DNA of 64,000 nt, taken from positions 248,001 through 312,000 of the forward strand of contig NC_015943.1 of assembly GCF_000223905.1 (NCBI RefSeq), in the 5' to 3' direction. The translations under genes were made by a program, and so were the position numbers. The stretch is from Haloarcula hispanica ATCC 33960 (GTDB lineage: Archaea > Halobacteriota > Halobacteria > Halobacteriales > Haloarculaceae). The notes beneath the pieces were generated by a model. That model was given only the letters and a program-made list of their open reading frames with translations, was not told the origin of the DNA and did no database searches. This document shows positions 1 through 64,000 of this stretch, piece after piece; positions within the stretch are counted from its first letter, which is position 1, and each line of letters starts with the position of its first letter.

Positions 1-2200
1 CGGTCCTGCCACGATAACTGACTTCCGTGTACTGGCCGATTTCTCTGCTGTCGGAGAGGCCGTCACCGTCGGTGTCAGCGCTCTTCGGATCTGTCGTGAC
101 GCGATCCCCATTGGGTCCACCCAGTATGACCCCTTCGCGTTCCATCTCGTCACTCAGGCCGTCACCGTCGGTATCGTTGATCTCGGTCGTGGTATTTGCG
201 ACACGCGAGAACACTGTCGGCAGTCCCGCTGCGTCATCGACGAAGTTGACCTCCCCGCCGGTTGCGGTGGCGATGGCTGAGAGTTGGTCGCGCGTCGCCC
301 CACCGAATCCGATCGGATAGATGGTAATATTCTGTTCGGCCGCTTGCTCGGCTTCGGCCACCCCATCGGAATATTTCGATTTCCCGTCCGTCAGGAAGAT
401 TATAATCTTGGTGCGGTTCGGACTACTCTGTTCGGCGAAGTGGTCGTTTGCTGCGCTAATCGATGCGAAGTCCGTCCCGCCGTTGCCACCCTCGTATTCC
501 ACATCCCGTATCGAGCGGTTGACCGCTGTGTGGTTGCTCGTCAGCGGCTGTTTGACACGCCCAAAGTTATCAAATTCAATGACCGCCGCACGGTCGGTCT
601 CCAGTAGACTGCCCGTGAATCGCTGTGCAGCATCCTTCGCTAGTCGGTCAGGGTCTTCGCCTTTCATCGACCCCGAGGCGTCCAGCAGCATGACGACATC
701 GACGGGCTTGACACCATCGTCGTCGGTCTGTCGCACTGGCTCAGTTGCGTTGTACGTCGTCGCCCAGTTGGAGATGTCAAAGACCGCAAACGTGGAGAAG
801 TGAGTCGTTTCCGCAGTGGCCGTGTTGTTAGTGGCGTCAACAGTGGAGTTCAACGGCACGAAAATCCCCGCCTCGGGATCGTATGTGAACACGGCGAGGT
901 CCTGACTCTCATTTTCCACCCCAGTCTCGTTGTACGCCAGGGTAACGTTAGCCGAGGAGAATTCTTGCTCGGAGTTGAGTTTAACAACTGGCGAGGCACT
1001 CATATTCCCTACGCGGGACGTGTTGAACCGTGGGTCATCTTGCGGGGCGATGGTCGTCCCATTGCCGATATCACCGTTGCCAGTCAGGCTCAGTGTAACT
1101 CCGAGCGTCTCGTTGGCCGCCGTCGTGGTATAGCTCTCTTCACCATCACTGACGCCGTTGTCGTTGCTATCGGCGACGAGTGGGTCTGTTCCGAGGCGAA
1201 CTTCCGCGCCGTCTGGAAGGCCGTCACTATCTGTATCCGCTTTGAGCGGGTCGGTTCCAAGCTGGTGGACCTCTGTCCCGTCCAGCAGGCCATCACCGTC
1301 CGTATCTGGATCGTTGCTGAGAGTACCTGCGACGGTCTCGTTGTAGATGCTCAGTGAGTCGTTATCTGGATCGGCAGCGCTGTCCTGCACGCCGTCGTCA
1401 TCCGTATCGGGGTCGGTCGGATCAACGCTCTGGAGCCGTGATTCGACTCCGTCAGGGAGCCTGTCACCGTCTGTATCGTTGCTTCGGGGGTCAGTACCGA
1501 GTCGGTATTCGCGATACGCTGGCAGCGTATCATTGTCCCAGTCTTCTGCGCCGTCAATCACAGCATCCCCGTCAGAGTCTGCTACCCTGGGGTCGGTCTT
1601 CGTAACGTTTCGCTCGTAGGCATCCGGAAGTCCATCGCCATCAGTGTCATTGGAGGGCGTCGAGCGCGTGGCGACGAAGAGCCACTGGATGTCCCCGACG
1701 TCGGTTCGGTTGTCTCCCGTGTAATCATACGCGCTCCAGTTGGCACCGGCTGCTGTGGATCCCAAGTGACGAGACAGGGCGTCAACGTCGACAATGTTGA
1801 CAGCGCCATCGCCGTTGACGTCTTCGTAGAGTCCGTCGCCATCTGGATCAGTGGGCTGGTTATCGCCAACGAGCGGGTACGGGTGAGAGTCGTTTTCCCG
1901 GGGCGCTAACTGCTCAATAGCACTCGCATTCGGCTCGGTTGAGCCATTCCAGCTGGTCGAAAGTGGTCCGGTCGCCTGGTTCCCGGCCGTAGAGGTGGGT
2001 GTTTGTGTCGATTGTGTCCGTGTCGGCTCATTTCCAGCCGTGGTGACGGCCTGGTTTCCGGCACTTGTACCAGGGATGTCATTGCCAGCCGTCTGCAGCG
2101 GGCCGGCCCCGGTACCGGTCATCATTCCCGAGACCGGACCGACAGTCACTAATAGTAATACTCCAAATAACGCTTGTAATTTTGTCGTTGAACTTGCCAT
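1..2200 (-). CDS. Secreted dockerin / thrombospondin-type-3 / von Willebrand A surface protein (3' end outside window)
   Basis: The frame is open from ATG at 2200 to the window edge (>733 residues), so the C-terminus is missing. An N-terminal hydrophobic segment (residues about 8-25) looks like a signal peptide and is followed by a Ser/Thr/Gly-rich linker. Residues about 117-178 hold two calcium-loop motifs (DVNGDGAVNIVDVDALSRHL and a second DYTGDNRTDVGDIQWL), the layout of a type I dockerin. Repeated D-x-D-x-D-G calcium loops of the thrombospondin type 3 kind cover roughly 185-420 and return after 680. A von Willebrand A domain starts near 498, with an intact MIDAS (DASGS, about 507-511). 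The protein is probably exported, calcium-stabilised and adhesive. It diverges from a cohesin-like protein gene 82 bp away, so the two may bind each other; that is inference. Confidence 0.85.
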   Translation of the reverse strand, partial: MASSTTKLQALFGVLLLVTVGPVSGMMTGTGAGPLQTAGNDIPGTSAGNQAVTTAGNEPTRTQSTQTPTSTAGNQATGPLSTSWNGSTEPNASAIEQLAPRENDSHPYPLVGDNQPTDPDGDGLYEDVNGDGAVNIVDVDALSRHLGSTAAGANWSAYDYTGDNRTDVGDIQWLFVATRSTPSNDTDGDGLPDAYERNVTKTDPRVADSDGDAVIDGAEDWDNDTLPAYREYRLGTDPRSNDTDGDRLPDGVESRLQSVDPTDPDTDDDGVQDSAADPDNDSLSIYNETVAGTLSNDPDTDGDGLLDGTEVHQLGTDPLKADTDSDGLPDGAEVRLGTDPLVADSNDNGVSDGEESYTTTAANETLGVTLSLTGNGDIGNGTTIAPQDDPRFNTSRVGNMSASPVVKLNSEQEFSSANVTLAYNETGVENESQDLAVFTYDPEAGIFVPLNSTVDATNNTATAETTHFSTFAVFDISNWATTYNATEPVRQTDDDGVKPVDVVMLLDASGSMKGEDPDRLAKDAAQRFTGSLLETDRAAVIEFDNFGRVKQPLTSNHTAVNRSIRDVEYEGGNGGTDFASISAANDHFAEQSSPNRTKIIIFLTDGKSKYSDGVAEAEQAAEQNITIYPIGFGGATRDQLSAIATATGGEVNFVDDAAGLPTVFSRVANTTTEINDTDGDGLSDEMEREGVILGGPNGDRVTTDPKSADTDGDGLSDSREIGQYTEVSYRGRT

Positions 2201-2282
2201 ATAAACCCCCACCAGAGGTAGTATTGTGATTTTGAATCAGTAACCAGAATACTTAATCCTACTTATTGAGACAGTATATTTA

Positions 2283-3182
2283 ATGAGGAAGCTTGCGACA
2301 GTATTCGGCCTTTGTATAGCAGTATCCCTCTGGGCGGGGATCGCGATGGGGGCGGGAACGACCAGTGTCGTGGTCCAGCCTTCGACTGACACTGTTACGG
2401 TTGGAAACACAACCACTGTTGATATCGTAGTCACGTCGACCACAGACGGGGTTGGTTCACTGGATCTCGATATTGCAAGCACCAACGATTCGGTTGCAAC
2501 AGTCTCGAACACGTCTGTTGCTGGAAATCCAGAAACAGTCCAGTCTGCCGAGGAGGCAAACGGCGTCCGTATCGCGGCGACTGGAATGGATACCGCCGAC
2601 AGTGGCTCGATATCTGTTGCCTCTGTCACGCTCACCGGCGAGGCTGCCGGGACGAGCGATGTGGATCTGACCGTTGCAGCCGTCGGTGACGAATCCGGGA
2701 CCGCATACAATGTCACCAGCGTCCGCGATGGAACACTGACAGTCGAGTCCGGAGAAAACGCAACGGAGACGCCAACACCGACTCCGACTGCAACAGAAAC
2801 TCCTACCGAGGAAGACTCGTCGAGTTCCGGCGGTAGTAATGATGACGGTGATAATGATGGCGGAGATGACGATGATGGTAGCGACTCCAGCGGCAGTGAC
2901 TCTGGTGACACAGCAACAGCGACGGCCACACCGACAGTAACGGAACCGACGCCCAGTGACACCCCAACAACAACGGCCACGGAAACTGAACACTCGACCG
3001 AGACAGACACCAAGCAATCAACCTCAACCCAGACCAGCAGTGGTGGGCCAGCAATCACCCCGTCTCAGACCGGGACCACAGACACTGTCGAGCCGTCTGG
3101 CGGCTCACCCACGAATCTGCTTATCGGCGGGAGCATGATCGTCGCTGTTCTCGGTGGGATCATCATTTACCGTCGGTTGTAG
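2283..3182 (+). CDS. Cohesin-domain-like cell-surface protein with C-terminal membrane anchor
   Basis: The 299-residue protein has a signal peptide (residues 1-23), then a beta-rich domain (about 25-155) whose pattern (Val/Thr strands, a GSLDLDIAST segment and a VASVTLTGEAAGTS segment) resembles cohesin/CBM-like domains of secreted haloarchaeal proteins. A low-complexity Thr/Pro/Ser/Asp/Glu stalk (about 158-270) follows. The C-terminus is a hydrophobic helix with a short basic tail (IIIYRRL), so the protein is probably anchored in the membrane and displayed through the S-layer. It is transcribed divergently from the dockerin-bearing protein at 2200. The cohesin call rests on pattern and context, not on a search; it could be another immunoglobulin-like fold. 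Confidence 0.7.
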   Translation: MRKLATVFGLCIAVSLWAGIAMGAGTTSVVVQPSTDTVTVGNTTTVDIVVTSTTDGVGSLDLDIASTNDSVATVSNTSVAGNPETVQSAEEANGVRIAATGMDTADSGSISVASVTLTGEAAGTSDVDLTVAAVGDESGTAYNVTSVRDGTLTVESGENATETPTPTPTATETPTEEDSSSSGGSNDDGDNDGGDDDDGSDSSGSDSGDTATATATPTVTEPTPSDTPTTTATETEHSTETDTKQSTSTQTSSGGPAITPSQTGTTDTVEPSGGSPTNLLIGGSMIVAVLGGIIIYRRL

Positions 3183-3274
3183 AAGCGAGTCCAAGACACA
3201 CGACACGTTCTCACCTCGCTGACCGGCTCAATTGGGGGTCGTCTGTCGCTTCCATGTGAAGAGGTACTGGCAAC

Positions 3275-4297
3275 TTACTCACCGGAGATGATATCGTTCG
3301 CTTCGTCGCGTGTCCGCTTCGCGGCCTCCTGTGCGTAGCCTTCGTGGGTTGTCTCGATGGATTTGTGCCGGAGTACGTCCTGTGCCAGCTGTGGGTTCTC
3401 GCGATAGATTTCTCGCCCGAGGCCACGACGGGCGCCGTGTGGCTTTAGTGGTTCCTCGAACTCATAGTCGGCCCACTCACAGAGATCGGCGAGGATATTT
3501 CGAGCCGACTGTGTGGTGATCGACGGTGTCGGATCCAATGCCTTTGCCGCGTTGTCGAGTCTGGGGAACACAGCTTCATTCTCGTCGGGCTCTCGAAGTT
3601 GCTTCCAGCGCCGGAGCGGGCGAAGCGCATCGTCGAGGATCGGCGCGGACTCTCGGGTTCGGTTCTTGCCGAACACCTGCATTGTACCGGCTTCGAGGTT
3701 GACGTGTCGCCACCGCAGACCATTCCGTTCTTCATCATCAGAGACAGCAACCAGTTCCGCGCTGCGGGCTCCTGAGTACGCGAGCAAGAAGACGAGTGCT
3801 TGGTCGCGGTAGGCCGCCGTGCGGTCGATATCGTCGCTCTCGCCGGCCTTGTCGACGCGAGCCGTCGCGGTAGCGCAGATAGCGTCGCGGTCCCGGGCGG
3901 TCCAGTACTGCTGGTCTGTTTCGGTCTCATCGGTCGGGAGCGGACCTTCGGCGTGGTTGGTCTTGGCCGGGTTCGTCGGGATCAAGCCCTCATAGACACC
4001 CCACGTGAGAAACGAGCGGACATACGCGAAGTACCGACGAGCAGTCTCCGGTGAAATATCGTCTCGGTCATCAGCTCGAGCAAGGTCACGAGCGTATTGC
4101 CGACAGAGGTCGTCGTCGATGTCCTCGGGACTGGAGATATTGTGCTGGTCCCGGGACCAAGCTGCGAACTTCCGTAGCACGCTGGCGACGTTTGTTCGGT
4201 AGCGCCCGGAGTCGATATCGACCAGTCGTTTCTCGATGGCTGCTTCGAGGGCATCATCCCCGGGAGTAGCGTCGTATGCAGGCGGAAGCCGATCCAT
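3275..4297 (-). CDS. Tyrosine recombinase / phage-type integrase (XerC/D-like)
   Basis: This 340-residue protein has an N-terminal SAM-like core-binding domain (about 10-115, AAWSRDQH...YFAYVRSFLTWGVYEGLI) and a C-terminal catalytic domain. The catalytic set is visible: Arg in SGARSAEL, His and Arg in PHGARRG, His in LRHKS and the nucleophile Tyr in THEGYAQ near residue 321. It is expected to catalyse site-specific DNA strand exchange. No tRNA or attachment repeat was found beside it, so its target is unknown. An IS4-like element lies immediately upstream. It may be the integrase of a decayed element or a resident Xer-like enzyme. Confidence 0.88.
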   Translation of the reverse strand: MDRLPPAYDATPGDDALEAAIEKRLVDIDSGRYRTNVASVLRKFAAWSRDQHNISSPEDIDDDLCRQYARDLARADDRDDISPETARRYFAYVRSFLTWGVYEGLIPTNPAKTNHAEGPLPTDETETDQQYWTARDRDAICATATARVDKAGESDDIDRTAAYRDQALVFLLAYSGARSAELVAVSDDEERNGLRWRHVNLEAGTMQVFGKNRTRESAPILDDALRPLRRWKQLREPDENEAVFPRLDNAAKALDPTPSITTQSARNILADLCEWADYEFEEPLKPHGARRGLGREIYRENPQLAQDVLRHKSIETTHEGYAQEAAKRTRDEANDIISGE

Positions 4298-4464
4298 GCT
4301 TCCCGTACAGCGGCGGCCCGCCTAAAACTGGTGGTGCTTACTACACTAATACAAACCTATCTACAAAACCAGAATATCGGCGTTTCAGTCACTCTATGCG
4401 TGAATATTCGGGCTTTCTGTGCCTGATAAAGTCTATATAGCTATATCAATCTATCTTAAGGGGT

Positions 4465-6325
4465 AGTTGAGACTACAGGGGGTTTAGCGGGACTGTAATG
4501 CGTGGTTTCGACTGTTTCAGTGATCGGGAACTGCCTCAAATTACTCTTCAGATGGCTATTCTTGGTACATTGCCAATCAAATGGGCAAATTTTCGAGACT
4601 TCCAGCAGTGTAGCCACTCAAACACCGCGCTAACCCGAATCAAGCACCCTGCTACCCGATTCCTGTCTCCTTCTTCAGCAACGTCAGCGTGTTGTCGGCT
4701 GTCACAATTGGCGAGTGTTCGTACTCACCAGTCAACTCGACCTGCACGAGCAGATCCACTGCTCGCCAAATCGAGTACAGCAGGCACGCAAACGCGAAAT
4801 AAAAGAATCTAAGCCCGAAATCTTTTGACGTGGTGGCAGCCATGAACCGCTTGATCGACCTATAGCCGCTCTCAATCTCCCAGCGATACCCATACTCGGT
4901 GAGAAAGGCACTGCTGGTATTCGTCATGAATACCGAGTATTGTCGATAGTCCCCGTGCTCAGAGTCTTCTTTCCGGCGGTAGATCAGTGTCGTCTCGTGC
5001 CACTCGTTCTTCCCTAGATGGAGTTTCCTATCCGTCTCGTATCGGTCTTGACCCCGCTGGAGCAATCGCTTGGCTTGGGCTCTCTCACTCGTCTGCATCC
5101 GTTTCGGGACGACATACGAAAGCCCTCGTTGGCTGAGCATCTCCAGAATGTGCTGGCTGTCGAACTCACGATCCATCAGTACGTTATCGACGTGAACGGC
5201 GTCTTGGGCTGAATCCAGCAGATCCTCCACTATCTCTTTCCGTGATTCACCTCTTCGTACAGGACGGGCATCGAGGACAATCGGAACCGCATTGCCGACC
5301 AACTGGACCGTCGCCCACTGATAGGCGTACTCATCGGTCTTCTCCTTTGTCCCAATAATCTCATCTTCGTGTCCGGTTCTGTCGCCTGTGAACGGGTCTG
5401 CTTCAGTAATATCGATAGCGATGATTCCTGCTCGGAAGAACTCCTCCGTCTCCGCTGCTTCCTCCAACAGTCGAGTCACAGCCTGCCGGTACATCTCCCG
5501 AATCTGCTCAATAGAGAGGTCACGAATCTGATCGCGATGGGCGTGGCCCAATGGCGTCCGATCCCGATTCGATTCATAGACGAAACTGCGGGCTCCTTCA
5601 TTGGCAGCTAACCGCTCACGAAGTCCGAGATATGTTTGTAAGTCCCAGTAGGCGTTCTCGTGGATCTCACAGCCATTGTCACGATTCAGTGAGAATGCCG
5701 GGAAAACGACGTGACTGATGTGGTTCGTAATTGATGCCGCTTCGTCGAGGACGGCTTGATCGTCTGAGACTGGTTCTTCTTCGTCATCTTGCGGTGGAAA
5801 GCTACGTTCTGGCTCGCGCGGAACAGCAACGCCTGCGTTCTGAGCCTTGATTAGAATCGTCCGCGCAGCTGCCTCAATTGTCTCGCGAAGCTCTGTAGTG
5901 AATCGATCGTGCCAGCTTCGCCATAGCGTCGACTGGTCTGGGATCGTCTCTATGCCTAGTTGCTCACGGGGCTCAGGATGGTGGGTGAGGTACGTGAGGA
6001 GTGCCGTTTCGTGGGTCCAGCCGTGAAGTTCTTTGAGTAGAAATAATCGGAACAGTTGAGCCATCTCGTACTGGGTGGCTCCAGAATACCGGTCGTGTGG
6101 CCCAAACTCGACATATGCTACTGGGTAGTGAGACACGAACTCATCGACGGAGTGGTGGTCCTCATGGTCGAACCATGTGGACGCAACGGTCCAGATGTCT
6201 TCTTTCAGGCCGGCGAGAGAACTCCGGTCGTAGAGTGAAGTCGAATCATATGCTGGCCACTCAGCGTATGACTGCTGTGCGATTCGTTGAAAGACAGTGC
6301 GTCGTGAATCACAGCTCGCAACCAA
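4465..6325 (-). mobile_element. IS4-like insertion sequence (left boundary inferred, right boundary unresolved)
   Basis: The left boundary comes from comparison with the remnant copy at 24782-25144. Both share sequence past the transposase stop up to a common AGTTGAGACTACAG (4465-4478 here, inverted at 25131-25144) and diverge after it. No matching inverted repeat was found upstream of the transposase start, so the other end is given only as the start of the gene and may lie further right. Confidence 0.6.
4652..6325 (-). CDS. IS4-type DDE transposase, long haloarchaeal form (557 aa)
   Basis: The protein catalyses cut-and-paste movement of the surrounding element. The DDE triad is visible as Asp in AIDITEADPF, Asp in VLMDREFDSQ and Glu in the IS4 YREK signature (Y-x2-R-x3-E-x6-K inside YGYRWEIESGYRSIK near residue 480). 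The length exceeds that of the commonest IS4 transposases but fits long haloarchaeal members with an extended N-terminus. The frame opens with TTG at 6325 and has no early ATG. No disruption is seen, so it may be active. A C-terminal fragment of a close relative lies at 24782-24880. Confidence 0.85.
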   Translation of the reverse strand: MVASCDSRRTVFQRIAQQSYAEWPAYDSTSLYDRSSLAGLKEDIWTVASTWFDHEDHHSVDEFVSHYPVAYVEFGPHDRYSGATQYEMAQLFRLFLLKELHGWTHETALLTYLTHHPEPREQLGIETIPDQSTLWRSWHDRFTTELRETIEAAARTILIKAQNAGVAVPREPERSFPPQDDEEEPVSDDQAVLDEAASITNHISHVVFPAFSLNRDNGCEIHENAYWDLQTYLGLRERLAANEGARSFVYESNRDRTPLGHAHRDQIRDLSIEQIREMYRQAVTRLLEEAAETEEFFRAGIIAIDITEADPFTGDRTGHEDEIIGTKEKTDEYAYQWATVQLVGNAVPIVLDARPVRRGESRKEIVEDLLDSAQDAVHVDNVLMDREFDSQHILEMLSQRGLSYVVPKRMQTSERAQAKRLLQRGQDRYETDRKLHLGKNEWHETTLIYRRKEDSEHGDYRQYSVFMTNTSSAFLTEYGYRWEIESGYRSIKRFMAATTSKDFGLRFFYFAFACLLYSIWRAVDLLVQVELTGEYEHSPIVTADNTLTLLKKETGIG

Positions 6326-6444
6326 TACGAGATGCTGGCCACGGCAGGCTCAAGAATCCGTTTACTGCTCAGTACAGGGAAGGTACGTAAACTCACTTTT
6401 TTGAAGTCCACAAGACAGATATTGCCTTGACCGGAAGTTCAGTT

Positions 6445-6633
6445 ATGCCCCGTGACACCCTCGTTTCGTGGAAAACATTTGGTCTATTCCTCCTCTTCCC
6501 GCCTCTTGCCATCATCGCTATTGTATTGTTCCCTCTGACGCTACTCGTCCTATTCTGGCTCTATAACAGGGGAAAGACCCAAGCAGTACGTGAGAGAACC
6601 ACCTCCGAGCCGGGGTCATCTGTTGATAACTAA
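6445..6633 (+). CDS. Small membrane protein, unknown
   Basis: A 62-residue frame starts at ATG 6445 (MPRDTLVSWKTF). It has one long hydrophobic stretch (about residues 9-40), probably two closely packed helices, then a basic and polar tail. It is a plausible single gene between the IS4-like element and the Fic gene. No family is recognised, and a short membrane-like frame can arise by chance. Confidence 0.4.
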   Translation: MPRDTLVSWKTFGLFLLFPPLAIIAIVLFPLTLLVLFWLYNRGKTQAVRERTTSEPGSSVDN

Positions 6634-6772
6634 GCACCTTACTGAGCAGTTGTTTCACCTGCAAGATAGGGGGCGAAAGCTGTATATCAAATCTGTCTCC
6701 AGAAATCCCGAGTAGTGGTGACGGTGCAATCAACAGCCATACTATTTTGATTTGGTCCCGTAAATACCAATA

Positions 6773-7975
6773 GTGGCCAGCATATCTGTAGAAATACCAC
6801 TGATGGAGCGAGATGACTTCGACGAGACGGCCCCTGGCGAAATCATTCCCACGACAACGCCGAAAGGGACGTATTCGGCGTTCCGGCCTGACCCGCTTCC
6901 CCCCTCAACTGACACTGAACAGCTCATTACACCGCTGGCCGAGGCGACACAGGCACTTGGACGACTCCACGGTATCGGCCCACGTGTTGGCTCAAGAGAG
7001 ATCCTGATCGAACCGTTCATTCGAAAAGAAGCCCTGGAATCCTCGCAAATCGAAGGAACACATGCTACCCTCTCGGATATCTACGCCTATGAGGCCGGAC
7101 AGGAAGCTCTTATCGACGAAGACAGACAGCAGGGCACCCAGGAAGTCGTGAACTATCTACACGCCCTGACGCACGGATTGGATGCGATCACAGCTGGCGA
7201 TCCAATTACCGTCGAATTGCTGTGCGAAATGCACAACCGGTTGCTTTCGGATGTCCGTGGGGATGAGGCTGACCCAGGTGAACTTCGTACAACCCAGAAC
7301 TTCATCGGCAGTACGCCATACATCCAAGACGCCAGGTACGTGCCGCCACCACCGAACGAAATCCCTGACCTTCTCGAAGACTTGCTCGAGTATGCGAACC
7401 AAGAGACGAATTTACATCCACTCCTCCGAATCGGATTGATTCACTACCAATTCGAGACGATTCATCCGTTTCTCGATGGGAACGGACGACTCGGGCGGCT
7501 ATTGATCAGTCTCCTCCTACAACGTGACGGTCTTTTGCCCGAGCCGTATCTCTACCTGAGTTCGTATTTCAATGCACGACGTTCGGACTACGTCGATCAC
7601 CTACTGGCAGTCAGTCAGCGGGGTGAGTGGGAAGAATGGTTGCTGTTCTTTCTACGTGGTGTGCAGTCACAGGCAGATGAAGCTCACCAGCGAGCGAACC
7701 TACTGGTCGACCTCCGAGAGGACTATCAACAGCGCTACCAGAGCGAGCGGTCTGAGAATATCCTCGAACTGGTCATGCGACTCTTCGAAGATCCGTACTT
7801 GGACGTGAACACAGCAGCCGACTGGTTGGATGTCGAATACAGCACAGCCAACCGACTGATTGGACAACTCGAAGATGACGGGATACTCGAAGAACTCACT
7901 GGAAAAGAGCGTAATCGGTTCTACCGTGCAAGCGAAGTCTTCGAGATTATTAACAAGCCAATCGACCAGCTCTAG
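6773..7975 (+). CDS. Fic-family protein (probable AMP-transferase) with C-terminal winged helix
   Basis: The 400-residue protein carries the Fic signature HPFLDGNGRLGR at about residues 231-242; its His is the catalytic base and its Asp/Asn-Gly loop binds the nucleotide phosphates. Fic enzymes usually transfer AMP to a hydroxyl side chain of a target protein. A Ser-x3-Glu-Gly inhibitory motif (S90, E94, G95) precedes the core, which is the arrangement of autoinhibited class II Fic proteins. Residues about 330-395 form a winged-helix-like tail (AADWLDVEYSTANRLIGQLEDDG), which suggests DNA binding or self-regulation. The frame starts at GTG 6773; ATG 6803 is an alternative. It lies between two insertion sequences with no obvious antitoxin partner. 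Its target cannot be told from sequence. Confidence 0.9.
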   Translation: MASISVEIPLMERDDFDETAPGEIIPTTTPKGTYSAFRPDPLPPSTDTEQLITPLAEATQALGRLHGIGPRVGSREILIEPFIRKEALESSQIEGTHATLSDIYAYEAGQEALIDEDRQQGTQEVVNYLHALTHGLDAITAGDPITVELLCEMHNRLLSDVRGDEADPGELRTTQNFIGSTPYIQDARYVPPPPNEIPDLLEDLLEYANQETNLHPLLRIGLIHYQFETIHPFLDGNGRLGRLLISLLLQRDGLLPEPYLYLSSYFNARRSDYVDHLLAVSQRGEWEEWLLFFLRGVQSQADEAHQRANLLVDLREDYQQRYQSERSENILELVMRLFEDPYLDVNTAADWLDVEYSTANRLIGQLEDDGILEELTGKERNRFYRASEVFEIINKPIDQL

Positions 7976-8072
7976 ATCATAGCCTAACAAGAGACGAGCC
8001 ATATGCATTGAGATGGCCAATCTCAACTACTGGGGAGAGGGGGAAGTCACGTTTTCGGGATCTCAAGTTCTA

Positions 8073-8818
8073 GGCACTGTCTAGTTTTGGATGACCTCAG
8101 TTGGCGTTCGTCCGTCAAGTGCTTGGTTGGGTCGTTCGTGGTTGTAGTGGTGTCTGAAGCGTCGTAGCCACTGTTTCGCGCTGGATTGACTGCCCCTCCA
8201 GAAGAAATGAAAGCGGTCGATTCGCATGGTCACAGTCTGGAACCACTTTTCGATGTGGTTCCGGCTTCGGTAGTTGAGCCGACCGCTCAAATCGTGGCGT
8301 GAGAGGGCAGTCAGATAGCCGCCAGCATCGGCGAGAAACTCTGTATCGGCGACATCGTGTTTCTGAGTGAGTCGGTGCAGGAACGCCGCCGCGGGGTCGG
8401 TCCCGCGGCGGCTGAACACGTCGACCTCTAGCAACAGCTTCGAATCAACGTCGACGGCGGCGTACAGCCACTTCTTTTCGCCGTCAACCTCGATTTGTTT
8501 CTCGTCGACCGCGACCCGCGACGGCTCCGCCGTCGGCGGGTCGCTCTGTGCTTCCGATAGCGTGTGAACCCAGTTCCAGACCGCTCCGTGAGAGCGATCG
8601 ACACCCAGCAAGTCTAAAATTGCGACTGTCTCCCTGATCGACAGCCCCGCCGTGTGGAGACGCACCCCAAACCGCCGGACTGGTGTCGGGGTGCGCTCGT
8701 TCTCCCAAACGTCTTGACTGTCCTCGTCTAACGTTTCTCTGAGGAGGTCTGCGAGCTTCATGGACAAAAACTCACTAAGACCTCCTCGCTTCTCAAACTC
8801 GCTCAACTAGACAGTGCC
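8073..8818 (-). mobile_element. IS6-family insertion sequence with 14-bp perfect terminal inverted repeats
   Basis: The ends GGCACTGTCTAGTT (8073-8086) and its exact complement (8805-8818) bracket one transposase gene, giving a 746-bp element, a normal IS6 size. The 8-bp flanks are AAGTTCTA on the left and TTTACGTG on the right. They do not match, so no target duplication is present; a later recombination between IS copies is likely. Confidence 0.88.
8081..8806 (-). CDS. IS6-family DDE transposase
   Basis: The 241-residue protein has the IS6 order: a helical N-terminus with RRFGVRLHTAGLSIRETVAIL and a catalytic domain with Asp in AVDEKQIEV, Asp in FLADAGGYL and Glu in NHIEKWFQT. It ends with the typical HHYNHERPNQALDGRTP. 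The frame starts at TTG 8806 inside the terminal repeat; ATG 8761 is a second candidate start. No internal stop is present. IS6 elements move by replicative cointegration and often drive rearrangements. Confidence 0.92.
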   Translation of the reverse strand: MSEFEKRGGLSEFLSMKLADLLRETLDEDSQDVWENERTPTPVRRFGVRLHTAGLSIRETVAILDLLGVDRSHGAVWNWVHTLSEAQSDPPTAEPSRVAVDEKQIEVDGEKKWLYAAVDVDSKLLLEVDVFSRRGTDPAAAFLHRLTQKHDVADTEFLADAGGYLTALSRHDLSGRLNYRSRNHIEKWFQTVTMRIDRFHFFWRGSQSSAKQWLRRFRHHYNHERPNQALDGRTPTEVIQN

Positions 8819-8934
8819 TTTACGTGTACCATATGTGTATTTGTGACAATTAATTCTTTCCGAGAGTAGTTAACGCAAATAGATAGTCTGGTAGCTCATT
8901 CTATTGACTTAAGAGTCTAACAGACGCAAATCCG

Positions 8935-9198
8935 CTACTCCTCGGTGGCAGCCTCCCAGCCCTTATGAAAGTACACCAGCGCCATGTCGGAGTCAAAACA
9001 CTGCCCGGATGGAACGTGCTGAAAGACGTTTTGTTCAGGAATTGGCTCAACCACACCCTCATTGAGTAGACTGGTGACCACCTCACAGCCTCGTGGCTCG
9101 TCGATCTCGACAGTATCGGGACGCTGCCGGTCGCGGTCCTGTGCGATCTGTTCGCGCTCGAAGCGCTCGTAGTCTGGAACTGTTTCAGTCGGGTCCAT
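8935..9198 (-). CDS. Small acidic haloarchaeal protein, unknown
   Basis: The 87-residue frame starts at ATG 9198 (MDPTETVPDYERFEREQ) and is rich in Asp/Glu, as haloarchaeal cytosolic proteins are. The middle (CEVVTSLLNEGVVEPIPEQNVFQHVPSG) and the end (MALVYFHKGWEAATEE) look like a compact folded domain. It stands alone to the right of the IS6 element. No function is recognised, but composition and codon pattern support a real gene. Confidence 0.62.
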   Translation of the reverse strand: MDPTETVPDYERFEREQIAQDRDRQRPDTVEIDEPRGCEVVTSLLNEGVVEPIPEQNVFQHVPSGQCFDSDMALVYFHKGWEAATEE

Positions 9199-9321
9199 GA
9201 AGGAAATCCCTCACCCGACCGGGGAGACACAAAAGTAGCGTTAACCAACAGTCGGGAAGTATTGCGGTCGCTATTGGTTAAGACACCAGCGTGTCATAGA
9301 AACGTTCGCAAGACCGAGAGA

Positions 9322-9425
9322 AACTTCCTCGTCAAGCCGGTTGACGAGGAAGTTAAGGAGTTGGTACTCGTGAATTTCACTGTCTGCTTGCTGCTGTTTG
9401 CTAGGCACATTCGCAGCAAGCAGAC
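9322..9425. repeat. Two consecutive strong hairpins
   Basis: The first is a perfect 14-bp inverted repeat with a 5-nt loop (arms AACTTCCTCGTCAA 9322-9335 and complement 9341-9354). The second has 13-bp perfect arms (GTCTGCTTGCTGC 9382-9394 and complement 9413-9425). They lie 58 bp before the CNNM gene. They could form structured leader RNA or be ends of a lost mobile element. Confidence 0.6.
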
Positions 9426-9482
9426 GTCTCAACTAACCGGCTTTGTGAGGTCCTAAATCTACATAGAGCGTCCGACTCCGGC

Positions 9483-10607
9483 GTGTCAACAATAGATTTA
9501 GATAATGCCCGGAGAAACCAGGATTTGATGGCTATCTCGCTGGTAACGTGGCTCCGTCTGTTCGGTGGTGTCGCCCTCCTTCTGGGAAACAGCTTTTTCG
9601 TCACGACCGAGTTCGCGATGACCCGCGTCAGGCAGTTCGAGGAGGCGGAGTTTCTCGGTAATGGACGTGGACTTGAACGCGCCTGGAACATGACCAAGCG
9701 GTTGGAGATATTTCTCACAGGCTGTCAGGTGGGGATCACCATCTGCAGTGTCGGCCTGGGAGTGGTCGCTGAACCGGCCGTCACAGCAGTCCTGGGACCG
9801 CTACTGGGTGCAGTTGGCGTCACCGGCGGCGGACACACGACACTGTCTGTCCTCCTCGCGTTGGTCGTTGTCAATCTCATGCACGTTATTGTCGGCGAGC
9901 AGGCACCCACGTATCTGGGGATCGAGCGTGCCAAGTTCGTCGCCAGGTACGGTTCGGGCCCGCTGTACGCCTGGACAAAGCTCATGTATCCGGTAATCAT
10001 CTCGGCGGACTGGGTGGCGAAAACGTTGCTGGGCCTCTTCGGCGTTGAGATCTCCCGTTCGTGGACCGAATCGGAGGCCGAAAGCGATCTCGCAACTACT
10101 CGGGCCGAACTGCGTAGCGAAATGGGCGAGTCGCTCAGCCGACTCGATATCCCTGAAGAGCGACGGACTGAAGTTATCAACGCTCTCGACATCGGCGCGA
10201 CGACGGTCAGTGAGATCATGGTTGACCGCAGTGACATCGTCGCGCTCTCGACGACTGACGACTTCGAGACGAACATGGACCGGATCGACGGAATGCCATA
10301 CGTCCGCTTTCCGTTGATCGAAGGCTCACTGGACTCGTTCGTGGGTGTTGTCTACGCGCCGACGGTGCTGCACAACTACGAAGCGCTGGATTCGGGGACG
10401 ACCACACTCGAAGAACTGGCAACCTCGCCGCTAACTGTCGCTGCTGAGACGACTATCAGTGACTTCATCGACCGGTGTCAGGCCGAAAGTCAGGAACTCG
10501 CCCTCGTGGTTGCAGACGACGATGTCGTGGGTCTCCTCACCGCGACAGACGCCTTCGAGGCAATCACCGGTGAACTCGAAGACCCGATGGATCGCGCGGC
10601 CGAGTGA
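9483..10607 (+). CDS. CNNM/CorC (DUF21)-family membrane protein, probable Mg2+ or metal efflux
   Basis: The 374-residue protein has the DUF21 transmembrane domain (about residues 18-200) with the family's start (LLLGNSFFVTTEFAMTRVR), a glycine-rich helix (GCQVGITICSVGLGVVAEP) and VNLMHVIVGEQAPTYLGIERA, which matches the conserved E-x-x-P-K-like segment. A cytoplasmic CBS-pair-like region follows (about 235-365, TVSEIMVDRSDIVALS...DDDVVGLLTATDAFEAITGE). Family members handle magnesium or other divalent ions. The terminal CorC_HlyC domain of bacterial relatives is missing. GTG 9483 is used as start; ATG 9528 is an alternative. Confidence 0.85.
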   Translation: MSTIDLDNARRNQDLMAISLVTWLRLFGGVALLLGNSFFVTTEFAMTRVRQFEEAEFLGNGRGLERAWNMTKRLEIFLTGCQVGITICSVGLGVVAEPAVTAVLGPLLGAVGVTGGGHTTLSVLLALVVVNLMHVIVGEQAPTYLGIERAKFVARYGSGPLYAWTKLMYPVIISADWVAKTLLGLFGVEISRSWTESEAESDLATTRAELRSEMGESLSRLDIPEERRTEVINALDIGATTVSEIMVDRSDIVALSTTDDFETNMDRIDGMPYVRFPLIEGSLDSFVGVVYAPTVLHNYEALDSGTTTLEELATSPLTVAAETTISDFIDRCQAESQELALVVADDDVVGLLTATDAFEAITGELEDPMDRAAE

Positions 10608-10693
10608 CTGTCAGCACAGGCACATCATCGTCAATGTGTACCGAGAGTTCGATGACCTCTCCAGTATCCCGACTCTAGATTATAACGTCGTTA

Positions 10694-11548
10694 TCAGAAC
10701 CACTCGCGGGCCTTCAGGCGAGCCGTTAGCTGGACGCTCTTGCGGAGTCCGCGGCGGACGACACCGCCCGAATTCGGCACGCCCTCTCCGTCTTCGTACT
10801 CCAGTCCCCGGACGACCGTAACGGGGATCTGTTCGTCCGCCTGTCCGAACAGCAACGCCGACCCGGCGGTGAGTTCGTCTGCGACGAGGTCGACACCGCC
10901 GACCTTCGGCTCTCCATACAGGTCAGTCTGTCCGAAGTTGTTATCGATCGCCTCGATCCCTGAGCACCCGATCGCCAGATCCATCGAACCCGGGCCGGCA
11001 ATTTCCGAGTCGGCCAAGACGACAGCCACATCTGCGCCAGTCTGTGCCTCGATTCCCTCGCGGAGGCGACGGGCACTCTCGTCTGGATCTTCAGGTAGTA
11101 ACGTCATCATCCCGTCCGGACTGTTTGACCAATCGACACCCGCGTTCGTACAGAGTCGACCGTTCCGCTCGGTCACGAGCATCGCTGGGACCTCAGCAAG
11201 TGCCTCCTGTGCCGCTTCGGGGTCTACGGCATGTTCCAACAGCACGTCTTCGCCGACCTCTGCAATCGGGATCGCACCGATGACCTCGCTTTCGTCGTAG
11301 ATGACGGCCACTTCTCGCGGATCGATGCCGGTGATGTCTGCCACCTGGTGGTCGCGGTCAGTGACTTCGACCTCGTCGGCTTCAACGAGTCGGTTCTCGG
11401 CGAACGAGACGACCTTCGCGGTGACGACGACGATGTCACCGTCTGTCAGGGGATACTCTGCAGCCGCTGTCTCGACGATCCGGTCGACGAGGTCGTCGTT
11501 CGGTTCGACTTGCCCGATATTAAGTCCGTGGAACGTTAGTTCCGTCAT
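10694..11548 (-). CDS. CofE-like protein (coenzyme F420-0:gamma-glutamyl ligase family), divergent active site
   Basis: The start is taken at ATG 11548 (MTELTFHGLNIG), giving 284 residues; the frame is open further upstream but that part has no family likeness. It matches the CofE fold in several places: GDIVVVTAKVVSFAENRL, LREGIEAQTGADVAVVLADS, DLAIGCSGIEAIDN, VDLVADELTAGSALLFGQAD and VTVVRG. CofE adds glutamates to coenzyme F420. In true CofE the stretch after the ADS/SDT position holds a conserved F-G-R-P-W-R motif; here it reads ADSEIAGPGSMD, so the motif is absent. This may be a paralogue with another substrate. It is transcribed towards the CNNM gene and away from the amphi-Trp gene. 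Confidence 0.78.
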   Translation of the reverse strand: MTELTFHGLNIGQVEPNDDLVDRIVETAAAEYPLTDGDIVVVTAKVVSFAENRLVEADEVEVTDRDHQVADITGIDPREVAVIYDESEVIGAIPIAEVGEDVLLEHAVDPEAAQEALAEVPAMLVTERNGRLCTNAGVDWSNSPDGMMTLLPEDPDESARRLREGIEAQTGADVAVVLADSEIAGPGSMDLAIGCSGIEAIDNNFGQTDLYGEPKVGGVDLVADELTAGSALLFGQADEQIPVTVVRGLEYEDGEGVPNSGGVVRRGLRKSVQLTARLKAREWF

Positions 11549-11735
11549 CAGTTGAAGATCGGAAACAGCACACTTCAACGCTGAGACGATTGCACATCGC
11601 TGGGAATAGACGAGACGTTCTTCGAAACGTGTCCCACTCAGTGTACCGGCGGTATCGGGCAGTCGACGGAACGTAATCACGTCGCACCCACACGGCAGGC
11701 GGCTTTATTGGTGCAGGCTGTGTATCGATTCCTGT

Positions 11736-12023
11736 ATGCCCGAAGAAGTCCTGTTCAAGTCAGAAAGTGATCAGAGCCGAGAAGAGATCGCATCGTACCT
11801 CCGGAAAGTCGCGGATAATCTCGACAGCGGAAACGCTATCAACCTGAAAGCAGGCTCCGAGTCCGTAACGCTGGATCCCCCTGCCCGACCGACCTTCGAG
11901 GTCAAAGCCGAACGTGAAGGGCCGGCAGACAATATGACGGAGCTAAGTGTCGAGTTCGAACTCGAATGGGACGAAAATGATGGCGAGGAGGGCGGCGGAA
12001 GTGGTCAGTTAGAAATCGAGTAA
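11736..12023 (+). CDS. Amphi-Trp domain protein
   Basis: The 95-residue acidic protein begins at ATG 11736. It contains the amphi-Trp pattern: SREEIASYLRKVADNLDSGNAI, then paired strands INLKAGSESVTLDPP and a C-terminal VEFELEW. The domain is small, is found mostly in haloarchaea and some bacteria, and has no firmly known role. The Gly/Glu tail (GEEGGGSGQLEIE) is probably disordered. It stands alone, divergent from the CofE-like gene. Confidence 0.85.
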   Translation: MPEEVLFKSESDQSREEIASYLRKVADNLDSGNAINLKAGSESVTLDPPARPTFEVKAEREGPADNMTELSVEFELEWDENDGEEGGGSGQLEIE

Positions 12024-12138
12024 TCACGCCAACACACGCTGGGAAGTCGATTCAGCGGAACCTATCTAAAACAAATGAAGTCGCTGTGCTGTCCGGTCTC
12101 TTTAACTCTTCCTCCTGTTTCTGTCTGGGGGACTGCGT

Positions 12139-13032
12139 TTACGATACAATCTCTTGGATGTAGAGGTGGGCGTACGCGCTCGCCCACACGATTGAAAGTA
12201 GGTCTCCAACGCTTGTAGAGAACACACGCAAAACAGGCGTCACCGAAGCGACGCCCGTCCCTATCTCGGGTAGATAGAGGTTGCTTACACTCCCGATAGC
12301 GATCACTGCGATGAGCACGAACTTCCGACGGTAGTTCGTCGTAATCTGCCAGCTAATCCGAAGTGATTTGAGAGGGCCATATTGGCCGATAACGCAGGCC
12401 TCCGGTGCGAACCAGAACTTGAACAGCAAGCCGAGAAACGGCACGGCAAAAACGAGCGCACCCACCGCCGCAACCACGGGAAAGCCAACTAGATCTGCGG
12501 GATTTCCCGGAATAGCGCCAGCAAGGAGGAGTAGTGGCAGAAACAGAAAGAACGGAACCGTCATTACAGAAAAAACGATAAGCAGTGTTACGCCAATCAA
12601 CGCCGGTGTCCGGGTGATACTCCGATGGACTCCTTCGCGTATCGTTACAGAGTTATCAGTCAGTTCTCCGGCGACAATTGTTCCCACATAAGCTCGAATC
12701 AAGATTATGAACACAAACGCCGTGAGAGCATCGAATACGCCGATTACAGGCATCGGGAGCCCGTTGATGATGTCCGTCTCGAGAAGTCGGTTGGCCAAGA
12801 TAGTCACACCCGCGAAGGCGATGATCGAGGGGTAGGAGCGAAACAGGCGAACGGACCAGACCAATGCATCAAGGACGGTCCGATTGGTGGTCGTCGTCTC
12901 GATGTTTCGGCATTCGAGACAACCACAGCCATCGATATCTTCCCGTGACTTGATCGTTGGTGCCACGTCACACTCGCTTGTGTCGTCACTGGTAGAAGCG
13001 CTTCGGACTGGGGGGTCGGTGTGTTCGCTCAT
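12139..13032 (-). CDS. Multi-pass membrane protein, haloarchaeal DUF7847-like family
   Basis: The 297-residue protein has a polar N-terminus with a CGCLECRN motif (about 33-41), possibly a metal site. Five to six hydrophobic helices follow between about 70 and 290, with the family-like segment CVIGQYGPLKSLRISWQITTNYRRKFVLI. It resembles the proteins at 13570-14376 and 17534-18388, so three relatives lie within 6 kb. Its start overlaps the stop of the upstream helix-turn-helix gene by 4 bp, so the two are cotranscribed. The function is unknown; a membrane or stress role under control of the neighbour is inference. Confidence 0.78.
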   Translation of the reverse strand: MSEHTDPPVRSASTSDDTSECDVAPTIKSREDIDGCGCLECRNIETTTTNRTVLDALVWSVRLFRSYPSIIAFAGVTILANRLLETDIINGLPMPVIGVFDALTAFVFIILIRAYVGTIVAGELTDNSVTIREGVHRSITRTPALIGVTLLIVFSVMTVPFFLFLPLLLLAGAIPGNPADLVGFPVVAAVGALVFAVPFLGLLFKFWFAPEACVIGQYGPLKSLRISWQITTNYRRKFVLIAVIAIGSVSNLYLPEIGTGVASVTPVLRVFSTSVGDLLSIVWASAYAHLYIQEIVS

Positions 13033-13481
13033 TCGGCAGTGATGAACTGTGAGACGGATTCGCCGATAGCGAGTAAAACCGAGGGGGGACCAAGCAGCGA
13101 AGCGAACGATTTGAACGCACGTTTGAGACTCGGGCGGTCGTCCTCAGTGCCGAGAAAGAGGAGTGTCGGGTCCTCTGATACGACGTATACACTCATCTCA
13201 CGGCCTTTCTCCGAATAGCAGGTGTCAGTCACTTCGATTACGCCAGCCGATTCGAGATTCTCCAAATGATAGTGAACGTTCTGCAGGCTCTGGCCGAGTT
13301 GCTCAGCGATCCGTGCCGGTGTCGCTGGCGTTTCGTTGAGCAGTTGGAAAATCTCGTACGCAGTCTCGGAGGACAACGCTTCGATTACCTCCCGTGTCGT
13401 GTCGTCATCGAGACTCAAGATAGCGGGGTTATCACTTCGTTCGACGGCGGCGTCAGTTTGTGTTGGAAGAAGTCGTGCCAT
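13029..13481 (-). CDS. Winged-helix (ArsR-type) transcriptional regulator
   Basis: Start chosen at ATG 13481 (MARLLPTQTDAA), 150 residues. Residues about 25-95 form a winged helix typical of haloarchaeal ArsR-like regulators (SSETAYEIFQLLNETPATPARIAEQLGQSLQNVHYHLENLESAGVIE). The C-terminus (SLLGPPSVLLAIGESVSQFI) is hydrophobic, perhaps membrane-associated. It overlaps the next gene by 4 bp, so it probably regulates its own operon, including the membrane protein. Confidence 0.85.
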   Translation of the reverse strand: MARLLPTQTDAAVERSDNPAILSLDDDTTREVIEALSSETAYEIFQLLNETPATPARIAEQLGQSLQNVHYHLENLESAGVIEVTDTCYSEKGREMSVYVVSEDPTLLFLGTEDDRPSLKRAFKSFASLLGPPSVLLAIGESVSQFITAE

Positions 13482-13569
13482 GTGTGTGAGTAGCTGCTGT
13501 GGCTGGAGCACGGGATCTGACCCGGCTGGTTGCTGTTCGAAACTATCGGTTGTAATTGTTGGTCGGTGT

Positions 13570-14376
13570 TTATGTTGATTCCGGGACAGCAGTCAATCGC
13601 AAGTAATAGGCCGTGTAGACCGTATAAAAGTACGCGAAGCCGACTGAAGACAAAGCGATCCCAAGAGGGAGCAAGACGGTCATCGGAATCCCTATCTCAA
13701 TCGGTAATACGTCAGCCGGTCCAGCGTCCGTCAGCGTCAACCGGACGAGATATTCGGGGATGAAGAAGGCGTTCAGCAGGACACTCCACGCCAGCGAGAA
13801 TCCAACGACGCTTCTGAGATTTGAGCGGACGAGTGCAACACTTTTTCGGAACGCATCAGTAACACTCTCGTTCTCGATGACAATCGCAGTGTCGTAAAAC
13901 TGCACGAACATAATGACAACGAGGATGGACAGCAGCCAGATGAGTATAGATCCGACGCCGGCGACGAAGGCAGCCATCTCGTTAATTGGGGCGAGTGCCA
14001 TCGATCCGATACCGAGGATGAACCCGATAAATCCGAGTCCGACAGCGGTCCCGAACACGATAAGTATGAACAACACAGTTGCGAGGAGAAGTGGGAAATA
14101 ATGTGTTCGCCCTTCAATGAAAAACTGGGTGAACGACGCGTCTACTCCTTCGATTGCGGTCTGTGCGGTGCCGATGAAGCCACCGAGAACGAACGGGAAC
14201 ACAATGAGCCATACGAGAGAGACACCCGCTGACAGTAGTGGTGATTCGATCAGATGATCCACGTACTGGAGTTGACTTACGGCCCCGATGAGGAGCCCGG
14301 CAACGAACAGGATCGGGTTTTCTCGGAGGGCAGCGGATCCGTCTTTGAATGCGGAGACTGTCACCATTGTGTTCAC
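13570..14376 (-). CDS. Six-helix membrane protein, haloarchaeal DUF7847-like family
   Basis: The 268-residue protein is hydrophobic throughout, with about six helices. The segment AIVIENESVTDAFRKSVALVRSNLRSVVGFSLAW is the conserved amphipathic stretch also seen in the paralogue at 12139-13032 (SLRISWQITTNYRRKF) and at 17534-18388 (VTALRQSYHRSQGQG). It lies 89 bp upstream of the regulator gene in the same direction and may belong to the same unit. ATG 14376 is used; ATG 14367 is equally possible. Function unknown. Confidence 0.78.
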   Translation of the reverse strand: MNTMVTVSAFKDGSAALRENPILFVAGLLIGAVSQLQYVDHLIESPLLSAGVSLVWLIVFPFVLGGFIGTAQTAIEGVDASFTQFFIEGRTHYFPLLLATVLFILIVFGTAVGLGFIGFILGIGSMALAPINEMAAFVAGVGSILIWLLSILVVIMFVQFYDTAIVIENESVTDAFRKSVALVRSNLRSVVGFSLAWSVLLNAFFIPEYLVRLTLTDAGPADVLPIEIGIPMTVLLPLGIALSSVGFAYFYTVYTAYYLRLTAVPEST

Positions 14377-15348
14377 GAATTACTGTCGTCGGGTATTAGG
14401 TCGAGCGTAGTATCAAAATCAGATTTGAGCATTTTGAACGGTAGTACAGGCGACGAGTACCGATCTCGCCAACGCTCGGTGGGGTAGTCATCGAGCCACC
14501 TTCTGGTGGCGGGACGGTGGAGCCTCTGCAGTTGTCGGATGGATAGACTGTAACTCTGAATCACAAGTATTTTTGATACCAAGCACGTACTGAATAGTTG
14601 GGTTCTGGTCCCCACTCCACTTCCCCCCTGAATCGTATCCGATTCACCGATCGGCCCGGATCCAGAACCCGTTGTCGTAGATGACGGCTTCCAATGGTGT
14701 GTAGCACGCCGCTCCCCCCAGCTGCACATCATCTCCCCAAGCCTTTGCTGCTTGGACCGTCGGAGTCGTGCAAGCGTGTCTCATTGAAGTTTATCGTTGA
14801 GTGAGTTGTGTAATCGGAAAATCGACAGACAGCGTGGGGGTGACACAAGCGTTTTCGTGGCCACTCGTATCAGGAGCAAGTGGGTTCCGTGCCCTGTCCA
14901 ATTCCATTGGACTCACCCATCCCATCGATTGTTTCAGGGTAGAGCCCGTCGTCGAAGTAGACGACTTCGGATGGTGCGTTGCAGACCGCTTCTCCCACCC
15001 CTATCCACCATTCTGCTGGTGTACACAGCGGAGCCACGGGGTAGTGTGTACGTCCAAGTGCGTACGCCACTGGAAACATCGGTAGGGTGGTAGAGCTGGC
15101 CACTATTGTGAATGGGTTGATGCGTGGTATTTGCTACCGTGGTTCCACAAAGGCTATTTATGTGGCGTCTGTCACAACCGAGTGGGTTCTGGTCCCCGCT
15201 TCGAGCTCCCCTGACTGCTGGTCGTCTGACTGGGTTTCCCGGGTCCAGAACCCAGCCGTGCCTCTGACATAGCAAAGTGGTGGGCGCTACGCAAGGTGCC
15301 CATTGCAGCCCACCATTTCCCTCCAAACGAACGGGCAAATATCAGTTC
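14377..15348. repeat. Gene-poor region with three diverged copies of a ~290-bp unit
   Basis: No convincing gene is seen. Three places share a related block: about 14598-14720, 14880-15010 and 15182-15310. Copies one and three share GGGTTCTGGTCCCC and an inverted CCAGAACCC about 60 bp later. Copies one and two share related minus-strand reading (GGAACYTPLEAVIYDNG and GEAVCNAPSEVVYFDDG) before they diverge. This looks like a decayed tandem gene array or repeated noncoding unit. Frames are interrupted, so no CDS is called. Confidence 0.45.
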
Positions 15349-15879
15349 CTATCTCTCCTCACAGTCGTCGACGCTAGCCACCATGTGAGACTGCGTCCTT
15401 TCGAATCCGAGCTTTTCGTAGAAGGCGATGGCTCGCTCGTTGTCTACGTGCGGATCGAGACTGAACTCCTCACATCCGGCTTCGCGTGCCCAGTCTCTGA
15501 GACGGTCGAACAGGTCCTCAGCCAGTCCGGTTCCACGATACGGTTCGCCAACGTAGATGTCACAGATGAACAGTCGGTCGGGGCGGTCGAAGACACTCGG
15601 CGCTTCGTCGGCTTCGGCCGCGATATACCCGGCAAACTCACCATCAGCATCGGCGAGTGGGGTCTCGTCGGTGAATCCATCGACGGCGATCCACGTTCGA
15701 TACTCCTCCGAATCGAGTCGATCGACGCGGAACGGGAGTTCCTCCGCGACGAGGTCGACGTCGTCGGCGAGTGAGAACGTATCGACAGTCCCTTCGAGTT
15801 CGCGGTAGTACGGTAGCCAGAGTTCCTCGATAAAGCGCCGGACAGCAGGCTCGTTTGCTGAGAGTTCCACAATCTCCAT
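15349..15879 (-). CDS. GNAT-family N-acetyltransferase
   Basis: Start taken at ATG 15879 (MEIVELSANEPAVRRF), 176 residues. The acetyl-CoA-binding motif A is clear (DIYVGEPYRGTGLAEDLFDRL, with R-G-T-G), followed by motif B (LDPHVDNERAIAFYEKLGFER). It should transfer an acetyl group from acetyl-CoA to an amine; the substrate is not predictable. It is a single gene facing left. Confidence 0.88.
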   Translation of the reverse strand: MEIVELSANEPAVRRFIEELWLPYYRELEGTVDTFSLADDVDLVAEELPFRVDRLDSEEYRTWIAVDGFTDETPLADADGEFAGYIAAEADEAPSVFDRPDRLFICDIYVGEPYRGTGLAEDLFDRLRDWAREAGCEEFSLDPHVDNERAIAFYEKLGFERTQSHMVASVDDCEER

Positions 15880-16212
15880 ACCTGTCCGGACCAGTCGCGC
15901 CACTTATTTGTTGTTACTCTCGGGGTGACGATGACTTTGAGAGCAAGAAAGCTGATTGGCGGAGCGTATCCAACGGCAGAGCCAATAGAAGGAGCACCTG
16001 TCCTGCACCTGCTGATTGATGTTCTGCTCATTTGCTACGTGCTCGCTCCCCGAGTCAGTGAGACAACAGTATGACTCGGTCGAGGACCACGAACGTCACC
16101 CCAGATTTGAACTGGCCCATCATTTGAGACTAACTGACAAATCCTTTGATTGCCTTGAAAAACAGTGTCTCGTTGACGCGTCCCTCCTCTATGGACGGTC
16201 AATATGGCCTTC
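15880..16212. other. Intergenic region, nothing recognised
   Basis: This 333-bp stretch between the GNAT gene and the 4-helix membrane protein contains only short frames without protein-like composition. No repeat or RNA gene was seen. Confidence 0.6.
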
Positions 16213-16620
16213 TCACGGAGCCGATGTTCTGTACAAGTAGATGGCACAGAGGGCGAGGATGGCCTCAGCTACCTTCGCTGCGACGGCCAGCGGATTCAGG
16301 TTCCCCTGCATATAGAACGCGTCAAAGCTGAAACCCTGGAACACAAACAGTGCGAGAATGGTGACAATGGCGTATCCCGCAGCGACAAGGTACAGCTCGG
16401 GTCGCCAGTACCGGCTACTGTACAGGAGGACCCCGCCAAGAAATCCAAGCCCATTCAGAATAAACAGCGTCCCCAATGTCTGACTGAATCCCATGACCTG
16501 TGGACCGAGCAGTAAGTGGATGCCAGCAGTGGTAAGCGTAGCTACGATTGCGAGGTACCCTACTGGATGCGATGGGAGCGTAAAAAACGAGTCTTGTCGT
16601 TGTGTCGTTTGAGCAACCAT
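16213..16620 (-). CDS. Four-helix membrane protein, haloarchaeal conserved hypothetical
   Basis: The 135-residue protein has four predicted membrane helices: VGYLAIVATLTTAGIHLLLG, LGTLFILNGLGFLGGVLLY, LVAAGYAIVTILALFVFQG and AVAAKVAEAILALCAIYLY. A short polar N-terminus precedes them. The pattern matches a widespread haloarchaeal small membrane family of unknown role. It is a single gene starting at ATG 16620. Confidence 0.75.
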   Translation of the reverse strand: MVAQTTQRQDSFFTLPSHPVGYLAIVATLTTAGIHLLLGPQVMGFSQTLGTLFILNGLGFLGGVLLYSSRYWRPELYLVAAGYAIVTILALFVFQGFSFDAFYMQGNLNPLAVAAKVAEAILALCAIYLYRTSAP

Positions 16621-16990
16621 ACTGAGTAATTGTCACTGAAGTGTATTAAATCCATGTGAGTTTTTCGACATTACGGGAGCAGGCAGAACGGATATGATCG
16701 GCTGCGTTCCTGGTTCAGCACTGGAGTGAGACGTTATCTGTCCGTTCGACTGTCTCATCGAATGCGGAGACAGGCCAGTACATCAGCACAATCAACTACC
16801 AGTACTGTGTCCGACGACCGTATCTTCCTCAGCGGTAATACGTCCCGTTTTCTGCATGGGTCTTCTGGCCCCTCATCAGCAATCTCAACCTGAATCACTG
16901 ATTCGATCTCGATTTATCAACTCTGGCCGTGACACTCGGATGAGACAATCGGAATGATATTCTGTTTCCTGTTGGAACACGATCCTACGG
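16621..16990. other. Intergenic region, nothing recognised
   Basis: This 370-bp region separates two divergent genes. It probably holds both promoters. No further gene, repeat or hairpin was recognised. Confidence 0.6.
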
Positions 16991-17485
16991 ATGGTCTCCC
17001 GTCGAACAATCGCGCTCCTCCTCGGATCGGCGCTTGTGATTGGTTATGTCCAGTATGATACCGTCTCTGGACCCTTCAAACCTACACTGACTGTGGAAAA
17101 CAACGACACGACAGCGTATCAACTGTCAGCGTACACTGTCGAAAGCAGAGAGCAGGCGATGTACCTGAATTTCGAGGTCACGACCAGAGATGGCGAACAC
17201 AGGCTCAAGACGCTCTCGCAGTTGATCTGGCCGGATGGGGATCGAAACGTCACACTCGCTGACGATGGGGTCCCCACGCAACAGATCACCGTCGCTCCCG
17301 GCGAGACGGTGACGACCACGATTGATGGGTGGACGCGTGGGGACGTGACAGTGTACCTCGGCGAGAAAGTCGCCGATAACGGGACGCACGTCTACACTAG
17401 AGTACGAACGTGTCCCAGAACTGGTCAGGAACACAGTTTGACCGTCGAGGAAGCTGGAACCAGTGGTAGCGCAACCTGTGCCTGA
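16991..17485 (+). CDS. Membrane-anchored or secreted hypothetical protein
   Basis: The 164-residue protein starts at ATG 16991. It has a basic N-terminus and one hydrophobic helix (about 6-22, IALLLGSALVIGYVQY), then a beta-rich extracellular part with many Thr and Asn-glycosylation-type sites (NDTT, NVT, NGT). Two cysteines near the end (CPRTG and C-A at the terminus) might pair. The pattern, including VAPGETVTTTIDGW, resembles small beta-sandwich exported proteins. No function is recognised. Confidence 0.65.
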   Translation: MVSRRTIALLLGSALVIGYVQYDTVSGPFKPTLTVENNDTTAYQLSAYTVESREQAMYLNFEVTTRDGEHRLKTLSQLIWPDGDRNVTLADDGVPTQQITVAPGETVTTTIDGWTRGDVTVYLGEKVADNGTHVYTRVRTCPRTGQEHSLTVEEAGTSGSATCA

Positions 17486-17533
17486 GTGATGCGCTAGTGA
17501 CGATCCACAACAGCGAGACCGCTCACAAACGTA

Positions 17534-18388
17534 TTACCGCCTCTCGCCCGGGCGTGCATCCCTCGATTCGATCTGGTTGGCCGGGATCGCCGCTGTCCCA
17601 CGAGAGCCGGTCGAAAAGACGGTTCCGATCGCCACAGAGTGGATCGGTGCCACTACCGCAGTACTCAGAAACCCGCCGGCGACCGGCACGGTCGCGAGAC
17701 CCCAGTAGGCGAGACCAATGACGATGATGAGGCCGCCGATGGTCATGCCCTGACCTTGTGATCGATGATAGCTCTGCCTGAGTGCCGTCACAAAGCCACG
17801 TCCGGTGACTAGCAACGCCGGAAGCAGGAACAGACGGGTCAGAACGAACAGAGCAACCGCCAACAGCAGCAGTCCGAACAGGAAACCAGTGATATCCACC
17901 GAGAAACCGCCCAACAGCTGCGGGATGGAGACGACCGCAGCCAGCGCGATAAGATACCTGCTCAACGCACGGGGACCTGAGTGGGTATCGAGGACTCGTG
18001 TAATCGTCACCCAACCGGCGATCCCGACTGCGAGTGGAACGAGGGCTTCGAGCCCCACAGCCCAGAGGAGATACCGTGTTTCGAGGTCGACCAACGCACC
18101 AACGTGTCGGGCCGTTCGTGCAGTCCCTTGCGGGAACACTGCGTAGTTGACACTGACCGATTGACTGAGCGCGTCGGTTGGTGCCATTGGAATTGAATCG
18201 TGCTGGCGAAGCCAGTCGACGAGTGCAACCAGCACACCAACGACGGCGAATGGGACAGCGAGCACAGGGTCGCGACGAATGCGCCCGAGCGCGGACTTGA
18301 GAACGCCCAGAGTAGACAGTCGAGGCGTCGGGGATGGGTGTCCAGGTGAAGACACCCTTTCGCTTCCAGCCCCCTCTTTTCGGGGCAC
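17534..18388 (-). CDS. Six-helix membrane protein, DUF7847-like family
   Basis: The 284-residue protein begins at GTG 18388, which overlaps the stop codon of the upstream beta-propeller gene by 1 bp, so translation is coupled. It has about six hydrophobic helices and the family's amphipathic stretch between helices (RGFVTALRQSYHRSQGQGMTIGGL). Two relatives lie at 12139-13032 and 13570-14376. Its pairing with a secreted beta-propeller suggests work at the cell envelope, but the role is not known. Confidence 0.78.
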   Translation of the reverse strand: MPRKEGAGSERVSSPGHPSPTPRLSTLGVLKSALGRIRRDPVLAVPFAVVGVLVALVDWLRQHDSIPMAPTDALSQSVSVNYAVFPQGTARTARHVGALVDLETRYLLWAVGLEALVPLAVGIAGWVTITRVLDTHSGPRALSRYLIALAAVVSIPQLLGGFSVDITGFLFGLLLLAVALFVLTRLFLLPALLVTGRGFVTALRQSYHRSQGQGMTIGGLIIVIGLAYWGLATVPVAGGFLSTAVVAPIHSVAIGTVFSTGSRGTAAIPANQIESRDARPGERR

Positions 18389-19602
18389 TATGCTTCCTCC
18401 AGTGCGAGAACTCGGCCACGGTTCGCCAGATACAGCATACCATCCCCGACCATCGGTGGCGAGAGGGGTACTTCCGAAGGATGGTACTCGAACTGTTTCT
18501 CACCCGTGGCGACGTCGAACGCCTCCAGTGCCCAGAGTGAGTCCACAGCGTAGACGCGACCGTCAGCGACAACCGGCGTCGTTTTTCCGTCGAACGGAGC
18601 TGTCCACCGTGTCTCGCCGGTTGCCAGCGAAAGCGCATGCAGTTCCTCCCGCTCATCGGCAACGAATATCGTCCCGTTGGCTACCGCTGGCGTGCTGTCG
18701 GTCACATTCCCGTCAAGGTTGCGTTCCCACAGGAGTGCGCCGTCGGACCTGGTACGCAACTGAACCGACTCACGCGTCGGAATGACGACGCCCTCGTCTG
18801 TCGCCACTGGCGGCAGAACTGTCATCCCTTCGAGTTCACGGTGCCAGTGTTGCTCACCAGTATCAGCACGATACGTAGTGGCCTGTTGTGGCCACGCGGT
18901 GACAAACACGAGGCCGTCGTCCACCGCGGGTCTGTTGTACGTCCCACTGACTGCCTCGTCTTTGTGATGGGTTTGTTGCCACAGAATTTCCCCATTGTTC
19001 GGGTTCAGTGCTACGATTGAGTTCGTCCCAGGTAGTGCCGTGTATATCGTCCCGTTCGCAGTGACCGGCGTTGTTGACTCGGCCGGCCCGAAGAAACCGG
19101 GCGTCGGCGATTGCGGTCCTGTCCATCGCTCGCCGCCGACACTCATATCTATGAAGGGAAGTTCCCGTCCGCCATTGGCGTTAAGCCCGTAAACCCCATC
19201 TGACCCGGTTATACCGAGTGTCTTCGTCTGATAGATCGAGGCTGGGGCAATCGCTGGAGTTGAGTGATACGGCCCCTGGAAGCTGAACCGCCGCTTCCCA
19301 GTCTCGGTATCGAGCGCAAGGAGTCCGTTGCCACCGACGTATAGCGTCTTCCCACGGCGGATCGGTTGGGTACTCCCCCGAAACCAATCCGGGGCCTGGT
19401 GTGTCCACGCAACCGCTACATCGTCTTTTGGACCTGATACTTCGGGATTGTGCCCGGTTCCGGGAGGATCGTACCGGCCCATCGGCCAGTCGGAGGGTGA
19501 CTGACTACCAATACGTTTCTGCGTATCGAGAGACGTGAAGTCAGCTGAACCGGTAATTCCCAAGGCGGCTAATCCCAGAAAGCGACGTCGTGAGGAGGGC
19601 AT
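18388..19602 (-). CDS. Tat-exported PQQ-type beta-propeller protein
   Basis: The 404-residue protein opens with a twin-arginine signal (RRRFLGLAALGITGSA, residues 5-20). It then shows seven to eight repeats of the PQQ/BamB beta-propeller kind, each with an A-L-D-x-x-T-G-x-x-x-W pattern (LLALDTETGKRRF, IVALNPNNGEILW, LHALSLATGETRW, LEAFDVATGEKQF). The opening WPMGRYDPPGTGHNPE is typical of haloarchaeal members. It probably acts outside the cell as a binding scaffold; no catalytic residues are apparent. It is translationally coupled to the membrane protein that follows. Confidence 0.88.
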   Translation of the reverse strand: MPSSRRRFLGLAALGITGSADFTSLDTQKRIGSQSPSDWPMGRYDPPGTGHNPEVSGPKDDVAVAWTHQAPDWFRGSTQPIRRGKTLYVGGNGLLALDTETGKRRFSFQGPYHSTPAIAPASIYQTKTLGITGSDGVYGLNANGGRELPFIDMSVGGERWTGPQSPTPGFFGPAESTTPVTANGTIYTALPGTNSIVALNPNNGEILWQQTHHKDEAVSGTYNRPAVDDGLVFVTAWPQQATTYRADTGEQHWHRELEGMTVLPPVATDEGVVIPTRESVQLRTRSDGALLWERNLDGNVTDSTPAVANGTIFVADEREELHALSLATGETRWTAPFDGKTTPVVADGRVYAVDSLWALEAFDVATGEKQFEYHPSEVPLSPPMVGDGMLYLANRGRVLALEEA

Positions 19603-20014
19603 CTACTCGCTGGTTTATCACAAGCAAAATTATCGCTGTCGGTCTTTTCGCCGGGTTCACAAGCGGCTGAGTTTCGATGAGAAGCGCTCTTTTCGTAACC
19701 CAAATCTGTTCGAATACCAGGCGTCGATCCAAACGGTGACTGACCACCCCAGGTAGTTTCCACAGTACTCTGGATACAGGGTTTTGTTCTGGATGTGAAC
19801 CCGGTGTAGGGCAGTTTACCCACAGCAGTCCCATGATTGTCTGGGTGTACTGCAACCGCTTTCGAGCCTATAGCTGAGTCTACCCTCCAGTACAGTTATC
19901 AAAAATACTACGCTGAAGACTCGGAGTGCACTCAATTTCGGTCCAGCTATTGACTACTGACCCGACCGCGTAGTCCCAAAGACCATGTACTGACCTCCAA
20001 AATACCAGCCAGAG
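19603..20014. other. Intergenic region, nothing recognised
   Basis: This 412-bp region separates the divergent beta-propeller and HNH genes. No protein-like frame or clear repeat was seen. It marks the left edge of the plasmid-like segment. Confidence 0.55.
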
Positions 20015-21010
20015 ATGCCACCTGACCGGCTCCGGAGTATCGTCCCGATGTTCGGCGGCGAAACGAACTACGTCAAGACACTCAATGCAATCCTCGAGTA
20101 CGTCAACGACCAACAGCCCACTCCCGATGAACTCATCGGCTGGCACCGGGGACACTTCGAACGAGTTTCGAGCCGGGACTCGATACAGCGCCGGATCGAC
20201 TATCTCGAAGATGTCGGCTTTATCGAACGCGACGGCCACCACTGGCGACTCGGCCCGGAGGGGACCACCTACATCGCCGAGAAAACGACCGAAACGCTCC
20301 TTGAAATCATGTGTCGCCGGAACGTCGGCCTCCGGAGCCTGCTGTACTCACTTGTGCCCGCTCCGATGACAATCGAAGAAATCGGGCACCAGCAACTCAA
20401 GACGCATACAAGCTTGGGCTGGGATCCGGCCAACACGGACATGGCCAAACAGCGGGCAAACTGGCTCCGAAGCCTCGGACTCGTCCACAAGGACGGCCAG
20501 CAGTATGCCCTCACAGATGAGGGCCGCCAGTTCGTTGAGACCGCCGTCGAGCAGTGGGCTGGGTCTACCCCACAGGCCGATGCACCTACCACAGATACTC
20601 CGACGGTAACGACCTGCGAAACGACGGTTCAGGCCCGTGCAGTTGATCCGGAGTTCCGGGAGACAGTCCTCGTCCAGTATGATAAGACCTGCCCGATATC
20701 CGGCGTTGACCACCGCGGGCTGTTGGATGTCGCTCATGTCCTGCCCTGGAGCGACTACCCACAGCACCGGGCGGATCCCACCAATGTCCTCCCACTCAGC
20801 AAGATTCACCACGCAGCTTTCGACCGCGAACTATTCACTATCGACCGCAACTATCGGCTGCACGTCAATCCCGACTTCGAGACCGACAGCGACCTGCTGA
20901 AACAGACAATCGTCGACCGAGCTGGTGAGTCAGTCCCCCAGCTGGACGGCAACGTCGCACCAACGTATCTCCGGCAGCACAATGACTCTCTCGATTGGGT
21001 GACGAATTAA
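20015..21010 (+). CDS. HNH endonuclease with N-terminal winged-helix region
   Basis: The 331-residue protein has two winged-helix-like parts (residues about 10-90, YVKTLNAILEYVNDQQPTPDELIGW; and about 125-170) and a C-terminal HNH nuclease (about 225-310). The HNH core is CPISGVDHRGLLDVAHVLPW...TNVLPLSKIHHAAFDR, with the metal-binding His in AHVLPW, the Asn in TNVLPL and the His in KIHHAAFD. This is the HNH_2 type seen in restriction and plasmid-encoded nucleases. It is a stand-alone gene next to exonuclease VII and a partition module. A defence or plasmid-maintenance role is inference. Confidence 0.85.
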   Translation: MPPDRLRSIVPMFGGETNYVKTLNAILEYVNDQQPTPDELIGWHRGHFERVSSRDSIQRRIDYLEDVGFIERDGHHWRLGPEGTTYIAEKTTETLLEIMCRRNVGLRSLLYSLVPAPMTIEEIGHQQLKTHTSLGWDPANTDMAKQRANWLRSLGLVHKDGQQYALTDEGRQFVETAVEQWAGSTPQADAPTTDTPTVTTCETTVQARAVDPEFRETVLVQYDKTCPISGVDHRGLLDVAHVLPWSDYPQHRADPTNVLPLSKIHHAAFDRELFTIDRNYRLHVNPDFETDSDLLKQTIVDRAGESVPQLDGNVAPTYLRQHNDSLDWVTN

Positions 21011-21096
21011 TCGGAGCGAAGACTGTGCCTGACGTGTACTTCTCGAACGCTTTCGCGGGGGAGGATACCACAGCACAAAACGGATTCAACCGGGCT

Positions 21097-21273
21097 TCAG
21101 CGGTCGATAACCTCGCCGTCCCCAACAGCTAGTTCGGATTCGAGTTCGGCGATCAGTTTCGTTCCCTCGGCATGGAGTTCGTTCGCCCGTTCCAGCGAGA
21201 CGTCTCCGTTTTCGAGCTGGTCGATAATCTGTTCGAGCCGGTCGGTCTTGTCGGCGATTGTCTCGTCTTTCAT
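21097..21273 (-). CDS. xseB: Exodeoxyribonuclease VII small subunit
   Basis: A 58-residue protein (ATG 21273, TGA 21097-21099). It is a helical hairpin with the XseB pattern: DKTDRLEQIIDQLENGDVSLERANELHAEG then KLIAELESELA. In bacteria, several XseB copies bind the coiled-coil arms of XseA and activate degradation of single-stranded DNA. Its start overlaps the stop of xseA by 4 bp (ATGA), so the two are translationally coupled. Confidence 0.88.
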   Translation of the reverse strand: MKDETIADKTDRLEQIIDQLENGDVSLERANELHAEGTKLIAELESELAVGDGEVIDR

Positions 21274-22481
21274 AGTGGAAGCAGGATGTACAGGAGCAGA
21301 GCCACAACAAGCAGGCCCAGAGCGAGCAGGACGAGCAGCAGCCGTCGACGCTGGCGGCGATAGGCTGTGGCCTCCTGTTTCCGTTTCCGCTCCTGATCGT
21401 ACTGGGTGCGTGCTTGCTCTAGCCGGTTCTCAAGATCGGTCAGTGCATCGCGAACGTGCGTGTCGTATGCGCGGTCGAGTTCGCCTTCGAACGAGGACAG
21501 GTCCGATTCGGCGGTCCGTCTGTAGGCGTGGGTGAGTCGGTCATCCATCGTCTCCAGCGTCGTCTCGACGGTCGCTGTGTAGGCCGTGTTGAGACGCTCT
21601 TCGAGTGTGTCCAGCTCCGCGTCAAGGGTTGTCCGCTCCGGAACGATGTTGCCTACCTCGGTCGGCGTCATCACCCGTCTGTCGGCCACTTCGTCGGCCA
21701 GTGTTCGGTCGTTCTCGTGGCCGACCCCAACTACGATTGGCGTCTCGGTTTTGTGGATAACACGGCAGAGCGGCGTTTCGTTGAACACCCGGAGGTGCTT
21801 GTCGGACCCACCACCGCGAGTAAGCACGATAACGTCGATCAGCGGGTCGTCATCGAGTTCACTGATCGCACCCATGATCGACATCATCGCATCGTCGCCC
21901 TGAACGCTCGTGTTCTGGATGACGATATCCACGTCGGGATACCGCTCGTGGACGCTGGTGATCGCATCCATCCGGGCATCGCTTGTCGCACTGGTGGCGA
22001 TCCCGATCCGTTCTGGAAAGTCCGGCAGGGCTTGCTTGTGCTCCGGATCGAGCAATCCATCCGAGTCCAGCAGTTCCCTGTTTTGCTCGTAGATCTGCTG
22101 GTACGTGCCCTCACCGACCGCCACGATGTCTTCGACGATGACGGAGACGTTGCCCCCGTCTTCGTAGTACGACAGCGAGCCTTTGACAGCTACCTGCATC
22201 CCATCCTCGATTGTGGTGTCGATTGTCGATCGTTTGTACCCAAAGAGCACGCAGTGGATCGTCGAACCCTCGTGGACCAGATCGAGGTGGACGTGGTCGC
22301 TTGAGGACACACCATAGTCGGAGACATCACCGACGACGTAATCGAAGGCGAGCTGGTCTGCGCTCTCGACGACTGTGCCGATATCCTCGTTCAGCGTATC
22401 GACGTAGGTGATTCGCTCCGTTTGGAGTGCTTCCTGCAGTGTCTCCAGCGACGTGTGCGTCGGCTCCGGCTCCGAACCCAT
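21270..22481 (-). CDS. xseA: Exodeoxyribonuclease VII large subunit with a C-terminal transmembrane helix
   Basis: Start chosen at ATG 22481 (MGSEPEPTHTSLETLQ), 403 residues; the frame is open upstream but lacks similarity. It has an N-terminal OB fold (about 40-120, YGVSSSDHVHLDLVHEGSTI), then the Exonuc_VII_L catalytic core with RGGGSDKHLRVFN, VVGVGHENDRTLADEVADRR and MTPTEVG. A long coiled-coil arm follows with repeated TLEERLNTAYTATVETTLE-like units. The last 25 residues form a hydrophobic helix (LLLVLLALGLLVVALLLYILL) after a basic stretch, which normal XseA lacks. The enzyme would be tethered to the membrane. Exonuclease VII is mainly bacterial, so horizontal origin is likely. Confidence 0.9.
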   Translation of the reverse strand: MGSEPEPTHTSLETLQEALQTERITYVDTLNEDIGTVVESADQLAFDYVVGDVSDYGVSSSDHVHLDLVHEGSTIHCVLFGYKRSTIDTTIEDGMQVAVKGSLSYYEDGGNVSVIVEDIVAVGEGTYQQIYEQNRELLDSDGLLDPEHKQALPDFPERIGIATSATSDARMDAITSVHERYPDVDIVIQNTSVQGDDAMMSIMGAISELDDDPLIDVIVLTRGGGSDKHLRVFNETPLCRVIHKTETPIVVGVGHENDRTLADEVADRRVMTPTEVGNIVPERTTLDAELDTLEERLNTAYTATVETTLETMDDRLTHAYRRTAESDLSSFEGELDRAYDTHVRDALTDLENRLEQARTQYDQERKRKQEATAYRRQRRRLLLVLLALGLLVVALLLYILLPL

Positions 22482-22606
22482 TCGACTCCTCTGTAGTGCG
22501 GTTGTGTACTTAAGCCATGGTACTATCTTGTGACAGCGATCCGGACGACCAGACGCGGCCAGCCAGCGGTGTGCCCTGACCGCATTTTGTCGATTTGTGT
22601 TGCCTC

Positions 22607-22680
22607 TTGAACTAGATGATTGAACCAATTGATTGAACCAGTTGATTGAATCGGTTAGTTGAACAAGTTGCTTGAATCAG
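22607..22680 (+). repeat. 13-bp iterons upstream of parA (candidate centromere/operator)
   Basis: Five head-to-tail units of 13 bp start at 22607, 22620, 22633, 22646 and 22659, with a partial sixth at 22672. The unit is TTGAACCAGTTGA with 1-4 changes; TTGAA opens all six. The array ends 49 bp before parA. Phased direct repeats beside a ParA gene are the usual form of plasmid partition sites or replication iterons. Confidence 0.85.
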
Positions 22681-22728
22681 GAAAATCAATCAATAGGTTA
22701 TTTCAACTGAAGGCTATAACAACCAGCT

Positions 22729-23598
22729 ATGCTCTCATACAGCACTTACAGCGAGGCCGGCGGCGTCGGCAAGACGACGACCGCCGCGAACCTCGCCGTC
22801 GCACACGCCCGCGCCGGTCTCAAACCACTGGTCGTCCCACTAGATCCGCAAGAAGGCAATCTCTCGCGGCTATTTGGCGTCGACAAGGACCGCTCGAAGA
22901 ACATCGATCATCTCGCCCGGCATATGATCAACCGGCCCAAAGGTGACTTTGAGGATCTCATCGTCACCGCTGAACACGGCGTCGATGTCATCCCTGAACA
23001 CAACCAACTCGCCGATCTCGGGGACTGGCTCCGCCGCGAACAGGACCAGGCCGCCGCTGTCGGGGATGCGTTCAATATTCACGCCGCGTTACTCAGCACG
23101 CTCGCCGATGCTGGCGTTCGTGATGAGTACGATGTGCTGATTTGTGACCCGCCGGCAACGGAAGGCCCACACCTACACAACGCTATCAACGCCACACGGT
23201 CGTTGGTTATCCCAGTCGAACCGAGCGCGAAGGGTCAAGCCGCTGTTGAGGGGTTGGAACAGCTCGTTTCCGGGCTTGAAGACACGCTTGAAATCGATGT
23301 AGGCGTCCTTGTGGCCGTCCCGGTCGGCGTGAAAGGGACGAACGACCAGAAGCGCGTCCTTAGCGAGATCCCGTACTCGACACCAGAAATCTTCGGCGAC
23401 CGTACCTCGCTAATGGAAGGGTCGTGGGCACAGCAGTGCTCGGCGTTCACGTATGTCCGAGACCATCGCGACCGTCGACGTGACTACGAGGTCGAAACGC
23501 TAGCACAGTACGACCGATTGGCTCGCTACCTCGAAGCGCAAGCCGAGATCGAAGCCCCGAACCCACCGGAACCCGGCGCTATCGAGGAGGTGGCGTAA
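22729..23598 (+). CDS. ParA-family partition ATPase with deviant Walker A
   Basis: The 289-residue protein starts at ATG 22729. Its P-loop reads EAGGVGKTTTAANLAVAHAR (from about residue 9): the ParA-specific first lysine of KGGxGKT is replaced by alanine, while the Walker lysine and TT remain. The Asp of VVPLDPQEG (Walker A') and the VLICDPPATEG stretch (Walker B) are present. ParA ATPases position plasmid or chromosome DNA. It forms a two-gene unit with the next frame (no gap) and has iterons in front, so it is a complete partition-like module. The ATP-sandwich dimer may be affected by the lysine change. Confidence 0.9.
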   Translation: MLSYSTYSEAGGVGKTTTAANLAVAHARAGLKPLVVPLDPQEGNLSRLFGVDKDRSKNIDHLARHMINRPKGDFEDLIVTAEHGVDVIPEHNQLADLGDWLRREQDQAAAVGDAFNIHAALLSTLADAGVRDEYDVLICDPPATEGPHLHNAINATRSLVIPVEPSAKGQAAVEGLEQLVSGLEDTLEIDVGVLVAVPVGVKGTNDQKRVLSEIPYSTPEIFGDRTSLMEGSWAQQCSAFTYVRDHRDRRRDYEVETLAQYDRLARYLEAQAEIEAPNPPEPGAIEEVA

Positions 23599-24000
23599 AT
23601 GGCGGGCATGAAAGAAGGCCCCGGAGAGGACCCGTTCGCCGAGGAGACGACCGACGAGCAAGACGACCCAGCGCCGGACCCAACACCTGAAACGACAGCC
23701 GAATCTCCGTCCGAATCCGAAAGCGATAGCACCGACAACATGAGTACAGACGAAATCCCGTACGTCATTCGCCGACAGACGGTCAAAGAAGACCGCGATA
23801 ACGAACACGTCGCGTTCCTCCGTGACGAATACGCCGAATTAGAGGACCAAGTGAGGGGCGACGTGGCCGATGAACTCGGTATGCGCTCAAAAGATGTCTC
23901 GGTGACGGATCTGCGCGAGGCGTTCGTCGAACTGGCGGCAGAGAATCCCGACACTGTGGCTTCAATACTGGAGAGTTGGGGCTACGAGCATCTCAAGTGA
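23599..24000 (+). CDS. Acidic ParA-associated protein, possible DNA-binding adaptor
   Basis: The 133-residue protein begins at ATG 23599, directly after the parA stop (TAAATG). Residues 1-50 are disordered and Glu/Asp/Pro/Ser-rich. The rest (VIRRQTVKEDRDNEHVAFLRDEYAELEDQVRGDVADELG...VTDLREAFVELAAENPDTVASIL) is helical. By position it should be the second partition component, a ParB or adaptor analogue that recognises the iterons, but no ParB motif is seen. The family is not recognised. Confidence 0.72.
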   Translation: MAGMKEGPGEDPFAEETTDEQDDPAPDPTPETTAESPSESESDSTDNMSTDEIPYVIRRQTVKEDRDNEHVAFLRDEYAELEDQVRGDVADELGMRSKDVSVTDLREAFVELAAENPDTVASILESWGYEHLK

Positions 24001-24089
24001 CCAAGACCAGACACTATCGAATACGCTGCTCGCACAAAGCAATGGGTCGCAGATCGAGTGGATGACCCACCGGTCGCGATTCATTGCGG

Positions 24090-24725
24090 CTACCGCATAT
24101 ACTGCTTGCCGTTCCTCTCCCTCATGTATGCCCACAGGAGTCCTATCAGGACGACAATAACGGCGATAACTCCAAGTTTAACGAATTGTATTGGGGCAAG
24201 CAAAGGGAAGTCAAATTCGGGACCGAGGAGGTGGAACGCGATTCCGGGGACAGTAATAAGTGCCTCAGTTCGAGTTCCGGTCCAACCTTGTGACGGCATG
24301 AACGCAACTCCGGCGAGGAGAGCCCCATAGATGATGAACGGCAGTTGGTAGACCAAATATACGAAGAAGAATCCGCCACCCGACATCGTAAAGAGCCGAT
24401 AGTACTGCCCCTCATAGGCAATCACATACTGACCCTTTCCGGGGTTGATCGTATCACTGTAGAAGAAACGGTCCGGAAAGTCTTCATGCCCATAAATCGT
24501 GTAATGGCCGTCGGGGGATTCGATGGCTCGTCGAACAGGGTCTTGCGCGGAGTTTGAGAGATTATCATACTGGAGTACCGGACTGTTTTCATTGATGTCG
24601 GATTCCTCGATAGGCTCAGTAGTGAAGTCTGCCTCCTGGCTCCAGTCCAACATAGTAATTGGAGCACCGATGAGTGAAGCTGCAACTATGAGGGCAAAGA
24701 TTGAATGGACCAATCGATAATTCAT
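24090..24725 (-). CDS. Membrane protein with extracytoplasmic domain, haloarchaeal hypothetical
   Basis: Start chosen at ATG 24725 (MNYRLVHSIFALIVAASLIG), 211 residues. The frame runs on upstream to 24824, but that part lies on top of a transposase remnant and is not credible. One N-terminal helix (about 8-24) leads into a roughly 80-residue outer domain (DGHYTIYGHEDFPDRFFY, GKGQYVIAYEGQYYRLF). Two further helices follow (about 120-145 and 175-198) and a basic tail. The architecture matches a small haloarchaeal membrane family of unknown function. Confidence 0.68.
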   Translation of the reverse strand: MNYRLVHSIFALIVAASLIGAPITMLDWSQEADFTTEPIEESDINENSPVLQYDNLSNSAQDPVRRAIESPDGHYTIYGHEDFPDRFFYSDTINPGKGQYVIAYEGQYYRLFTMSGGGFFFVYLVYQLPFIIYGALLAGVAFMPSQGWTGTRTEALITVPGIAFHLLGPEFDFPLLAPIQFVKLGVIAVIVVLIGLLWAYMRERNGKQYMR

Positions 24726-24781
24726 GAGTAGGGTATCTGGAGAAGGAAATAAATGTCTTGTCTGTATGACTAATACAGCGA

Positions 24782-25144
24782 CTCGTGCAGGTCGAATTGA
24801 CCGGTGCATACGCACACTCGCCAATTGTGACAGTCGATAATACGTTGACGCTGCTGAAGAAGAATGGAATCGGAAAGTGAGGTACTCCGTTCGGGTTAGC
24901 GCGGCGTCTGAGTGGCTACACTATAGTACCATTGGAAATCAATGCACACCTGATCGCACGGCGGCAGTGCGATCAGTGTGTACATCGTTTCAATCGTTAC
25001 TATAGCTGGTGCCTCAGAACCACTCTGAATTCGTTGCCTGTACACAAGACCGACCGTTTGGAGAGCAATTTGAATCCGTCTCCATTCGTTGATTCGGCTG
25101 AAACCACGGATCACAGTCCTGTTAAACCCACTGTAGTCTCAACT
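24782..25144 (+). pseudogene. Remnant of an IS4-like element (transposase C-terminus and 3' end), interrupted by a hairpin repeat
   Basis: Bases 24782-24880 encode LVQVELTGAYAHSPIVTVDN... to the stop, nearly identical to the end of the transposase at 4652-6325. Similarity continues past the stop (TTCGGGTTAGCGCGG, then GAGTGGCTACACT). It is broken at 24923-25004 by a copy of the ~85-bp repeat and resumes through CAATTTGA and GAAACCACG to CTGTAGTCTCAACT (25131-25144). All upstream parts of the gene are missing. Confidence 0.8.
24921..25005 (+). repeat. Hairpin repeat (MITE-like), copy 1
   Basis: About 85 bp with terminal inverted repeats CTATAGTACCATTGGAA / complement of CAATCGTTACTATAG and an inner palindrome (CTGATCGCAC ... 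GTGCGATCAG). It is inserted in the IS4 remnant; the intact copy reads CACT-GCTGG at that point, so the insert is 24923-25004, ATAGTACC to TTACTATA. Confidence 0.85.
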
Positions 25145-25231
25145 TCCAACGCAACAATCCATATAGCGATGTGTGCTTTAAAGCGATATTTACCAAACCA
25201 CCGTAGAGACATAAGTCCAGTACAAGCCACC

Positions 25232-25650
25232 CGCATCGACGGCTATCTGTTCCCCTCGGAACGCTCGAAAAACGGCCACGTCGACGGAGCCACAATCGCA
25301 GGCTAGTTCCACGACCTTGCCGAGAAGGCCGAGTTCCAGAAGAGATCGACGGCGTCGCACGGAAGTCGCACATGGGCCGGCGGTTCTGGTACGATGCGTA
25401 TTCGCGAACCACGCAGGATCTACTGGAACACGTCCAAGATATCGCTGGCGAGCAGGGTAGTGCAAGTGCCAAAGTCGTGTCTGATGACTATCTGACCGAT
25501 GAACGGAAGCGCGAACTCCGCGTGTGGGAACTTCCGGTATTCGACCTAGGGGTATTGGTCGGGCAGGCGGTTACCTACCTAGCGGTTGGATTATTTGTCT
25601 TCCGGGTTGGGACAGCTAAAGCACCCAAACGGGGTGTTCTCGGGCACTAG
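25232..25650 (+). pseudogene. Degraded C-terminal part of an integrase-like gene
   Basis: Two frames together give a continuous domain. Frame one (25232-25303) reads RIDGYLFPSERSKNGHVDGAT before TAG at 25304-25306. After a shift of frame, 25335-25650 reads PEEIDGVARKSHMGRRFWYDAY and then EQGSASAKVVSDDYLTDERKRELR. From memory this resembles the C-terminal region of haloarchaeal tyrosine-recombinase-type integrases; that assignment is tentative. A premature stop, a frameshift and the missing N-terminal part show it is dead. The hydrophobic end (VGQAVTYLAVGLFVFRV) may be read-through sequence. Confidence 0.5.
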
Positions 25651-26013
25651 TAATGGATGGGAAGCAGTGGCCGATGTGTAATAAACCCAAACGCCACACC
25701 AGTGCTATGTAATAACATAAAATATTTCTCACATATTCTGCCTGAATTTACAAGTATAAACACCACCATCATGATATAACAAGCGTACACTTGTAAGATA
25801 CGGTGATTTAATCGGTTCTATGGTTCTTTCTAGCGGTTTCTCCAACAGACACTGTCGCTAAAAACGCCCCTGTGAGCCGACAGTTCCACCAAAGCTTATT
25901 GCAACGACCACGGGATATTCGATTTCTTCCCATCGCCAAGCAGGATCTCGGACCCGGATCACCAGAGTAATTACCTGACCCTTGACTAAACACGACGTTT
26001 TGGGTAGGGTCGG
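25651..26013. other. AT-rich intergenic region
   Basis: The 363-bp stretch between the broken integrase and the siderophore exporter gene is AT-rich around 25700-25800. It contains an 8-bp inverted repeat (TTACAAGT 25748-25755, ACTTGTAA 25789-25796). No gene is seen. It separates plasmid-like DNA from the siderophore locus. Confidence 0.55.
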
Positions 26014-27948
26014 TTACCTAGTTACGACAGAGTCGGTCGCAACATGACGCTCTAAACGCTCGGGGAGTTCGTCCATCTCTCCAGTCTGAATTCTCCACAG
26101 CATCGCGTACAACCCGTCTTCCTCCAGCAAATACTTGTGAGTGCCGCGCTCGACTATCTGTCCGTCTTCAATGACCAGTATCCGATCTGCATCACAGACC
26201 GTTGAGAGACGATGCGCGATTGCTATCGTGGAGCGTTCCTCCGCAAGTTCAGTCAGACTCCGATTGATCAGCAGTTCCGTTTCCGTGTCAACACTTGCCG
26301 TCGCCTCGTCAAGAACGACGACATCCGGATCCTGAAGGAATACTCTGGCAAGCGCGATTCGCTGGCGTTGTCCCCCAGAGAGCTTCACACCGCGCTCCCC
26401 GACTTCTGTCCCGTACCCGTCTCGGAGATTCTCGACGAACTCGTGTGCCTGTGCCGCTCGTGCCGCCTGTCGGACGGCTTCGTCACTCGCCTGTGACTGC
26501 CCGTATCGAATGTTTTCCGCTACCGTGCCATCGAATAGGAATGGCTCTTGGTTGACGTATCCGATGGACTCGCGCAAGCTCCCTAGCGTCACCTCCCGAA
26601 TATCGTGCCCGTCCGCTCGTATCTCTCCGCTCGTCACATCGTATAATCGTAAGAGGAGCTTTGCTATCGTCGACTTTCCTGCACCAGTCGGGCCGACGAG
26701 TGCAACGGTTTCGCCCGGATTCAGCGTGAACGAGATGTCAGCAAGTACAGGTTCGTCAGCGCTCGACTCAGGATTATTTGTCCCGTAAGCGAATGACACT
26801 GTATCGAACTCGACGTGACCATCGATGCTGTCGAGCACCGCTGCGTCGGGATTTTCGGTTACGTACGTGGGTGCTCGTAGGAGTCCACAGATCCGCTTTC
26901 CAGAGGCTTTCGCGTTCTCGTACCGGTCGACGACGTCGGAAAGCTTCGCGAGTGGGTCGGTGAGCCGTTGGGTGAGTAACATAAATACGACGAATGTACC
27001 GACAGTGAGATCACCCGTTAACGGACCTGGTGGCCCGGTGAACACCCAAGTTCCTCCGACGACGAACGTTGCGAAGAGTATCAATCCGGTTAAAAACCGC
27101 ATGCCAGGCCGGTAAACAACACTCAATCTGATTGCACTGATCGCATCGTCGTACAGATCTTTCGCCGCGTTATCGATGCGGTTAGCCTCGTATCCCTTTG
27201 CTGGCGCTGTTTTGACGAGCAGGCTGCCGCTGATCGCGTTCTGCAAACGAGTGTTTAGATGCCCGACTGACGACCGCCAGCCGGCGTATCGTGGCTCGAC
27301 CGCCTGGGTGAACCACCATGTGAAACCTATGAAAAGCGGGAGTGCGAGCAGTGTAATCACTGCGAGCTGGTAGTTGAGATGAAGAAGAATTCCCGTAACT
27401 CCGACCACCATGACACCGATCCGTACCATGTCTTGAAGTCCGTTGTCGAAGAACCGTTCCAAATTGGTCGTATCGTTGTTCAGGATGGACATGACCTCCC
27501 CAGTGTCTACCTCCTCCTGAAACACCGTGTCTAACTCTTGGAACTTCCTGTAGCTGTCCGCTCGAATATCGTACATAACACCGTGGGCGAAATCATTCAT
27601 CATATAGTCTCGGAGCCATGCCGTCAAAGCGACCAGTACGAGCGACCCGCCAACAAGCAAGGCTGAGAGCCAAAACTGACTCGTTGCGTCCGATGGCAAC
27701 CAGGCACTGGGGACGAGAGGAAGTGTATACGCTCCCTCATTGTTAAAGACGGCGTCGATGGTTGTTCCCAGAACTATCGGCGTGACGAGCCCTGCTCCGC
27801 GTGAGACGACACTGGCGAACAATCCGAGTGCTAACCGTCGCTGCTTCGTCCGTCCATATCGAACGAACAGACTACGGAGAGGCTGTTCGATGTCCCGTCC
27901 GAGTTCGTCGATAGTGGACCCGTCCCCGCCTGTGTTCTCCTCTGTCAT
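26014..27948 (-). CDS. ABC exporter (fused permease-ATPase), probable siderophore exporter
   Basis: This 644-residue half-transporter has a six-helix ABC membrane domain (about 35-340) and an ATPase (about 385-620). The Walker A is GPTGAGKST, the signature LSGGQRQRIALARVFL, the Walker B VVVLDEATAS and the switch His in AIAHRLST. Two subunits would form an ATP-driven exporter. It lies 58 bp after an IucA/IucC synthetase gene on the same strand, downstream of an iron-box promoter, so export of the finished siderophore is the best guess. Exporters of this type also move lipids or drugs. Confidence 0.88.
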   Translation of the reverse strand: MTEENTGGDGSTIDELGRDIEQPLRSLFVRYGRTKQRRLALGLFASVVSRGAGLVTPIVLGTTIDAVFNNEGAYTLPLVPSAWLPSDATSQFWLSALLVGGSLVLVALTAWLRDYMMNDFAHGVMYDIRADSYRKFQELDTVFQEEVDTGEVMSILNNDTTNLERFFDNGLQDMVRIGVMVVGVTGILLHLNYQLAVITLLALPLFIGFTWWFTQAVEPRYAGWRSSVGHLNTRLQNAISGSLLVKTAPAKGYEANRIDNAAKDLYDDAISAIRLSVVYRPGMRFLTGLILFATFVVGGTWVFTGPPGPLTGDLTVGTFVVFMLLTQRLTDPLAKLSDVVDRYENAKASGKRICGLLRAPTYVTENPDAAVLDSIDGHVEFDTVSFAYGTNNPESSADEPVLADISFTLNPGETVALVGPTGAGKSTIAKLLLRLYDVTSGEIRADGHDIREVTLGSLRESIGYVNQEPFLFDGTVAENIRYGQSQASDEAVRQAARAAQAHEFVENLRDGYGTEVGERGVKLSGGQRQRIALARVFLQDPDVVVLDEATASVDTETELLINRSLTELAEERSTIAIAHRLSTVCDADRILVIEDGQIVERGTHKYLLEEDGLYAMLWRIQTGEMDELPERLERHVATDSVVTR

Positions 27949-28006
27949 GTGTTCAAAACGCTGCTGCTATTGAACTCTTGATTCTCGCAAGTCTGGTCAA
28001 TGCGTA

Positions 28007-29860
28007 TCATGTGAACTCAGCGAGTGGGTTGGGAATGGTACCGTGATGGCGCACTTTCGGGCGCGTATTGGTGTTCGTGTAGCCGTGATCCAGCAACCGA
28101 TTCCGGTTGAGACAGTAGTTCCGGAACCGAGGTCTAAAAAGGTCGATTGCTTCGTACCGATCCTCGTATCTCGGGAACTTTTTGTGGTAGTTTTCGATGG
28201 TGTTCCGAACGTGCTGCCAGAACGCTGCTTCAGTGAGTCCGTGGGTTCGCTCCAGCGCGTCAGAGACAAACCGGAACACACCGTCGAACAGCGTTCCCAC
28301 GATTCGATGACAGAGGAGAATCGGTGGTTTCCGCTTCACGATACTGTGCGTGTATCGGTCATCGTCGCGGAGTTCTTCGGGGAGCTTCTCGATCAGTTCA
28401 GGGAAGTTCCGGTCTATGACCGCAACCTCGTCAACGAAGTCCGTGATCGCAATCCGGGTGGGAACGTCGTCCTCCAGTATCAGGACGACATTCGTACCGT
28501 GCGGCATAAATACAAGACCATAGCGATAGAGACAGTGTAGAATTGGATTCAGCAGAGTCTCCAGAAACTCGGTGAGCCACGTCTCCGGTGTCATCCCCGA
28601 TCGATCGACGAGTTTTGCCACGACCGGCGTCCCATCGAAGTCATCCTCGTACACTGCAGCCAGAGCTATCGGGGACTCGCTGGAGTCTACTGAAGGCGTG
28701 ACGCTCTCTCGCCAGACACACCCGAGTAGCTCGTGAAGTTGGTACGGAGCGTCCTCGAGTTGGCTGAACTTGGGGTGTTCGTAGTTCACACCTGCGATTT
28801 CTCCGGGAAGGACGAGGTTACAATTGGTTCGAAGATACGGATCGTCGTCTAGGATTGACTGTACGAACTCGGTCACACGAGGGGCGGCTTCAGCTTGCTC
28901 ACCGAGTATCCCACGGTACACGTTGGTGTTCAGCACGCGTATGGGGAGCTTCACATGCTTCTTCTCGGGATCCGTGACATTTGAGAACGTACGAATGGAC
29001 TGCTGGGGAAGGTACGTATCGGGACCTTCACCGAGAGGGACGAGCAAGTCGTCCGCGATGTCGCCAGCGAACAGTTGGATAACGCTGTCCGTCCACTGCC
29101 AGTCGTGAACAGGAAAGAGAACGTAGTCGTCCGGATCGAGCCCGTCACTCGAAAGCCGTGACCTGAACGCCTGATACTGGTCCCCCAACTCGTTCTCAAG
29201 GAGTTCTCTCTGTGAGATCCCAGCAACCGACGTGAACGTGGCCCGATTCTCATGTGCCGCGACCCAGGAGAGTGTCCGCTTACGTTTCGTCTCGGGGGCG
29301 TACTTATGGTAGTCGTCGTAATCGAACCCGACCCTGCCTTTGTTATATGTGTACTTGGGATGTCCTTCCAGTTCTCCTTCGACCATTGCGTAGGGGAGGT
29401 CAAGAATCGACTCACGCTCACGGTTATCTTTCGACGCGCGAACGTGTGTGTCGGCGACGAGTGTGTTGTAGTACTCTCTGAGGAGGCGTGCGAGGGTTGT
29501 CTGGCTGGTTCCCAAATACGCCTGGGCGTCGACCAGGAACTGAATCGGATCGTCTGCCGGCTCCGGCTCAGTCCCTGCAATACCGTCACGTCGAATGATC
29601 GAGTCACAACGGACTCGATAGGTTCCGAGCGCGCGCTGATGCGCGTCGAACTGGTACTCGACACCATCTGTCAACCGTACCACGTATCGAGTCCACTCCT
29701 CGACGGGTTCGTCGGATTCTGCGGGGACGGTCCGTGTCTCCGTCGGAGCTAAAAGGCCCTCGCGGGTGAACTCCGCAAATATCTTCCGTAACATAGCCTC
29801 GTTCGCCCGCTTCCAGTGGTCGCTTCCGAATGTGGAGCGTACCGTGTCTGAGTACTCCAT
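28007..29860 (-). CDS. IucA/IucC-type NIS siderophore synthetase (first)
   Basis: The 617-residue enzyme should couple a carboxylate (citrate or a citryl intermediate) to an amine with ATP, forming an acyl-adenylate. Family motifs are visible: GHPKYTYNKGRVGF (residues about 166-179) with the conserved His-Pro and Lys/Arg, the ATP-site LFPVHDWQW, NLVLPGE, FMPHGTNVVLILEDDVPTRIAITDFVDE and a FhuF-like C-terminus (YEDRYEAIDLFRPRF). The length matches the family. The gene is first in an operon with the exporter. Its promoter (TATA-like TTTATATATAA, 29956-29966) is followed directly by an iron box. It is paralogous to the enzyme at 33038, so two condensation steps are expected. Confidence 0.93.
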   Translation of the reverse strand: MEYSDTVRSTFGSDHWKRANEAMLRKIFAEFTREGLLAPTETRTVPAESDEPVEEWTRYVVRLTDGVEYQFDAHQRALGTYRVRCDSIIRRDGIAGTEPEPADDPIQFLVDAQAYLGTSQTTLARLLREYYNTLVADTHVRASKDNRERESILDLPYAMVEGELEGHPKYTYNKGRVGFDYDDYHKYAPETKRKRTLSWVAAHENRATFTSVAGISQRELLENELGDQYQAFRSRLSSDGLDPDDYVLFPVHDWQWTDSVIQLFAGDIADDLLVPLGEGPDTYLPQQSIRTFSNVTDPEKKHVKLPIRVLNTNVYRGILGEQAEAAPRVTEFVQSILDDDPYLRTNCNLVLPGEIAGVNYEHPKFSQLEDAPYQLHELLGCVWRESVTPSVDSSESPIALAAVYEDDFDGTPVVAKLVDRSGMTPETWLTEFLETLLNPILHCLYRYGLVFMPHGTNVVLILEDDVPTRIAITDFVDEVAVIDRNFPELIEKLPEELRDDDRYTHSIVKRKPPILLCHRIVGTLFDGVFRFVSDALERTHGLTEAAFWQHVRNTIENYHKKFPRYEDRYEAIDLFRPRFRNYCLNRNRLLDHGYTNTNTRPKVRHHGTIPNPLAEFT

Positions 29861-29940
29861 TATCTGTACTCCCCGTCTGTGTTTGCAATCCGTCTGTCGC
29901 TCTTGCAGTGACTGAGTACGAACATCGTAATCGCCTAGTT

Positions 29941-29954
29941 TTAGGCTAGCCTAA
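29941..29954. promoter_or_regulatory. Iron box (DtxR/IdeR-type operator), site A
   Basis: A perfect palindrome TTAGGCTAGCCTAA lies directly downstream (in minus-strand direction) of a TATA-like element. It is 81 bp before the first NIS synthetase gene. A bound repressor would block polymerase loading or escape. Confidence 0.88.
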
Positions 29955-30001
29955 ATTATATATAAACCTTGTCCTGCAAGAACGGTGTGTTGTATGGACG
30001 G

Positions 30002-30084
30002 CTAGTAGCCATTGAAAATCAATGCACACCTGATCCACGAGGGCAGTGCGATCAGTGTGTGAATCGTTTCAATTGTTACTATAG
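30002..30084 (+). repeat. Hairpin repeat (MITE-like), copy 2
   Basis: This copy sits between iron boxes A and B in the divergent promoter region. Its left end is shortened (CTAGTAGCCATTGAA); the right end TTGTTACTATAG is intact. The inner stem is weakened by a change (CTGATCCACG). Confidence 0.82.
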
Positions 30085-30117
30085 CATCGTGCATTTCACA
30101 CTACAGCGCCTACTTTT

Positions 30118-30131
30118 TTAGGCTAGCCTAA
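30118..30131. promoter_or_regulatory. Iron box, site B
   Basis: A perfect TTAGGCTAGCCTAA lies 25 bp before ATG 30157. A pyrimidine-rich, T-rich stretch precedes it, and a GAGGAG ribosome-binding site follows at 30146-30151. It controls the glutamine-synthetase-family gene. Confidence 0.88.
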
Positions 30132-30156
30132 TAACATCTCCTATCGAGGAGTGCTG

Positions 30157-31506
30157 ATGACAAAAGAACCAGCTATCCAGTCCCGATGTGCAGAGGAAGA
30201 TATCGACCTTGTTCGGTTGCTCTTCGTCACACAGAGCGGCGCAGTTCGCGCGCAAACTGTTGACACGGCCAAACTGGACGAAGCAATCGAAAACGGAACG
30301 ACCGTCTCACAGTTGATTCAAATGTACAACGCGGTCGGGCGGAGAAACAAGGACGGTCATCTCACGACTGTCGGGGAAGTTCGGCTCCGTCCGGACCCAG
30401 ACACGTTTCGAGCCCTTCCCTACGCGGAGCGAACAGGAGTCATGTTTTGCAACATACAAACGCTCGACGGGAATCCCTGGACGATTGACGCTCGTTCGTC
30501 CCTCCGTTCGTTCTCGCGCACCCTCGAGAGTAAAGGCTTGTCGCCACGAGTCTCCTTCGAGAGCGAGTTCCATCTGTTTGAGCGGAACCCAGAAGGCGGC
30601 GACCAGACTATCGGTTCGCCCGGCGCATATCTTACAGAAAGCACGCGCGAAACACACGGGACGATCCTCCGAGCTATCGATGCTCTCGAGGAACAAGACG
30701 TCGTTGTGGAAAAGTACCATCCAGAGTACGCCCCCGGAAAGCACGAAATCGTGACAGGTCACCAGTTTGGACTCCGTGCGGCCGATGAGCACGTCCTCGT
30801 TCGTGAGACGGTCGACAGCGTCGCCCGATCTGATGGATACCGGGCCACGTTCTTACCTAGGCCGTTTGATAACGCGACGAATGGCTGCCACCTTCATGTT
30901 TCACTCTGGGACGGGGAGACGAACCAGTTCTACGACTCTGGGGATGGGAGCCTGAGCCGGATAGGCAAGCAATTCATTGCCGGTGTGCTAGAGCACGCAC
31001 CAGCACTTACAGCCCTTGCAGCCCCCACTGCCAACTCGTACGCCCGACTACGACCGCAGAACGGTGCAGCAGGGTACGTCTGCTGGGGACAGGAGAACCG
31101 AGAGGCTTTGGTTCGCGTCCCGGCGCTTAAGGCGGGCGATCAGAGTGGGAACTCGTTACGACTGGAATTCCGTGGTGCGGACAATGCGGTGAACCCCTAT
31201 CTCTGCTTGCTGGGACTTCTCGGGGCTGGATACGACGGTGTTGATCGGGGTCTGGAGGTTCCCGAACCACTCTCCGTTGATCCAGGGAATCTCACTGCGG
31301 AGGAGCGGTCTAAAAAGTGTGTCGAGCGATTGCCCCGGACGCTTGGCCAGGCGCTTGACGAACTTGAGTCCGACGACGTGTTGCGGGACGTGCTCGGTGA
31401 CGCGTTGTTCGAAACATATGTACAGGTAAAACGCAGTCACTGGCGCCAGTTCGCGTACGACAGCGCACAATCGTGGGAGATGGAGCACCTACGAAGCGTG
31501 TATTAG
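30157..31506 (+). CDS. Glutamine-synthetase-family amide ligase in the siderophore locus
   Basis: Start set at ATG 30157 because GAGGAG lies 5 nt before it; GTG 30151 overlaps that site. The 449-residue protein has the GS catalytic set: metal-ligand motif FESEF (about 134-138), PEYAPGKHEI, NGCHLHVSLWD (243-252), NSYARLRP (293-300) and RLEFRGAD (335-342). It lacks the tight similarity expected for housekeeping GlnA and looks like the gamma-glutamylamide synthetase branch (PuuA/FluG/GlnA-like). Such enzymes phosphorylate a carboxylate and join it to an amine. Iron-box control and flanking NIS genes suggest it makes an amide of the siderophore or its precursor; the substrate is unknown. Confidence 0.88.
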   Translation: MTKEPAIQSRCAEEDIDLVRLLFVTQSGAVRAQTVDTAKLDEAIENGTTVSQLIQMYNAVGRRNKDGHLTTVGEVRLRPDPDTFRALPYAERTGVMFCNIQTLDGNPWTIDARSSLRSFSRTLESKGLSPRVSFESEFHLFERNPEGGDQTIGSPGAYLTESTRETHGTILRAIDALEEQDVVVEKYHPEYAPGKHEIVTGHQFGLRAADEHVLVRETVDSVARSDGYRATFLPRPFDNATNGCHLHVSLWDGETNQFYDSGDGSLSRIGKQFIAGVLEHAPALTALAAPTANSYARLRPQNGAAGYVCWGQENREALVRVPALKAGDQSGNSLRLEFRGADNAVNPYLCLLGLLGAGYDGVDRGLEVPEPLSVDPGNLTAEERSKKCVERLPRTLGQALDELESDDVLRDVLGDALFETYVQVKRSHWRQFAYDSAQSWEMEHLRSVY

Positions 31507-31622
31507 GCTCTTACCGCTTAACACAGACCCTTGCCACCTCATTCACTGTAACGATGTAGAATAAAATTCCGGCTGTCAGATTTCACCGCCATTTTTCAAT
31601 CACCCGACAGGCTTTTGTGTTT

Positions 31623-31636
31623 TTAGGCTAGCCTAA
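31623..31636. promoter_or_regulatory. Iron box, site C
   Basis: A perfect TTAGGCTAGCCTAA ends 7 bp before the aminotransferase ATG at 31644. With so short a distance the transcript is probably leaderless, and the site overlaps the start of transcription. Confidence 0.88.
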
Positions 31637-31643
31637 AAAACGC

Positions 31644-33035
31644 ATGTATCGAGAATCCAGCCGTTCAGGGAGAATCCCGCACCGAAGATACGAGCAATCT
31701 AATACCCAACTACGGCAGAGCCAAGAGAATAGAGAGTCCAGCGCGCGGACGTATCCACGAACACTTCCCTTCGCAGTCGCACGAGCCAAAGGTGCGATAC
31801 TTGTCGACGCCGACGGAAACGAGTACATCGATTGCTTGGCTGGAGCCGGGACGCTAGCCCTCGGACACAACCATCCAGACGTGGTTTCGGAGGTGGAGCG
31901 AGTGCTAGCCGAGGACCGGCCCCTCCACACATTAGATATCACGACCCCTGAGAAGGAAGCGTTCGTGGACGCGCTATTCGAGAGCTTCCCGGACGAGTTC
32001 TCGGACACGGCAAAAGTACAGTTCTGCTCCCCGGCAGGAACTGACGCCGTCGAGGCCGCACTGAAATTGGCGAAAACTGCGACCGGCAACCGAAGCGTCC
32101 TCGGCTTTCAGGGCGGGTATCACGGGATGACCAATGGTTCTCTCAGCCTTATGGGAGACACCGATGCGAAAGAGGCAGTTCCGGGGCTTATGCCAGGCGT
32201 CCACCACCTACCATACCCGGACCCATACCGTCATCCGTTCGGGCTGAAGGCAGGTGAACACGAATCTATCAGCCGATTTGTAGAGCGAGTGATCGCTGAC
32301 TCCGAGAGCGGCGTCACCGACCCTGCGGCGGCGATCGTCGAACCCGTTCAGGGAGAGGGCGGCGTCAATCCGGCACCCGACAAGTGGTTGCGGAAGCTCC
32401 GCCGAATGACGCGTGAAAACGACGTTCCGCTGATCGTTGACGAGATCCAGACCGGTCTGGGCCGCACTGGTGAGACATGGGCGTTCGAACACGCAGGAAT
32501 CACTCCGGACATCGTTACCTGCTCGAAAGCGGTCGGCGGCGGTCTCCCACTGGCGCTTGTTGTCTACGATGAGAATTTCGACGTGTGGGAACCTGGCGCT
32601 CATGCCGGAACGTTCCGCGGGCACCAGCTTGCAATGGCCGCCGGCCGAGTAACAATACGGCACGTATTAGAAAACGACCTTGACGAGCACGCAGCGAAGA
32701 TGGGCGAGCAGCTTCGAGAGGAACTCGACTCGCTAAACGCCCGCTTCGATGCGATCGGTGACGTACGTGGCTGTGGGTTGATGCTCGGTGTAGAGTTTGT
32801 CGACCAGACGGTGGACACTGACGATGGAGAGGTTCCCCCGCCAAACAGCGAACTTGCGTCGACGGTGAAGGCGGAGTGTTTTGATCGCGGACTCGTCATC
32901 GAAACCGGTGGCCGTGACTCAGCTGTCGCACGGTTCCTGCCGCCACTCACTATCGACCAGAACCAAGTGAACGAGATTGCCGTTCGTTTCACCGAAGCCG
33001 TCGAAGCGGCGATAGACGAAACAGCCGGGATATAA
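31644..33035 (+). CDS. dat: Diaminobutyrate--2-oxoglutarate aminotransferase
   Basis: A 463-residue class III PLP aminotransferase. It has ALGHNHPDV, CSPAGTDAVEAALKLAK, the PLP-ring Asp in IVDEIQTGLGRTG (about D267) and the Schiff-base Lys in TCSKAVGGGLPLA (K295). The sequence and the cluster match the enzymes that convert aspartate semialdehyde and glutamate to L-2,4-diaminobutyrate, a siderophore building block. It is first in an operon with the second NIS synthetase (2-bp gap). A diaminobutyrate decarboxylase gene, usual beside dat in diaminopropane-based clusters, is not present here. Confidence 0.92.
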   Translation: MYRESSRSGRIPHRRYEQSNTQLRQSQENRESSARTYPRTLPFAVARAKGAILVDADGNEYIDCLAGAGTLALGHNHPDVVSEVERVLAEDRPLHTLDITTPEKEAFVDALFESFPDEFSDTAKVQFCSPAGTDAVEAALKLAKTATGNRSVLGFQGGYHGMTNGSLSLMGDTDAKEAVPGLMPGVHHLPYPDPYRHPFGLKAGEHESISRFVERVIADSESGVTDPAAAIVEPVQGEGGVNPAPDKWLRKLRRMTRENDVPLIVDEIQTGLGRTGETWAFEHAGITPDIVTCSKAVGGGLPLALVVYDENFDVWEPGAHAGTFRGHQLAMAAGRVTIRHVLENDLDEHAAKMGEQLREELDSLNARFDAIGDVRGCGLMLGVEFVDQTVDTDDGEVPPPNSELASTVKAECFDRGLVIETGGRDSAVARFLPPLTIDQNQVNEIAVRFTEAVEAAIDETAGI

Positions 33036-33037
33036 TT

Positions 33038-34861
33038 ATGAGCGACAGGAAGAGGTCACAGGGGCTCGGAGCAAACTGCAAAACGCCAGCAGAGCACGCT
33101 GAATCAGCTACCCTGCATGCACTACTGAACTGTTATCACCGGGAGACCGGTAATGGACGGATCATTTCCGGTGCGGAGGCTCCCGTGTCGGTTCACAGTA
33201 CTGAATCCATCCTTTACGTACCATTCACACAACAGGAGGTTGCGGTGTATGCAGCGCTTCGATACGACTCTGAAACCGGTCGACACATATTTGACCTTCC
33301 GATACACGTCCGTCAAAAGGGCCAGACTTCTACAGTAGACGCTGGAACGCTGGCTGCGTTTATCCGCCGCGAGATTATGTTGTCAACGGGAGCAGATACA
33401 ACCGAGGCGACCGATTTACTGCGACGTATCCTTGTCTCACAGCGCGAAATAGAGCGATTCATTCGTGAACGCAGTGACAACGCTGCTCACTTGGAGAAAC
33501 TCCCCACTTTCATTCGAGCAGAACAGTCGCTCTGTTACGGTCACCTCCTCCATCCGACTCCAAAGAGCCGTGAGGGAATCGCGGAGCACGAGGTTGCCGA
33601 GTATGCACCAGAACTCCGTGGTTCGTTTCAGCTCGACTACTTTGCCGCTGATGCCGAGATCGTTTCACAATGGTCGGCACACGACGAGAGTGCAACCCAG
33701 TGGATCTCGTCAGGACTCCGCGAAGCGAACAGTATGATCCCGCAGCGAGCAGAGTCTGCTCTCAACGATGGAAAGTTACTTATTCCCGTCCATCCGTGGC
33801 AGGCTGACGCCCTACGCTCACGACAATACATGGCGGATGCAATAGACACGGGACACCTGATCGATCTTGGCGAATTCGGTCCCACATTCTATCCTACCTC
33901 TTCTGTTCGGACGCTATGGAGCCCCGAAACTCCCTATATGGTCAAATCCTCGGTAGCCATAGAGATAACGAACGCCGAGAGAACAATACCGCGGTCGAAA
34001 CTTCGGTTAGCAGTCGCCGCTGCCGAGCTTCTCACTACAGAGTACGCCGATCGGCTCAGTGATGCTCATCCGCAGTTCTCGATATTGGCAGACGCTGCTG
34101 CTGCAACAATCGATGTCGGCTCCGGAAGCGAATCGGGGTTCGAGATGATTCTTCGAGAAAACCCATTCAGAGGCATTTCTACGGAGAATACTGCTACCGT
34201 CGTTGCGCTCTGTCAGGATCGACCGTCTGAGCCACCGTGGGTCTCACAGATCATCCAGCGAATAGCACAGCGGGAGGGTCGTCCGGCGTCAAAAGTAGCC
34301 CGTGAGTGGTTCCGTCAGTATCTGAGAACCGTAATTCACCCTGTTGTGTGGTCGTACTTCAAGCTTGGTGTCGGACTGGAAGCTCATCAGCAAAACACTG
34401 TAGTTCGACTGGATGAGGACGGCTGGCCAAAGGAAGGGTTCTATCGAGACAACGGTGGATACTGCTTCCCCAGATCACGGTACGATCTGGTCGATAGCTG
34501 GATTCCCGGCCTGGAAAATCGGGTAGAAACCGTTTGCTCCGACGAAATTATTGACCGTTGCCTGAGATACTATCTATTCATCAACAATGCATTCGGTGTG
34601 ATTAACGCACTGGGTGTCGGCCGGGCTGCTGATGAAACTACGCTATTAAAGGTTCTCCGCGAAGAGATAGCGTCTCTTGTGGAGATCGAGCCCGCAACCT
34701 CCGACCTTCTCTCAGTACTACTCGACAGCGATCAAATACCATGCAAGGGGAACCTGTTTACGAGGTTCGAGGGATATGACGAACTGGATTCGACTTTAGA
34801 TGACGAGTCGGTCTACGTCGAAATAGCGAATCCACTCACAACGTCTTTTAGGCCGTCCTAA
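33038..34861 (+). CDS. IucA/IucC-type NIS siderophore synthetase (second)
   Basis: The 607-residue protein shows the NIS set: GHLLHPTPKSREG (residues 168-180), LIPVHPWQADALR, TSSVRTLWSPETPYMVKSS, the paired GLEAHQQNTVVRLDEDG and FYRDNGGYCF. It differs clearly from the first synthetase (28007-29860), so the two probably act at different carboxylates or on different amines. It follows dat by 2 bp. Its stop codon lies inside iron box D. Confidence 0.93.
   Translation: MSDRKRSQGLGANCKTPAEHAESATLHALLNCYHRETGNGRIISGAEAPVSVHSTESILYVPFTQQEVAVYAALRYDSETGRHIFDLPIHVRQKGQTSTVDAGTLAAFIRREIMLSTGADTTEATDLLRRILVSQREIERFIRERSDNAAHLEKLPTFIRAEQSLCYGHLLHPTPKSREGIAEHEVAEYAPELRGSFQLDYFAADAEIVSQWSAHDESATQWISSGLREANSMIPQRAESALNDGKLLIPVHPWQADALRSRQYMADAIDTGHLIDLGEFGPTFYPTSSVRTLWSPETPYMVKSSVAIEITNAERTIPRSKLRLAVAAAELLTTEYADRLSDAHPQFSILADAAAATIDVGSGSESGFEMILRENPFRGISTENTATVVALCQDRPSEPPWVSQIIQRIAQREGRPASKVAREWFRQYLRTVIHPVVWSYFKLGVGLEAHQQNTVVRLDEDGWPKEGFYRDNGGYCFPRSRYDLVDSWIPGLENRVETVCSDEIIDRCLRYYLFINNAFGVINALGVGRAADETTLLKVLREEIASLVEIEPATSDLLSVLLDSDQIPCKGNLFTRFEGYDELDSTLDDESVYVEIANPLTTSFRPS
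34848..34861. promoter_or_regulatory. Iron box, site D (degenerate centre)
   Basis: TTAGGCCGTCCTAA keeps both half-sites with a changed centre and contains the stop codon of the NIS gene. It is centred 34 bp from site E, about three helical turns, so the pair may bind two dimers. Confidence 0.7.
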
Positions 34862-34881
34862 AACGCCAACGTTAAGTGAGA

Positions 34882-34895
34882 TTAGGCTGGCCTAA
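34882..34895. promoter_or_regulatory. Iron box, site E
   Basis: TTAGGCTGGCCTAA ends 4 bp before ATG 34900. Its position sets that ATG as the true start of the binding protein, since the open frame upstream (from 34876) would put the operator inside coding sequence. Confidence 0.85.
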
Positions 34896-34899
34896 AAGT

Positions 34900-36102
34900 A
34901 TGGACGGCAATAACGGTTCCCAGGAAACACCAACGCGGCGAGATGTCCTCAAGTACGGCGGAGTTGCTACAGGCAGCGGATTGCTGGCGGGCTGTGCCGG
35001 TGTATTTGGATCTGACTCTCAATCCACTCCGGCCAATAATACAACGGAGAAATCAACTGAGACCGCTACTGAATCTACTAACTATTCGGTAACGATGGAA
35101 CCGATAGGTGAGGTAGAGTTCGACTCAACTCCTGATCAATGGATTGCCTACGACGGTAGCTACGCTGATATGGGGGTCGCACTGGGCCAAGCCGATGGCA
35201 TGACCGGTATCGGAGGTGCTGACCGATACTACACACATCTGTACAACGAAATACCAGGTGTGGAGATCGATACCGAACCTATCGAGAGTTATCCAGAGGT
35301 CCGGACAAAGGAAGAATTCTACGAACTTGACAACGATGTCCACCTATACGATCCGCAAATGCTCATTAATTGGTTCGACTGGGATGAGTCGGACATCGAG
35401 GAAATCACCACGAACGTTGCCCCGTTCGTGGGGAACTTGATCTTCCGAAGATCGGACGACTGGCACGACTACCGGTACTACACGTTGTACGAGGCCTTCG
35501 AAAAGGTCGCACAGGTGTTCCAAGAACAAGAGCGCTATGCGGCGTTCAAAGAACTCCACGACGAGTTCATTGCGGACATACAGAGCCAACTCCCGACAGC
35601 CGATGAGCGACCGAATGTCTTCCTTACGTACGGTGTCACGCAGGAACCAGATGAGTTCACACCGTACCGGCTCAACGACCAGGGAACGAGTAAGAAGCAG
35701 TGGCGTGACCTCGGCGTGAGCGACGCACTTGGCGGGACGGACATCGAGAATCAGAGCACTACGGGGAACATGGACCTCGACTACGAAGGGCTACTCGATT
35801 TGGACCCGGACGTGATTCTGTTCCGGAATTTCGCCGAGATGTCGGTCGAGGAGTTCCGAAATACCATCCTCGCATATATGGAAGATCATCCGGTCGGTAG
35901 CCAACTGACGGCCGTCAAGAACGGTCGCGTCTATCGTGGCGGATACCTCCATCAGGGACCGATCCACAACCTGTTTTTGACCGAACAGGCCGCAAAACAG
36001 ATTTACCCCGACGTATTCGGGGACGTGACGGACGACACGGAACTGTTTGACCGGCAGCGCGTCGCGGACATCGTCAACGGGGATTTCTATAGTAACAATT
36101 GA
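34900..36102 (+). CDS. Ferric-siderophore ABC substrate-binding lipoprotein
   Basis: The 400-residue protein begins at ATG 34900. It has a twin-arginine-like start (TRRDVLKYGG) and a lipobox at about residues 27-32 (LLAGC), so it is exported and lipid-anchored. A Thr/Ser linker follows, then a periplasmic-binding fold of the FecB/FepB/BtuF type (PF01497), with PDQWIAYDGSYADMGVALG at the start and LDLDPDVILFRNFAEM, TAVKNGRVYRGG near the end. It should capture the ferric siderophore. No permease or ATPase gene is nearby. The last codons (YSNN, TGA) are supplied by the hairpin repeat at 36087, so the original C-terminus may have been altered. Confidence 0.92.
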   Translation: MDGNNGSQETPTRRDVLKYGGVATGSGLLAGCAGVFGSDSQSTPANNTTEKSTETATESTNYSVTMEPIGEVEFDSTPDQWIAYDGSYADMGVALGQADGMTGIGGADRYYTHLYNEIPGVEIDTEPIESYPEVRTKEEFYELDNDVHLYDPQMLINWFDWDESDIEEITTNVAPFVGNLIFRRSDDWHDYRYYTLYEAFEKVAQVFQEQERYAAFKELHDEFIADIQSQLPTADERPNVFLTYGVTQEPDEFTPYRLNDQGTSKKQWRDLGVSDALGGTDIENQSTTGNMDLDYEGLLDLDPDVILFRNFAEMSVEEFRNTILAYMEDHPVGSQLTAVKNGRVYRGGYLHQGPIHNLFLTEQAAKQIYPDVFGDVTDDTELFDRQRVADIVNGDFYSNN

Positions 36103-36172
36103 AACGGTTCACACACTGATCGCACTGCCGTCGTGCGATCAGGTGTGCGTTGATTTTCAATGGCTACTATAG
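36087..36172 (-). repeat. Hairpin repeat (MITE-like), copy 3
   Basis: Full-length copy in reverse orientation, CTATAGTAACAATTGAA to the complement of CTATAGTAGCCATTGAA, with the inner TGATCGCAC/GTGCGATCA stem. It overlaps the last five codons of the binding-protein gene and supplies its stop. Confidence 0.87.
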
Positions 36173-36186
36173 AGTCCGGTCTCAAA

Positions 36187-37092
36187 CTACTGTCGCTCGT
36201 CGTCCAGTCCAGACGACCGTTCCGTTTTGATCTCCTCGGCCCGTTCAAGTACCGCATCGTCGTCGATGTGCTCTACGAGATGGCGGTGACCATCCCGACG
36301 TCGTTTGCGCTGTTCGGATGGTGAGATCGCTTGCTCCACCTTCCGCTCGACGTACTGTGACTGTAGCTCATCGAAACGTGCCTCGGAGAGGTCGGCGTCT
36401 CCAACCCGTTCCGGGAACTCCTTCCGGACGTGTGCTTCCCAATCACCGTCGATGACAGACCCTTCAACGAACACCCAGTCAGTGTAGTGAGTTGCGAGAT
36501 CCTCGGGCAAGCCCTCATCACGCCGCACGTCATGGATCAGTCCGAGCGCAGTCTCGCCCGCTTGTCCTGCGGCGACCACAGCTTGGTCCTCAGCCGTCCC
36601 AAGTCGACCAGCAAAATAGAGTCCATCTACCGATGTTCGACCGTAGCGTTTGTGCTCTTCCCAATTGATATCGACTCCCCCGTCGTCCCCCAGAAATTCT
36701 CCCTCGTCAAGTGTTTCGAGCCACTCTCGCCCGTACTTTGCTGCCGCGACGAGCGATTCAGTTGCATACTCGTCACCCGTTTCAGTCTCAATACGAAAGC
36801 CGTCTTCTGTCTGGGTTGCTTCTACAGCCTTCTCACGCGTGATTTCACAACCGACTCGCTCGGCTTGTGCGTGCAAAAGTTTCTGGAATGTTGGCGTATC
36901 GATTCCGCCAGGGAAGCCAGGAAAGTTCTCCAGATGTGCGATCCGGCCCAGTGATGACCGACCACGATCTAGGATTAGTGTGGAGAGTCCGTATCGACTC
37001 GTAAAAACACCAACTGTAATCCCTCCGACTCCTCCGCCAACAATAACAACGTCGTATTCTCCAGCCACGACCTTTCGAGACTTCTTCGACAT
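36187..37092 (-). CDS. FAD-dependent oxidoreductase, thioredoxin-reductase-like, lacking CxxC
   Basis: The 301-residue protein has a dinucleotide-binding N-terminus (DVVIVGGGVGGITVGVFTSRYG), the TrxR-like LENFPGFPGGI and a second FAD motif (GLYFAGRLGTAEDQAVVAAGQAGETA). No redox CxxC is present, so it is not a thioredoxin reductase. The C-terminal ~100 residues are helical and charged (RKVEQAISPSEQRKRRRDGHRHLVEH). Iron box F sits 8 bp before its start. It may reduce the ferric siderophore or act in its biosynthesis (for example as a monooxygenase); the sequence does not decide. It faces the binding protein. Confidence 0.8.
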   Translation of the reverse strand: MSKKSRKVVAGEYDVVIVGGGVGGITVGVFTSRYGLSTLILDRGRSSLGRIAHLENFPGFPGGIDTPTFQKLLHAQAERVGCEITREKAVEATQTEDGFRIETETGDEYATESLVAAAKYGREWLETLDEGEFLGDDGGVDINWEEHKRYGRTSVDGLYFAGRLGTAEDQAVVAAGQAGETALGLIHDVRRDEGLPEDLATHYTDWVFVEGSVIDGDWEAHVRKEFPERVGDADLSEARFDELQSQYVERKVEQAISPSEQRKRRRDGHRHLVEHIDDDAVLERAEEIKTERSSGLDDERQ

Positions 37093-37099
37093 GAGTGGA

Positions 37100-37113
37100 T
37101 TAGGCTGGCCTAA
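37100..37113. promoter_or_regulatory. Iron box, site F
   Basis: TTAGGCTGGCCTAA lies 8 bp before the ATG at 37092 on the minus strand. The same 14-mer as site E is used. Confidence 0.86.
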
Positions 37114-37268
37114 AAGTAAAATTCTTCGATTTGCTATTTATTATCTGTCAAGAGGGTTTTCCGGAGCCAGTACTTCTGTGAGGGGTTCAACTTAGTATTG
37201 GGAGTTGTGGGCCACGTCGAGCTGTCGCTGTAGAAGGGTGCCGCGGTAGCGTCACCCGACACGGTCCG

Positions 37269-37352
37269 ACAGTAGCCATTGAAAATCAATGCGCACCTGA
37301 TCGCACGACGGCAGTGCGATCAGTGTGTACATCGTTTCAATTGTTACTATAT
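37269..37352 (+). repeat. Hairpin repeat (MITE-like), copy 4
   Basis: AGTAGCCATTGAAAATCAA to TTGTTACTATA, with a perfect inner stem CTGATCGCAC...GTGCGATCAG. It lies 177 bp upstream of the FAD oxidoreductase start. Confidence 0.85.
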
Positions 37353-38166
37353 CTGAAGTACTGAGTTCAACGGCAAGCACTGTAAGCTTGCTGTGGACGG
37401 TCAACTGGTAGTGTTTAGTTTAGAGGGATGTGTCAGCAAGATATTCTAAAGCCAATTTCCAGCGGTGGTCGGTTCGTCGTGTCACAAACATATGAAAACG
37501 GAGAGTTTCTTTGTCCTGTGTTTTAGCTTATATATTTGACAGTAGTCCGATTTCCATAGTGTGCTATCAGGGATGGTCCAAACTTGTTGAAGTAAAGCTC
37601 AGGGATGTTTCGTATTACATACGAGAAACACAGAGGCTCGCCATGTGTTTTGCTCTAGTCCTTGGAGAAGGATTTCTGTGTGATTTGTTGTCATGGTCAA
37701 AGACAACCGCTATGGAGAATATTGCTTCTTTTCGGACTCGTAGCGTTTATGAGCGTGCGCTTTTGTCCAGCCCATCAGAATGGGATAGCCGTTCTGAGGA
37801 CGGCCTACAGGTAGAACTACTGATCGGTGGTTCTACTGATTACAGGAGGAACTATTAATCCCTCATATATACTTTCGCAATGTCACTTTCAAGCATTCAG
37901 AAAGAATCAAAGTCGTCATATTTTTGTCGTACGGGAAAGGTTGGCTCAGTCTCGGGAGTTCGTGTGAGCGCTGTGTCCGCGTTGACGGATTTGCTCAAGC
38001 GTTGCAACAATCACGCCGACACCGATCTGTGGCGGAACCATACTCGCTCGGCCAGCAGAGGGCCACAAAATCCGACCGTCGGAGGGCACCACTCTGGGAC
38101 AACTACTCGTGGCATGAACTGGTCAGTACAGACGAACCAATTATTGATGCTAACTGATCAGGAGTG
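37353..38166. other. AT-rich region without a supportable gene
   Basis: Apart from the repeat copy before it, this stretch has only low-quality frames with non-acidic composition rich in Ser and Cys, unlike haloarchaeal proteins. It may hold debris of lost genes. No RNA gene was recognised. Confidence 0.5.
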
Positions 38167-39015
38167 CTAATCCGAAGCAGTCTCAACGCTATATTCATAT
38201 CCAAGTTTCTCACGTAGCTGACGGAACGCCTCCAGTATCTTCTCTCCGTCTTCACCGGCAGGAATCTCGACGTGTGCTGGTGGAGTGGCACTCTCCGGAT
38301 TCAGGACTCGCCAAACCGTTCGACGAAGTAACGACTCCTGGGATACCGGCTTCCAATCGAGACGTAGGCTATCCTCAGAAAACAGCACAGTCACCTGCTT
38401 CAGTCGTTCCAAATCATATGATGCGCTCTTCTCTTTATTGGAGCAATACAGCGAGTCCCATTTCAAATCATACGTGGTATCGTCAGTTGTCCAAGAGACA
38501 AGCCCGCCAAACGGGACAACAGCCGACCCTCGTACCGGATCGAGTGTCTCGTTCAATTCCTCAATTACTCCCTCGTGTCCACCCGCGTTGATTTCTCGGA
38601 TATGGGTCTCATGCGGTACTGAGCGATACAGCCACGACTGGTCGGTCAAGACTGCAAATTCGTCGAAGTAGAACAGACGGTCCGTCCACGCGTCAGTATC
38701 ACCGTCCGGGATTTCGAGTACTGACTCAATCACCACCCGGTCCTCAGGAAGCGACGCTCGAAATTCGTGATCCGAACGGACAAACATACATTTCGAGTCG
38801 GGAACCCGCACTAGCTCCCGTTGTACCGTCTCAAATTGACCGTGTTTTGGCTCAAGCTCTAGGTGGACAACGGTTCCGTAGTCCATCAGAACGCGAATCG
38901 CCCGGTTCTCGACTGTCACACCGCCGAGTTCGTCCCAGTCCTTAACACCGGATAGACTCCGAGAGACGAGCCTATGTGTCGGTTCTGCAGCATCGAACTT
39001 CTCTGTAAACCCCAT
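38167..39015 (-). CDS. Conserved hypothetical protein, acidic
   Basis: The 282-residue soluble protein starts at ATG 39015 (MGFTEKFDAAEPTHRLVSRSL). It has mixed alpha/beta composition, no signal and no membrane helix. It has a Trp-rich middle (DAWTDRLFYFDEFAVLTDQSWLYR) and a helical end (GEDGEKILEAFRQLREKLGY). No catalytic motif or family is recognised. It stands alone. Composition and length make it a real gene. Confidence 0.68.
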   Translation of the reverse strand: MGFTEKFDAAEPTHRLVSRSLSGVKDWDELGGVTVENRAIRVLMDYGTVVHLELEPKHGQFETVQRELVRVPDSKCMFVRSDHEFRASLPEDRVVIESVLEIPDGDTDAWTDRLFYFDEFAVLTDQSWLYRSVPHETHIREINAGGHEGVIEELNETLDPVRGSAVVPFGGLVSWTTDDTTYDLKWDSLYCSNKEKSASYDLERLKQVTVLFSEDSLRLDWKPVSQESLLRRTVWRVLNPESATPPAHVEIPAGEDGEKILEAFRQLREKLGYEYSVETASD

Positions 39016-39125
39016 TGTTGTCGCGTACTCCCGGGGTTATTAAAATCCTCGGCAGTGATCTATGCTAATTCAGTTACAGTCAACACAGGGGAACTCTTTA
39101 GCGGGTCAAACTTCTGGTAGGACGT

Positions 39126-39416
39126 ATGGAGGCAGTTCAACGGATGCTGTTTCGTGAACCAGACGGACGACGGAAGGGCCTCTTATTCTCACTCTTCTCG
39201 TTCATTTGCATCCTTGGGTGGGCGTATTTCGGTATTGTACTCAACGGCCCTCACAACATGCTCTTTTTGGGTATCGCGTTTGCGTTCTCTGGATTAGCCG
39301 AATCTCTTCCTCCGAGCCGACAACGTTCGGCAGGGGTACTGCGAATACTTGGTCTCGGTATCCTCGTTGTCTTCCTTGCTCTCCTCATAGTGGTTCCAGA
39401 ATCAATATGGGGTTGA
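39126..39416 (+). CDS. Small three-helix membrane protein
   Basis: The 96-residue protein starts at ATG 39126. Helices lie at about 18-37 (GLLFSLFSFICILGWAYFGI), 44-60 and 74-92 (ILGLGILVVFLALLIVVPE). A short basic N-terminus suggests the N-terminus is inside. No family is recognised. It precedes the cell-shape gene group. Confidence 0.65.
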   Translation: MEAVQRMLFREPDGRRKGLLFSLFSFICILGWAYFGIVLNGPHNMLFLGIAFAFSGLAESLPPSRQRSAGVLRILGLGILVVFLALLIVVPESIWG

Positions 39417-39553
39417 GCGCAAGTAAACGGGTTTGACAACTACTTTAGCGACGGGCGAGGCTGGTCACAGACACGTTCCCGCCCGCGGCTAACGCGACAA
39501 AGATGTCATTGCTGGTGAATACATTCTTAATCGTACGACGTAAATGGCCATGC

Positions 39554-40318
39554 ATGGGACTGCGTTGTGAGGTATTTGGACACGACTTCGGGGAGTCGAC
39601 GATAGAGGAGTCGTACGACGAAGGTAAGCGGGGCACTGTTCTAACTGTTCGGGAATACAAGTCTTGCGAGCGCTGTGAGCATATCCGAAATATCTCTGAG
39701 AACCAAGGCCTGATATCCACCACAGAGGAATCGAAAGCGAATGGCGAGCGGTCGGAAGAAGTCGAACACAGAACCGAAAACAAGGGGCCAGCGGGGGTGA
39801 GAGAGAACGCGGAGGTCGAGACCGAAGCGAGAGATCCGGTGCAGGCAGCGGACGAAACGGAACCGACCGAGCCACCCGCATCAACGATGGCCGTGTCAGA
39901 CAATGTGGCAGAAACATCTCCAGATGTGGAGGCGAGTGACGAGTCACCGGCGGTGACCGAATCGGCGCTTCTGGAAACGACTGATGACGCCGTGATACTG
40001 TCGGAGACACAGGAACCAGATGACGACAGCGACACGCCGTCAAGTAACGACGATGCAGTCCTCATTGATGATGCTGCTACAGACACGGCAGAACCGTCGT
40101 CTGAAACCCCCAAAGAGCCGGGTATAGGAAACGGTCGAGACGAGCAGTCGTATACGGCGGACCGCTCAAAGAATACCACAAGCGACTCGGTTCCGACGTA
40201 TCAGTGTCCGAGGTGTGAGTTCGAACTCCCCGCGAGTGAATCGTCGTTCTTTCCCGGTGACGTTTGCCCACAGTGTCGGGTCGGCTACCTCGAGGACGTA
40301 TCGGATGGTGAGTCGTAG
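39554..40318 (+). CDS. Zinc-ribbon protein with long acidic linker (DUF7093-like)
   Basis: Start set at ATG 39554 (MGLRCEVFGHDFGES), 254 residues. The N-terminal domain has a Cys-x-x-Cys knuckle (YKSCERCEHIR) and the haloarchaeal pattern GHDFGES...TVLTVREYK. A roughly 150-residue Glu/Asp/Thr/Ser linker follows, then a second zinc ribbon (YQCPRCEFELP...GDVCPQCRVGYLED). Such proteins lie beside the actin homologue in this window, with the other zinc-ribbon protein at 41172. A role as adaptor or regulator of cell shape is inference. Confidence 0.75.
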   Translation: MGLRCEVFGHDFGESTIEESYDEGKRGTVLTVREYKSCERCEHIRNISENQGLISTTEESKANGERSEEVEHRTENKGPAGVRENAEVETEARDPVQAADETEPTEPPASTMAVSDNVAETSPDVEASDESPAVTESALLETTDDAVILSETQEPDDDSDTPSSNDDAVLIDDAATDTAEPSSETPKEPGIGNGRDEQSYTADRSKNTTSDSVPTYQCPRCEFELPASESSFFPGDVCPQCRVGYLEDVSDGES

Positions 40319-40388
40319 GCGCTCGATGGGACGTACCCTCGTGGAGAGATAGTCGACGTCAGACAGTGTTTTCGCGAGGAGAGTGTAC

Positions 40389-41078
40389 TCAGTAGTTTTG
40401 AAACAGCAGTTTTCGGACGTCGTCTTTCGTCCGGGCGCTCACCGTTGAACCGTCGGGAAGTGTGACTTCGTATGGTTCGTCGGTCTCGTCTGACCGGGTC
40501 CACTTCTCGTCATGTTCGGTTAGCAAACGGTTGGCAGCGGAAAGAGTATCACTCGGAGTGTCGTCAGCTGCCGCGTTCGACTCGGCCGCGTCGGCGCTTT
40601 CGATGGTATCGGCTGACGGTGTGGTCTGTGTCGGCGTACCGTTCTGTGCGACGTCACGTCCGTCGTCTGGCGTGTCCCCTGGCCTAGGTGGGCCGGCGGC
40701 CGCCTCCTCACCCCCCTCGTTCGCTCTTTTTTCAGGTTCGATATCCGCGAGGCGATCCGCAAGTTCACTCGTTCCAAGTGCTGCGAGCAGTTTTCCTCGC
40801 ATCTCATCGGCCTCAATACCGCTACCGGGAACGTCCGGCACCTCGGAGGCGATGTGTTGAAGTTCCGGATACTCAGCCGAGGCGAGTCGCTCGTAGTCGG
40901 TACGGCTCAGGCCTTGCTCGTCTTCCAGCTGGTCCGGCGGTGTGTATGTATCGAGGAGGTAGTCAACGACATCTTGCGTACGAATGTGCCCGTACGTCTC
41001 GATGAACGCGTCTTCGAGATCCTCCCGAATCGTCGTCAAGTCATCCTGTTGTGTGTCCGTAATCTCGATCTCCGGCAT
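40389..41078 (-). CDS. Acidic coiled protein in the actin-homologue neighbourhood, unknown
   Basis: Start set at ATG 41078, which has GGAGGTG directly before it; 229 residues. The N-terminal ~95 residues are helical (TTIREDLEDAFIETYGHIRTQDVVDYLLDTY). A disordered Thr/Asp/Ala linker follows, and the end is a small beta element (EPYEVTLPDGSTVSARTKDDVRKLLFQNY). No family is recognised. It lies tail to tail with the zinc-ribbon gene 39554-40318, facing left. Confidence 0.65.
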   Translation of the reverse strand: MPEIEITDTQQDDLTTIREDLEDAFIETYGHIRTQDVVDYLLDTYTPPDQLEDEQGLSRTDYERLASAEYPELQHIASEVPDVPGSGIEADEMRGKLLAALGTSELADRLADIEPEKRANEGGEEAAAGPPRPGDTPDDGRDVAQNGTPTQTTPSADTIESADAAESNAAADDTPSDTLSAANRLLTEHDEKWTRSDETDEPYEVTLPDGSTVSARTKDDVRKLLFQNY

Positions 41079-41171
41079 CACCTCCAACATCGGTCGCCCA
41101 TCTCATAACTCGTTCCCTGGACGGCGATACCTGACGGAACCATTGTATAGCAGAGGCACGCATGGTCTAGT

Positions 41172-41645
41172 ATGCGGTGTCCCCGCTGCGAATCCGATCT
41201 CAGCACGTATACGCTTGCGACCGCTGACCAGACAGCTATCGTCTGTGAATCGTGCGGCTTCGCAGACATCTCTGCGTCGCATCACAACGAGGCCTCCCCC
41301 CCAGAGTCCTGGGAGTTCGCTCTCGCTCGGTTCAACGAGCATCCTGATTCTAACCCCGGTAAACCCGAAAACACCGGCCGTACACCCAGCGTCCCGATTC
41401 CCGAAAGGGACGAGCCCACAGACCGACCAGAGTTCTCGCTTGAACAGGCTGGTGTCGCGGTGGGAGTCTCTCTTGGGTCTGCTGCTAACAGGTTCCGACA
41501 GGACGCTGTTGACGAATTGAACCGTGTTATCGACGAGAACGAAATTGAACAGAGCGGGAAGGTTACAGCCAAATCTAATGAGAACGACGAGAATAGCCAA
41601 GACACGGAAACTGAAGCCGACAAAAACGGGGACGAAACTGAGTAG
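41172..41645 (+). CDS. Zinc-ribbon protein, haloarchaeal conserved hypothetical
   Basis: The 157-residue protein begins at ATG 41172 with a typical zinc ribbon (MRCPRCESDLS...VCESCGFADIS). The middle (WEFALARFNEH) is folded and the rest is helical and very acidic. It is convergent with the actin-homologue gene and close to another zinc-ribbon gene (39554). The role is unknown. Confidence 0.7.
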   Translation: MRCPRCESDLSTYTLATADQTAIVCESCGFADISASHHNEASPPESWEFALARFNEHPDSNPGKPENTGRTPSVPIPERDEPTDRPEFSLEQAGVAVGVSLGSAANRFRQDAVDELNRVIDENEIEQSGKVTAKSNENDENSQDTETEADKNGDETE

Positions 41646-41734
41646 CGTCCGACGTCAGTTGTATTGTCTGGACGGGGACCAGTAGAATGTTCCGGCTGAC
41701 GCCGGCGAGCAGTGCTTCTATTCGAGACCAACCG

Positions 41735-42763
41735 TTACTCGGCGGTGGTGTCAGATTCTTCGGCCTGCTCGTTTTGCCCCTCGCGCTCTTCTTCCGACCG
41801 CGCTGCGACGAGTGCGCCCTGTGCGACACTATACAGCGGATTCTCGGCTTGGCGGACGTCGCTGATTGAGAACGGTATCTCGGATTCGTTGATCCGTTCG
41901 GCGAACAACTCTTCGAAGCCGTCAGGACTGGATGTCCCACCAGTCACGACGACCGGGACATCCAGTCCCTCCTCGACATCTTCCTCATCGACTTCACTGA
42001 TGATGTTCTCGATGACATAGTCGAGGAGATTATCGTAATAGATACTCAGTGCACCTTCAATACCGCCGACGTCCGTCTCGAAGTTGAGTGCGAAGTCCTC
42101 TTCTTTAACCGAGGTGACCTTATCGACGGGCGTGCCAGTCGCCTGTGCAGCCTGCTCGTCGATCCAGTCGCCACCGCGTGCGATGGAGAACTTCATTACG
42201 GGGACTGCATAGTACGACAGACAGACGTTGGTCATCCCGGCGCCGAAGCTGATACCGAGGCCAGTGAACTCACGGTTGGCAAGCTCGGAGTAGATGACGG
42301 CCATCCCTTCATTGATCGGTTCCGGGCTGTAGCCCATATCAGTGAGTAGGGACTCAATCGTCTTTTGATGATATAGCGTCGAGACATCGGCATCGATTGG
42401 GTCCGCGGGAACCGAGAAAAACAGGCGTTCATTCGGGAACTCCGGCTGTCCAACCACCTGTTCCGTGATGAGCTTAATCATCGGAATAGCTGATTGCTCG
42501 TCGCTCGAGAGAATCCCGGCTTGCATCGGGCGGCGTGTCTCCTCACTGAAGATGTTCGCGAAATTCAGGGCGTCATCGCCAACGATGTAGACGCGATCAT
42601 CCTTGCGGATGTGGAGAACATCACTTCTCGACAGCATCTGTTCGGCCATGTCGCTGTAGTCAATTTCGACGAAGGAGTTCCGCTGCTGCACAAATACTGT
42701 TTCGTTACCATCTTGGCGTGCAGACAGGAGGTTCATCGTACCGACATCGAGACCTTGGGGCAT
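41735..42763 (-). CDS. Actin/MreB-fold protein of the haloarchaeal volactin/salactin type
   Basis: Start set at ATG 42763 ([21 protein letters not shown]), 342 residues; a GGGAGGAA site precedes it. The actin-fold nucleotide motifs are present: phosphate-1 [10 protein letters not shown], phosphate-2 [12 protein letters not shown] (about 190) and the adenosine loop [14 protein letters not shown] (about 270). The C-terminal ~25 residues are acidic and disordered. Haloarchaeal actins of this kind (volactin, salactin) form filaments and affect cell shape or plasmid/chromosome handling. The gene lies between membrane-protein and zinc-ribbon genes, and an RdfA-like gene is 5 kb away. The exact orthology is not established here. 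Confidence 0.85.
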
Positions 42764-42927
42764 ACAGTTGTATTCCTCCCACCAAGTTGAAAAAACTATC
42801 CTGTTTTGTTGCAATAGGTTACATTTTATTTATGAAAACAGACGGACTGGTTCGTAGGAACATATTACTCCGGGTTACCCCACGCAACGAGAGAACAACA
42901 GCGGAGTGTCTGTGGTGAGCAGACAGT

Positions 42928-43884
42928 CTATTCAAATAACAACGACCGAAGACGGGTAACAATGCTTCGTTGCTCTTTGACACCGGTTTCCACATCGTCA
43001 TCTTCGGCCTGCTCATTTCGAAACTGCGTGAGAGCGTCGACCTGTTCTTCGGTACCGGTGCTTCGTTCTGTCTTTGATTGGCCACCCTGTAGCTGTCTGA
43101 GCCCATCTACTGCGTCATCAACGTCATTGCTGTCGGCTCGTGTCGTGGTCGCCTCGGAATTCTCGATAGCCGTCCGATCGAGGTCAGAGTCCGTTTCTGG
43201 CATATCCAGATTTAGCCGCTTAGTTTTGGGCTGCTGTTCGACACCACCCCACGATAGTTCCGCTCCGTCTAGTGCCTGTTCGATATCGTCGTCCACATCT
43301 GCTTTGCTGACAGATTCAGACTCGCTCTCGGCCGACTCGACTGGTTCAGTTGAGTCGCTTGGGGTTGCCGCTTTCTCGAGGTAGTGTGCAACCAGCGCCG
43401 CTCCTGTTGAGGCCGCAAGCATGACTAAGCCAGTGGCGTAAACGCTGATCGTCCAGACGCTGCCGTTGACTCCGCCACTGTTCGTCCACCCATACGGAAA
43501 GACATTAACCAGAATTATCGTTGCGGCGAGACAGAACAACGTGCCGGCGGCACTGACGACCCGGGTCTTGAAACCGACTGGGAGGAGTACGACGACGCTC
43601 AACAGCACGGAGGGCAGTCCGACGAACCCAACGACGAGCGCAACCTCACGAATCTGCCAGTACGGTGCGCTCCCGGGCTCCAGAACGTTACTGTACAGAA
43701 AGAGGCAGAATCCGACGATGGCAAGCGTAACTCCGGCAAAAAAGAGTCCGAACCCAACGTAAATATCTCGCTCTTTAGCTGGTTCGCCGACATATTCGTA
43801 ATAAATCGACGCAAGCGTGTCGCGATAGCCCGACACTGAGTCGGCAGACTCTGGGGACCTGTCCGATGTAGATGCAGAGCTCAT
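42928..43884 (-). CDS. Five-helix membrane protein with acidic cytoplasmic tail
   Basis: The 318-residue protein has five predicted helices between about 40 and 170 (GFGLFFAGVTLAIVGFCLFLYS, VALVVGFVGLPSVLLSVVVLLPVGF and others), preceded by a short N-terminus. The C-terminal ~140 residues are disordered and acidic, with a final positively charged helix (EQRSIVTRLRSLLFE). It lies 164 bp upstream of the actin homologue on the same strand, so it could be the membrane partner of the filament. That is inference from order only. Confidence 0.72.
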   Translation of the reverse strand: MSSASTSDRSPESADSVSGYRDTLASIYYEYVGEPAKERDIYVGFGLFFAGVTLAIVGFCLFLYSNVLEPGSAPYWQIREVALVVGFVGLPSVLLSVVVLLPVGFKTRVVSAAGTLFCLAATIILVNVFPYGWTNSGGVNGSVWTISVYATGLVMLAASTGAALVAHYLEKAATPSDSTEPVESAESESESVSKADVDDDIEQALDGAELSWGGVEQQPKTKRLNLDMPETDSDLDRTAIENSEATTTRADSNDVDDAVDGLRQLQGGQSKTERSTGTEEQVDALTQFRNEQAEDDDVETGVKEQRSIVTRLRSLLFE

Positions 43885-43982
43885 TCCGTTTGTTATTTGG
43901 TCCCGATGGGTGTTAAAGATGGCTTACCCTATTTCGTTCGATCCTACCTGCGGGGGGCGAGTGGGAGCGGCGACACGCTGGT

Positions 43983-44333
43983 TCAGGGGCGTGAGGGCGT
44001 CACTCCTTCCTTGATGGTGATCCCGTCGTTCTGAATGTGGACGAAGATAGTCCGTTCAGGTTCGTCGGAGACTGTCACGGCAGCGACTGATTCGTGTTGT
44101 CTATCGAGAACGGCTTTAACCCTGTAGCAGCCAGCCTGTAGCAAGTTGACTGAACAGCCGGACTGGCCCGACAAGAGCTGATAGTGGGCTCTATGACAGC
44201 ACACCTCGCTGTCGTATATTTCTATGCGGACATCATGTTTGGTATCGGTGGTGTTTCTGATGTGGAGGTCTTCGTTCGCCAGACGCCACTGTTCACTGTT
44301 CGTCGACAGAAGTTTACGACTACTGGAGGGCAT
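43983..44333 (-). CDS. Small beta-rich protein, unknown
   Basis: The 116-residue protein starts at ATG 44333 and shows alternating strands (WRLANEDLHIRNTTDTKHDVRIEIYD, AVLDRQHESVAAVTVSDEPERTIFVHIQNDG), an immunoglobulin-like pattern. Three cysteines (VCCH and GC) are in the centre. No signal peptide. The family is not recognised. Confidence 0.55.
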   Translation of the reverse strand: MPSSSRKLLSTNSEQWRLANEDLHIRNTTDTKHDVRIEIYDSEVCCHRAHYQLLSGQSGCSVNLLQAGCYRVKAVLDRQHESVAAVTVSDEPERTIFVHIQNDGITIKEGVTPSRP

Positions 44334-44889
44334 GTCGACATTGTACCTATGCTACAGTTACGAATATGTCTTATGGATTGACAGTGCATCGCGATGTCAT
44401 TAATGTGCTCTCACATGTAGTGTAGTTATATACTGGTTCCCAATCGGTACCTGTTCATGTCTAATCTGGCAAAGCAGCTCCCCGGAATCTTGGAAGCGCA
44501 AGAAGCCAGATGGCATCTGTGCCGTGTGTCCCCTTCACGGACGACTCCGCCGTCGTGGACACGGGCGTCGCGTTGCGTCTGCCAGGCGGATATCCGCTGA
44601 AAAATGGCGGTCGCCCGCGGTTGTTCTGGCTTTCGGGACGGTTCTGATGATGGCGGTGAGCGGCCCTCTAGTCCTTGTTGGGCAGTCCTCGGCGTCTCAC
44701 ACTATATGGCGATATTCGTAGGGACAACAGTGGCATCGACCGATTCGATCGCTGCGACCCAGCGGCGCTACCGGTCACGTCCACGCCGACAGCTTCGTCC
44801 CACAACCGGCGACGACGGCGTCGATCAAATCCGTCACAGACGATGAAATACGACCGATTCAGCCCGGTCACTCGGGGCTTTCGCCACGC
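44334..44889. other. Intergenic region without a supportable gene
   Basis: This 556-bp stretch contains a frame with a helix-like segment (AVVLAFGTVLMMAVSGPLVLVG, 44610-44720) but a strongly basic, Arg-rich front that is unlike haloarchaeal proteins. It is more likely a decayed gene or chance frame. No RNA gene was recognised. Confidence 0.5.
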
Positions 44890-45279
44890 TCAGTCAGTGT
44901 ACCAGTACGCCCAGAGGATCAACACGCCCTGCAGCGGCAACCGTGCCCAGCGGACCAACACAGAGGGATCGCCGCCACCCGTCCCCTCGATAGTGACCAT
45001 GGAGACAGCCATATAGACGTTCGCGGGAAAGATCGCGACGAGCAATGCGATCGTCGCCCACGCGGCGTACGAACGCGTCCGGGGCACCAACAGGCCGAGC
45101 CCGACAGCGATTTCCGCGACGCCGGACAGATACACCAGCGCAAGTGCCGCCGGCAAGACCGGTGGCACGATCTGGACGTATAGTTCCGGCACGACGAAAT
45201 GCAATCCTCCCGCGACGACATACAGGAGCGCCATCACGTAGCACAACGGCCGTTTGAACTGTCGCAAGCCAACACGCAT
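44890..45279 (-). CDS. DoxX-family membrane protein
   Basis: The 129-residue protein has four helices with the DoxX pattern: LCYVMALLYVVAGGLHFV, LPAALALVYLSGVAEIAVGLGLLVPRTRSYAAWATIALLVAIFPANVYMAV in two helices and a last one near LQGVLILWAY. The G-H-x-x-P-E-L-Y loop and PRTR turn are typical. DoxX proteins are membrane subunits or orphans with redox-linked roles. It has its own start at ATG 45279; the VIT-family gene lies 73 bp upstream on the same strand. Confidence 0.8.
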   Translation of the reverse strand: MRVGLRQFKRPLCYVMALLYVVAGGLHFVVPELYVQIVPPVLPAALALVYLSGVAEIAVGLGLLVPRTRSYAAWATIALLVAIFPANVYMAVSMVTIEGTGGGDPSVLVRWARLPLQGVLILWAYWYTD

Positions 45280-45352
45280 CTACTACCGTGTATGGGGACC
45301 AGTGGAAAGCAAGTTGGGATTTGTCCTCCAGTGAGAACGGAGTCTCGGCCTC

Positions 45353-45934
45353 TCACCCCGGAAGAAAGAGATTAAGAATTGCGACGACCAAGCCGGCGAG
45401 TCCCATCCGCGCTGCGGCAACGTACCACCGCTGACCCGAAATCGAGCCCATGTAAGCGCCGAACGCACCCAACACACCGATACCCAGGCCGACCGAGATG
45501 AGTGCGGCTTCTACCATTGTGACAACGGTCCCCGCGACAACGAACGGTGTCAGTGGAATCAGAACCCCGATGAGTGGCCCCAGGCCGCTCATCATGGCGT
45601 GTACGAAGCGGGCACCGCTCTGGTCGCGTTGAACGCGGGTATCGTCGAGGTCTTTGAGCATCGCTCGCTCGGTACGTCTGATTTCGGCCCGGGTTTCGGC
45701 ACGTTCGATTTCCCAGACGCTCCAGACCGCAGACGTCCCGAGACCGACTGCCGCGCCCAGTCCGATTTTGATGACAGTGGAGCCATCTGAAACTCCCGAA
45801 AGGACAGCGCCGACGATGATGCCGATGCACGTCAGCGTCCCGTCGAAGCCGTTCGAGATGAAGTACCGGCGCGAGATTGCGAGGACGTCCTCCTTCCCGA
45901 GAAGACGCCTGAGGAGTTGTCGAATGGACGTCAC
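45353..45934 (-). CDS. VIT1/CCC1-family (DUF125) transporter, possible Fe2+/Mn2+ carrier
   Basis: The 193-residue protein has five helices and the family opening RYFISNGFDGTLTCIGIIVGAVLSG (residues about 24-48), with the FDG and SG parts matching VIT proteins. A charged cytoplasmic segment (EIERAETRAEIRRTERAMLKDLDDT) with regularly placed Glu and Arg/Asp residues follows, where CCC1 proteins keep their metal-binding domain. It may export or store iron or manganese. It is followed by DoxX and preceded (6-bp gap) by DUF211. Confidence 0.75.
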   Translation of the reverse strand: MTSIRQLLRRLLGKEDVLAISRRYFISNGFDGTLTCIGIIVGAVLSGVSDGSTVIKIGLGAAVGLGTSAVWSVWEIERAETRAEIRRTERAMLKDLDDTRVQRDQSGARFVHAMMSGLGPLIGVLIPLTPFVVAGTVVTMVEAALISVGLGIGVLGAFGAYMGSISGQRWYVAAARMGLAGLVVAILNLFLPG

Positions 45935-45940
45935 GGCGCG

Positions 45941-46231
45941 TCAGGCATCCTGTAACGTCCGTCGGTCCGTCACGACGCTGTCACCGCAGGCAACCTGGTC
46001 CACAGAGTGGACTGACCCGCCGAGGTTTTCGATCGTTTCTTCGATTGCCTCGAAGTCCAGCTCTTCGCCTTCGAAGGTGAGCTTGACGTTTTGCACTTCC
46101 TGATCTAGTTCGATCAGAGACGAAGTGACGCCCTCGACGCACTCAATTTCGGCCAGCTGATCGGTGAACATCAGCAGGGGCGGATCGTGGGGTTTCAGTA
46201 CATCGATAACGAGGCGCCGGACTGCTGCCAT
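45941..46231 (-). CDS. DUF211 protein, ferredoxin-like fold
   Basis: The 96-residue protein starts at ATG 46231. It shows the DUF211 pattern: RRLVIDVLKPHDPPLLMFTDQLAEIECVEGV, LIELDQEVQNVKLTFEGEELDFEAIEETIENLGGSVHSVDQV. This is an archaeal family with a small alpha/beta fold, probably regulatory or metal-sensing. The 6-bp gap to the VIT-family gene shows cotranscription, so it may tune that transporter. Confidence 0.85.
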   Translation of the reverse strand: MAAVRRLVIDVLKPHDPPLLMFTDQLAEIECVEGVTSSLIELDQEVQNVKLTFEGEELDFEAIEETIENLGGSVHSVDQVACGDSVVTDRRTLQDA

Positions 46232-46586
46232 ATCTCAATACGGTGGGGGGATTGGCTTAAAAATGTGTGTCAGCACCGTCCTGTCGACGCGCCAGCCCTG
46301 GTGGGGGCGTAGAGCAATCCCCTGTGTGTCCCAGCCACAGATGGCTGGAGAGCGCTCCGGTGGGCGAGATATTATTAGACGTCACTGCGTAGTCCGCCAC
46401 ACAGCCTCCGAATACAATGTCTCTGAAACCATACCGGCGCGAGTGCTTTGATGCGTAGGCAACGGCACAGAGTGCGCGAGGACGCAGAAGCCACAATCAG
46501 GGAGTGCGAAGATAGGGACCCGCCTACGGACAACCCGACGCGCTCCCCGCGACCCAGATAGCTGATCCACATTCCAGCACGCCACT
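46232..46586. other. Intergenic region, nothing recognised
   Basis: This 355-bp stretch between divergent DUF211 and universal stress protein genes shows no gene or repeat. It must carry both promoters. Confidence 0.6.
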
Positions 46587-47471
46587 ATGTACGACACTAT
46601 CCTGTTCCCAACCGACGGAAGTGACGCCGCAGAATCGGTCCGTGAGTACGCAATACAGATCGCAGTCGAACACGAGGCGACGATTCATGTTATCAACGTC
46701 GCCGACACCGGCCGAGACAGCGTCACCACGATTCGTGGAGAGGTCATCGACGTTCTCGAAACAGAAGGGGAGCGCATCGTGGCGGAAGCCACACAGGATG
46801 CGAAAGATGAAGGCGTTCCTGTCGTCTCTGCGGTCCTCCAGGGTGACCCGCACAAGACGATAGTCGACTACAGCAAACAGTCCGACATCGATTGCATCGT
46901 TATGCCGACGCACGGACGGCGCGGGCTCAAGCGAATCCTGCTCGGAAGCGTCACCGAACGCGTCATCAATACGGCAGCGGTTCCCGTCGTTGCGGTCAAC
47001 CCTGCCGAAGGCCGACCACTCGTGTATCCACCCAAGCACGTCCTCGTCCCGACGGATGGAAGCCGTGGCGCAGCACTCGCAGTGGCAGAGGGGATCGATG
47101 TCGCGAAGGCGACGGGAGCAACGCTCCACCTGCTTCACGTTGTCGAGACCGGCGGTCTCGGACCGGATGCACGCTCCGTCCTGAAAGAAGGGGAGTTGAC
47201 TGAGCGGGCAAATGAGATTCTGGCCGAAGCGACCGAGAAAGTCGAGGAGACGTCGCTCAACTCGGTCACCAGCGTCATCGAACACGGGACCCCCTCGAAG
47301 GTGATTTGCGACTACATCGACGAGAACGAGGTCGATCTCGCGATCATGGGGACCCACGGACAGACTGACTTCAGCAGGTACGTCATGGGTGGTGTCAGCG
47401 CCAAAATTGTCCGGCAGTCCCCAGTTCCGGTGGCGTGGGTTCGCGAGCCTGAATCCGAATCAAATGAGTAG
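46587..47471 (+). CDS. Tandem-domain universal stress protein (UspA family)
   Basis: The 294-residue protein consists of two UspA domains (about 1-140 and 148-288), each starting with a strand and P-T-D-G-S loop (ILFPTDGSDAAESV, VLVPTDGSRGAALA). ATP-binding-type G-R/x-G-x-x-x-x-LGS/MGGV stretches are present (MPTHGRRGLKRILLGSV, MGTHGQTDFSRYVMGGV). It is cytosolic and acidic. The frame starts at ATG 46587. Which stress it serves is not evident. Confidence 0.92.
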   Translation: MYDTILFPTDGSDAAESVREYAIQIAVEHEATIHVINVADTGRDSVTTIRGEVIDVLETEGERIVAEATQDAKDEGVPVVSAVLQGDPHKTIVDYSKQSDIDCIVMPTHGRRGLKRILLGSVTERVINTAAVPVVAVNPAEGRPLVYPPKHVLVPTDGSRGAALAVAEGIDVAKATGATLHLLHVVETGGLGPDARSVLKEGELTERANEILAEATEKVEETSLNSVTSVIEHGTPSKVICDYIDENEVDLAIMGTHGQTDFSRYVMGGVSAKIVRQSPVPVAWVREPESESNE

Positions 47472-47599
47472 CTCAGCCCGTGAATCGGCCGACACATACC
47501 AGAGCACGGGCCTGATAAAGCTCTCCGCGTGAGGGACCTCGCCAAACCTCCCGGTATGCGGGAGTGTTTAGTAACTATGGCGTTCAGGTAAATCGGATC

Positions 47600-48214
47600 A
47601 TGACCGCAGACGACTCACAGTCCGGAGGGGGAACGAACAAGGTGGATGCCGTAATTCGAAAATACGATCTTGTCGGGATGGGTGCAGAACTCGAAGATCG
47701 GTGGGTCGGCGCCGACGGGGAGGAAGAAAGTACCCGAGACCTCGCGGACTACTTCAATCAGTCGGTGCTCGAGTCCGCCATCGAGGGGAGCGACGCACCG
47801 ACATTGAGTGGCGACATCCAGCAGGTCTATCAATCACTTCGCGAAGATGACGCGGACGCCCCGCTCATACGCTCCCGTCTCGAACAGAGCGGGGTCGATA
47901 TCGAATCGGTGATGGACGACTTTGTCTCCCACCAGACGGTGTATCGCTATCTCAAGAACGACCGTGGGGCGGCCCGACCCGAGCGGACGCCTGCAGAACG
48001 GAAAGAAAACGCCATCGACTCAATACAGCGGCTTCGGGGCCGAACCACCGCTGTAACGAGGCAGACTATCGAGAGCCTCGAAAAGAACGACGCCATCTCG
48101 GCAGGCGATTTCAACGTCATCAACGAGGTGCAGGTGCTGTGTGAGGACTGCGGCCATAGCTACGATATTGTGGCGTTTCTGGAACAGGGTGGCTGCGACT
48201 GTCAATCCGCGTGA
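47600..48214 (+). CDS. Rod-determining factor RdfA-like protein
   Basis: Start set at ATG 47600 (MTADDSQSGGGTNKVDAVIRKYDL), 204 residues. It matches what I recall of haloarchaeal RdfA: KVDAVIRKYDLVGMGAELEDRW, STRDLADYFNQSVLESAIEG, SGVDIESVMDDFVSHQTVYRYLKN. A C-terminal zinc-finger-like CEDCGHSYDIVAFLEQGGCDC follows. RdfA promotes the rod shape in Haloferax. Its presence 5 kb from an actin homologue is suggestive. The assignment is from memory of the family, so medium confidence. Confidence 0.75.
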   Translation: MTADDSQSGGGTNKVDAVIRKYDLVGMGAELEDRWVGADGEEESTRDLADYFNQSVLESAIEGSDAPTLSGDIQQVYQSLREDDADAPLIRSRLEQSGVDIESVMDDFVSHQTVYRYLKNDRGAARPERTPAERKENAIDSIQRLRGRTTAVTRQTIESLEKNDAISAGDFNVINEVQVLCEDCGHSYDIVAFLEQGGCDCQSA

Positions 48215-48297
48215 GGACTCGGACCGTATTATCGAAACGAAGCCAAAATCCCAGTCAGTGGTCCTGTAAACCGACAATGCGCCACGCCAGCCGGCGG

Positions 48298-48576
48298 TCA
48301 GCCGAGCCTCGGGAACCGAGCGGTCTTACAGTCGACACCGCAGAACGCGTATTCCGAGACGTTGCCAGCACTATCTCTGGTCGTGACATTACGATACCGG
48401 ACGTTGTCGTCAATTGATGCGCCGCAGTGATCGCAGTGTCGCGTTTCAATCGAGCTAATTACGACCCTGATAGATTGGCTCTCAACGCTTTCGGGGGCTG
48501 CACTCCGCGCTCGGTCCGCGTTTGCGATGTCTGCTGATTGTTGGCTACGGTACTCCTGCGTGTTTTGTGCGTTCAT
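48298..48576 (-). CDS. Small zinc-binding protein, DUF7576-like
   Basis: Start set at ATG 48576 (MNAQNTQEYRSQQS), 92 residues. The end has a Cys-pair zinc site: RHCDHCGASIDDNVRYRNVT ... YAFCGVDCKTARFP. It is a paralogue of 49404-49679, with the same layout (CDYCG ... FCEEEC). Such small zinc proteins are common in haloarchaea and have no known role. It is convergent with the RdfA-like gene. Confidence 0.7.
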   Translation of the reverse strand: MNAQNTQEYRSQQSADIANADRARSAAPESVESQSIRVVISSIETRHCDHCGASIDDNVRYRNVTTRDSAGNVSEYAFCGVDCKTARFPRLG

Positions 48577-48678
48577 GATGTCGCTGATTATGGGTTTGTA
48601 GTTGGTGTCGCAGCGCTTCGTGAGATGGGTCATCGCGACCCGAAAACCGTCGGCTGGTGTTTGGGAACCAGCCAGGAC

Positions 48679-48850
48679 CGACGTTTTCCACCTGTGTGCC
48701 GGCGTTTACCCGCACTGTGGTGGTCTACGTCAGTTTAAAATTTGAAAAATGTAAAAAACGCAAAACCGGATGTGATGGGGTCTGCACCGATCAAGTGCCG
48801 GGACAGCGGGCTTGCCTGCCAAGCCGTACAGTCAGCGCCCGGATTCATGT
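48679..48850 (+). repeat. Dispersed ~170-bp repeat, copy 1
   Basis: Compared with 55633-55801, the two share blocks in order: CGTTTTCCACC, GTCTACGTCAGTTTAAA (GTCTACGCCAGTTTAAA in the other), AAAATGTAAAAA, TGCCGGGACAGC and a final GCCCGGATTCATGT (GCCCGGATGCATAT). Unrelated coding is not seen. It is probably a noncoding mobile or regulatory element. Confidence 0.7.
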
Positions 48851-48988
48851 CCTTATCTTTAATGGATGTACACTTAATAGTTCCGTGAGTGGCGTTCACA
48901 CCCAACGAAAATAACTGGCCCAAACCTGTGAGTCCAGCGAGACTGCACAACGTAGCCGTGGCCTGCAGCAGCCATCACTCCAAGACAT

Positions 48989-49074
48989 CTATAGTAACAA
49001 TTGAAACGATGTACACACTGATCGCACTGCTGTCGGGCGACCAGGTATGCATTGATGCTCAATGGCTACTATAG
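48989..49074 (-). repeat. Hairpin repeat (MITE-like), copy 5
   Basis: CTATAGTAACAATTGAAAC to GGCTACTATAG in reverse orientation. Compared with the other copies, the inner stem has mismatches (CTGATCGCAC...GGGCGACCAG). Confidence 0.85.
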
Positions 49075-49403
49075 CTTGCTTCGAGTTTGTGAGCGCCCTA
49101 TCTCAGTGACGAAGCTAATAGGGACTAACCAAATGATTAAATACGGAAGTTCCGTACTGGGAGGTATGGAACCGGGTACCAAAACGGTAGAACCGCCCCG
49201 GAAAGCGAGCCAATTAGCGGCTGTAACGTCCGGTTATACGTTTTTTACACTTTCTCTCCGATACCCCACGTAGCCCACCCCAGTCCGGGCAGTAACCCGG
49301 CATAGGCGGAAAACGGTGGTAAAGCGACAAGAGCGATCCAGAGTAATGTGTAACAGTCGACGGAACGAGTCCGACCCCTGTCAACAACGAATCGATACAA
49401 ACG
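49075..49403. other. Intergenic region, nothing recognised
   Basis: This 329-bp stretch holds the promoter of the small zinc-protein gene at 49404. No other gene or repeat was seen. Confidence 0.5.
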
Positions 49404-49679
49404 ATGAATGGACAAACTGAGGCGGAGCAGTCACTAGCAACTGCTCGGTGCGCTATGGAAGCCAGCGGCAACACGGCCGCTGCCGAACTGAATATCCAAA
49501 ACAAATCAACTCGAGTCTTGGTCGATGGGTCACCGAACTACCGCTGTGATTACTGTGGACAAGTGATCAGCGAACAGATGAAGTTCAGCGCGGTTACGAT
49601 ACGTGATCCGGACGGAGAGATAACGGAGCATTTCTTCTGTGAAGAGGAATGCATGACATCACAATACCCAGATATCTAA
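49404..49679 (+). CDS. Small zinc-binding protein, DUF7576-like, second copy
   Basis: The 91-residue protein starts at ATG 49404. The zinc site is NYRCDYCGQVISEQMKFSAVTI ... EHFFCEEECMTSQYP. Its N-terminal half (EAEQSLATARCAMEASGNTAAAEL) is helical and differs from the paralogue at 48298-48576. The two genes are separated by two repeat elements. Confidence 0.72.
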   Translation: MNGQTEAEQSLATARCAMEASGNTAAAELNIQNKSTRVLVDGSPNYRCDYCGQVISEQMKFSAVTIRDPDGEITEHFFCEEECMTSQYPDI

Positions 49680-50155
49680 CATACCTGTTTGGATTGCGAT
49701 CAGAACAAATATTAGGTCTACAACGAGATAGTATATAATCCAAGATTTTTGGATTGTATCCGACAACATAGAAAAAGACAGATGACAGGAAGTGATGGCA
49801 TACGAGACAGTAGCTGAACTTTCAGCGCAAAAAACAGGTCGTATATATCCGTATCGACACCGAATCCAAACAAATACTCTATAATCTCGTTCTGGAAAAT
49901 TGGTCGATATATAAATATTCTCGAAATGTTAATATTCGGCGGTACAGAATAAGGGACGGTTTTATATGTTTCCATCAGCCATGACATCGCATGACATGCT
50001 ACAACGCGAGCAAAGGAATTCTGTACGAAAACCTTCCAACAGACGTACCGAGACCCGAAGAAGAGGAGAGCAAGCTGAGTGCCAGTGACGGCGCCGCAAG
50101 CCAAACAGTCGCGAACGACTGAATCTGGAACGTATCTGGTGTCCGACGCTGGAGA
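49680..50155. other. AT-rich region without a supportable gene
   Basis: This 476-bp AT-rich stretch has only frames with Phe, Ile and Cys-rich composition that do not look haloarchaeal. No RNA gene was recognised. It ends at repeat copy 6. Confidence 0.5.
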
Positions 50156-50241
50156 CTACAGTAACAATTGCAACGATGTACACACTGACCACACTGCCGT
50201 CGTTCGATCAGGTGTGCATTGATTTTCAATGGCTACTATAG
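50156..50241 (-). repeat. Hairpin repeat (MITE-like), copy 6
   Basis: CTACAGTAACAATTGCAAC to GGCTACTATAG, reverse orientation; the left terminal repeat has one change (CTACAG for CTATAG) and the inner stem is imperfect. Confidence 0.83.
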
Positions 50242-50403
50242 CTTCGGCCTGTACCCACAAAAGAACGTAGCGGTCACTCAGGGTGGGTTCTGTTCCCGAG
50301 TTGTCGTTTCGTTTCAGTAAACAGCATCGGATAGGCCACAAATGGGTATAGATTGAACGGTTTTGGTCGTAGATCTGGGTTCTAAGGCGTCAATATTGAC
50401 CAG

Positions 50404-51837
50404 TCAGTTTTGTCTGTGTATTGCTTTCCCTCTCGCATTCTGTGCGGCTTCCATTACCGCTTCACTTAATGTTGGATGGGTATGGACGGTGGAGCCGATG
50501 TCCTGAAGCTTTGCACCCATCTCGATCATGGCTGCGATTTCTGCAATCAACTCGGATGCCTCCGGACCGACGATCTGTGCACCGATCACACGTTCGGTTT
50601 CTTTTGCGGCGACAATTCGGACAAAGCCCTCTGTCCGGTTCGCTGTTAGTGCCCGTCCAGACGCCTGGAACTGGAACTCACCTGTAACTGGAGTAATACC
50701 CTCGTTCGCAGCTTCGTGCTCCGTCAGCCCGACGGTTCCGATTTCCGGATCGGTGAACACCGCAGCCGGGAGTGCCCGATAATCGACTGCGGCGGGCTCG
50801 CCAGCGATTACTTCCGCTGCGACTTCCCCTTCTTTCGAGCCCTTGTGTGCCAGCATCGGCTCACCCGCAACGTCGCCGACCGCGAAAATGTGCTCCTTGT
50901 TCGTCCGGCATCTGCTATCCGTTGGAATGAACCCCTGAGCATCGGTTTCGACGCCGGCAGCTTCGATACCGAGCGTGTCAGTCACCGGGCGTCTACCCAC
51001 GGCAACAAGTATTTTGTCAGCAGTGAGTTCGATATCGCTATCGTGCGCCGCCTCGTCGGCGGGGACAGCAGTCAGGACGGCCTCACCGTCCGACTCTGCC
51101 CAACTGTCCGCCGTGTACCCGAAGTGGAAGTCGACGCCGAGACGTGCTGCTCGCTGTCGGACTATCGAGGCAACGTCTTCCTGATAGCCGGGAAGTGCCT
51201 GCTCAAGGGTCTCAATTACCGAGACGTCGCTCCCGAGTCGGCTGTAGACTGTCGCTAGCTCCATGCCGATGTATCCGGCTCCGACGATGACGAGTTCGGC
51301 GGGTACCGTTTCGAAGTTCAGAGCGCCAGCAGAGGAGACGATGGGCTCGTCATCGAAGTCGAATCCCGGAATTTCGATCGGCCGGGACCCCGTTGCGATG
51401 ATGCAGTGGTCGAATTTCAGCGATTCAGAGCCCTGCCCCTCTCCCTGATGGACGATTCTGATCTTGTTCTCAGCAGCAAATTCGGCAGTCCCTTTCAGCA
51501 GATTCACGCCGGCTGCCGTACACAGCTGCTCGATACCGCTCGTTAGTTGGTCGACGATGCCGTCTTTCCAGCTCATCATCTCGTCGAGCGCAACTGTTGG
51601 GTCCGCGTAAATCCCCAGTTCCTCCGCCTGGCCCGCCTCCGATGCCAGGTCTGAACCGTTTAGCAGCGCTTTAGAGGGGATACAGCCACGGTTGAGACAG
51701 GCTCCCCCGTACGCCCCTTTTTCGACGAGAGTGACATCGAGACCAAGCTGTGCAGCGCGGATTGCGGCGACGTATCCGCCGGGGCCCGCGCCAATAACCA
51801 GTACGTCAGTCGAGGTAGTGACATCTCCGACGACCAT
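50404..51837 (-). CDS. lpdA: Dihydrolipoyl dehydrogenase (E3)
   Basis: The 477-residue flavoenzyme reoxidises the lipoyl group of E2 with NAD+. FAD motif VLVIGAGPGGYVAAIRAAQLG, redox pair GGACLNRGCIPSKALL (about residues 43-58), NAD motif VIVGAGYIGMELATVYSRLG and the catalytic His-Glu HTHPTLSEAV near the end are intact. It is last in the E1alpha-E1beta-E2-E3 operon, overlapping the E2 stop by 1 bp (TAATG). Confidence 0.96.
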   Translation of the reverse strand: MVVGDVTTSTDVLVIGAGPGGYVAAIRAAQLGLDVTLVEKGAYGGACLNRGCIPSKALLNGSDLASEAGQAEELGIYADPTVALDEMMSWKDGIVDQLTSGIEQLCTAAGVNLLKGTAEFAAENKIRIVHQGEGQGSESLKFDHCIIATGSRPIEIPGFDFDDEPIVSSAGALNFETVPAELVIVGAGYIGMELATVYSRLGSDVSVIETLEQALPGYQEDVASIVRQRAARLGVDFHFGYTADSWAESDGEAVLTAVPADEAAHDSDIELTADKILVAVGRRPVTDTLGIEAAGVETDAQGFIPTDSRCRTNKEHIFAVGDVAGEPMLAHKGSKEGEVAAEVIAGEPAAVDYRALPAAVFTDPEIGTVGLTEHEAANEGITPVTGEFQFQASGRALTANRTEGFVRIVAAKETERVIGAQIVGPEASELIAEIAAMIEMGAKLQDIGSTVHTHPTLSEAVMEAAQNARGKAIHRQN

Positions 51838-53369
51838 TATTCTAGTAGTAGCAGGTTTGGATTTCGCAGGTACTTCTGTATGGAGTTCGTGAACCGTGCG
51901 GCGTCTGCGCCGTCGAGTACTCGGTGGTCGAACGACAGCGATAGTGTCATCACATGACGGGGTTCTATCGTCTCTTCACCATCGGCTTCGACAACCCGTG
52001 GCTTCTTTTTGATCTCTCCCAGTGCCAGGATTGCGCTTTCCGGCTGATTGATGATCGGTGTTCCGTACTCTCCGCCGATCCCGCCGATGTTCGAGATAGT
52101 GAACGTCCCGCCACGCATCTCCTCCGGCGACAGACTCCGTTCTCTCGCTCTCTGGGTTTTTTCGTTAGTTTCCGATGCGACTTCGAGCAGGCCTTTCGCA
52201 TCAACATCCTCGACAACGGGAACCAGCAACCCGGCATCAGTCGCCGTTGCGACACCGATGTTGTAATACTCCTTTTCGACGATTTCTTCGTTTGCTTCGT
52301 CGAGGGAGATGTTTACCTGTGGGTTCTCTTGCAGGGCCGCGGCACACGCTTTCATCACGAACGGCATGTACGTCAGTCGTATATCGTGCTCCTCGGCCTC
52401 CTGTCTGAGGGTCGAACGAGCGTCGACCAGCGCAGTCACGTCGACCTCGTCCTGATGAGTGACGTGCGGGGCCGTATATTTCGACTCCGTCATCGCGGCT
52501 CCGATCGTCTGCCTGATCCCGTTGTACGGCGTCCGAGACTCCGGGCGCGCCGGCTCGTCAGCCGCTGCCCTCTCGGCTACCGCTTCTTGATCCTTTTTCT
52601 GTGCCTGCTGTTGGGCCTCTGCGTACTCTCGGACCGCTTCGAGCGTGACAAAGGGTTCTCCGTCCTTTCGTTCATCAGTTGGGATATTGTCGAGATCGAC
52701 CCCTTCCTCCGCTGCGACGTGTCTGGTTTTCGGGACGGCCACCGTCGTCTCCCGGTCTGCCGTTTTTCTCGCCTGAACTGGGCTGACAGACTGCGTCGAA
52801 GTTGCTTGCTGTTTTTGTTGCTTCGCGGCGGCGGTCCGCTGGTTTGACTGCGCCTGCGTCGAGGAGTGAGAGTCCGTGTTCGCGTACGCGCGGACATCCG
52901 ACTCCGTTATACGCCCCGGAGACGAGTCCGCAATGCTGGAGATATCGACGCCCAGTTCACGGGCGAGACGCCGCACAGACGGCGAAGCGGCGACTTGGAC
53001 GTGCTGTGTCACCGCTGGTTCTGACTGCGTCTCTTCGGCTGGCTGTGTTGGTGCTTCGTCGTCGGTTTGGTGCCCGCTGTCCGCAGTGGCGTCGTCTGCA
53101 GGCGTTTCAGTTCCGTCCGGTTCGTCTTCCCCTTCGACCCGGAAGACGATAATCACGTCACCGACTGGGACTGTCTCACCTTCCGCGGCACGGAGTTCTT
53201 CGACAACACCGTCGACGGGGGACGGGACGTCGACGACGGCTTTGTCGGTCTCGACTTCCGCTACTGGCTGGTCTTCCGAAACTGCGTCGCCCGGCGCAAC
53301 CCGCCAGCGAAGCAGTTCGCCCTCGGCGACGCCTTCACCGACATCAGGGAGTTCGAATTCACGGACCAT
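51837..53369 (-). CDS. 2-oxoacid dehydrogenase E2, dihydrolipoamide acyltransferase
   Basis: Start set at ATG 53369 (MVREFELPDVGEGVAEGEL), 510 residues. It has a lipoyl domain (Lys in VETDKAVVDVPSP, about residue 43), a linker and a first peripheral-subunit-binding domain (SPSVRRLARELGVDISSI). A second one, PKTRHVAAEEGVDLDNIPTD, follows. The catalytic core has the active-site His-x3-Asp in SFDHRVLDGADAARF. It passes acyl groups from E1 to CoA. It is 1 bp downstream of E1beta's stop (gap of 1 bp), forming an operon. Confidence 0.95.
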   Translation of the reverse strand: MVREFELPDVGEGVAEGELLRWRVAPGDAVSEDQPVAEVETDKAVVDVPSPVDGVVEELRAAEGETVPVGDVIIVFRVEGEDEPDGTETPADDATADSGHQTDDEAPTQPAEETQSEPAVTQHVQVAASPSVRRLARELGVDISSIADSSPGRITESDVRAYANTDSHSSTQAQSNQRTAAAKQQKQQATSTQSVSPVQARKTADRETTVAVPKTRHVAAEEGVDLDNIPTDERKDGEPFVTLEAVREYAEAQQQAQKKDQEAVAERAAADEPARPESRTPYNGIRQTIGAAMTESKYTAPHVTHQDEVDVTALVDARSTLRQEAEEHDIRLTYMPFVMKACAAALQENPQVNISLDEANEEIVEKEYYNIGVATATDAGLLVPVVEDVDAKGLLEVASETNEKTQRARERSLSPEEMRGGTFTISNIGGIGGEYGTPIINQPESAILALGEIKKKPRVVEADGEETIEPRHVMTLSLSFDHRVLDGADAARFTNSIQKYLRNPNLLLLE

Positions 53370-53370
53370 G

Positions 53371-54387
53371 TTAGAAATCGACTGTTTCGCGGATGCCGTC
53401 CTGGATACGGACCGCCTGTGGCAGATAGTAATCCTCCAGCGAATGGAGCGGCATGGGGGCATCGAAGCCGGCGATTCGTTTGATTGGCGCTTCCTGATGA
53501 ACGAGCGCTTCTTCCTGAATCGTCGTTGCGATTTCCGCCCCCAGTCCGCCGGTCTTCGGTGCTTCGTGTACAATCGCGGCTCTGCCGGTCTTTTTGAACG
53601 AGTCCGTAATCGTCGCTACATCGAGGGGTGACAGGGTCCGCAGGTCGATGACCTCGACCTCGATGCCATGTGACTGGCTGAGGTTCTCCGCGGCGATCAG
53701 GGCGGGCCGGGTCATTGCTCCCCACGTATAGACTGAAATATCGCTTCCCTCCCGCCGGACAGCAGCCTCACTCAGCGACACTTCATACGGTTTCGTCGGG
53801 ACATCTTCACGGAAGGCGCGGTAGATCAACTTCGGCTCCAGGAAGATGACTGGGTCCGGGTCGTGGATGGACGCCGCCAGGAGCCCCTTCGCATCGTAGG
53901 GTGTGCTCGGTGAGACGACCTTGAGGCCGGGCTCGTGCACGAAGAACGCTTCCTTTGACTCGGAGTGGTGTTCTGGGGCGCGAATCCCACCGCCGTATGG
54001 GGCCCGTATCACCATCGGCACCGAGTACTGCCCCTGGCTACGGCTCCGGAGGCGCGCAGCGTGACTGACGATCTGGTCGAACGCGGGGTACATGAAGCCC
54101 ATGAACTGCATCTCGGGAACAGGCTTCATGCCGGTCTGGGCGAGTCCAATCGAAGCCCCGATGATTCCGGCTTCTGCCAGTGGCGTGTCGATGACGCGGT
54201 CTTCGCCGAACTCCTCGTATAGCTGGTCGGTTGCTCTGAAAACACCGCCGTTCTTCCCGACGTCTTCGCCCAGAACGACGACGCTGTCGTCTTGCGACAT
54301 TTCCGTGTACAGTCCGTCCTGTATCGCCTCCACGAGGGTGAGACGCTGTGCGTTTTGCCCCGTCTGCGTACTGGCTGTCGAACTCAT
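53371..54387 (-). CDS. 2-oxoacid dehydrogenase E1 beta subunit
   Basis: The 338-residue protein matches PDH/BCKDH beta: TLVEAIQDGLYTEMSQDDSVVVLGEDVGKNGGVFRATDQL, FGEDRVIDTPLAEAGIIGASIG, ILQMFMG-like EMQFMGFMYPAFDQIVSHAARLR and HHSESKEAFFVHEPGLKVVSPSTPYDAKGLL. With E1alpha it decarboxylates a 2-oxoacid using ThDP. It overlaps E1alpha by 4 bp. Confidence 0.95.
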   Translation of the reverse strand: MSSTASTQTGQNAQRLTLVEAIQDGLYTEMSQDDSVVVLGEDVGKNGGVFRATDQLYEEFGEDRVIDTPLAEAGIIGASIGLAQTGMKPVPEMQFMGFMYPAFDQIVSHAARLRSRSQGQYSVPMVIRAPYGGGIRAPEHHSESKEAFFVHEPGLKVVSPSTPYDAKGLLAASIHDPDPVIFLEPKLIYRAFREDVPTKPYEVSLSEAAVRREGSDISVYTWGAMTRPALIAAENLSQSHGIEVEVIDLRTLSPLDVATITDSFKKTGRAAIVHEAPKTGGLGAEIATTIQEEALVHQEAPIKRIAGFDAPMPLHSLEDYYLPQAVRIQDGIRETVDF

Positions 54388-55532
54388 TCCAGCACCTCCG
54401 AGAACGCGCCGTCGTCATACTTCTCGCGCAGCCGGTTCAGTTCGTCCCGCTGTTCTTCGAGCCGCGCTGGAACGTCCTCGTACACATGCTCGACGATGTT
54501 GTCCGGACTCGTCTCTGTCTGCTCCGCCGTTTCTATCGCCTCGCTGACTTCTTGTTCGATACTGTCCTGGATCTCACTCTCAAGGTCGGAATCGAGGATG
54601 CCCTCGTTGTACAGGTACGTTTCAATGCGGTCCACGGGGTCGCGGTCGCGCCAGGCCTCTTCTTCCGATTCGTCTCTGTAAACGGACGGGTCGTCCGCAG
54701 TGGTATGCGCACCGAAGCGATACTGGACGGACTCGATAAGCGTTGGGCGTAGCTCTCCGGGACCCGGATTCCGGGCTTTCTCCAGTGCCGCACTGGCGAC
54801 TTTGTAGACCGCCAGCGGGTCCAGCCCGTCGACTCGAACGCCGTCGATACCGTATGCCTGTGCCTTTTCAGCGATGGTTTCGCTCGCGGTCTGTCGCTCG
54901 CGGGGGACCGAAATCGCCCACTGATTGTTGTTACAGACGAACACAGCGGGGACGTCGAACACCCCAGCGAAGTTCAGTCCTTCGTGGAAGTCGCCTTCGG
55001 AGGTCGCACCGTCACCGAGGTGACACAGGACGGCCGTATCGGTCTTTCCCTGTAGCTTGTGTCCCCACGCCATTCCCATGGCCTGTGGAACCTGGGTCGC
55101 AATCGGAATATACTCCGGCATCACGTTGACGTCGTCGGGGATCGCGTATCCCTCTCGATAGCCTCTCAGTGGCTCGAAAAGGGATGCAAGGTCCATCCCG
55201 TGGGCGTACTTCGCCGCGTGCTCCCTGTAGGTCGGGAACAACCAGTCCTGCTCGGCAAGTGCCAGGCTCGTGGCGACCTGTGACCCTTCTTGTCCCGTCA
55301 TTGGTGCGTATGTCGCTAGCCGCCCCTGTCGCTGGAAGCTGATCGCCCGCTGGTCGAAGTGACGAGCGAACTTGATTGTCTCATACAACTCAAGTAACTG
55401 CCTGTCTGAAATGTCCGGAACAGACGCCTGTGGTAAGACATTTCCTTCAGCATCCAGTACCTGGACTAGATCCGAGTCTTCTCTGACGGCCGCTGGCACG
55501 TCCTTGCTTCCTGCTTCGTTTTTCATGTTCAT
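54384..55532 (-). CDS. 2-oxoacid dehydrogenase E1 alpha subunit
   Basis: The 382-residue protein carries the thiamine-diphosphate motif GDGATSEGDFHEGLNFAGVFDVPAVFVCNNNQWAIS (GDG...NN) and the YRFGAHTTADDPSVYR segment. A His-containing active-site loop and the phosphorylation-loop-like TADDPS are present. It heads a four-gene operon. In haloarchaea, pyruvate is oxidised mainly by ferredoxin oxidoreductase, so the substrate may be a branched-chain or other keto acid. The downstream Liv genes favour branched-chain substrates (inference). Confidence 0.95.
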   Translation of the reverse strand: MNMKNEAGSKDVPAAVREDSDLVQVLDAEGNVLPQASVPDISDRQLLELYETIKFARHFDQRAISFQRQGRLATYAPMTGQEGSQVATSLALAEQDWLFPTYREHAAKYAHGMDLASLFEPLRGYREGYAIPDDVNVMPEYIPIATQVPQAMGMAWGHKLQGKTDTAVLCHLGDGATSEGDFHEGLNFAGVFDVPAVFVCNNNQWAISVPRERQTASETIAEKAQAYGIDGVRVDGLDPLAVYKVASAALEKARNPGPGELRPTLIESVQYRFGAHTTADDPSVYRDESEEEAWRDRDPVDRIETYLYNEGILDSDLESEIQDSIEQEVSEAIETAEQTETSPDNIVEHVYEDVPARLEEQRDELNRLREKYDDGAFSEVLE

Positions 55533-55632
55533 TGTTTTCGATGATGTTTTTTGTATTCGACAGACGCTCCCTCAACAGACCCTGATAACCCGAACAGCCG
55601 CTGAGTACGGCTCCCCGAGCGTGTTCAAGGCT

Positions 55633-55801
55633 GGCGTTTTCCACCGGGCACAGGGACCACCTGTGCGCTGGCAGTCTACGCCAGTTTAAATGTCGAAAAT
55701 GTGAAAAATGTAGCTGTGGAAGAGGGCAGTGCCCAATCCATTAACTGCCGGGACAGCTGACCTGCAGGGCAGGCGATAGGGTTCAAGCCCGGATGCATAT
55801 G
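55633..55801 (+). repeat. Dispersed ~170-bp repeat, copy 2
   Basis: Copy 2 of the element at 48679-48850, same orientation, with matching blocks in the same order. It lies 101 bp upstream of the E1alpha start, in front of the whole dehydrogenase operon, so it could affect its transcription. Confidence 0.7.
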
Positions 55802-56195
55802 TGGAGACTGACATGGTAGATACTTATTGTTTGTGCGACACTCGTTCACACGCCACAGTAGTTGGTCCGATGTGAACGGCAACGACTGTTAGTGCAAAGG
55901 AGCGTGGAAGCAGCAAGTAAAGTATAGTTGAATATTAGTTCCATGTGTCATATCGTGTGATAATAGTGATACAAACACCAACTACGCGCTAATACCGACG
56001 AACCGATATAACGAACTGTTGCTAAGAACTAAATATATTCAAATATCTGTAACTTCACTGGATTCGGGGCTGCAGTGTGGCACTCTGTTGGTTGATAATC
56101 GGCCCCGTCAAAGACGCTAGCGCCCGTGCAGTATCTCGCGTCGATGCTACCCCGTGGCAGCATCCAGTCACCAAGCCAGTGCTGGGGGACAGGAG
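55802..56195. other. AT-rich intergenic region
   Basis: This 394-bp stretch between repeat copy 2 and livF is AT-rich (55915-56060). No gene was recognised. It carries 3' flanks of the Liv operon. Confidence 0.5.
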
Positions 56196-56900
56196 CTACC
56201 CGCCGAGGAAGTCCTCGCGCACCTGCTGGTCGTTGAGAAGTGCCTCACCACTGTCTTCGTGTCGATTCTGTCCCTGCACAAGGACGTAGCCGCGGTCGCA
56301 CCGCCGCAATGCCTCTTTGGCGTTTTGCTCGACGAGGAGGACGGCGGTTCCGGCGTCGTTGATCTCGTCGATGCGGTCAAACATCTCGTCGACGAGGTCC
56401 GGTGCGAGGCCTGCACTGGGCTCGTCAAGGAGTAGCAGATCAGGGTCGAGCATGAGCGCACGGCCCATCGCAAGCATCTGCTGTTGGCCGCCTGAAAGTG
56501 TACCCGCCTTCTGTTCTGACCGCGTTTCCAGTATCGGGAACCGGTCGTAAACCGCCTGTAGCCGCTCTTCGGGAAACTGGTCCAGCGTGTATGCACCCAT
56601 CTTGAGGTTCTCCGTGACCGTCAGCGGCTCGAACACGTTGTTGCTCTGGGGGACGAAACTCAACCCATACGAGATGATATCTTCCGGCTGTTCGCCAGCG
56701 ATGTCCCTATCATTGAATACGATCTCGCCCCCCATGTACGTCGTCAGTCCGAACACTGACTTCATCACAGTGGACTTACCTGCGCCGTTCGGGCCGACGA
56801 TGGTGATGTACTCACCCTGTCCGACTTCCATATCGACGTCTGTGAGGATCTGCAGGTCACCGTAGCCGGCGTCCAGTTGCTGTACTGACAGCAAACTCAT
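56196..56900 (-). CDS. livF: Branched-chain amino acid-type ABC transporter ATPase
   Basis: The 234-residue ATPase has Walker A VGPNGAGKSTVMK, the signature LSGGQQQMLAMGRALM, Walker B LLLLDEPSAGLAPD and the LivF-type PILETRSEQKAGTLSGGQ. It starts at ATG 56900 and overlaps livG by 4 bp. It couples ATP hydrolysis to transport through LivH/LivM. Confidence 0.93.
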   Translation of the reverse strand: MSLLSVQQLDAGYGDLQILTDVDMEVGQGEYITIVGPNGAGKSTVMKSVFGLTTYMGGEIVFNDRDIAGEQPEDIISYGLSFVPQSNNVFEPLTVTENLKMGAYTLDQFPEERLQAVYDRFPILETRSEQKAGTLSGGQQQMLAMGRALMLDPDLLLLDEPSAGLAPDLVDEMFDRIDEINDAGTAVLLVEQNAKEALRRCDRGYVLVQGQNRHEDSGEALLNDQQVREDFLGG

Positions 56901-57724
56901 ATTTTCACCTCTTCTCCGAGGTAGGCGTCAAGCACTTTCTCATTGTTTTTCACCGCGTCCGGTTGCCCCTCGGTGAGAACGCTCCCCTGGTGCATAACGA
57001 TGACCGTATCGCAGTTGTTCATGATAACGTCCATGTCGTGTTCGACGAAGAGGAAAGTGTAGCCACGCTCTTTGAGCGTGTGCAACCGGTCGATGAGTTT
57101 CTCCTCGAGTGTCGGATTGACTCCCGCAAGCGGTTCGTCCAGCAGCACCATCTCGGGGTCGGTCATGAGCACGCGCGCCATCTCCAGAAGCTTTCGTTGG
57201 CCCCCTGAGAGATTGCCGGCGGATTCGTGCGCGACGTGCTCGATCTCGAACAGTTCGAGCATCTCCCAGGCCTGTTCCCGGAGCTCTTTTTCCTGTTCGA
57301 CGACCTTCGTTCTGGCTCGCGGGAGGACCGCTCGCCAGACTGCTTCGCCGGCCTGGTTCTGTGGTGCCAGCAGCAGGTTTTCCAGCACAGTCATCTCCGA
57401 TAGCTCCCGTGCGATCTGAAAGGTCCGGACGAGGCCCTGGTTTGCGACCTGATCCGACCGGTACCCCGTTATCTCCGTGTCGTTGAACTCGACTTCGCCC
57501 CCGTCCGGCCGTTGCACACCGGTAATCAGGTCGAACGTCGTCGACTTGCCAGCCCCATTCGGGCCAATCAGGCCGGTGATCGACCCCTTTTCGACGTGGA
57601 AAGAGACGTCGGCGACAGCGGTAATACCGCCAAACGTCTTTCGTAGGTTCTCCACTTTGAGTATCTGCTCTTGCTGTCCCTTTTGGGTCTGGTCGCTCCG
57701 TGCTGAGTGTGCGTTCTTACTCAT
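56897..57724 (-). CDS. livG: Branched-chain amino acid-type ABC transporter ATPase
   Basis: Start set at ATG 57724 (MSKNAHSARSDQTQ), 275 residues; the open frame further up lies on LivM. It has Walker A GPNGAGKST, the LivG-type RTFQIARELSEMTVLENLLLAPQN, signature NLSGGQRKLLEMARVLM and Walker B MVLLDEPLAGVNP. It overlaps livM by 8 bp. Confidence 0.93.
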   Translation of the reverse strand: MSKNAHSARSDQTQKGQQEQILKVENLRKTFGGITAVADVSFHVEKGSITGLIGPNGAGKSTTFDLITGVQRPDGGEVEFNDTEITGYRSDQVANQGLVRTFQIARELSEMTVLENLLLAPQNQAGEAVWRAVLPRARTKVVEQEKELREQAWEMLELFEIEHVAHESAGNLSGGQRKLLEMARVLMTDPEMVLLDEPLAGVNPTLEEKLIDRLHTLKERGYTFLFVEHDMDVIMNNCDTVIVMHQGSVLTEGQPDAVKNNEKVLDAYLGEEVKI

Positions 57725-59024
57725 TGTCGTCCTCGCGAGTCGCCTGTTGTGAGAGGTCAACGCTCGATGCGATTGCTTTTCGATGGCCAAGCAGCCCGTC
57801 CGGATGCCGTTGCATGAGATACACCAGGACGATACCTAACAGCATGAGCCGGAGCGCGGAGATGCTCACGTCCTGCACGGAATAGGCCAGCAGGGGCGTG
57901 ATATCAAGGGTCCCCAGCTCGGCAAGCGCACCGACAAGCGTGTCGGGGGCGTTGCTGAGCTGGAGGTACTCTGCCACGACCCGGCGGACGAACGAGGGTC
58001 CCTCGAAGAGCAGACTCGCGAACAGGGCACCGCCAACGATACTTCCCGTCGGTGAGCCAGTCCCACCGATAAACAGGGCAATGAAAATATAGAACGTCTG
58101 TATCGGCTTGAACATCCGTGGCGATGCATAGCCTCCGGAGAGCCGCCAAAGGATGGCAATCAGGCCCATGAGCGCACAGCCAAGCGCGAAGGTCTTTATT
58201 TTGAACAGGCGCGTGTCTTTCCCCAGTGCCTGCGTGACCTGCTGGTCCTCGCGGATGCTCTTGAGGACCCGGCCGAAGGGTGACTTCCCGATACGGATCA
58301 TCAGCCAGTACAGGAGGCCGAGACAGAGACACAGCACGACCACGTACGCCCAGCCGATGACCAGCGTCTGCTCGATTCCCAGTGGTTCCACGGCGCTGAA
58401 CATCGCCGCACCCAGCGCATTGGGCGCTGGGGCTGTTGCGGCCGGGTCTGTGTAAAAGAGAATCCGGATCGGATTCGGTGGCAGGGACAGGCCCGTCGCA
58501 CCGCCAGTCCCGAATGCGACGCCGGCAATGCGAGTGTTCGCGAACTCCGGGGCACGGAGTGTGAGGCGAACGATCTCCGAGAACGCGACGGTTACGATGG
58601 CAAGATAGTCGGCACGAAGCCGGATCGCCGGCAACGCTGCGAGGCCGCCGACGACCCCAGTCACGAGGATAGCAGCCACAATGGCGACCGGGAGCGGCAG
58701 CCCGAAGCCGGGCGGACTGGCCGTCACTGGGGCGGTCAGTATCCCCATCGTGTACACACCGATCGCCATGAACCCGGCCGCACCGAGATTGAACAGGCCC
58801 GCGTACCCCCACTGGAGGTTCAGTGCGAGCGCTAACATGGCATAGATAGCTGAGAGGAACGCGACACGACGGAGCGTGTTGACGGTACCGTTCAGCTGGA
58901 ACCCGAGGACGACACTGAAAAGCGCGTACAGTCCCCCGATCGCGAGAGCAAGCGCGACAAGCAGGCGCACGTCATTGTTGCCAAGCCAGCCCTCAGCCCG
59001 CGCCTGAATGGAACCCGTACTCAT
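57717..59024 (-). CDS. livM: Branched-chain amino acid-type ABC transporter permease
   Basis: Start set at ATG 59024 (MSTGSIQARAEGWLGN), 435 residues; it overlaps the LivH stop by 4 bp (ATGA). It has about ten helices, with LALNLQWGYAGLFNLGAAGFMAIGVY and the cytoplasmic LKSIREDQQVTQALGKDTRLFKIKTFALG (the EAA-like loop that meets the ATPases). The family's FIGGTGSPTGSIVGG motif is present. Confidence 0.93.
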   Translation of the reverse strand: MSTGSIQARAEGWLGNNDVRLLVALALAIGGLYALFSVVLGFQLNGTVNTLRRVAFLSAIYAMLALALNLQWGYAGLFNLGAAGFMAIGVYTMGILTAPVTASPPGFGLPLPVAIVAAILVTGVVGGLAALPAIRLRADYLAIVTVAFSEIVRLTLRAPEFANTRIAGVAFGTGGATGLSLPPNPIRILFYTDPAATAPAPNALGAAMFSAVEPLGIEQTLVIGWAYVVVLCLCLGLLYWLMIRIGKSPFGRVLKSIREDQQVTQALGKDTRLFKIKTFALGCALMGLIAILWRLSGGYASPRMFKPIQTFYIFIALFIGGTGSPTGSIVGGALFASLLFEGPSFVRRVVAEYLQLSNAPDTLVGALAELGTLDITPLLAYSVQDVSISALRLMLLGIVLVYLMQRHPDGLLGHRKAIASSVDLSQQATREDDNE

Positions 59025-60118
59025 GCCGTCGTCCTCCCACTGAACAGACCCGACGGGCGCACGAGCAGCATGACGATCATAATGACGAATGCCGCAACCA
59101 AGAGGAAGCTGGCTGGAATCCAGACGAGCGCGAGTCGACTCGCGATGCCGAGGATGACCCCACCGACCATTGCGCCGTAGATCGATCCGACACCGCCGAG
59201 AATGACCGCTGCGAACACCAGTAACAGCAGGTCCCACCCCATTGTAACTGTGAGCGTTCCCTGCTGTAACGCGATAAGAAAGCCTGCACACCCAGTAAGC
59301 CCGCCGCCGATAATCCATGTGAGCTTGACGACGCGTTCCGTTGGGATGCCCGTGACTTTTGCGAGGTCTTTGTTCGCAGCCATCGCACGCATGGCCGTGC
59401 CGATCTTGGTGTACTGGAGCAGAATGTGAGTGCCGAGCATCAGGAGTGCGGCAACGACGACCAGCGTAATCTGGTGCCCACCGAACGTGACGCCCGCGAT
59501 GGTAAATTGGGGGATATTGCCGCCTGTCAGCCCGCGACTGTCAGTCAGGAACGAAAAGGTGAGGAAATTACGAAGGAACAGTGCGACACCGACACTGGCG
59601 ATCATCAGCGTCACGCCATCGGCACTGCGCATCGGTTTGAATACGATTCGATCCAGCAAAAGCGAGAGGGCGGCTGTGAGGGCCGCGGCGACGAGCAATC
59701 CAGCCAGAAGCGCCAGTGGGGTATTGACGACGTTTATTCCAAGCTCATTCGAACCGACTGCGATCGGGCCGCCGATGAGGACGAGCGCTTCGACAGAGAA
59801 TTCCCCCAGGCCCGCAATCAGAAACGCCGTCGCCCATCCGGCGAACGCACCGCTCGTAATCAAGTCACCGTGGGCAAAGTTCGCGAAATTGAGGATACTG
59901 TACGTCATCGAGAGGCCGACACCGGCCAGTCCAAGCGACATCCCAAGCACCAGTCCGTTCCAGAGATAACTCATGAGGTCTGTGACGACGATTGTTCCAG
60001 TGCCTAACTGTCGAAGGATGTCGAATACGAGAAACACGCCGATAACGGCGAATATAACGAGTACTGGGCGGTTGTATAGTAGATTCTGTCCACGGCTGTA
60101 GTAGTCTCGTGCCGCCAT
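59021..60118 (-). CDS. livH: Branched-chain amino acid-type ABC transporter permease
   Basis: The 365-residue protein has about nine helices and the LivH motifs: GLVLGMSLGLAGVGLSMTYSILNFANFAHGD, RAMAANKDLAKVTGIPTERVVKLTWIIGGGL and GGVGSIYGAMVGGVILGIAS. It starts at ATG 60118 and is first in the livHMGF operon. Confidence 0.93.
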   Translation of the reverse strand: MAARDYYSRGQNLLYNRPVLVIFAVIGVFLVFDILRQLGTGTIVVTDLMSYLWNGLVLGMSLGLAGVGLSMTYSILNFANFAHGDLITSGAFAGWATAFLIAGLGEFSVEALVLIGGPIAVGSNELGINVVNTPLALLAGLLVAAALTAALSLLLDRIVFKPMRSADGVTLMIASVGVALFLRNFLTFSFLTDSRGLTGGNIPQFTIAGVTFGGHQITLVVVAALLMLGTHILLQYTKIGTAMRAMAANKDLAKVTGIPTERVVKLTWIIGGGLTGCAGFLIALQQGTLTVTMGWDLLLLVFAAVILGGVGSIYGAMVGGVILGIASRLALVWIPASFLLVAAFVIMIVMLLVRPSGLFSGRTTA

Positions 60119-60450
60119 ATTATCGTGCTCTGTACCCAGTGTTAAAAATCTTGATGTAAAATCGTCATAGAATCACAGGGAACCGAAAATATACGCCCAT
60201 TTCATGCTAGTGACACACACGATAATGTACAACATATATCAGACATGTAACTAAGTCAGGCGGGCTTTGCAACCGCAGGCGTTGATACCAGGGTTCAGCG
60301 TTGATACCAGTAGTCAGTACACAACGGCGGGCGCATACGCTCCCGACTTCGGCAGTGCTCGCTTGAAGCGCATATGTATCTATGTCCACGACGAGAAATA
60401 TGAAACCGATTGTCGGAAGGCTCAGTCAGTCGCGAGTCCCTGCTGGCGCG
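60119..60450. other. Intergenic region, promoter of the liv operon
   Basis: This 332-bp stretch is AT-rich just upstream of livH (60120-60240), as expected for a promoter. A 12-bp unit, CGTTGATACCAG, occurs twice close together (60280-60291 and 60299-60310). No gene is seen. Confidence 0.55.
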
Positions 60451-61569
60451 CTACAGAGAATCCGTGACCGTTCCCATCACTTCCAGCGCCTCTTTCAGTT
60501 CAGCTGTGCTCGTGGCATACGAGATTCGCGCCTGTCCCTCGCCGCTCGGCCCGAACGCCTCGCCCGGAACCACGATGACGTCGTTGTCCAGCATCTTCTG
60601 GGTCCACCCGTCCGGGACGTGAGGCATCGCGTAGAACGCTCCCTTCGGTACTGGCGTGTCGAGGCCGATATCCTCCAACCCATCGAGAAGCACGTTTCGA
60701 CGCTCCTCGAAGGCCGACACCATCTCTCGCACCGGTTCCTGTGGGCCGGTAAGCGCCGCTTCGGCAGCGTACTGCGATGGAGCGCTGGCACACGCTTGCA
60801 CGTACTGGTGCACCCGTAACATCCGTTCGATTCGCTCTGAACTGGCCGCCACCCACCCGAGCCGCCACCCTGTCATCGAGTACGTTTTCGAGCACGCGCT
60901 GGCCTGAATTACCCTATCGGAGCTGGCGAACTCCGCCGGTGAGTGGTGTTCACCGTCGAAGACGATCTTCTCGTAGACCTCATCGGAGAGGCAAATGACT
61001 TCGTGCTCATCCGCTAGCCGCGCGAACTCCGCCATATCCCGCTTCGATTGCACCGCACCGGTCGGGTTCGCAGGACTGTTAACGATAAACAGTGACGTGT
61101 TGTCCGTGATGGCATTCTCGACAGCAGCGGGGTCAAGGGTCAGATCGTCCCGGAGTTCGACCCGCTTTGGTTCGCCGCCGGCGAGTAACACCAGTTGTTC
61201 GTAGGCCAGAAACCCGGGGTCGGGGCAGAGCACTTCGTCACCTGGCTGGACGTGGGCTTCTATGGCGACGTGAATCGCCTCGCTTGCGCCGGCAGTGGCG
61301 ATGATGTTTTCGGGCGGTATGTCCTGTCCGTTGTCGGTGGCGTAGCGTTCACTGATGGCTTCTCTGAGTTCTGGAATGCCCTTGTTGGACGTGTATGAGT
61401 CGCCCATCCCATTCTGAATCGCACTCGTCGCTGCCTCCCGGGCGTGTTCTGGCGTTGGGAAATCAGGCTGACCGAGACCCAGGTTTATTGCGTCTTCGCC
61501 TGCCGCCTCGAAGACTTCTCGGATGCCGCTGATATCCATCTCTTCGACGCGTGCTGCGTACTGAGACAT
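60451..61569 (-). CDS. Class I/II PLP aminotransferase, aspartate-aminotransferase type
   Basis: Start set at ATG 61569 (MSQYAARVEEMDISGIREVF), 372 residues. It has the fold-type I PLP pattern: INLGLGQPDFPTPEH, ATAGASEAIHVAI, VNSPANPTGAV, LSDEVYEKIVF and the PLP lysine in SACSKTYSMTGWRLGW. Substrate is not set by sequence; the position between the liv permease operon and the binding protein suggests transamination of branched-chain or related amino acids to keto acids for the dehydrogenase complex at 50.4-55.5 kb (inference). Confidence 0.9.
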   Translation of the reverse strand: MSQYAARVEEMDISGIREVFEAAGEDAINLGLGQPDFPTPEHAREAATSAIQNGMGDSYTSNKGIPELREAISERYATDNGQDIPPENIIATAGASEAIHVAIEAHVQPGDEVLCPDPGFLAYEQLVLLAGGEPKRVELRDDLTLDPAAVENAITDNTSLFIVNSPANPTGAVQSKRDMAEFARLADEHEVICLSDEVYEKIVFDGEHHSPAEFASSDRVIQASACSKTYSMTGWRLGWVAASSERIERMLRVHQYVQACASAPSQYAAEAALTGPQEPVREMVSAFEERRNVLLDGLEDIGLDTPVPKGAFYAMPHVPDGWTQKMLDNDVIVVPGEAFGPSGEGQARISYATSTAELKEALEVMGTVTDSL

Positions 61570-61755
61570 CAGTTCATGAGTATAACGGTATTTGATTATA
61601 GTCTTTCGGTTGTACGACAGGTGCCGTTCCCCCAACCTTGCCAGACAGTATGATGAACATGTTCTATCTGAGCCACGGCAATGGTACAAAACCCACCTAG
61701 ACTGTCGTACTGAGGGGAAATTGTAGTCAGAGGAGAAAGCCCAGCGGTATTTCGG

Positions 61756-63006
61756 TTACACCTCCACCTGCTCGATATTCTCTGTGCCGTCCTCCGTGTA
61801 CCTGAAGTAGTTGTACACGGCGCTGGCCAGGTCCCCGTTCTCGTCGAACTCAACCGGGCCCGAGACGCCCTGGTAATTGATTTCGTTCCCGTCGGCCGCC
61901 AGCGAAACACCCTCTCCAAGGTTTTCGGGTCCGACTGTTTCGCCGCCGGGATCTGTGACCGCCCGCATTTGGTCTCGGATTGCAGTCCCATCATCTTCAC
62001 CGGCTGCCGCGCGTGCCAGCAGCAGAACCGCCGCAGCATCGAACGACTGCTGATTGAACGGTCCCGGTGCAGAGCCGTACTCCTCCTCGTATGCAGATCT
62101 GAAGTACTCGATCCCCGGTCCGGCCGAGGACGGATTGGTCCCGCGAACGTTTGTCATGTCGTGGCCCACATTCCCGGGCAAGTCATCGGCCCTGAGTCCG
62201 TCCGGCACCAGGATATCCATGTCCGCTCTGTCGAAGTTCCCGTAGAAGTTCCGGAAGATCTTGTTCCCACTCTCCGGATAGCCGATAATCACGAGCGTCT
62301 CCGGATCACCGTCAAGCACGTTCTGCAACTGGGAGGTGTACGAGGACCGACCCGCCGAGTACGAGACCTGATTCAGGACCTCACCACCGTACTCCTCCTC
62401 GAACGTCTTCGTGAATCCGTTCGACAGGCCGTTCCCGTACGCGTTGTTGAGAAAGAGGATAGCTGCGCTCTCCTTCTCGAGCCGTTCGGCTGCTATCTGT
62501 GCCAGCAGTGACCCCTGCAACTTGTCCGTGGGGGGCGTCCGGTACACGAAGTCGTTATCCTCCAGTGACGTGACATCCGGCGACGTCGCCGATGGTGAGC
62601 ACATCACGGTCTGGTTCGGAATTGCGACGTTCTCCGCGACCTGCAGTGTCACCGATGACGCCAACCCCCCGCAAATCATCGGGTAGCCACCGTTCACGAG
62701 GGCTTCCGCACCACTCACACCCCGACTGGGCTTGGTCTCCGTATTCTCAAACTGCGTATCGACTGAGAACCCGTTGTCCGCGTCTCGGACCTGTTTTACG
62801 GCTAGTTCTGCTGCGTCCCGAATCGCGGGACCCACTTCGGATAGACCACCTGTGACTCCCATTAGGATACCCATGCTGATGGTGTTCTCGCTGCCACCAT
62901 CACCACCATCTGCCGAACAGCCTGCAAGTCCGACAGCGCCTGCGGCACCAATGCTCTTCATGACAGTTCGACGGCTGACTGTATCGTGCATCGCAACACT
63001 ACCCAT
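61756..63006 (-). CDS. livK: Branched-chain amino acid-type ABC substrate-binding lipoprotein
   Basis: The 416-residue protein has a twin-arginine-like start (SRRTVMKSIGAAGAVG) and a lipobox (GLAGC, about residues 26-30). The rest is the periplasmic-binding fold of the Leu/Ile/Val type: SMGILMGVTGGLSEVGPAIRDAAELAV, ICGGLASSVTLQVAENVAIP, FLNNAYGNGLSNGFTKTFEEEYGG. ATG 63006 is used; ATG 62991 is an alternative. It delivers substrate to LivHMGF. Confidence 0.92.
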   Translation of the reverse strand: MGSVAMHDTVSRRTVMKSIGAAGAVGLAGCSADGGDGGSENTISMGILMGVTGGLSEVGPAIRDAAELAVKQVRDADNGFSVDTQFENTETKPSRGVSGAEALVNGGYPMICGGLASSVTLQVAENVAIPNQTVMCSPSATSPDVTSLEDNDFVYRTPPTDKLQGSLLAQIAAERLEKESAAILFLNNAYGNGLSNGFTKTFEEEYGGEVLNQVSYSAGRSSYTSQLQNVLDGDPETLVIIGYPESGNKIFRNFYGNFDRADMDILVPDGLRADDLPGNVGHDMTNVRGTNPSSAGPGIEYFRSAYEEEYGSAPGPFNQQSFDAAAVLLLARAAAGEDDGTAIRDQMRAVTDPGGETVGPENLGEGVSLAADGNEINYQGVSGPVEFDENGDLASAVYNYFRYTEDGTENIEQVEV

Positions 63007-64000
63007 GACACCATCTTTCGTGATAAACGTTATTATGAACCGAAGCGGTTCTGCTCAGAGACGAAACGGGCCCTGAGAGGGACGAGTCCGATCCGAGCTG
63101 ATCTCGAACACAGCGATACGCAGAAGACTCTCAACAGACGTACCTGTATTGTCAACGCTGTCGTGTGCGCACCGCGCCAGTACCGATACTCGTTCGAAAC
63201 ATACGAACGGTGTCGGCGACAGGGCGTTCGACGTGCCCTATAACCGTTACAGCGCACTTCTGGCCCAGATAGGTACGGGTAGCCGATGCGAGAGTGCTGG
63301 TTTGAGCGTCCAATCGAGCACCAGCACCGGACTAGCCATACCGAATGCGCAGTCCGGTTCTCGTATCGGAATGGGCTCTCAAATTCGGCGATCAGTCGTC
63401 ACTCTCCGCTCGGACAGGCAGCTATCCGGAGGACTCTAGTATATAAATCAATCGTAGATCGTAATGGTTCGAATTATTCGAACGGACTCACAGCCACGCT
63501 CACTGAACCTTCGGTATGTAGTTCGGTGAATGAGTCCCCAGCTGCTACGGACTCCCCAGAACCGCTACTGCCTCTACAGCATTGAAGAACCGATAGTTCC
63601 GCTCCAAAGAAGGGTTATTCGTCGATGTAAATAACAAAGATATGAGGACAATGACAACCGAGCCTGCACAGCAGGGTACTGTTACATCTATATGAGTGTA
63701 ACACTATGCGAAAATCGTGTGACAAACGCTGTTACAACAGTAACGCTGTAATCCGCCAACCGTAGTATCCAATACTCCAAGGTTCAGGTGTCTTACTCAG
63801 TAGGTGAAGTCAAACTTAGAAGGTCTTTACCGACAATTTTCCTAATTTATCCTTTCAGTCAGTATATGAATCTAGGGAGTCTGCACTGGAATTTACTCTG
63901 TTCTAACTATTAGAACAGTTTTCGGGAGCAATAACAAGGAATCCGAGCGGTCAAAGGACCGAGTCCGCTAGAAACTGGTACTATGACTTTGTCGAATTAC
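63007..64000. other. Gene-poor end of window with palindromes
   Basis: No credible gene was seen in 994 bp. The last 300 bp are AT-rich and contain palindromes: TGTTAC-N12-GTAACA (63680-63703), GTTACAACAGTAAC (63731-63744), and a 21-bp palindrome with 9-bp arms, CTGTTCTAA and TTAGAACAG (63898-63918). These may be operators of a gene beyond the window. Confidence 0.5.

Follow-up and report, generated by a model that had tools for sequence, protein, structure and literature searches.

The 64,000-nucleotide stretch of Haloarcula hispanica DNA analysed here (the window) contains a gene of the glutamine synthetase (GS) superfamily that sits within an NIS siderophore locus. We consider it on balance likely that its product is a GlnA-2-type gamma-glutamyl-diamine ligase, induced by iron starvation and serving siderophore assembly; the amine, the use made of the product and its role as a chelating arm are what we infer. 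A more far-reaching proposal, which we advance tentatively and regard as doubtful, is that gamma-glutamyl-diaminobutyrate is joined to citrate by the NIS synthetases, which would make the ligase a core archaeal siderophore enzyme and its end product a new class of non-hydroxamate siderophore with gamma-linked glutamate arms. GS-family amine ligases have so far been known from nitrogen and polyamine catabolism, and among the open-licence papers that made up the literature searched we found none that places a GS-family enzyme in a siderophore or NIS route. The activity class is already known from a characterised relative; what would be new, as far as that literature goes, is such an enzyme in a siderophore route of the NIS type under iron control.

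Table 1. Features of the siderophore locus, in window coordinates.
Feature	Position	Strand	Basis or remark
ABC exporter, MsbA-like (TM domain and ATPase), candidate siderophore exporter	26014..27948	-	PF00664 and PF00005
NIS synthetase 1, type C-like	28007..29860	-	PF04183/PF06276; closest solved chains DesD, AlcC, IucC, AsbB
Iron box TTAGGCTAGCCTAA, exact	29941..29954		5' of NIS synthetase 1
Iron box TTAGGCTAGCCTAA, exact	30118..30131		Box ends 25 bp before the ligase ATG
GS-superfamily gamma-glutamyl-amine ligase (GlnA-2 clade), predicted	30157..31506	+	PF00120, NF045547, tree, active site
Iron box TTAGGCTAGCCTAA, exact	31623..31636		7 bp before the Dat start codon
Diaminobutyrate--2-oxoglutarate aminotransferase (Dat)	31644..33035	+	TIGR00709, 515 bits (cut-off 402)
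NIS synthetase 2, type A-like	33038..34861	+	PF04183/PF06276; closest solved chains IucA, AcsD
Iron box, 1 mismatch	34882..34895		Just 5' of ATG 34900, where the SBP probably starts
Iron/siderophore ABC transporter substrate-binding protein (SBP), lipoprotein-type	34900..36102	+	PF01497 (scanned from GTG 34876)
FAD-dependent thioredoxin-reductase-like protein, candidate ferric-siderophore reductase	36187..37092	-	Weak PF07992/TIGR01292 matches
Iron box, 1 mismatch	37100..37113		7 bp before the start of the reductase-like gene (-)

The ligase and its relatives

The ligase open reading frame (ORF) is intact and encodes 449 amino acids on the forward strand, from an ATG at 30157 to a stop codon at 31506, with a Shine-Dalgarno-like GAGGAG stretch directly 5' of the start. 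The protein matches the Pfam family Gln-synt_C (PF00120) with 302 bits and is plainly homologous to solved GS structures; it is a member of the GS superfamily distinct from housekeeping GlnA. Against the NCBIfam model for gamma-glutamylputrescine synthetase (NF045547) it scored 661 bits, above the curated cut-off of 650, and against the GlnA model TIGR00653 it scored 266 bits, below the cut-off of 429. As NF045547 also matches GS-like proteins from catabolic contexts, the model's name does not settle which amine the window ligase uses, and we did not accept putrescine as its substrate on the name of so broad a model.

The first-pass annotation had described the catalytic motifs as intact. This holds for the residues that bind ATP, metal and glutamate, with ten positions kept relative to E. 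coli GlnA (E129, E131, E212, E220, H269, R321, R339, R344, E357 and R359). It does not hold in the ammonium site: D50, Y179 and E327 (E. coli GlnA numbering; window-ligase residues 51, 157 and 303) are replaced by Ser, Ala and Gly, respectively. The same three replacements are found in nearly all other members of the clade described below. At residue 377 of the window ligase, Gly takes the place of Y397, which is adenylylated in E. coli GlnA. The only other GS in the 3.89-Mb genome is a housekeeping GlnA on another contig (C3).

To place the protein we used a maximum-likelihood tree of 47 proteins, from which the GlnA sequences of three loci (L109, L110 and L113) were left out because they were in wrong frames. 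The window ligase is placed in a 19-row clade (the core clade; 100/99 support) apart from both GlnA and E. coli PuuA, and this clade is nested in a larger, iron-linked clade of 30 rows (100/100 support). Phylogeny had been named beforehand as the check on a non-housekeeping identity, and it bears that identity out; with the ammonium-site residues lost, a separate GlnA on C3 and this position in the tree, we rejected an assignment as housekeeping GS (GlnA, EC 6.3.1.2). The suggested kinship with amine-glutamylating GS enzymes is likewise upheld, as the clade holds the presumed orthologue of the glutamate-putrescine ligase GlnA-2 of Haloferax mediterranei (PMC8394153).

That presumed orthologue comes from a Haloferax-type genome (G192), whose core-clade locus has the order MATE transporter, GS, iron SBP, second GS. 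The same order has been described for H. mediterranei glnA-2 and glnA-3 (PMC8394153; locus tags in PMC11218638). Counted from its second methionine, the G192 protein has Cys exactly at position 375, replacing Y397, and Ala replacing Y179, and both Cys375 and the Ala at the Y179 position have been reported for H. mediterranei GlnA-2 (PMC8394153). From this synteny and these residues we infer that the G192 protein is the GlnA-2 orthologue and that G192 is a Haloferax. Recombinant H. mediterranei GlnA-2 (HFX_1688) is a dodecamer that has glutamate-putrescine ligase activity only, with no GS activity, and deletion of glnA-2 impaired growth on putrescine (PMC8394153). Judged by its sequence, then, the window protein belongs to the GlnA-2-type glutamate-amine ligase clade of haloarchaea, and glutamylation of a diamine is predicted. 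The two enzymes share this clade and the loss of D50 and E327, and glnA-2 also adjoins an iron-transport SBP gene and is repressed together with a siderophore operon (PMC11218638). They differ in that the window ligase is about 60% identical to the G192 orthologue and has Gly at the Cys375 position, and in that its gene lies inside an NIS cluster with Dat, whereas GlnA-2 was called an enzyme of polyamine catabolism by its authors. Three loci (L079-L081, in G192, G264 and G214) carry two different GS-like genes per iron locus, along with MATE, polysaccharide-deacetylase-like and RraA-like genes; this gene pair corresponds to H. mediterranei glnA-2/glnA-3, and a single route may employ two amine ligases.

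Among better-known enzymes, E. coli PuuA (gamma-glutamylputrescine synthetase) and Streptomyces GlnA2/GlnA3 are also GS-family ligases that glutamylate amines, and the ammonium-site residues are altered in PuuA as well. The window ligase is, however, only 24% identical to PuuA, and puuA sits with the catabolic genes puuB-C-D while the window gene sits with siderophore genes.

The siderophore locus and its iron boxes

The ligase gene had been noted to lie in an iron-box unit of its own between NIS genes, and both observations stand. An NIS synthetase gene flanks it on each side, on the reverse strand at 28007-29860 and on the forward strand at 33038-34861, and it adjoins Dat; its exact iron box is distinct from that of Dat. 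With type A and type C IucA/IucC synthetases accompanied by a source of diamine, the neighbourhood qualifies as an NIS siderophore locus, and the predicted combination of a type A enzyme, a type C enzyme and Dat follows the scheme of a siderophore in which citrate bears two arms made from a diamine. The gene family of the exporter recurs in 15 of the loci examined. We put the start of the SBP at ATG 34900, as the iron box overlaps the longer ORF from GTG 34876. A second thioredoxin-reductase-like gene with an iron box, also a candidate ferric-siderophore reductase, is found on contig C2 (L130). Outside the cluster, the ORF at 21270-22628 on the reverse strand has a translation that resembles the exonuclease VII large subunit with a C-terminal membrane stretch, here on an archaeal secondary replicon.

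The enzymes that furnish hydroxamate arms were sought across the window's genome. No match to an IucD-type N-hydroxylase (PF13434) was found there, and matches to an IucB-type acetyltransferase (PF13523) were only weak, the best reaching 31 bits against 168 bits for a true member in locus L073. Nor does the genome have a siderophore-type decarboxylase, the PF00282 matches scoring 83 and 20 bits against 209 bits in L073. We therefore rejected a hydroxamate siderophore of the schizokinen or aerobactin type for this genome, given the missing PF13434 and the weak PF13523 matches. With hydroxylase, acetyltransferase and decarboxylase all missing, the product is probably a non-hydroxamate, and the available amine is diaminobutyrate itself. 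The iuc operon of Haloferax volcanii (iucA, iucB, iucD, iucC, bdb and dat; proposed product schizokinen) resembles the window locus in having Dat and two NIS synthetases and in its induction by iron starvation, which for the window is predicted from the iron boxes; it differs in having the hydroxylase and acetyltransferase arms that are absent from the window and in that its operon is free of GS-like genes (PMC7407949). One haloarchaeon has been described whose three IucA/IucC proteins are accompanied by neither hydroxylase nor acetyltransferase, and it was doubted whether its pathway is complete (PMC3102087). The ligase is a candidate answer for such haloarchaeal NIS loci.

The iron box is a 14-bp palindrome, and five copies lie in the cluster (Table 1). 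Shuffled versions of the window averaged 0.01 matches, and five were not reached in any of 100 shuffles. The whole genome has only 11 sites with no more than one mismatch, five of which are those of the siderophore cluster, and a reversed control gave none; several of the other sites adjoin genes that, from their translations, encode iron-type ABC binding proteins, a Fec-type ATPase or the second thioredoxin-reductase-like protein. With predicted operators near start codons that are common to iron-uptake genes, the cluster fits a DtxR/SirR iron regulon, and a regulator of this type probably represses it at the iron box.

Transcript data from H. mediterranei bear on the same question. During denitrification, RNA-seq found a rise of a SirR-type repressor, together with log2 values of -4.05 for glnA2, -4.25 for the intervening iron SBP gene, -5.37 for glnA3 and -6.0 to -7.1 for the siderophore operon (PMC11218638). 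The authors singled out the lowered expression of glnA2 and glnA3 as noteworthy, considered its reason unclear and pointed to polyamines (PMC11218638). A near iron box (1 mismatch) lies 5' of the G192 orthologue, and our analysis suggests membership of an iron regulon as the simpler reading of this repression. The NIS link offers a testable reason for the repression of glnA2/glnA3 alongside iron genes, which the authors had left open.

Recurrence across haloarchaeal genomes

We surveyed 392 haloarchaeal genomes, counting iron boxes with no more than 3 mismatches within 200 bp upstream. The core clade is present in 20 of them (54-100% identity, plus one fragment in genome G097). NIS synthetases occur in all 20 core-clade genomes against 99 of the 372 others (Fisher p = 1e-11, a value that overstates independence given that the genomes are related), and an NIS gene lies within 8 kb of the ligase gene in 18 of the 20. 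The core-clade genomes are spread over five families, so shared host descent is not the sole cause of the NIS association. Outside the 30-row clade, genomes with GS-like genes have NIS in only 2 of the 13 checked. Iron boxes lie 5' of 19 of the 30 iron-linked-clade genes compared with none of 14 related GS-like genes outside it (p = 4e-5, with independence again overstated by kinship), and the neighbours of these outside relatives include M20 peptidase, AstE-like, beta-lactamase-fold and amidohydrolase genes. The GS gene adjoins Dat in nine haloarchaeal loci, the window included (two of these are near-copies, both from one Haloarcula amylolytica contig), and exporters of three kinds (ABC, MFS and MATE) are found in many clade loci.

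A strong IucD match is missing from 7 of 19 core-clade genomes against 6 of 80 others, all with at least two NIS genes (p = 0.003), which suggests a shortage of IucD in company with the core clade, six of the seven genomes being of the window's genus. We rejected replacement of the hydroxylase by the GS as a general rule, since IucD is also present in about seven clade loci. When a contig collection was searched for related loci, a single haloarchaeal locus and a single one from Dehalococcoidia were recovered, so the survey was run as whole-genome searches; a sample of 120 genomes from the phylum, thin for this order, held no close relatives beyond the window's own genome.

Some clade members show signs of decay. 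In L106 (G387:C1), and perhaps in G224:C1 too, a strongly diverged member with E220 replaced by Val and H269 by Arg looks catalytically dead; the L106 gene adjoins genes for an aldo-keto reductase and an FAD-oxidoreductase, the latter common to L083. In L099 (G097) the GS-clade gene is shortened to query residues 166-449 and the genome, which has iron SBP genes, keeps no more of NIS than a weak remnant, so that ligase and siderophore genes appear to decay together.

Proposed role and competing explanations

In the proposed mechanism, iron starvation would lift the predicted repression and switch on the ligase, Dat, the two NIS synthetases, the exporter and the iron-binding transport protein together. 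In the ligase active site, ATP and glutamate would form gamma-glutamyl phosphate, and a primary amine, not ammonia, would attack it to give a gamma-glutamyl amide. The diamine glutamylated would be the one that the locus supplies, in the window's genome probably 2,4-diaminobutyrate because no siderophore-type decarboxylase was found; citrate, which had also been raised as a substrate of the ligase, is unlikely. Through the action of the type A and type C NIS synthetases, citrate would then be coupled to two gamma-glutamyl-diaminobutyrate units, and the glutamyl amino-acid ends would act as chelating arms in place of the hydroxamates found elsewhere. The ligase may in this way supply the missing chelating arm in a genome without hydroxamate enzymes. 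Achromobactin and staphyloferrin B are carboxylate NIS siderophores built without an N-hydroxylase from a citrate core, diaminobutyrate or diaminopropionate, and a five-carbon dicarboxylate arm, which is 2-oxoglutarate added by an NIS synthetase; the window locus would differ in that a GS-family ligase adds glutamate as the arm.

Several findings count against this role. The core clade is lacking in about 99 of the 119 NIS-bearing genomes, so NIS pathways do not in general require the ligase. A hydroxamate hydroxylase, which would make an extra arm unneeded, is present in about seven clade loci, and the G192 gene adjoins an iron SBP gene, not NIS genes. The deletion phenotype of glnA-2 on putrescine in H. 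mediterranei points to polyamine use (PMC8394153).

This last result also favours an explanation that we judge unlikely, namely that the ligase glutamylates surplus or toxic diaminobutyrate, diaminopropane or putrescine from the siderophore pathway and is co-regulated with it while contributing nothing to the siderophore itself. PuuA and Streptomyces GlnA2/GlnA3 serve catabolism, and M20, AstE and amidohydrolase genes are found close to some of the relatives that fall outside the clade. Those catabolic-context relatives, however, are without iron boxes. No puuB-, puuC- or puuD-like genes, which lie downstream of puuA in E. coli, were seen in the neighbourhood of the window ligase, PF07722 matches elsewhere in its genome are weak (21-31 bits), and the NIS linkage and exporters point to synthesis.

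A role in temporary protection seems quite unlikely. Here glutamate would shield one amine of the diamine for a time, leaving the other free for hydroxylation or for condensation with citrate, and would be removed later. In L073 and L074 the GS gene stands ahead of Dat, Ddc, NIS, IucB and IucD, a gene order that would suit such a scheme, as would the amidase gene in L087, L088 and L090; the window's cluster, however, has no deprotecting hydrolase, and the H. volcanii iuc operon yields a siderophore with no GS gene in the operon (PMC7407949).

Dat is an enzyme that uses up glutamate. That the ligase is a second GS or a nitrogen-supply enzyme, furnishing Dat with glutamine or glutamate when iron is scarce, is highly improbable: it shares the GS superfamily (PF00120), but its ammonium-site residues D50, Y179 and E327 are lost, GlnA is encoded elsewhere in the genome, the tree does not group the two, and recombinant H. 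mediterranei GlnA-2 lacked GS activity (PMC8394153).

If synthesis of a siderophore with glutamate arms is the true role, it would explain both the NIS loci that have the ligase and lack hydroxylase and acetyltransferase and the iron-like repression of glnA2/glnA3, and it would predict new siderophore chemistry in genetically tractable archaea.

Loci of the outer part of the iron-linked clade show a further arrangement. In L086-L090 the GS genes are mostly near NIS genes, and several lie beside genes for an HpcH/HpaI aldolase, a MOSC protein and an amidase; this aldolase might serve to make citrate specifically for the pathway, as in that of staphyloferrin B.
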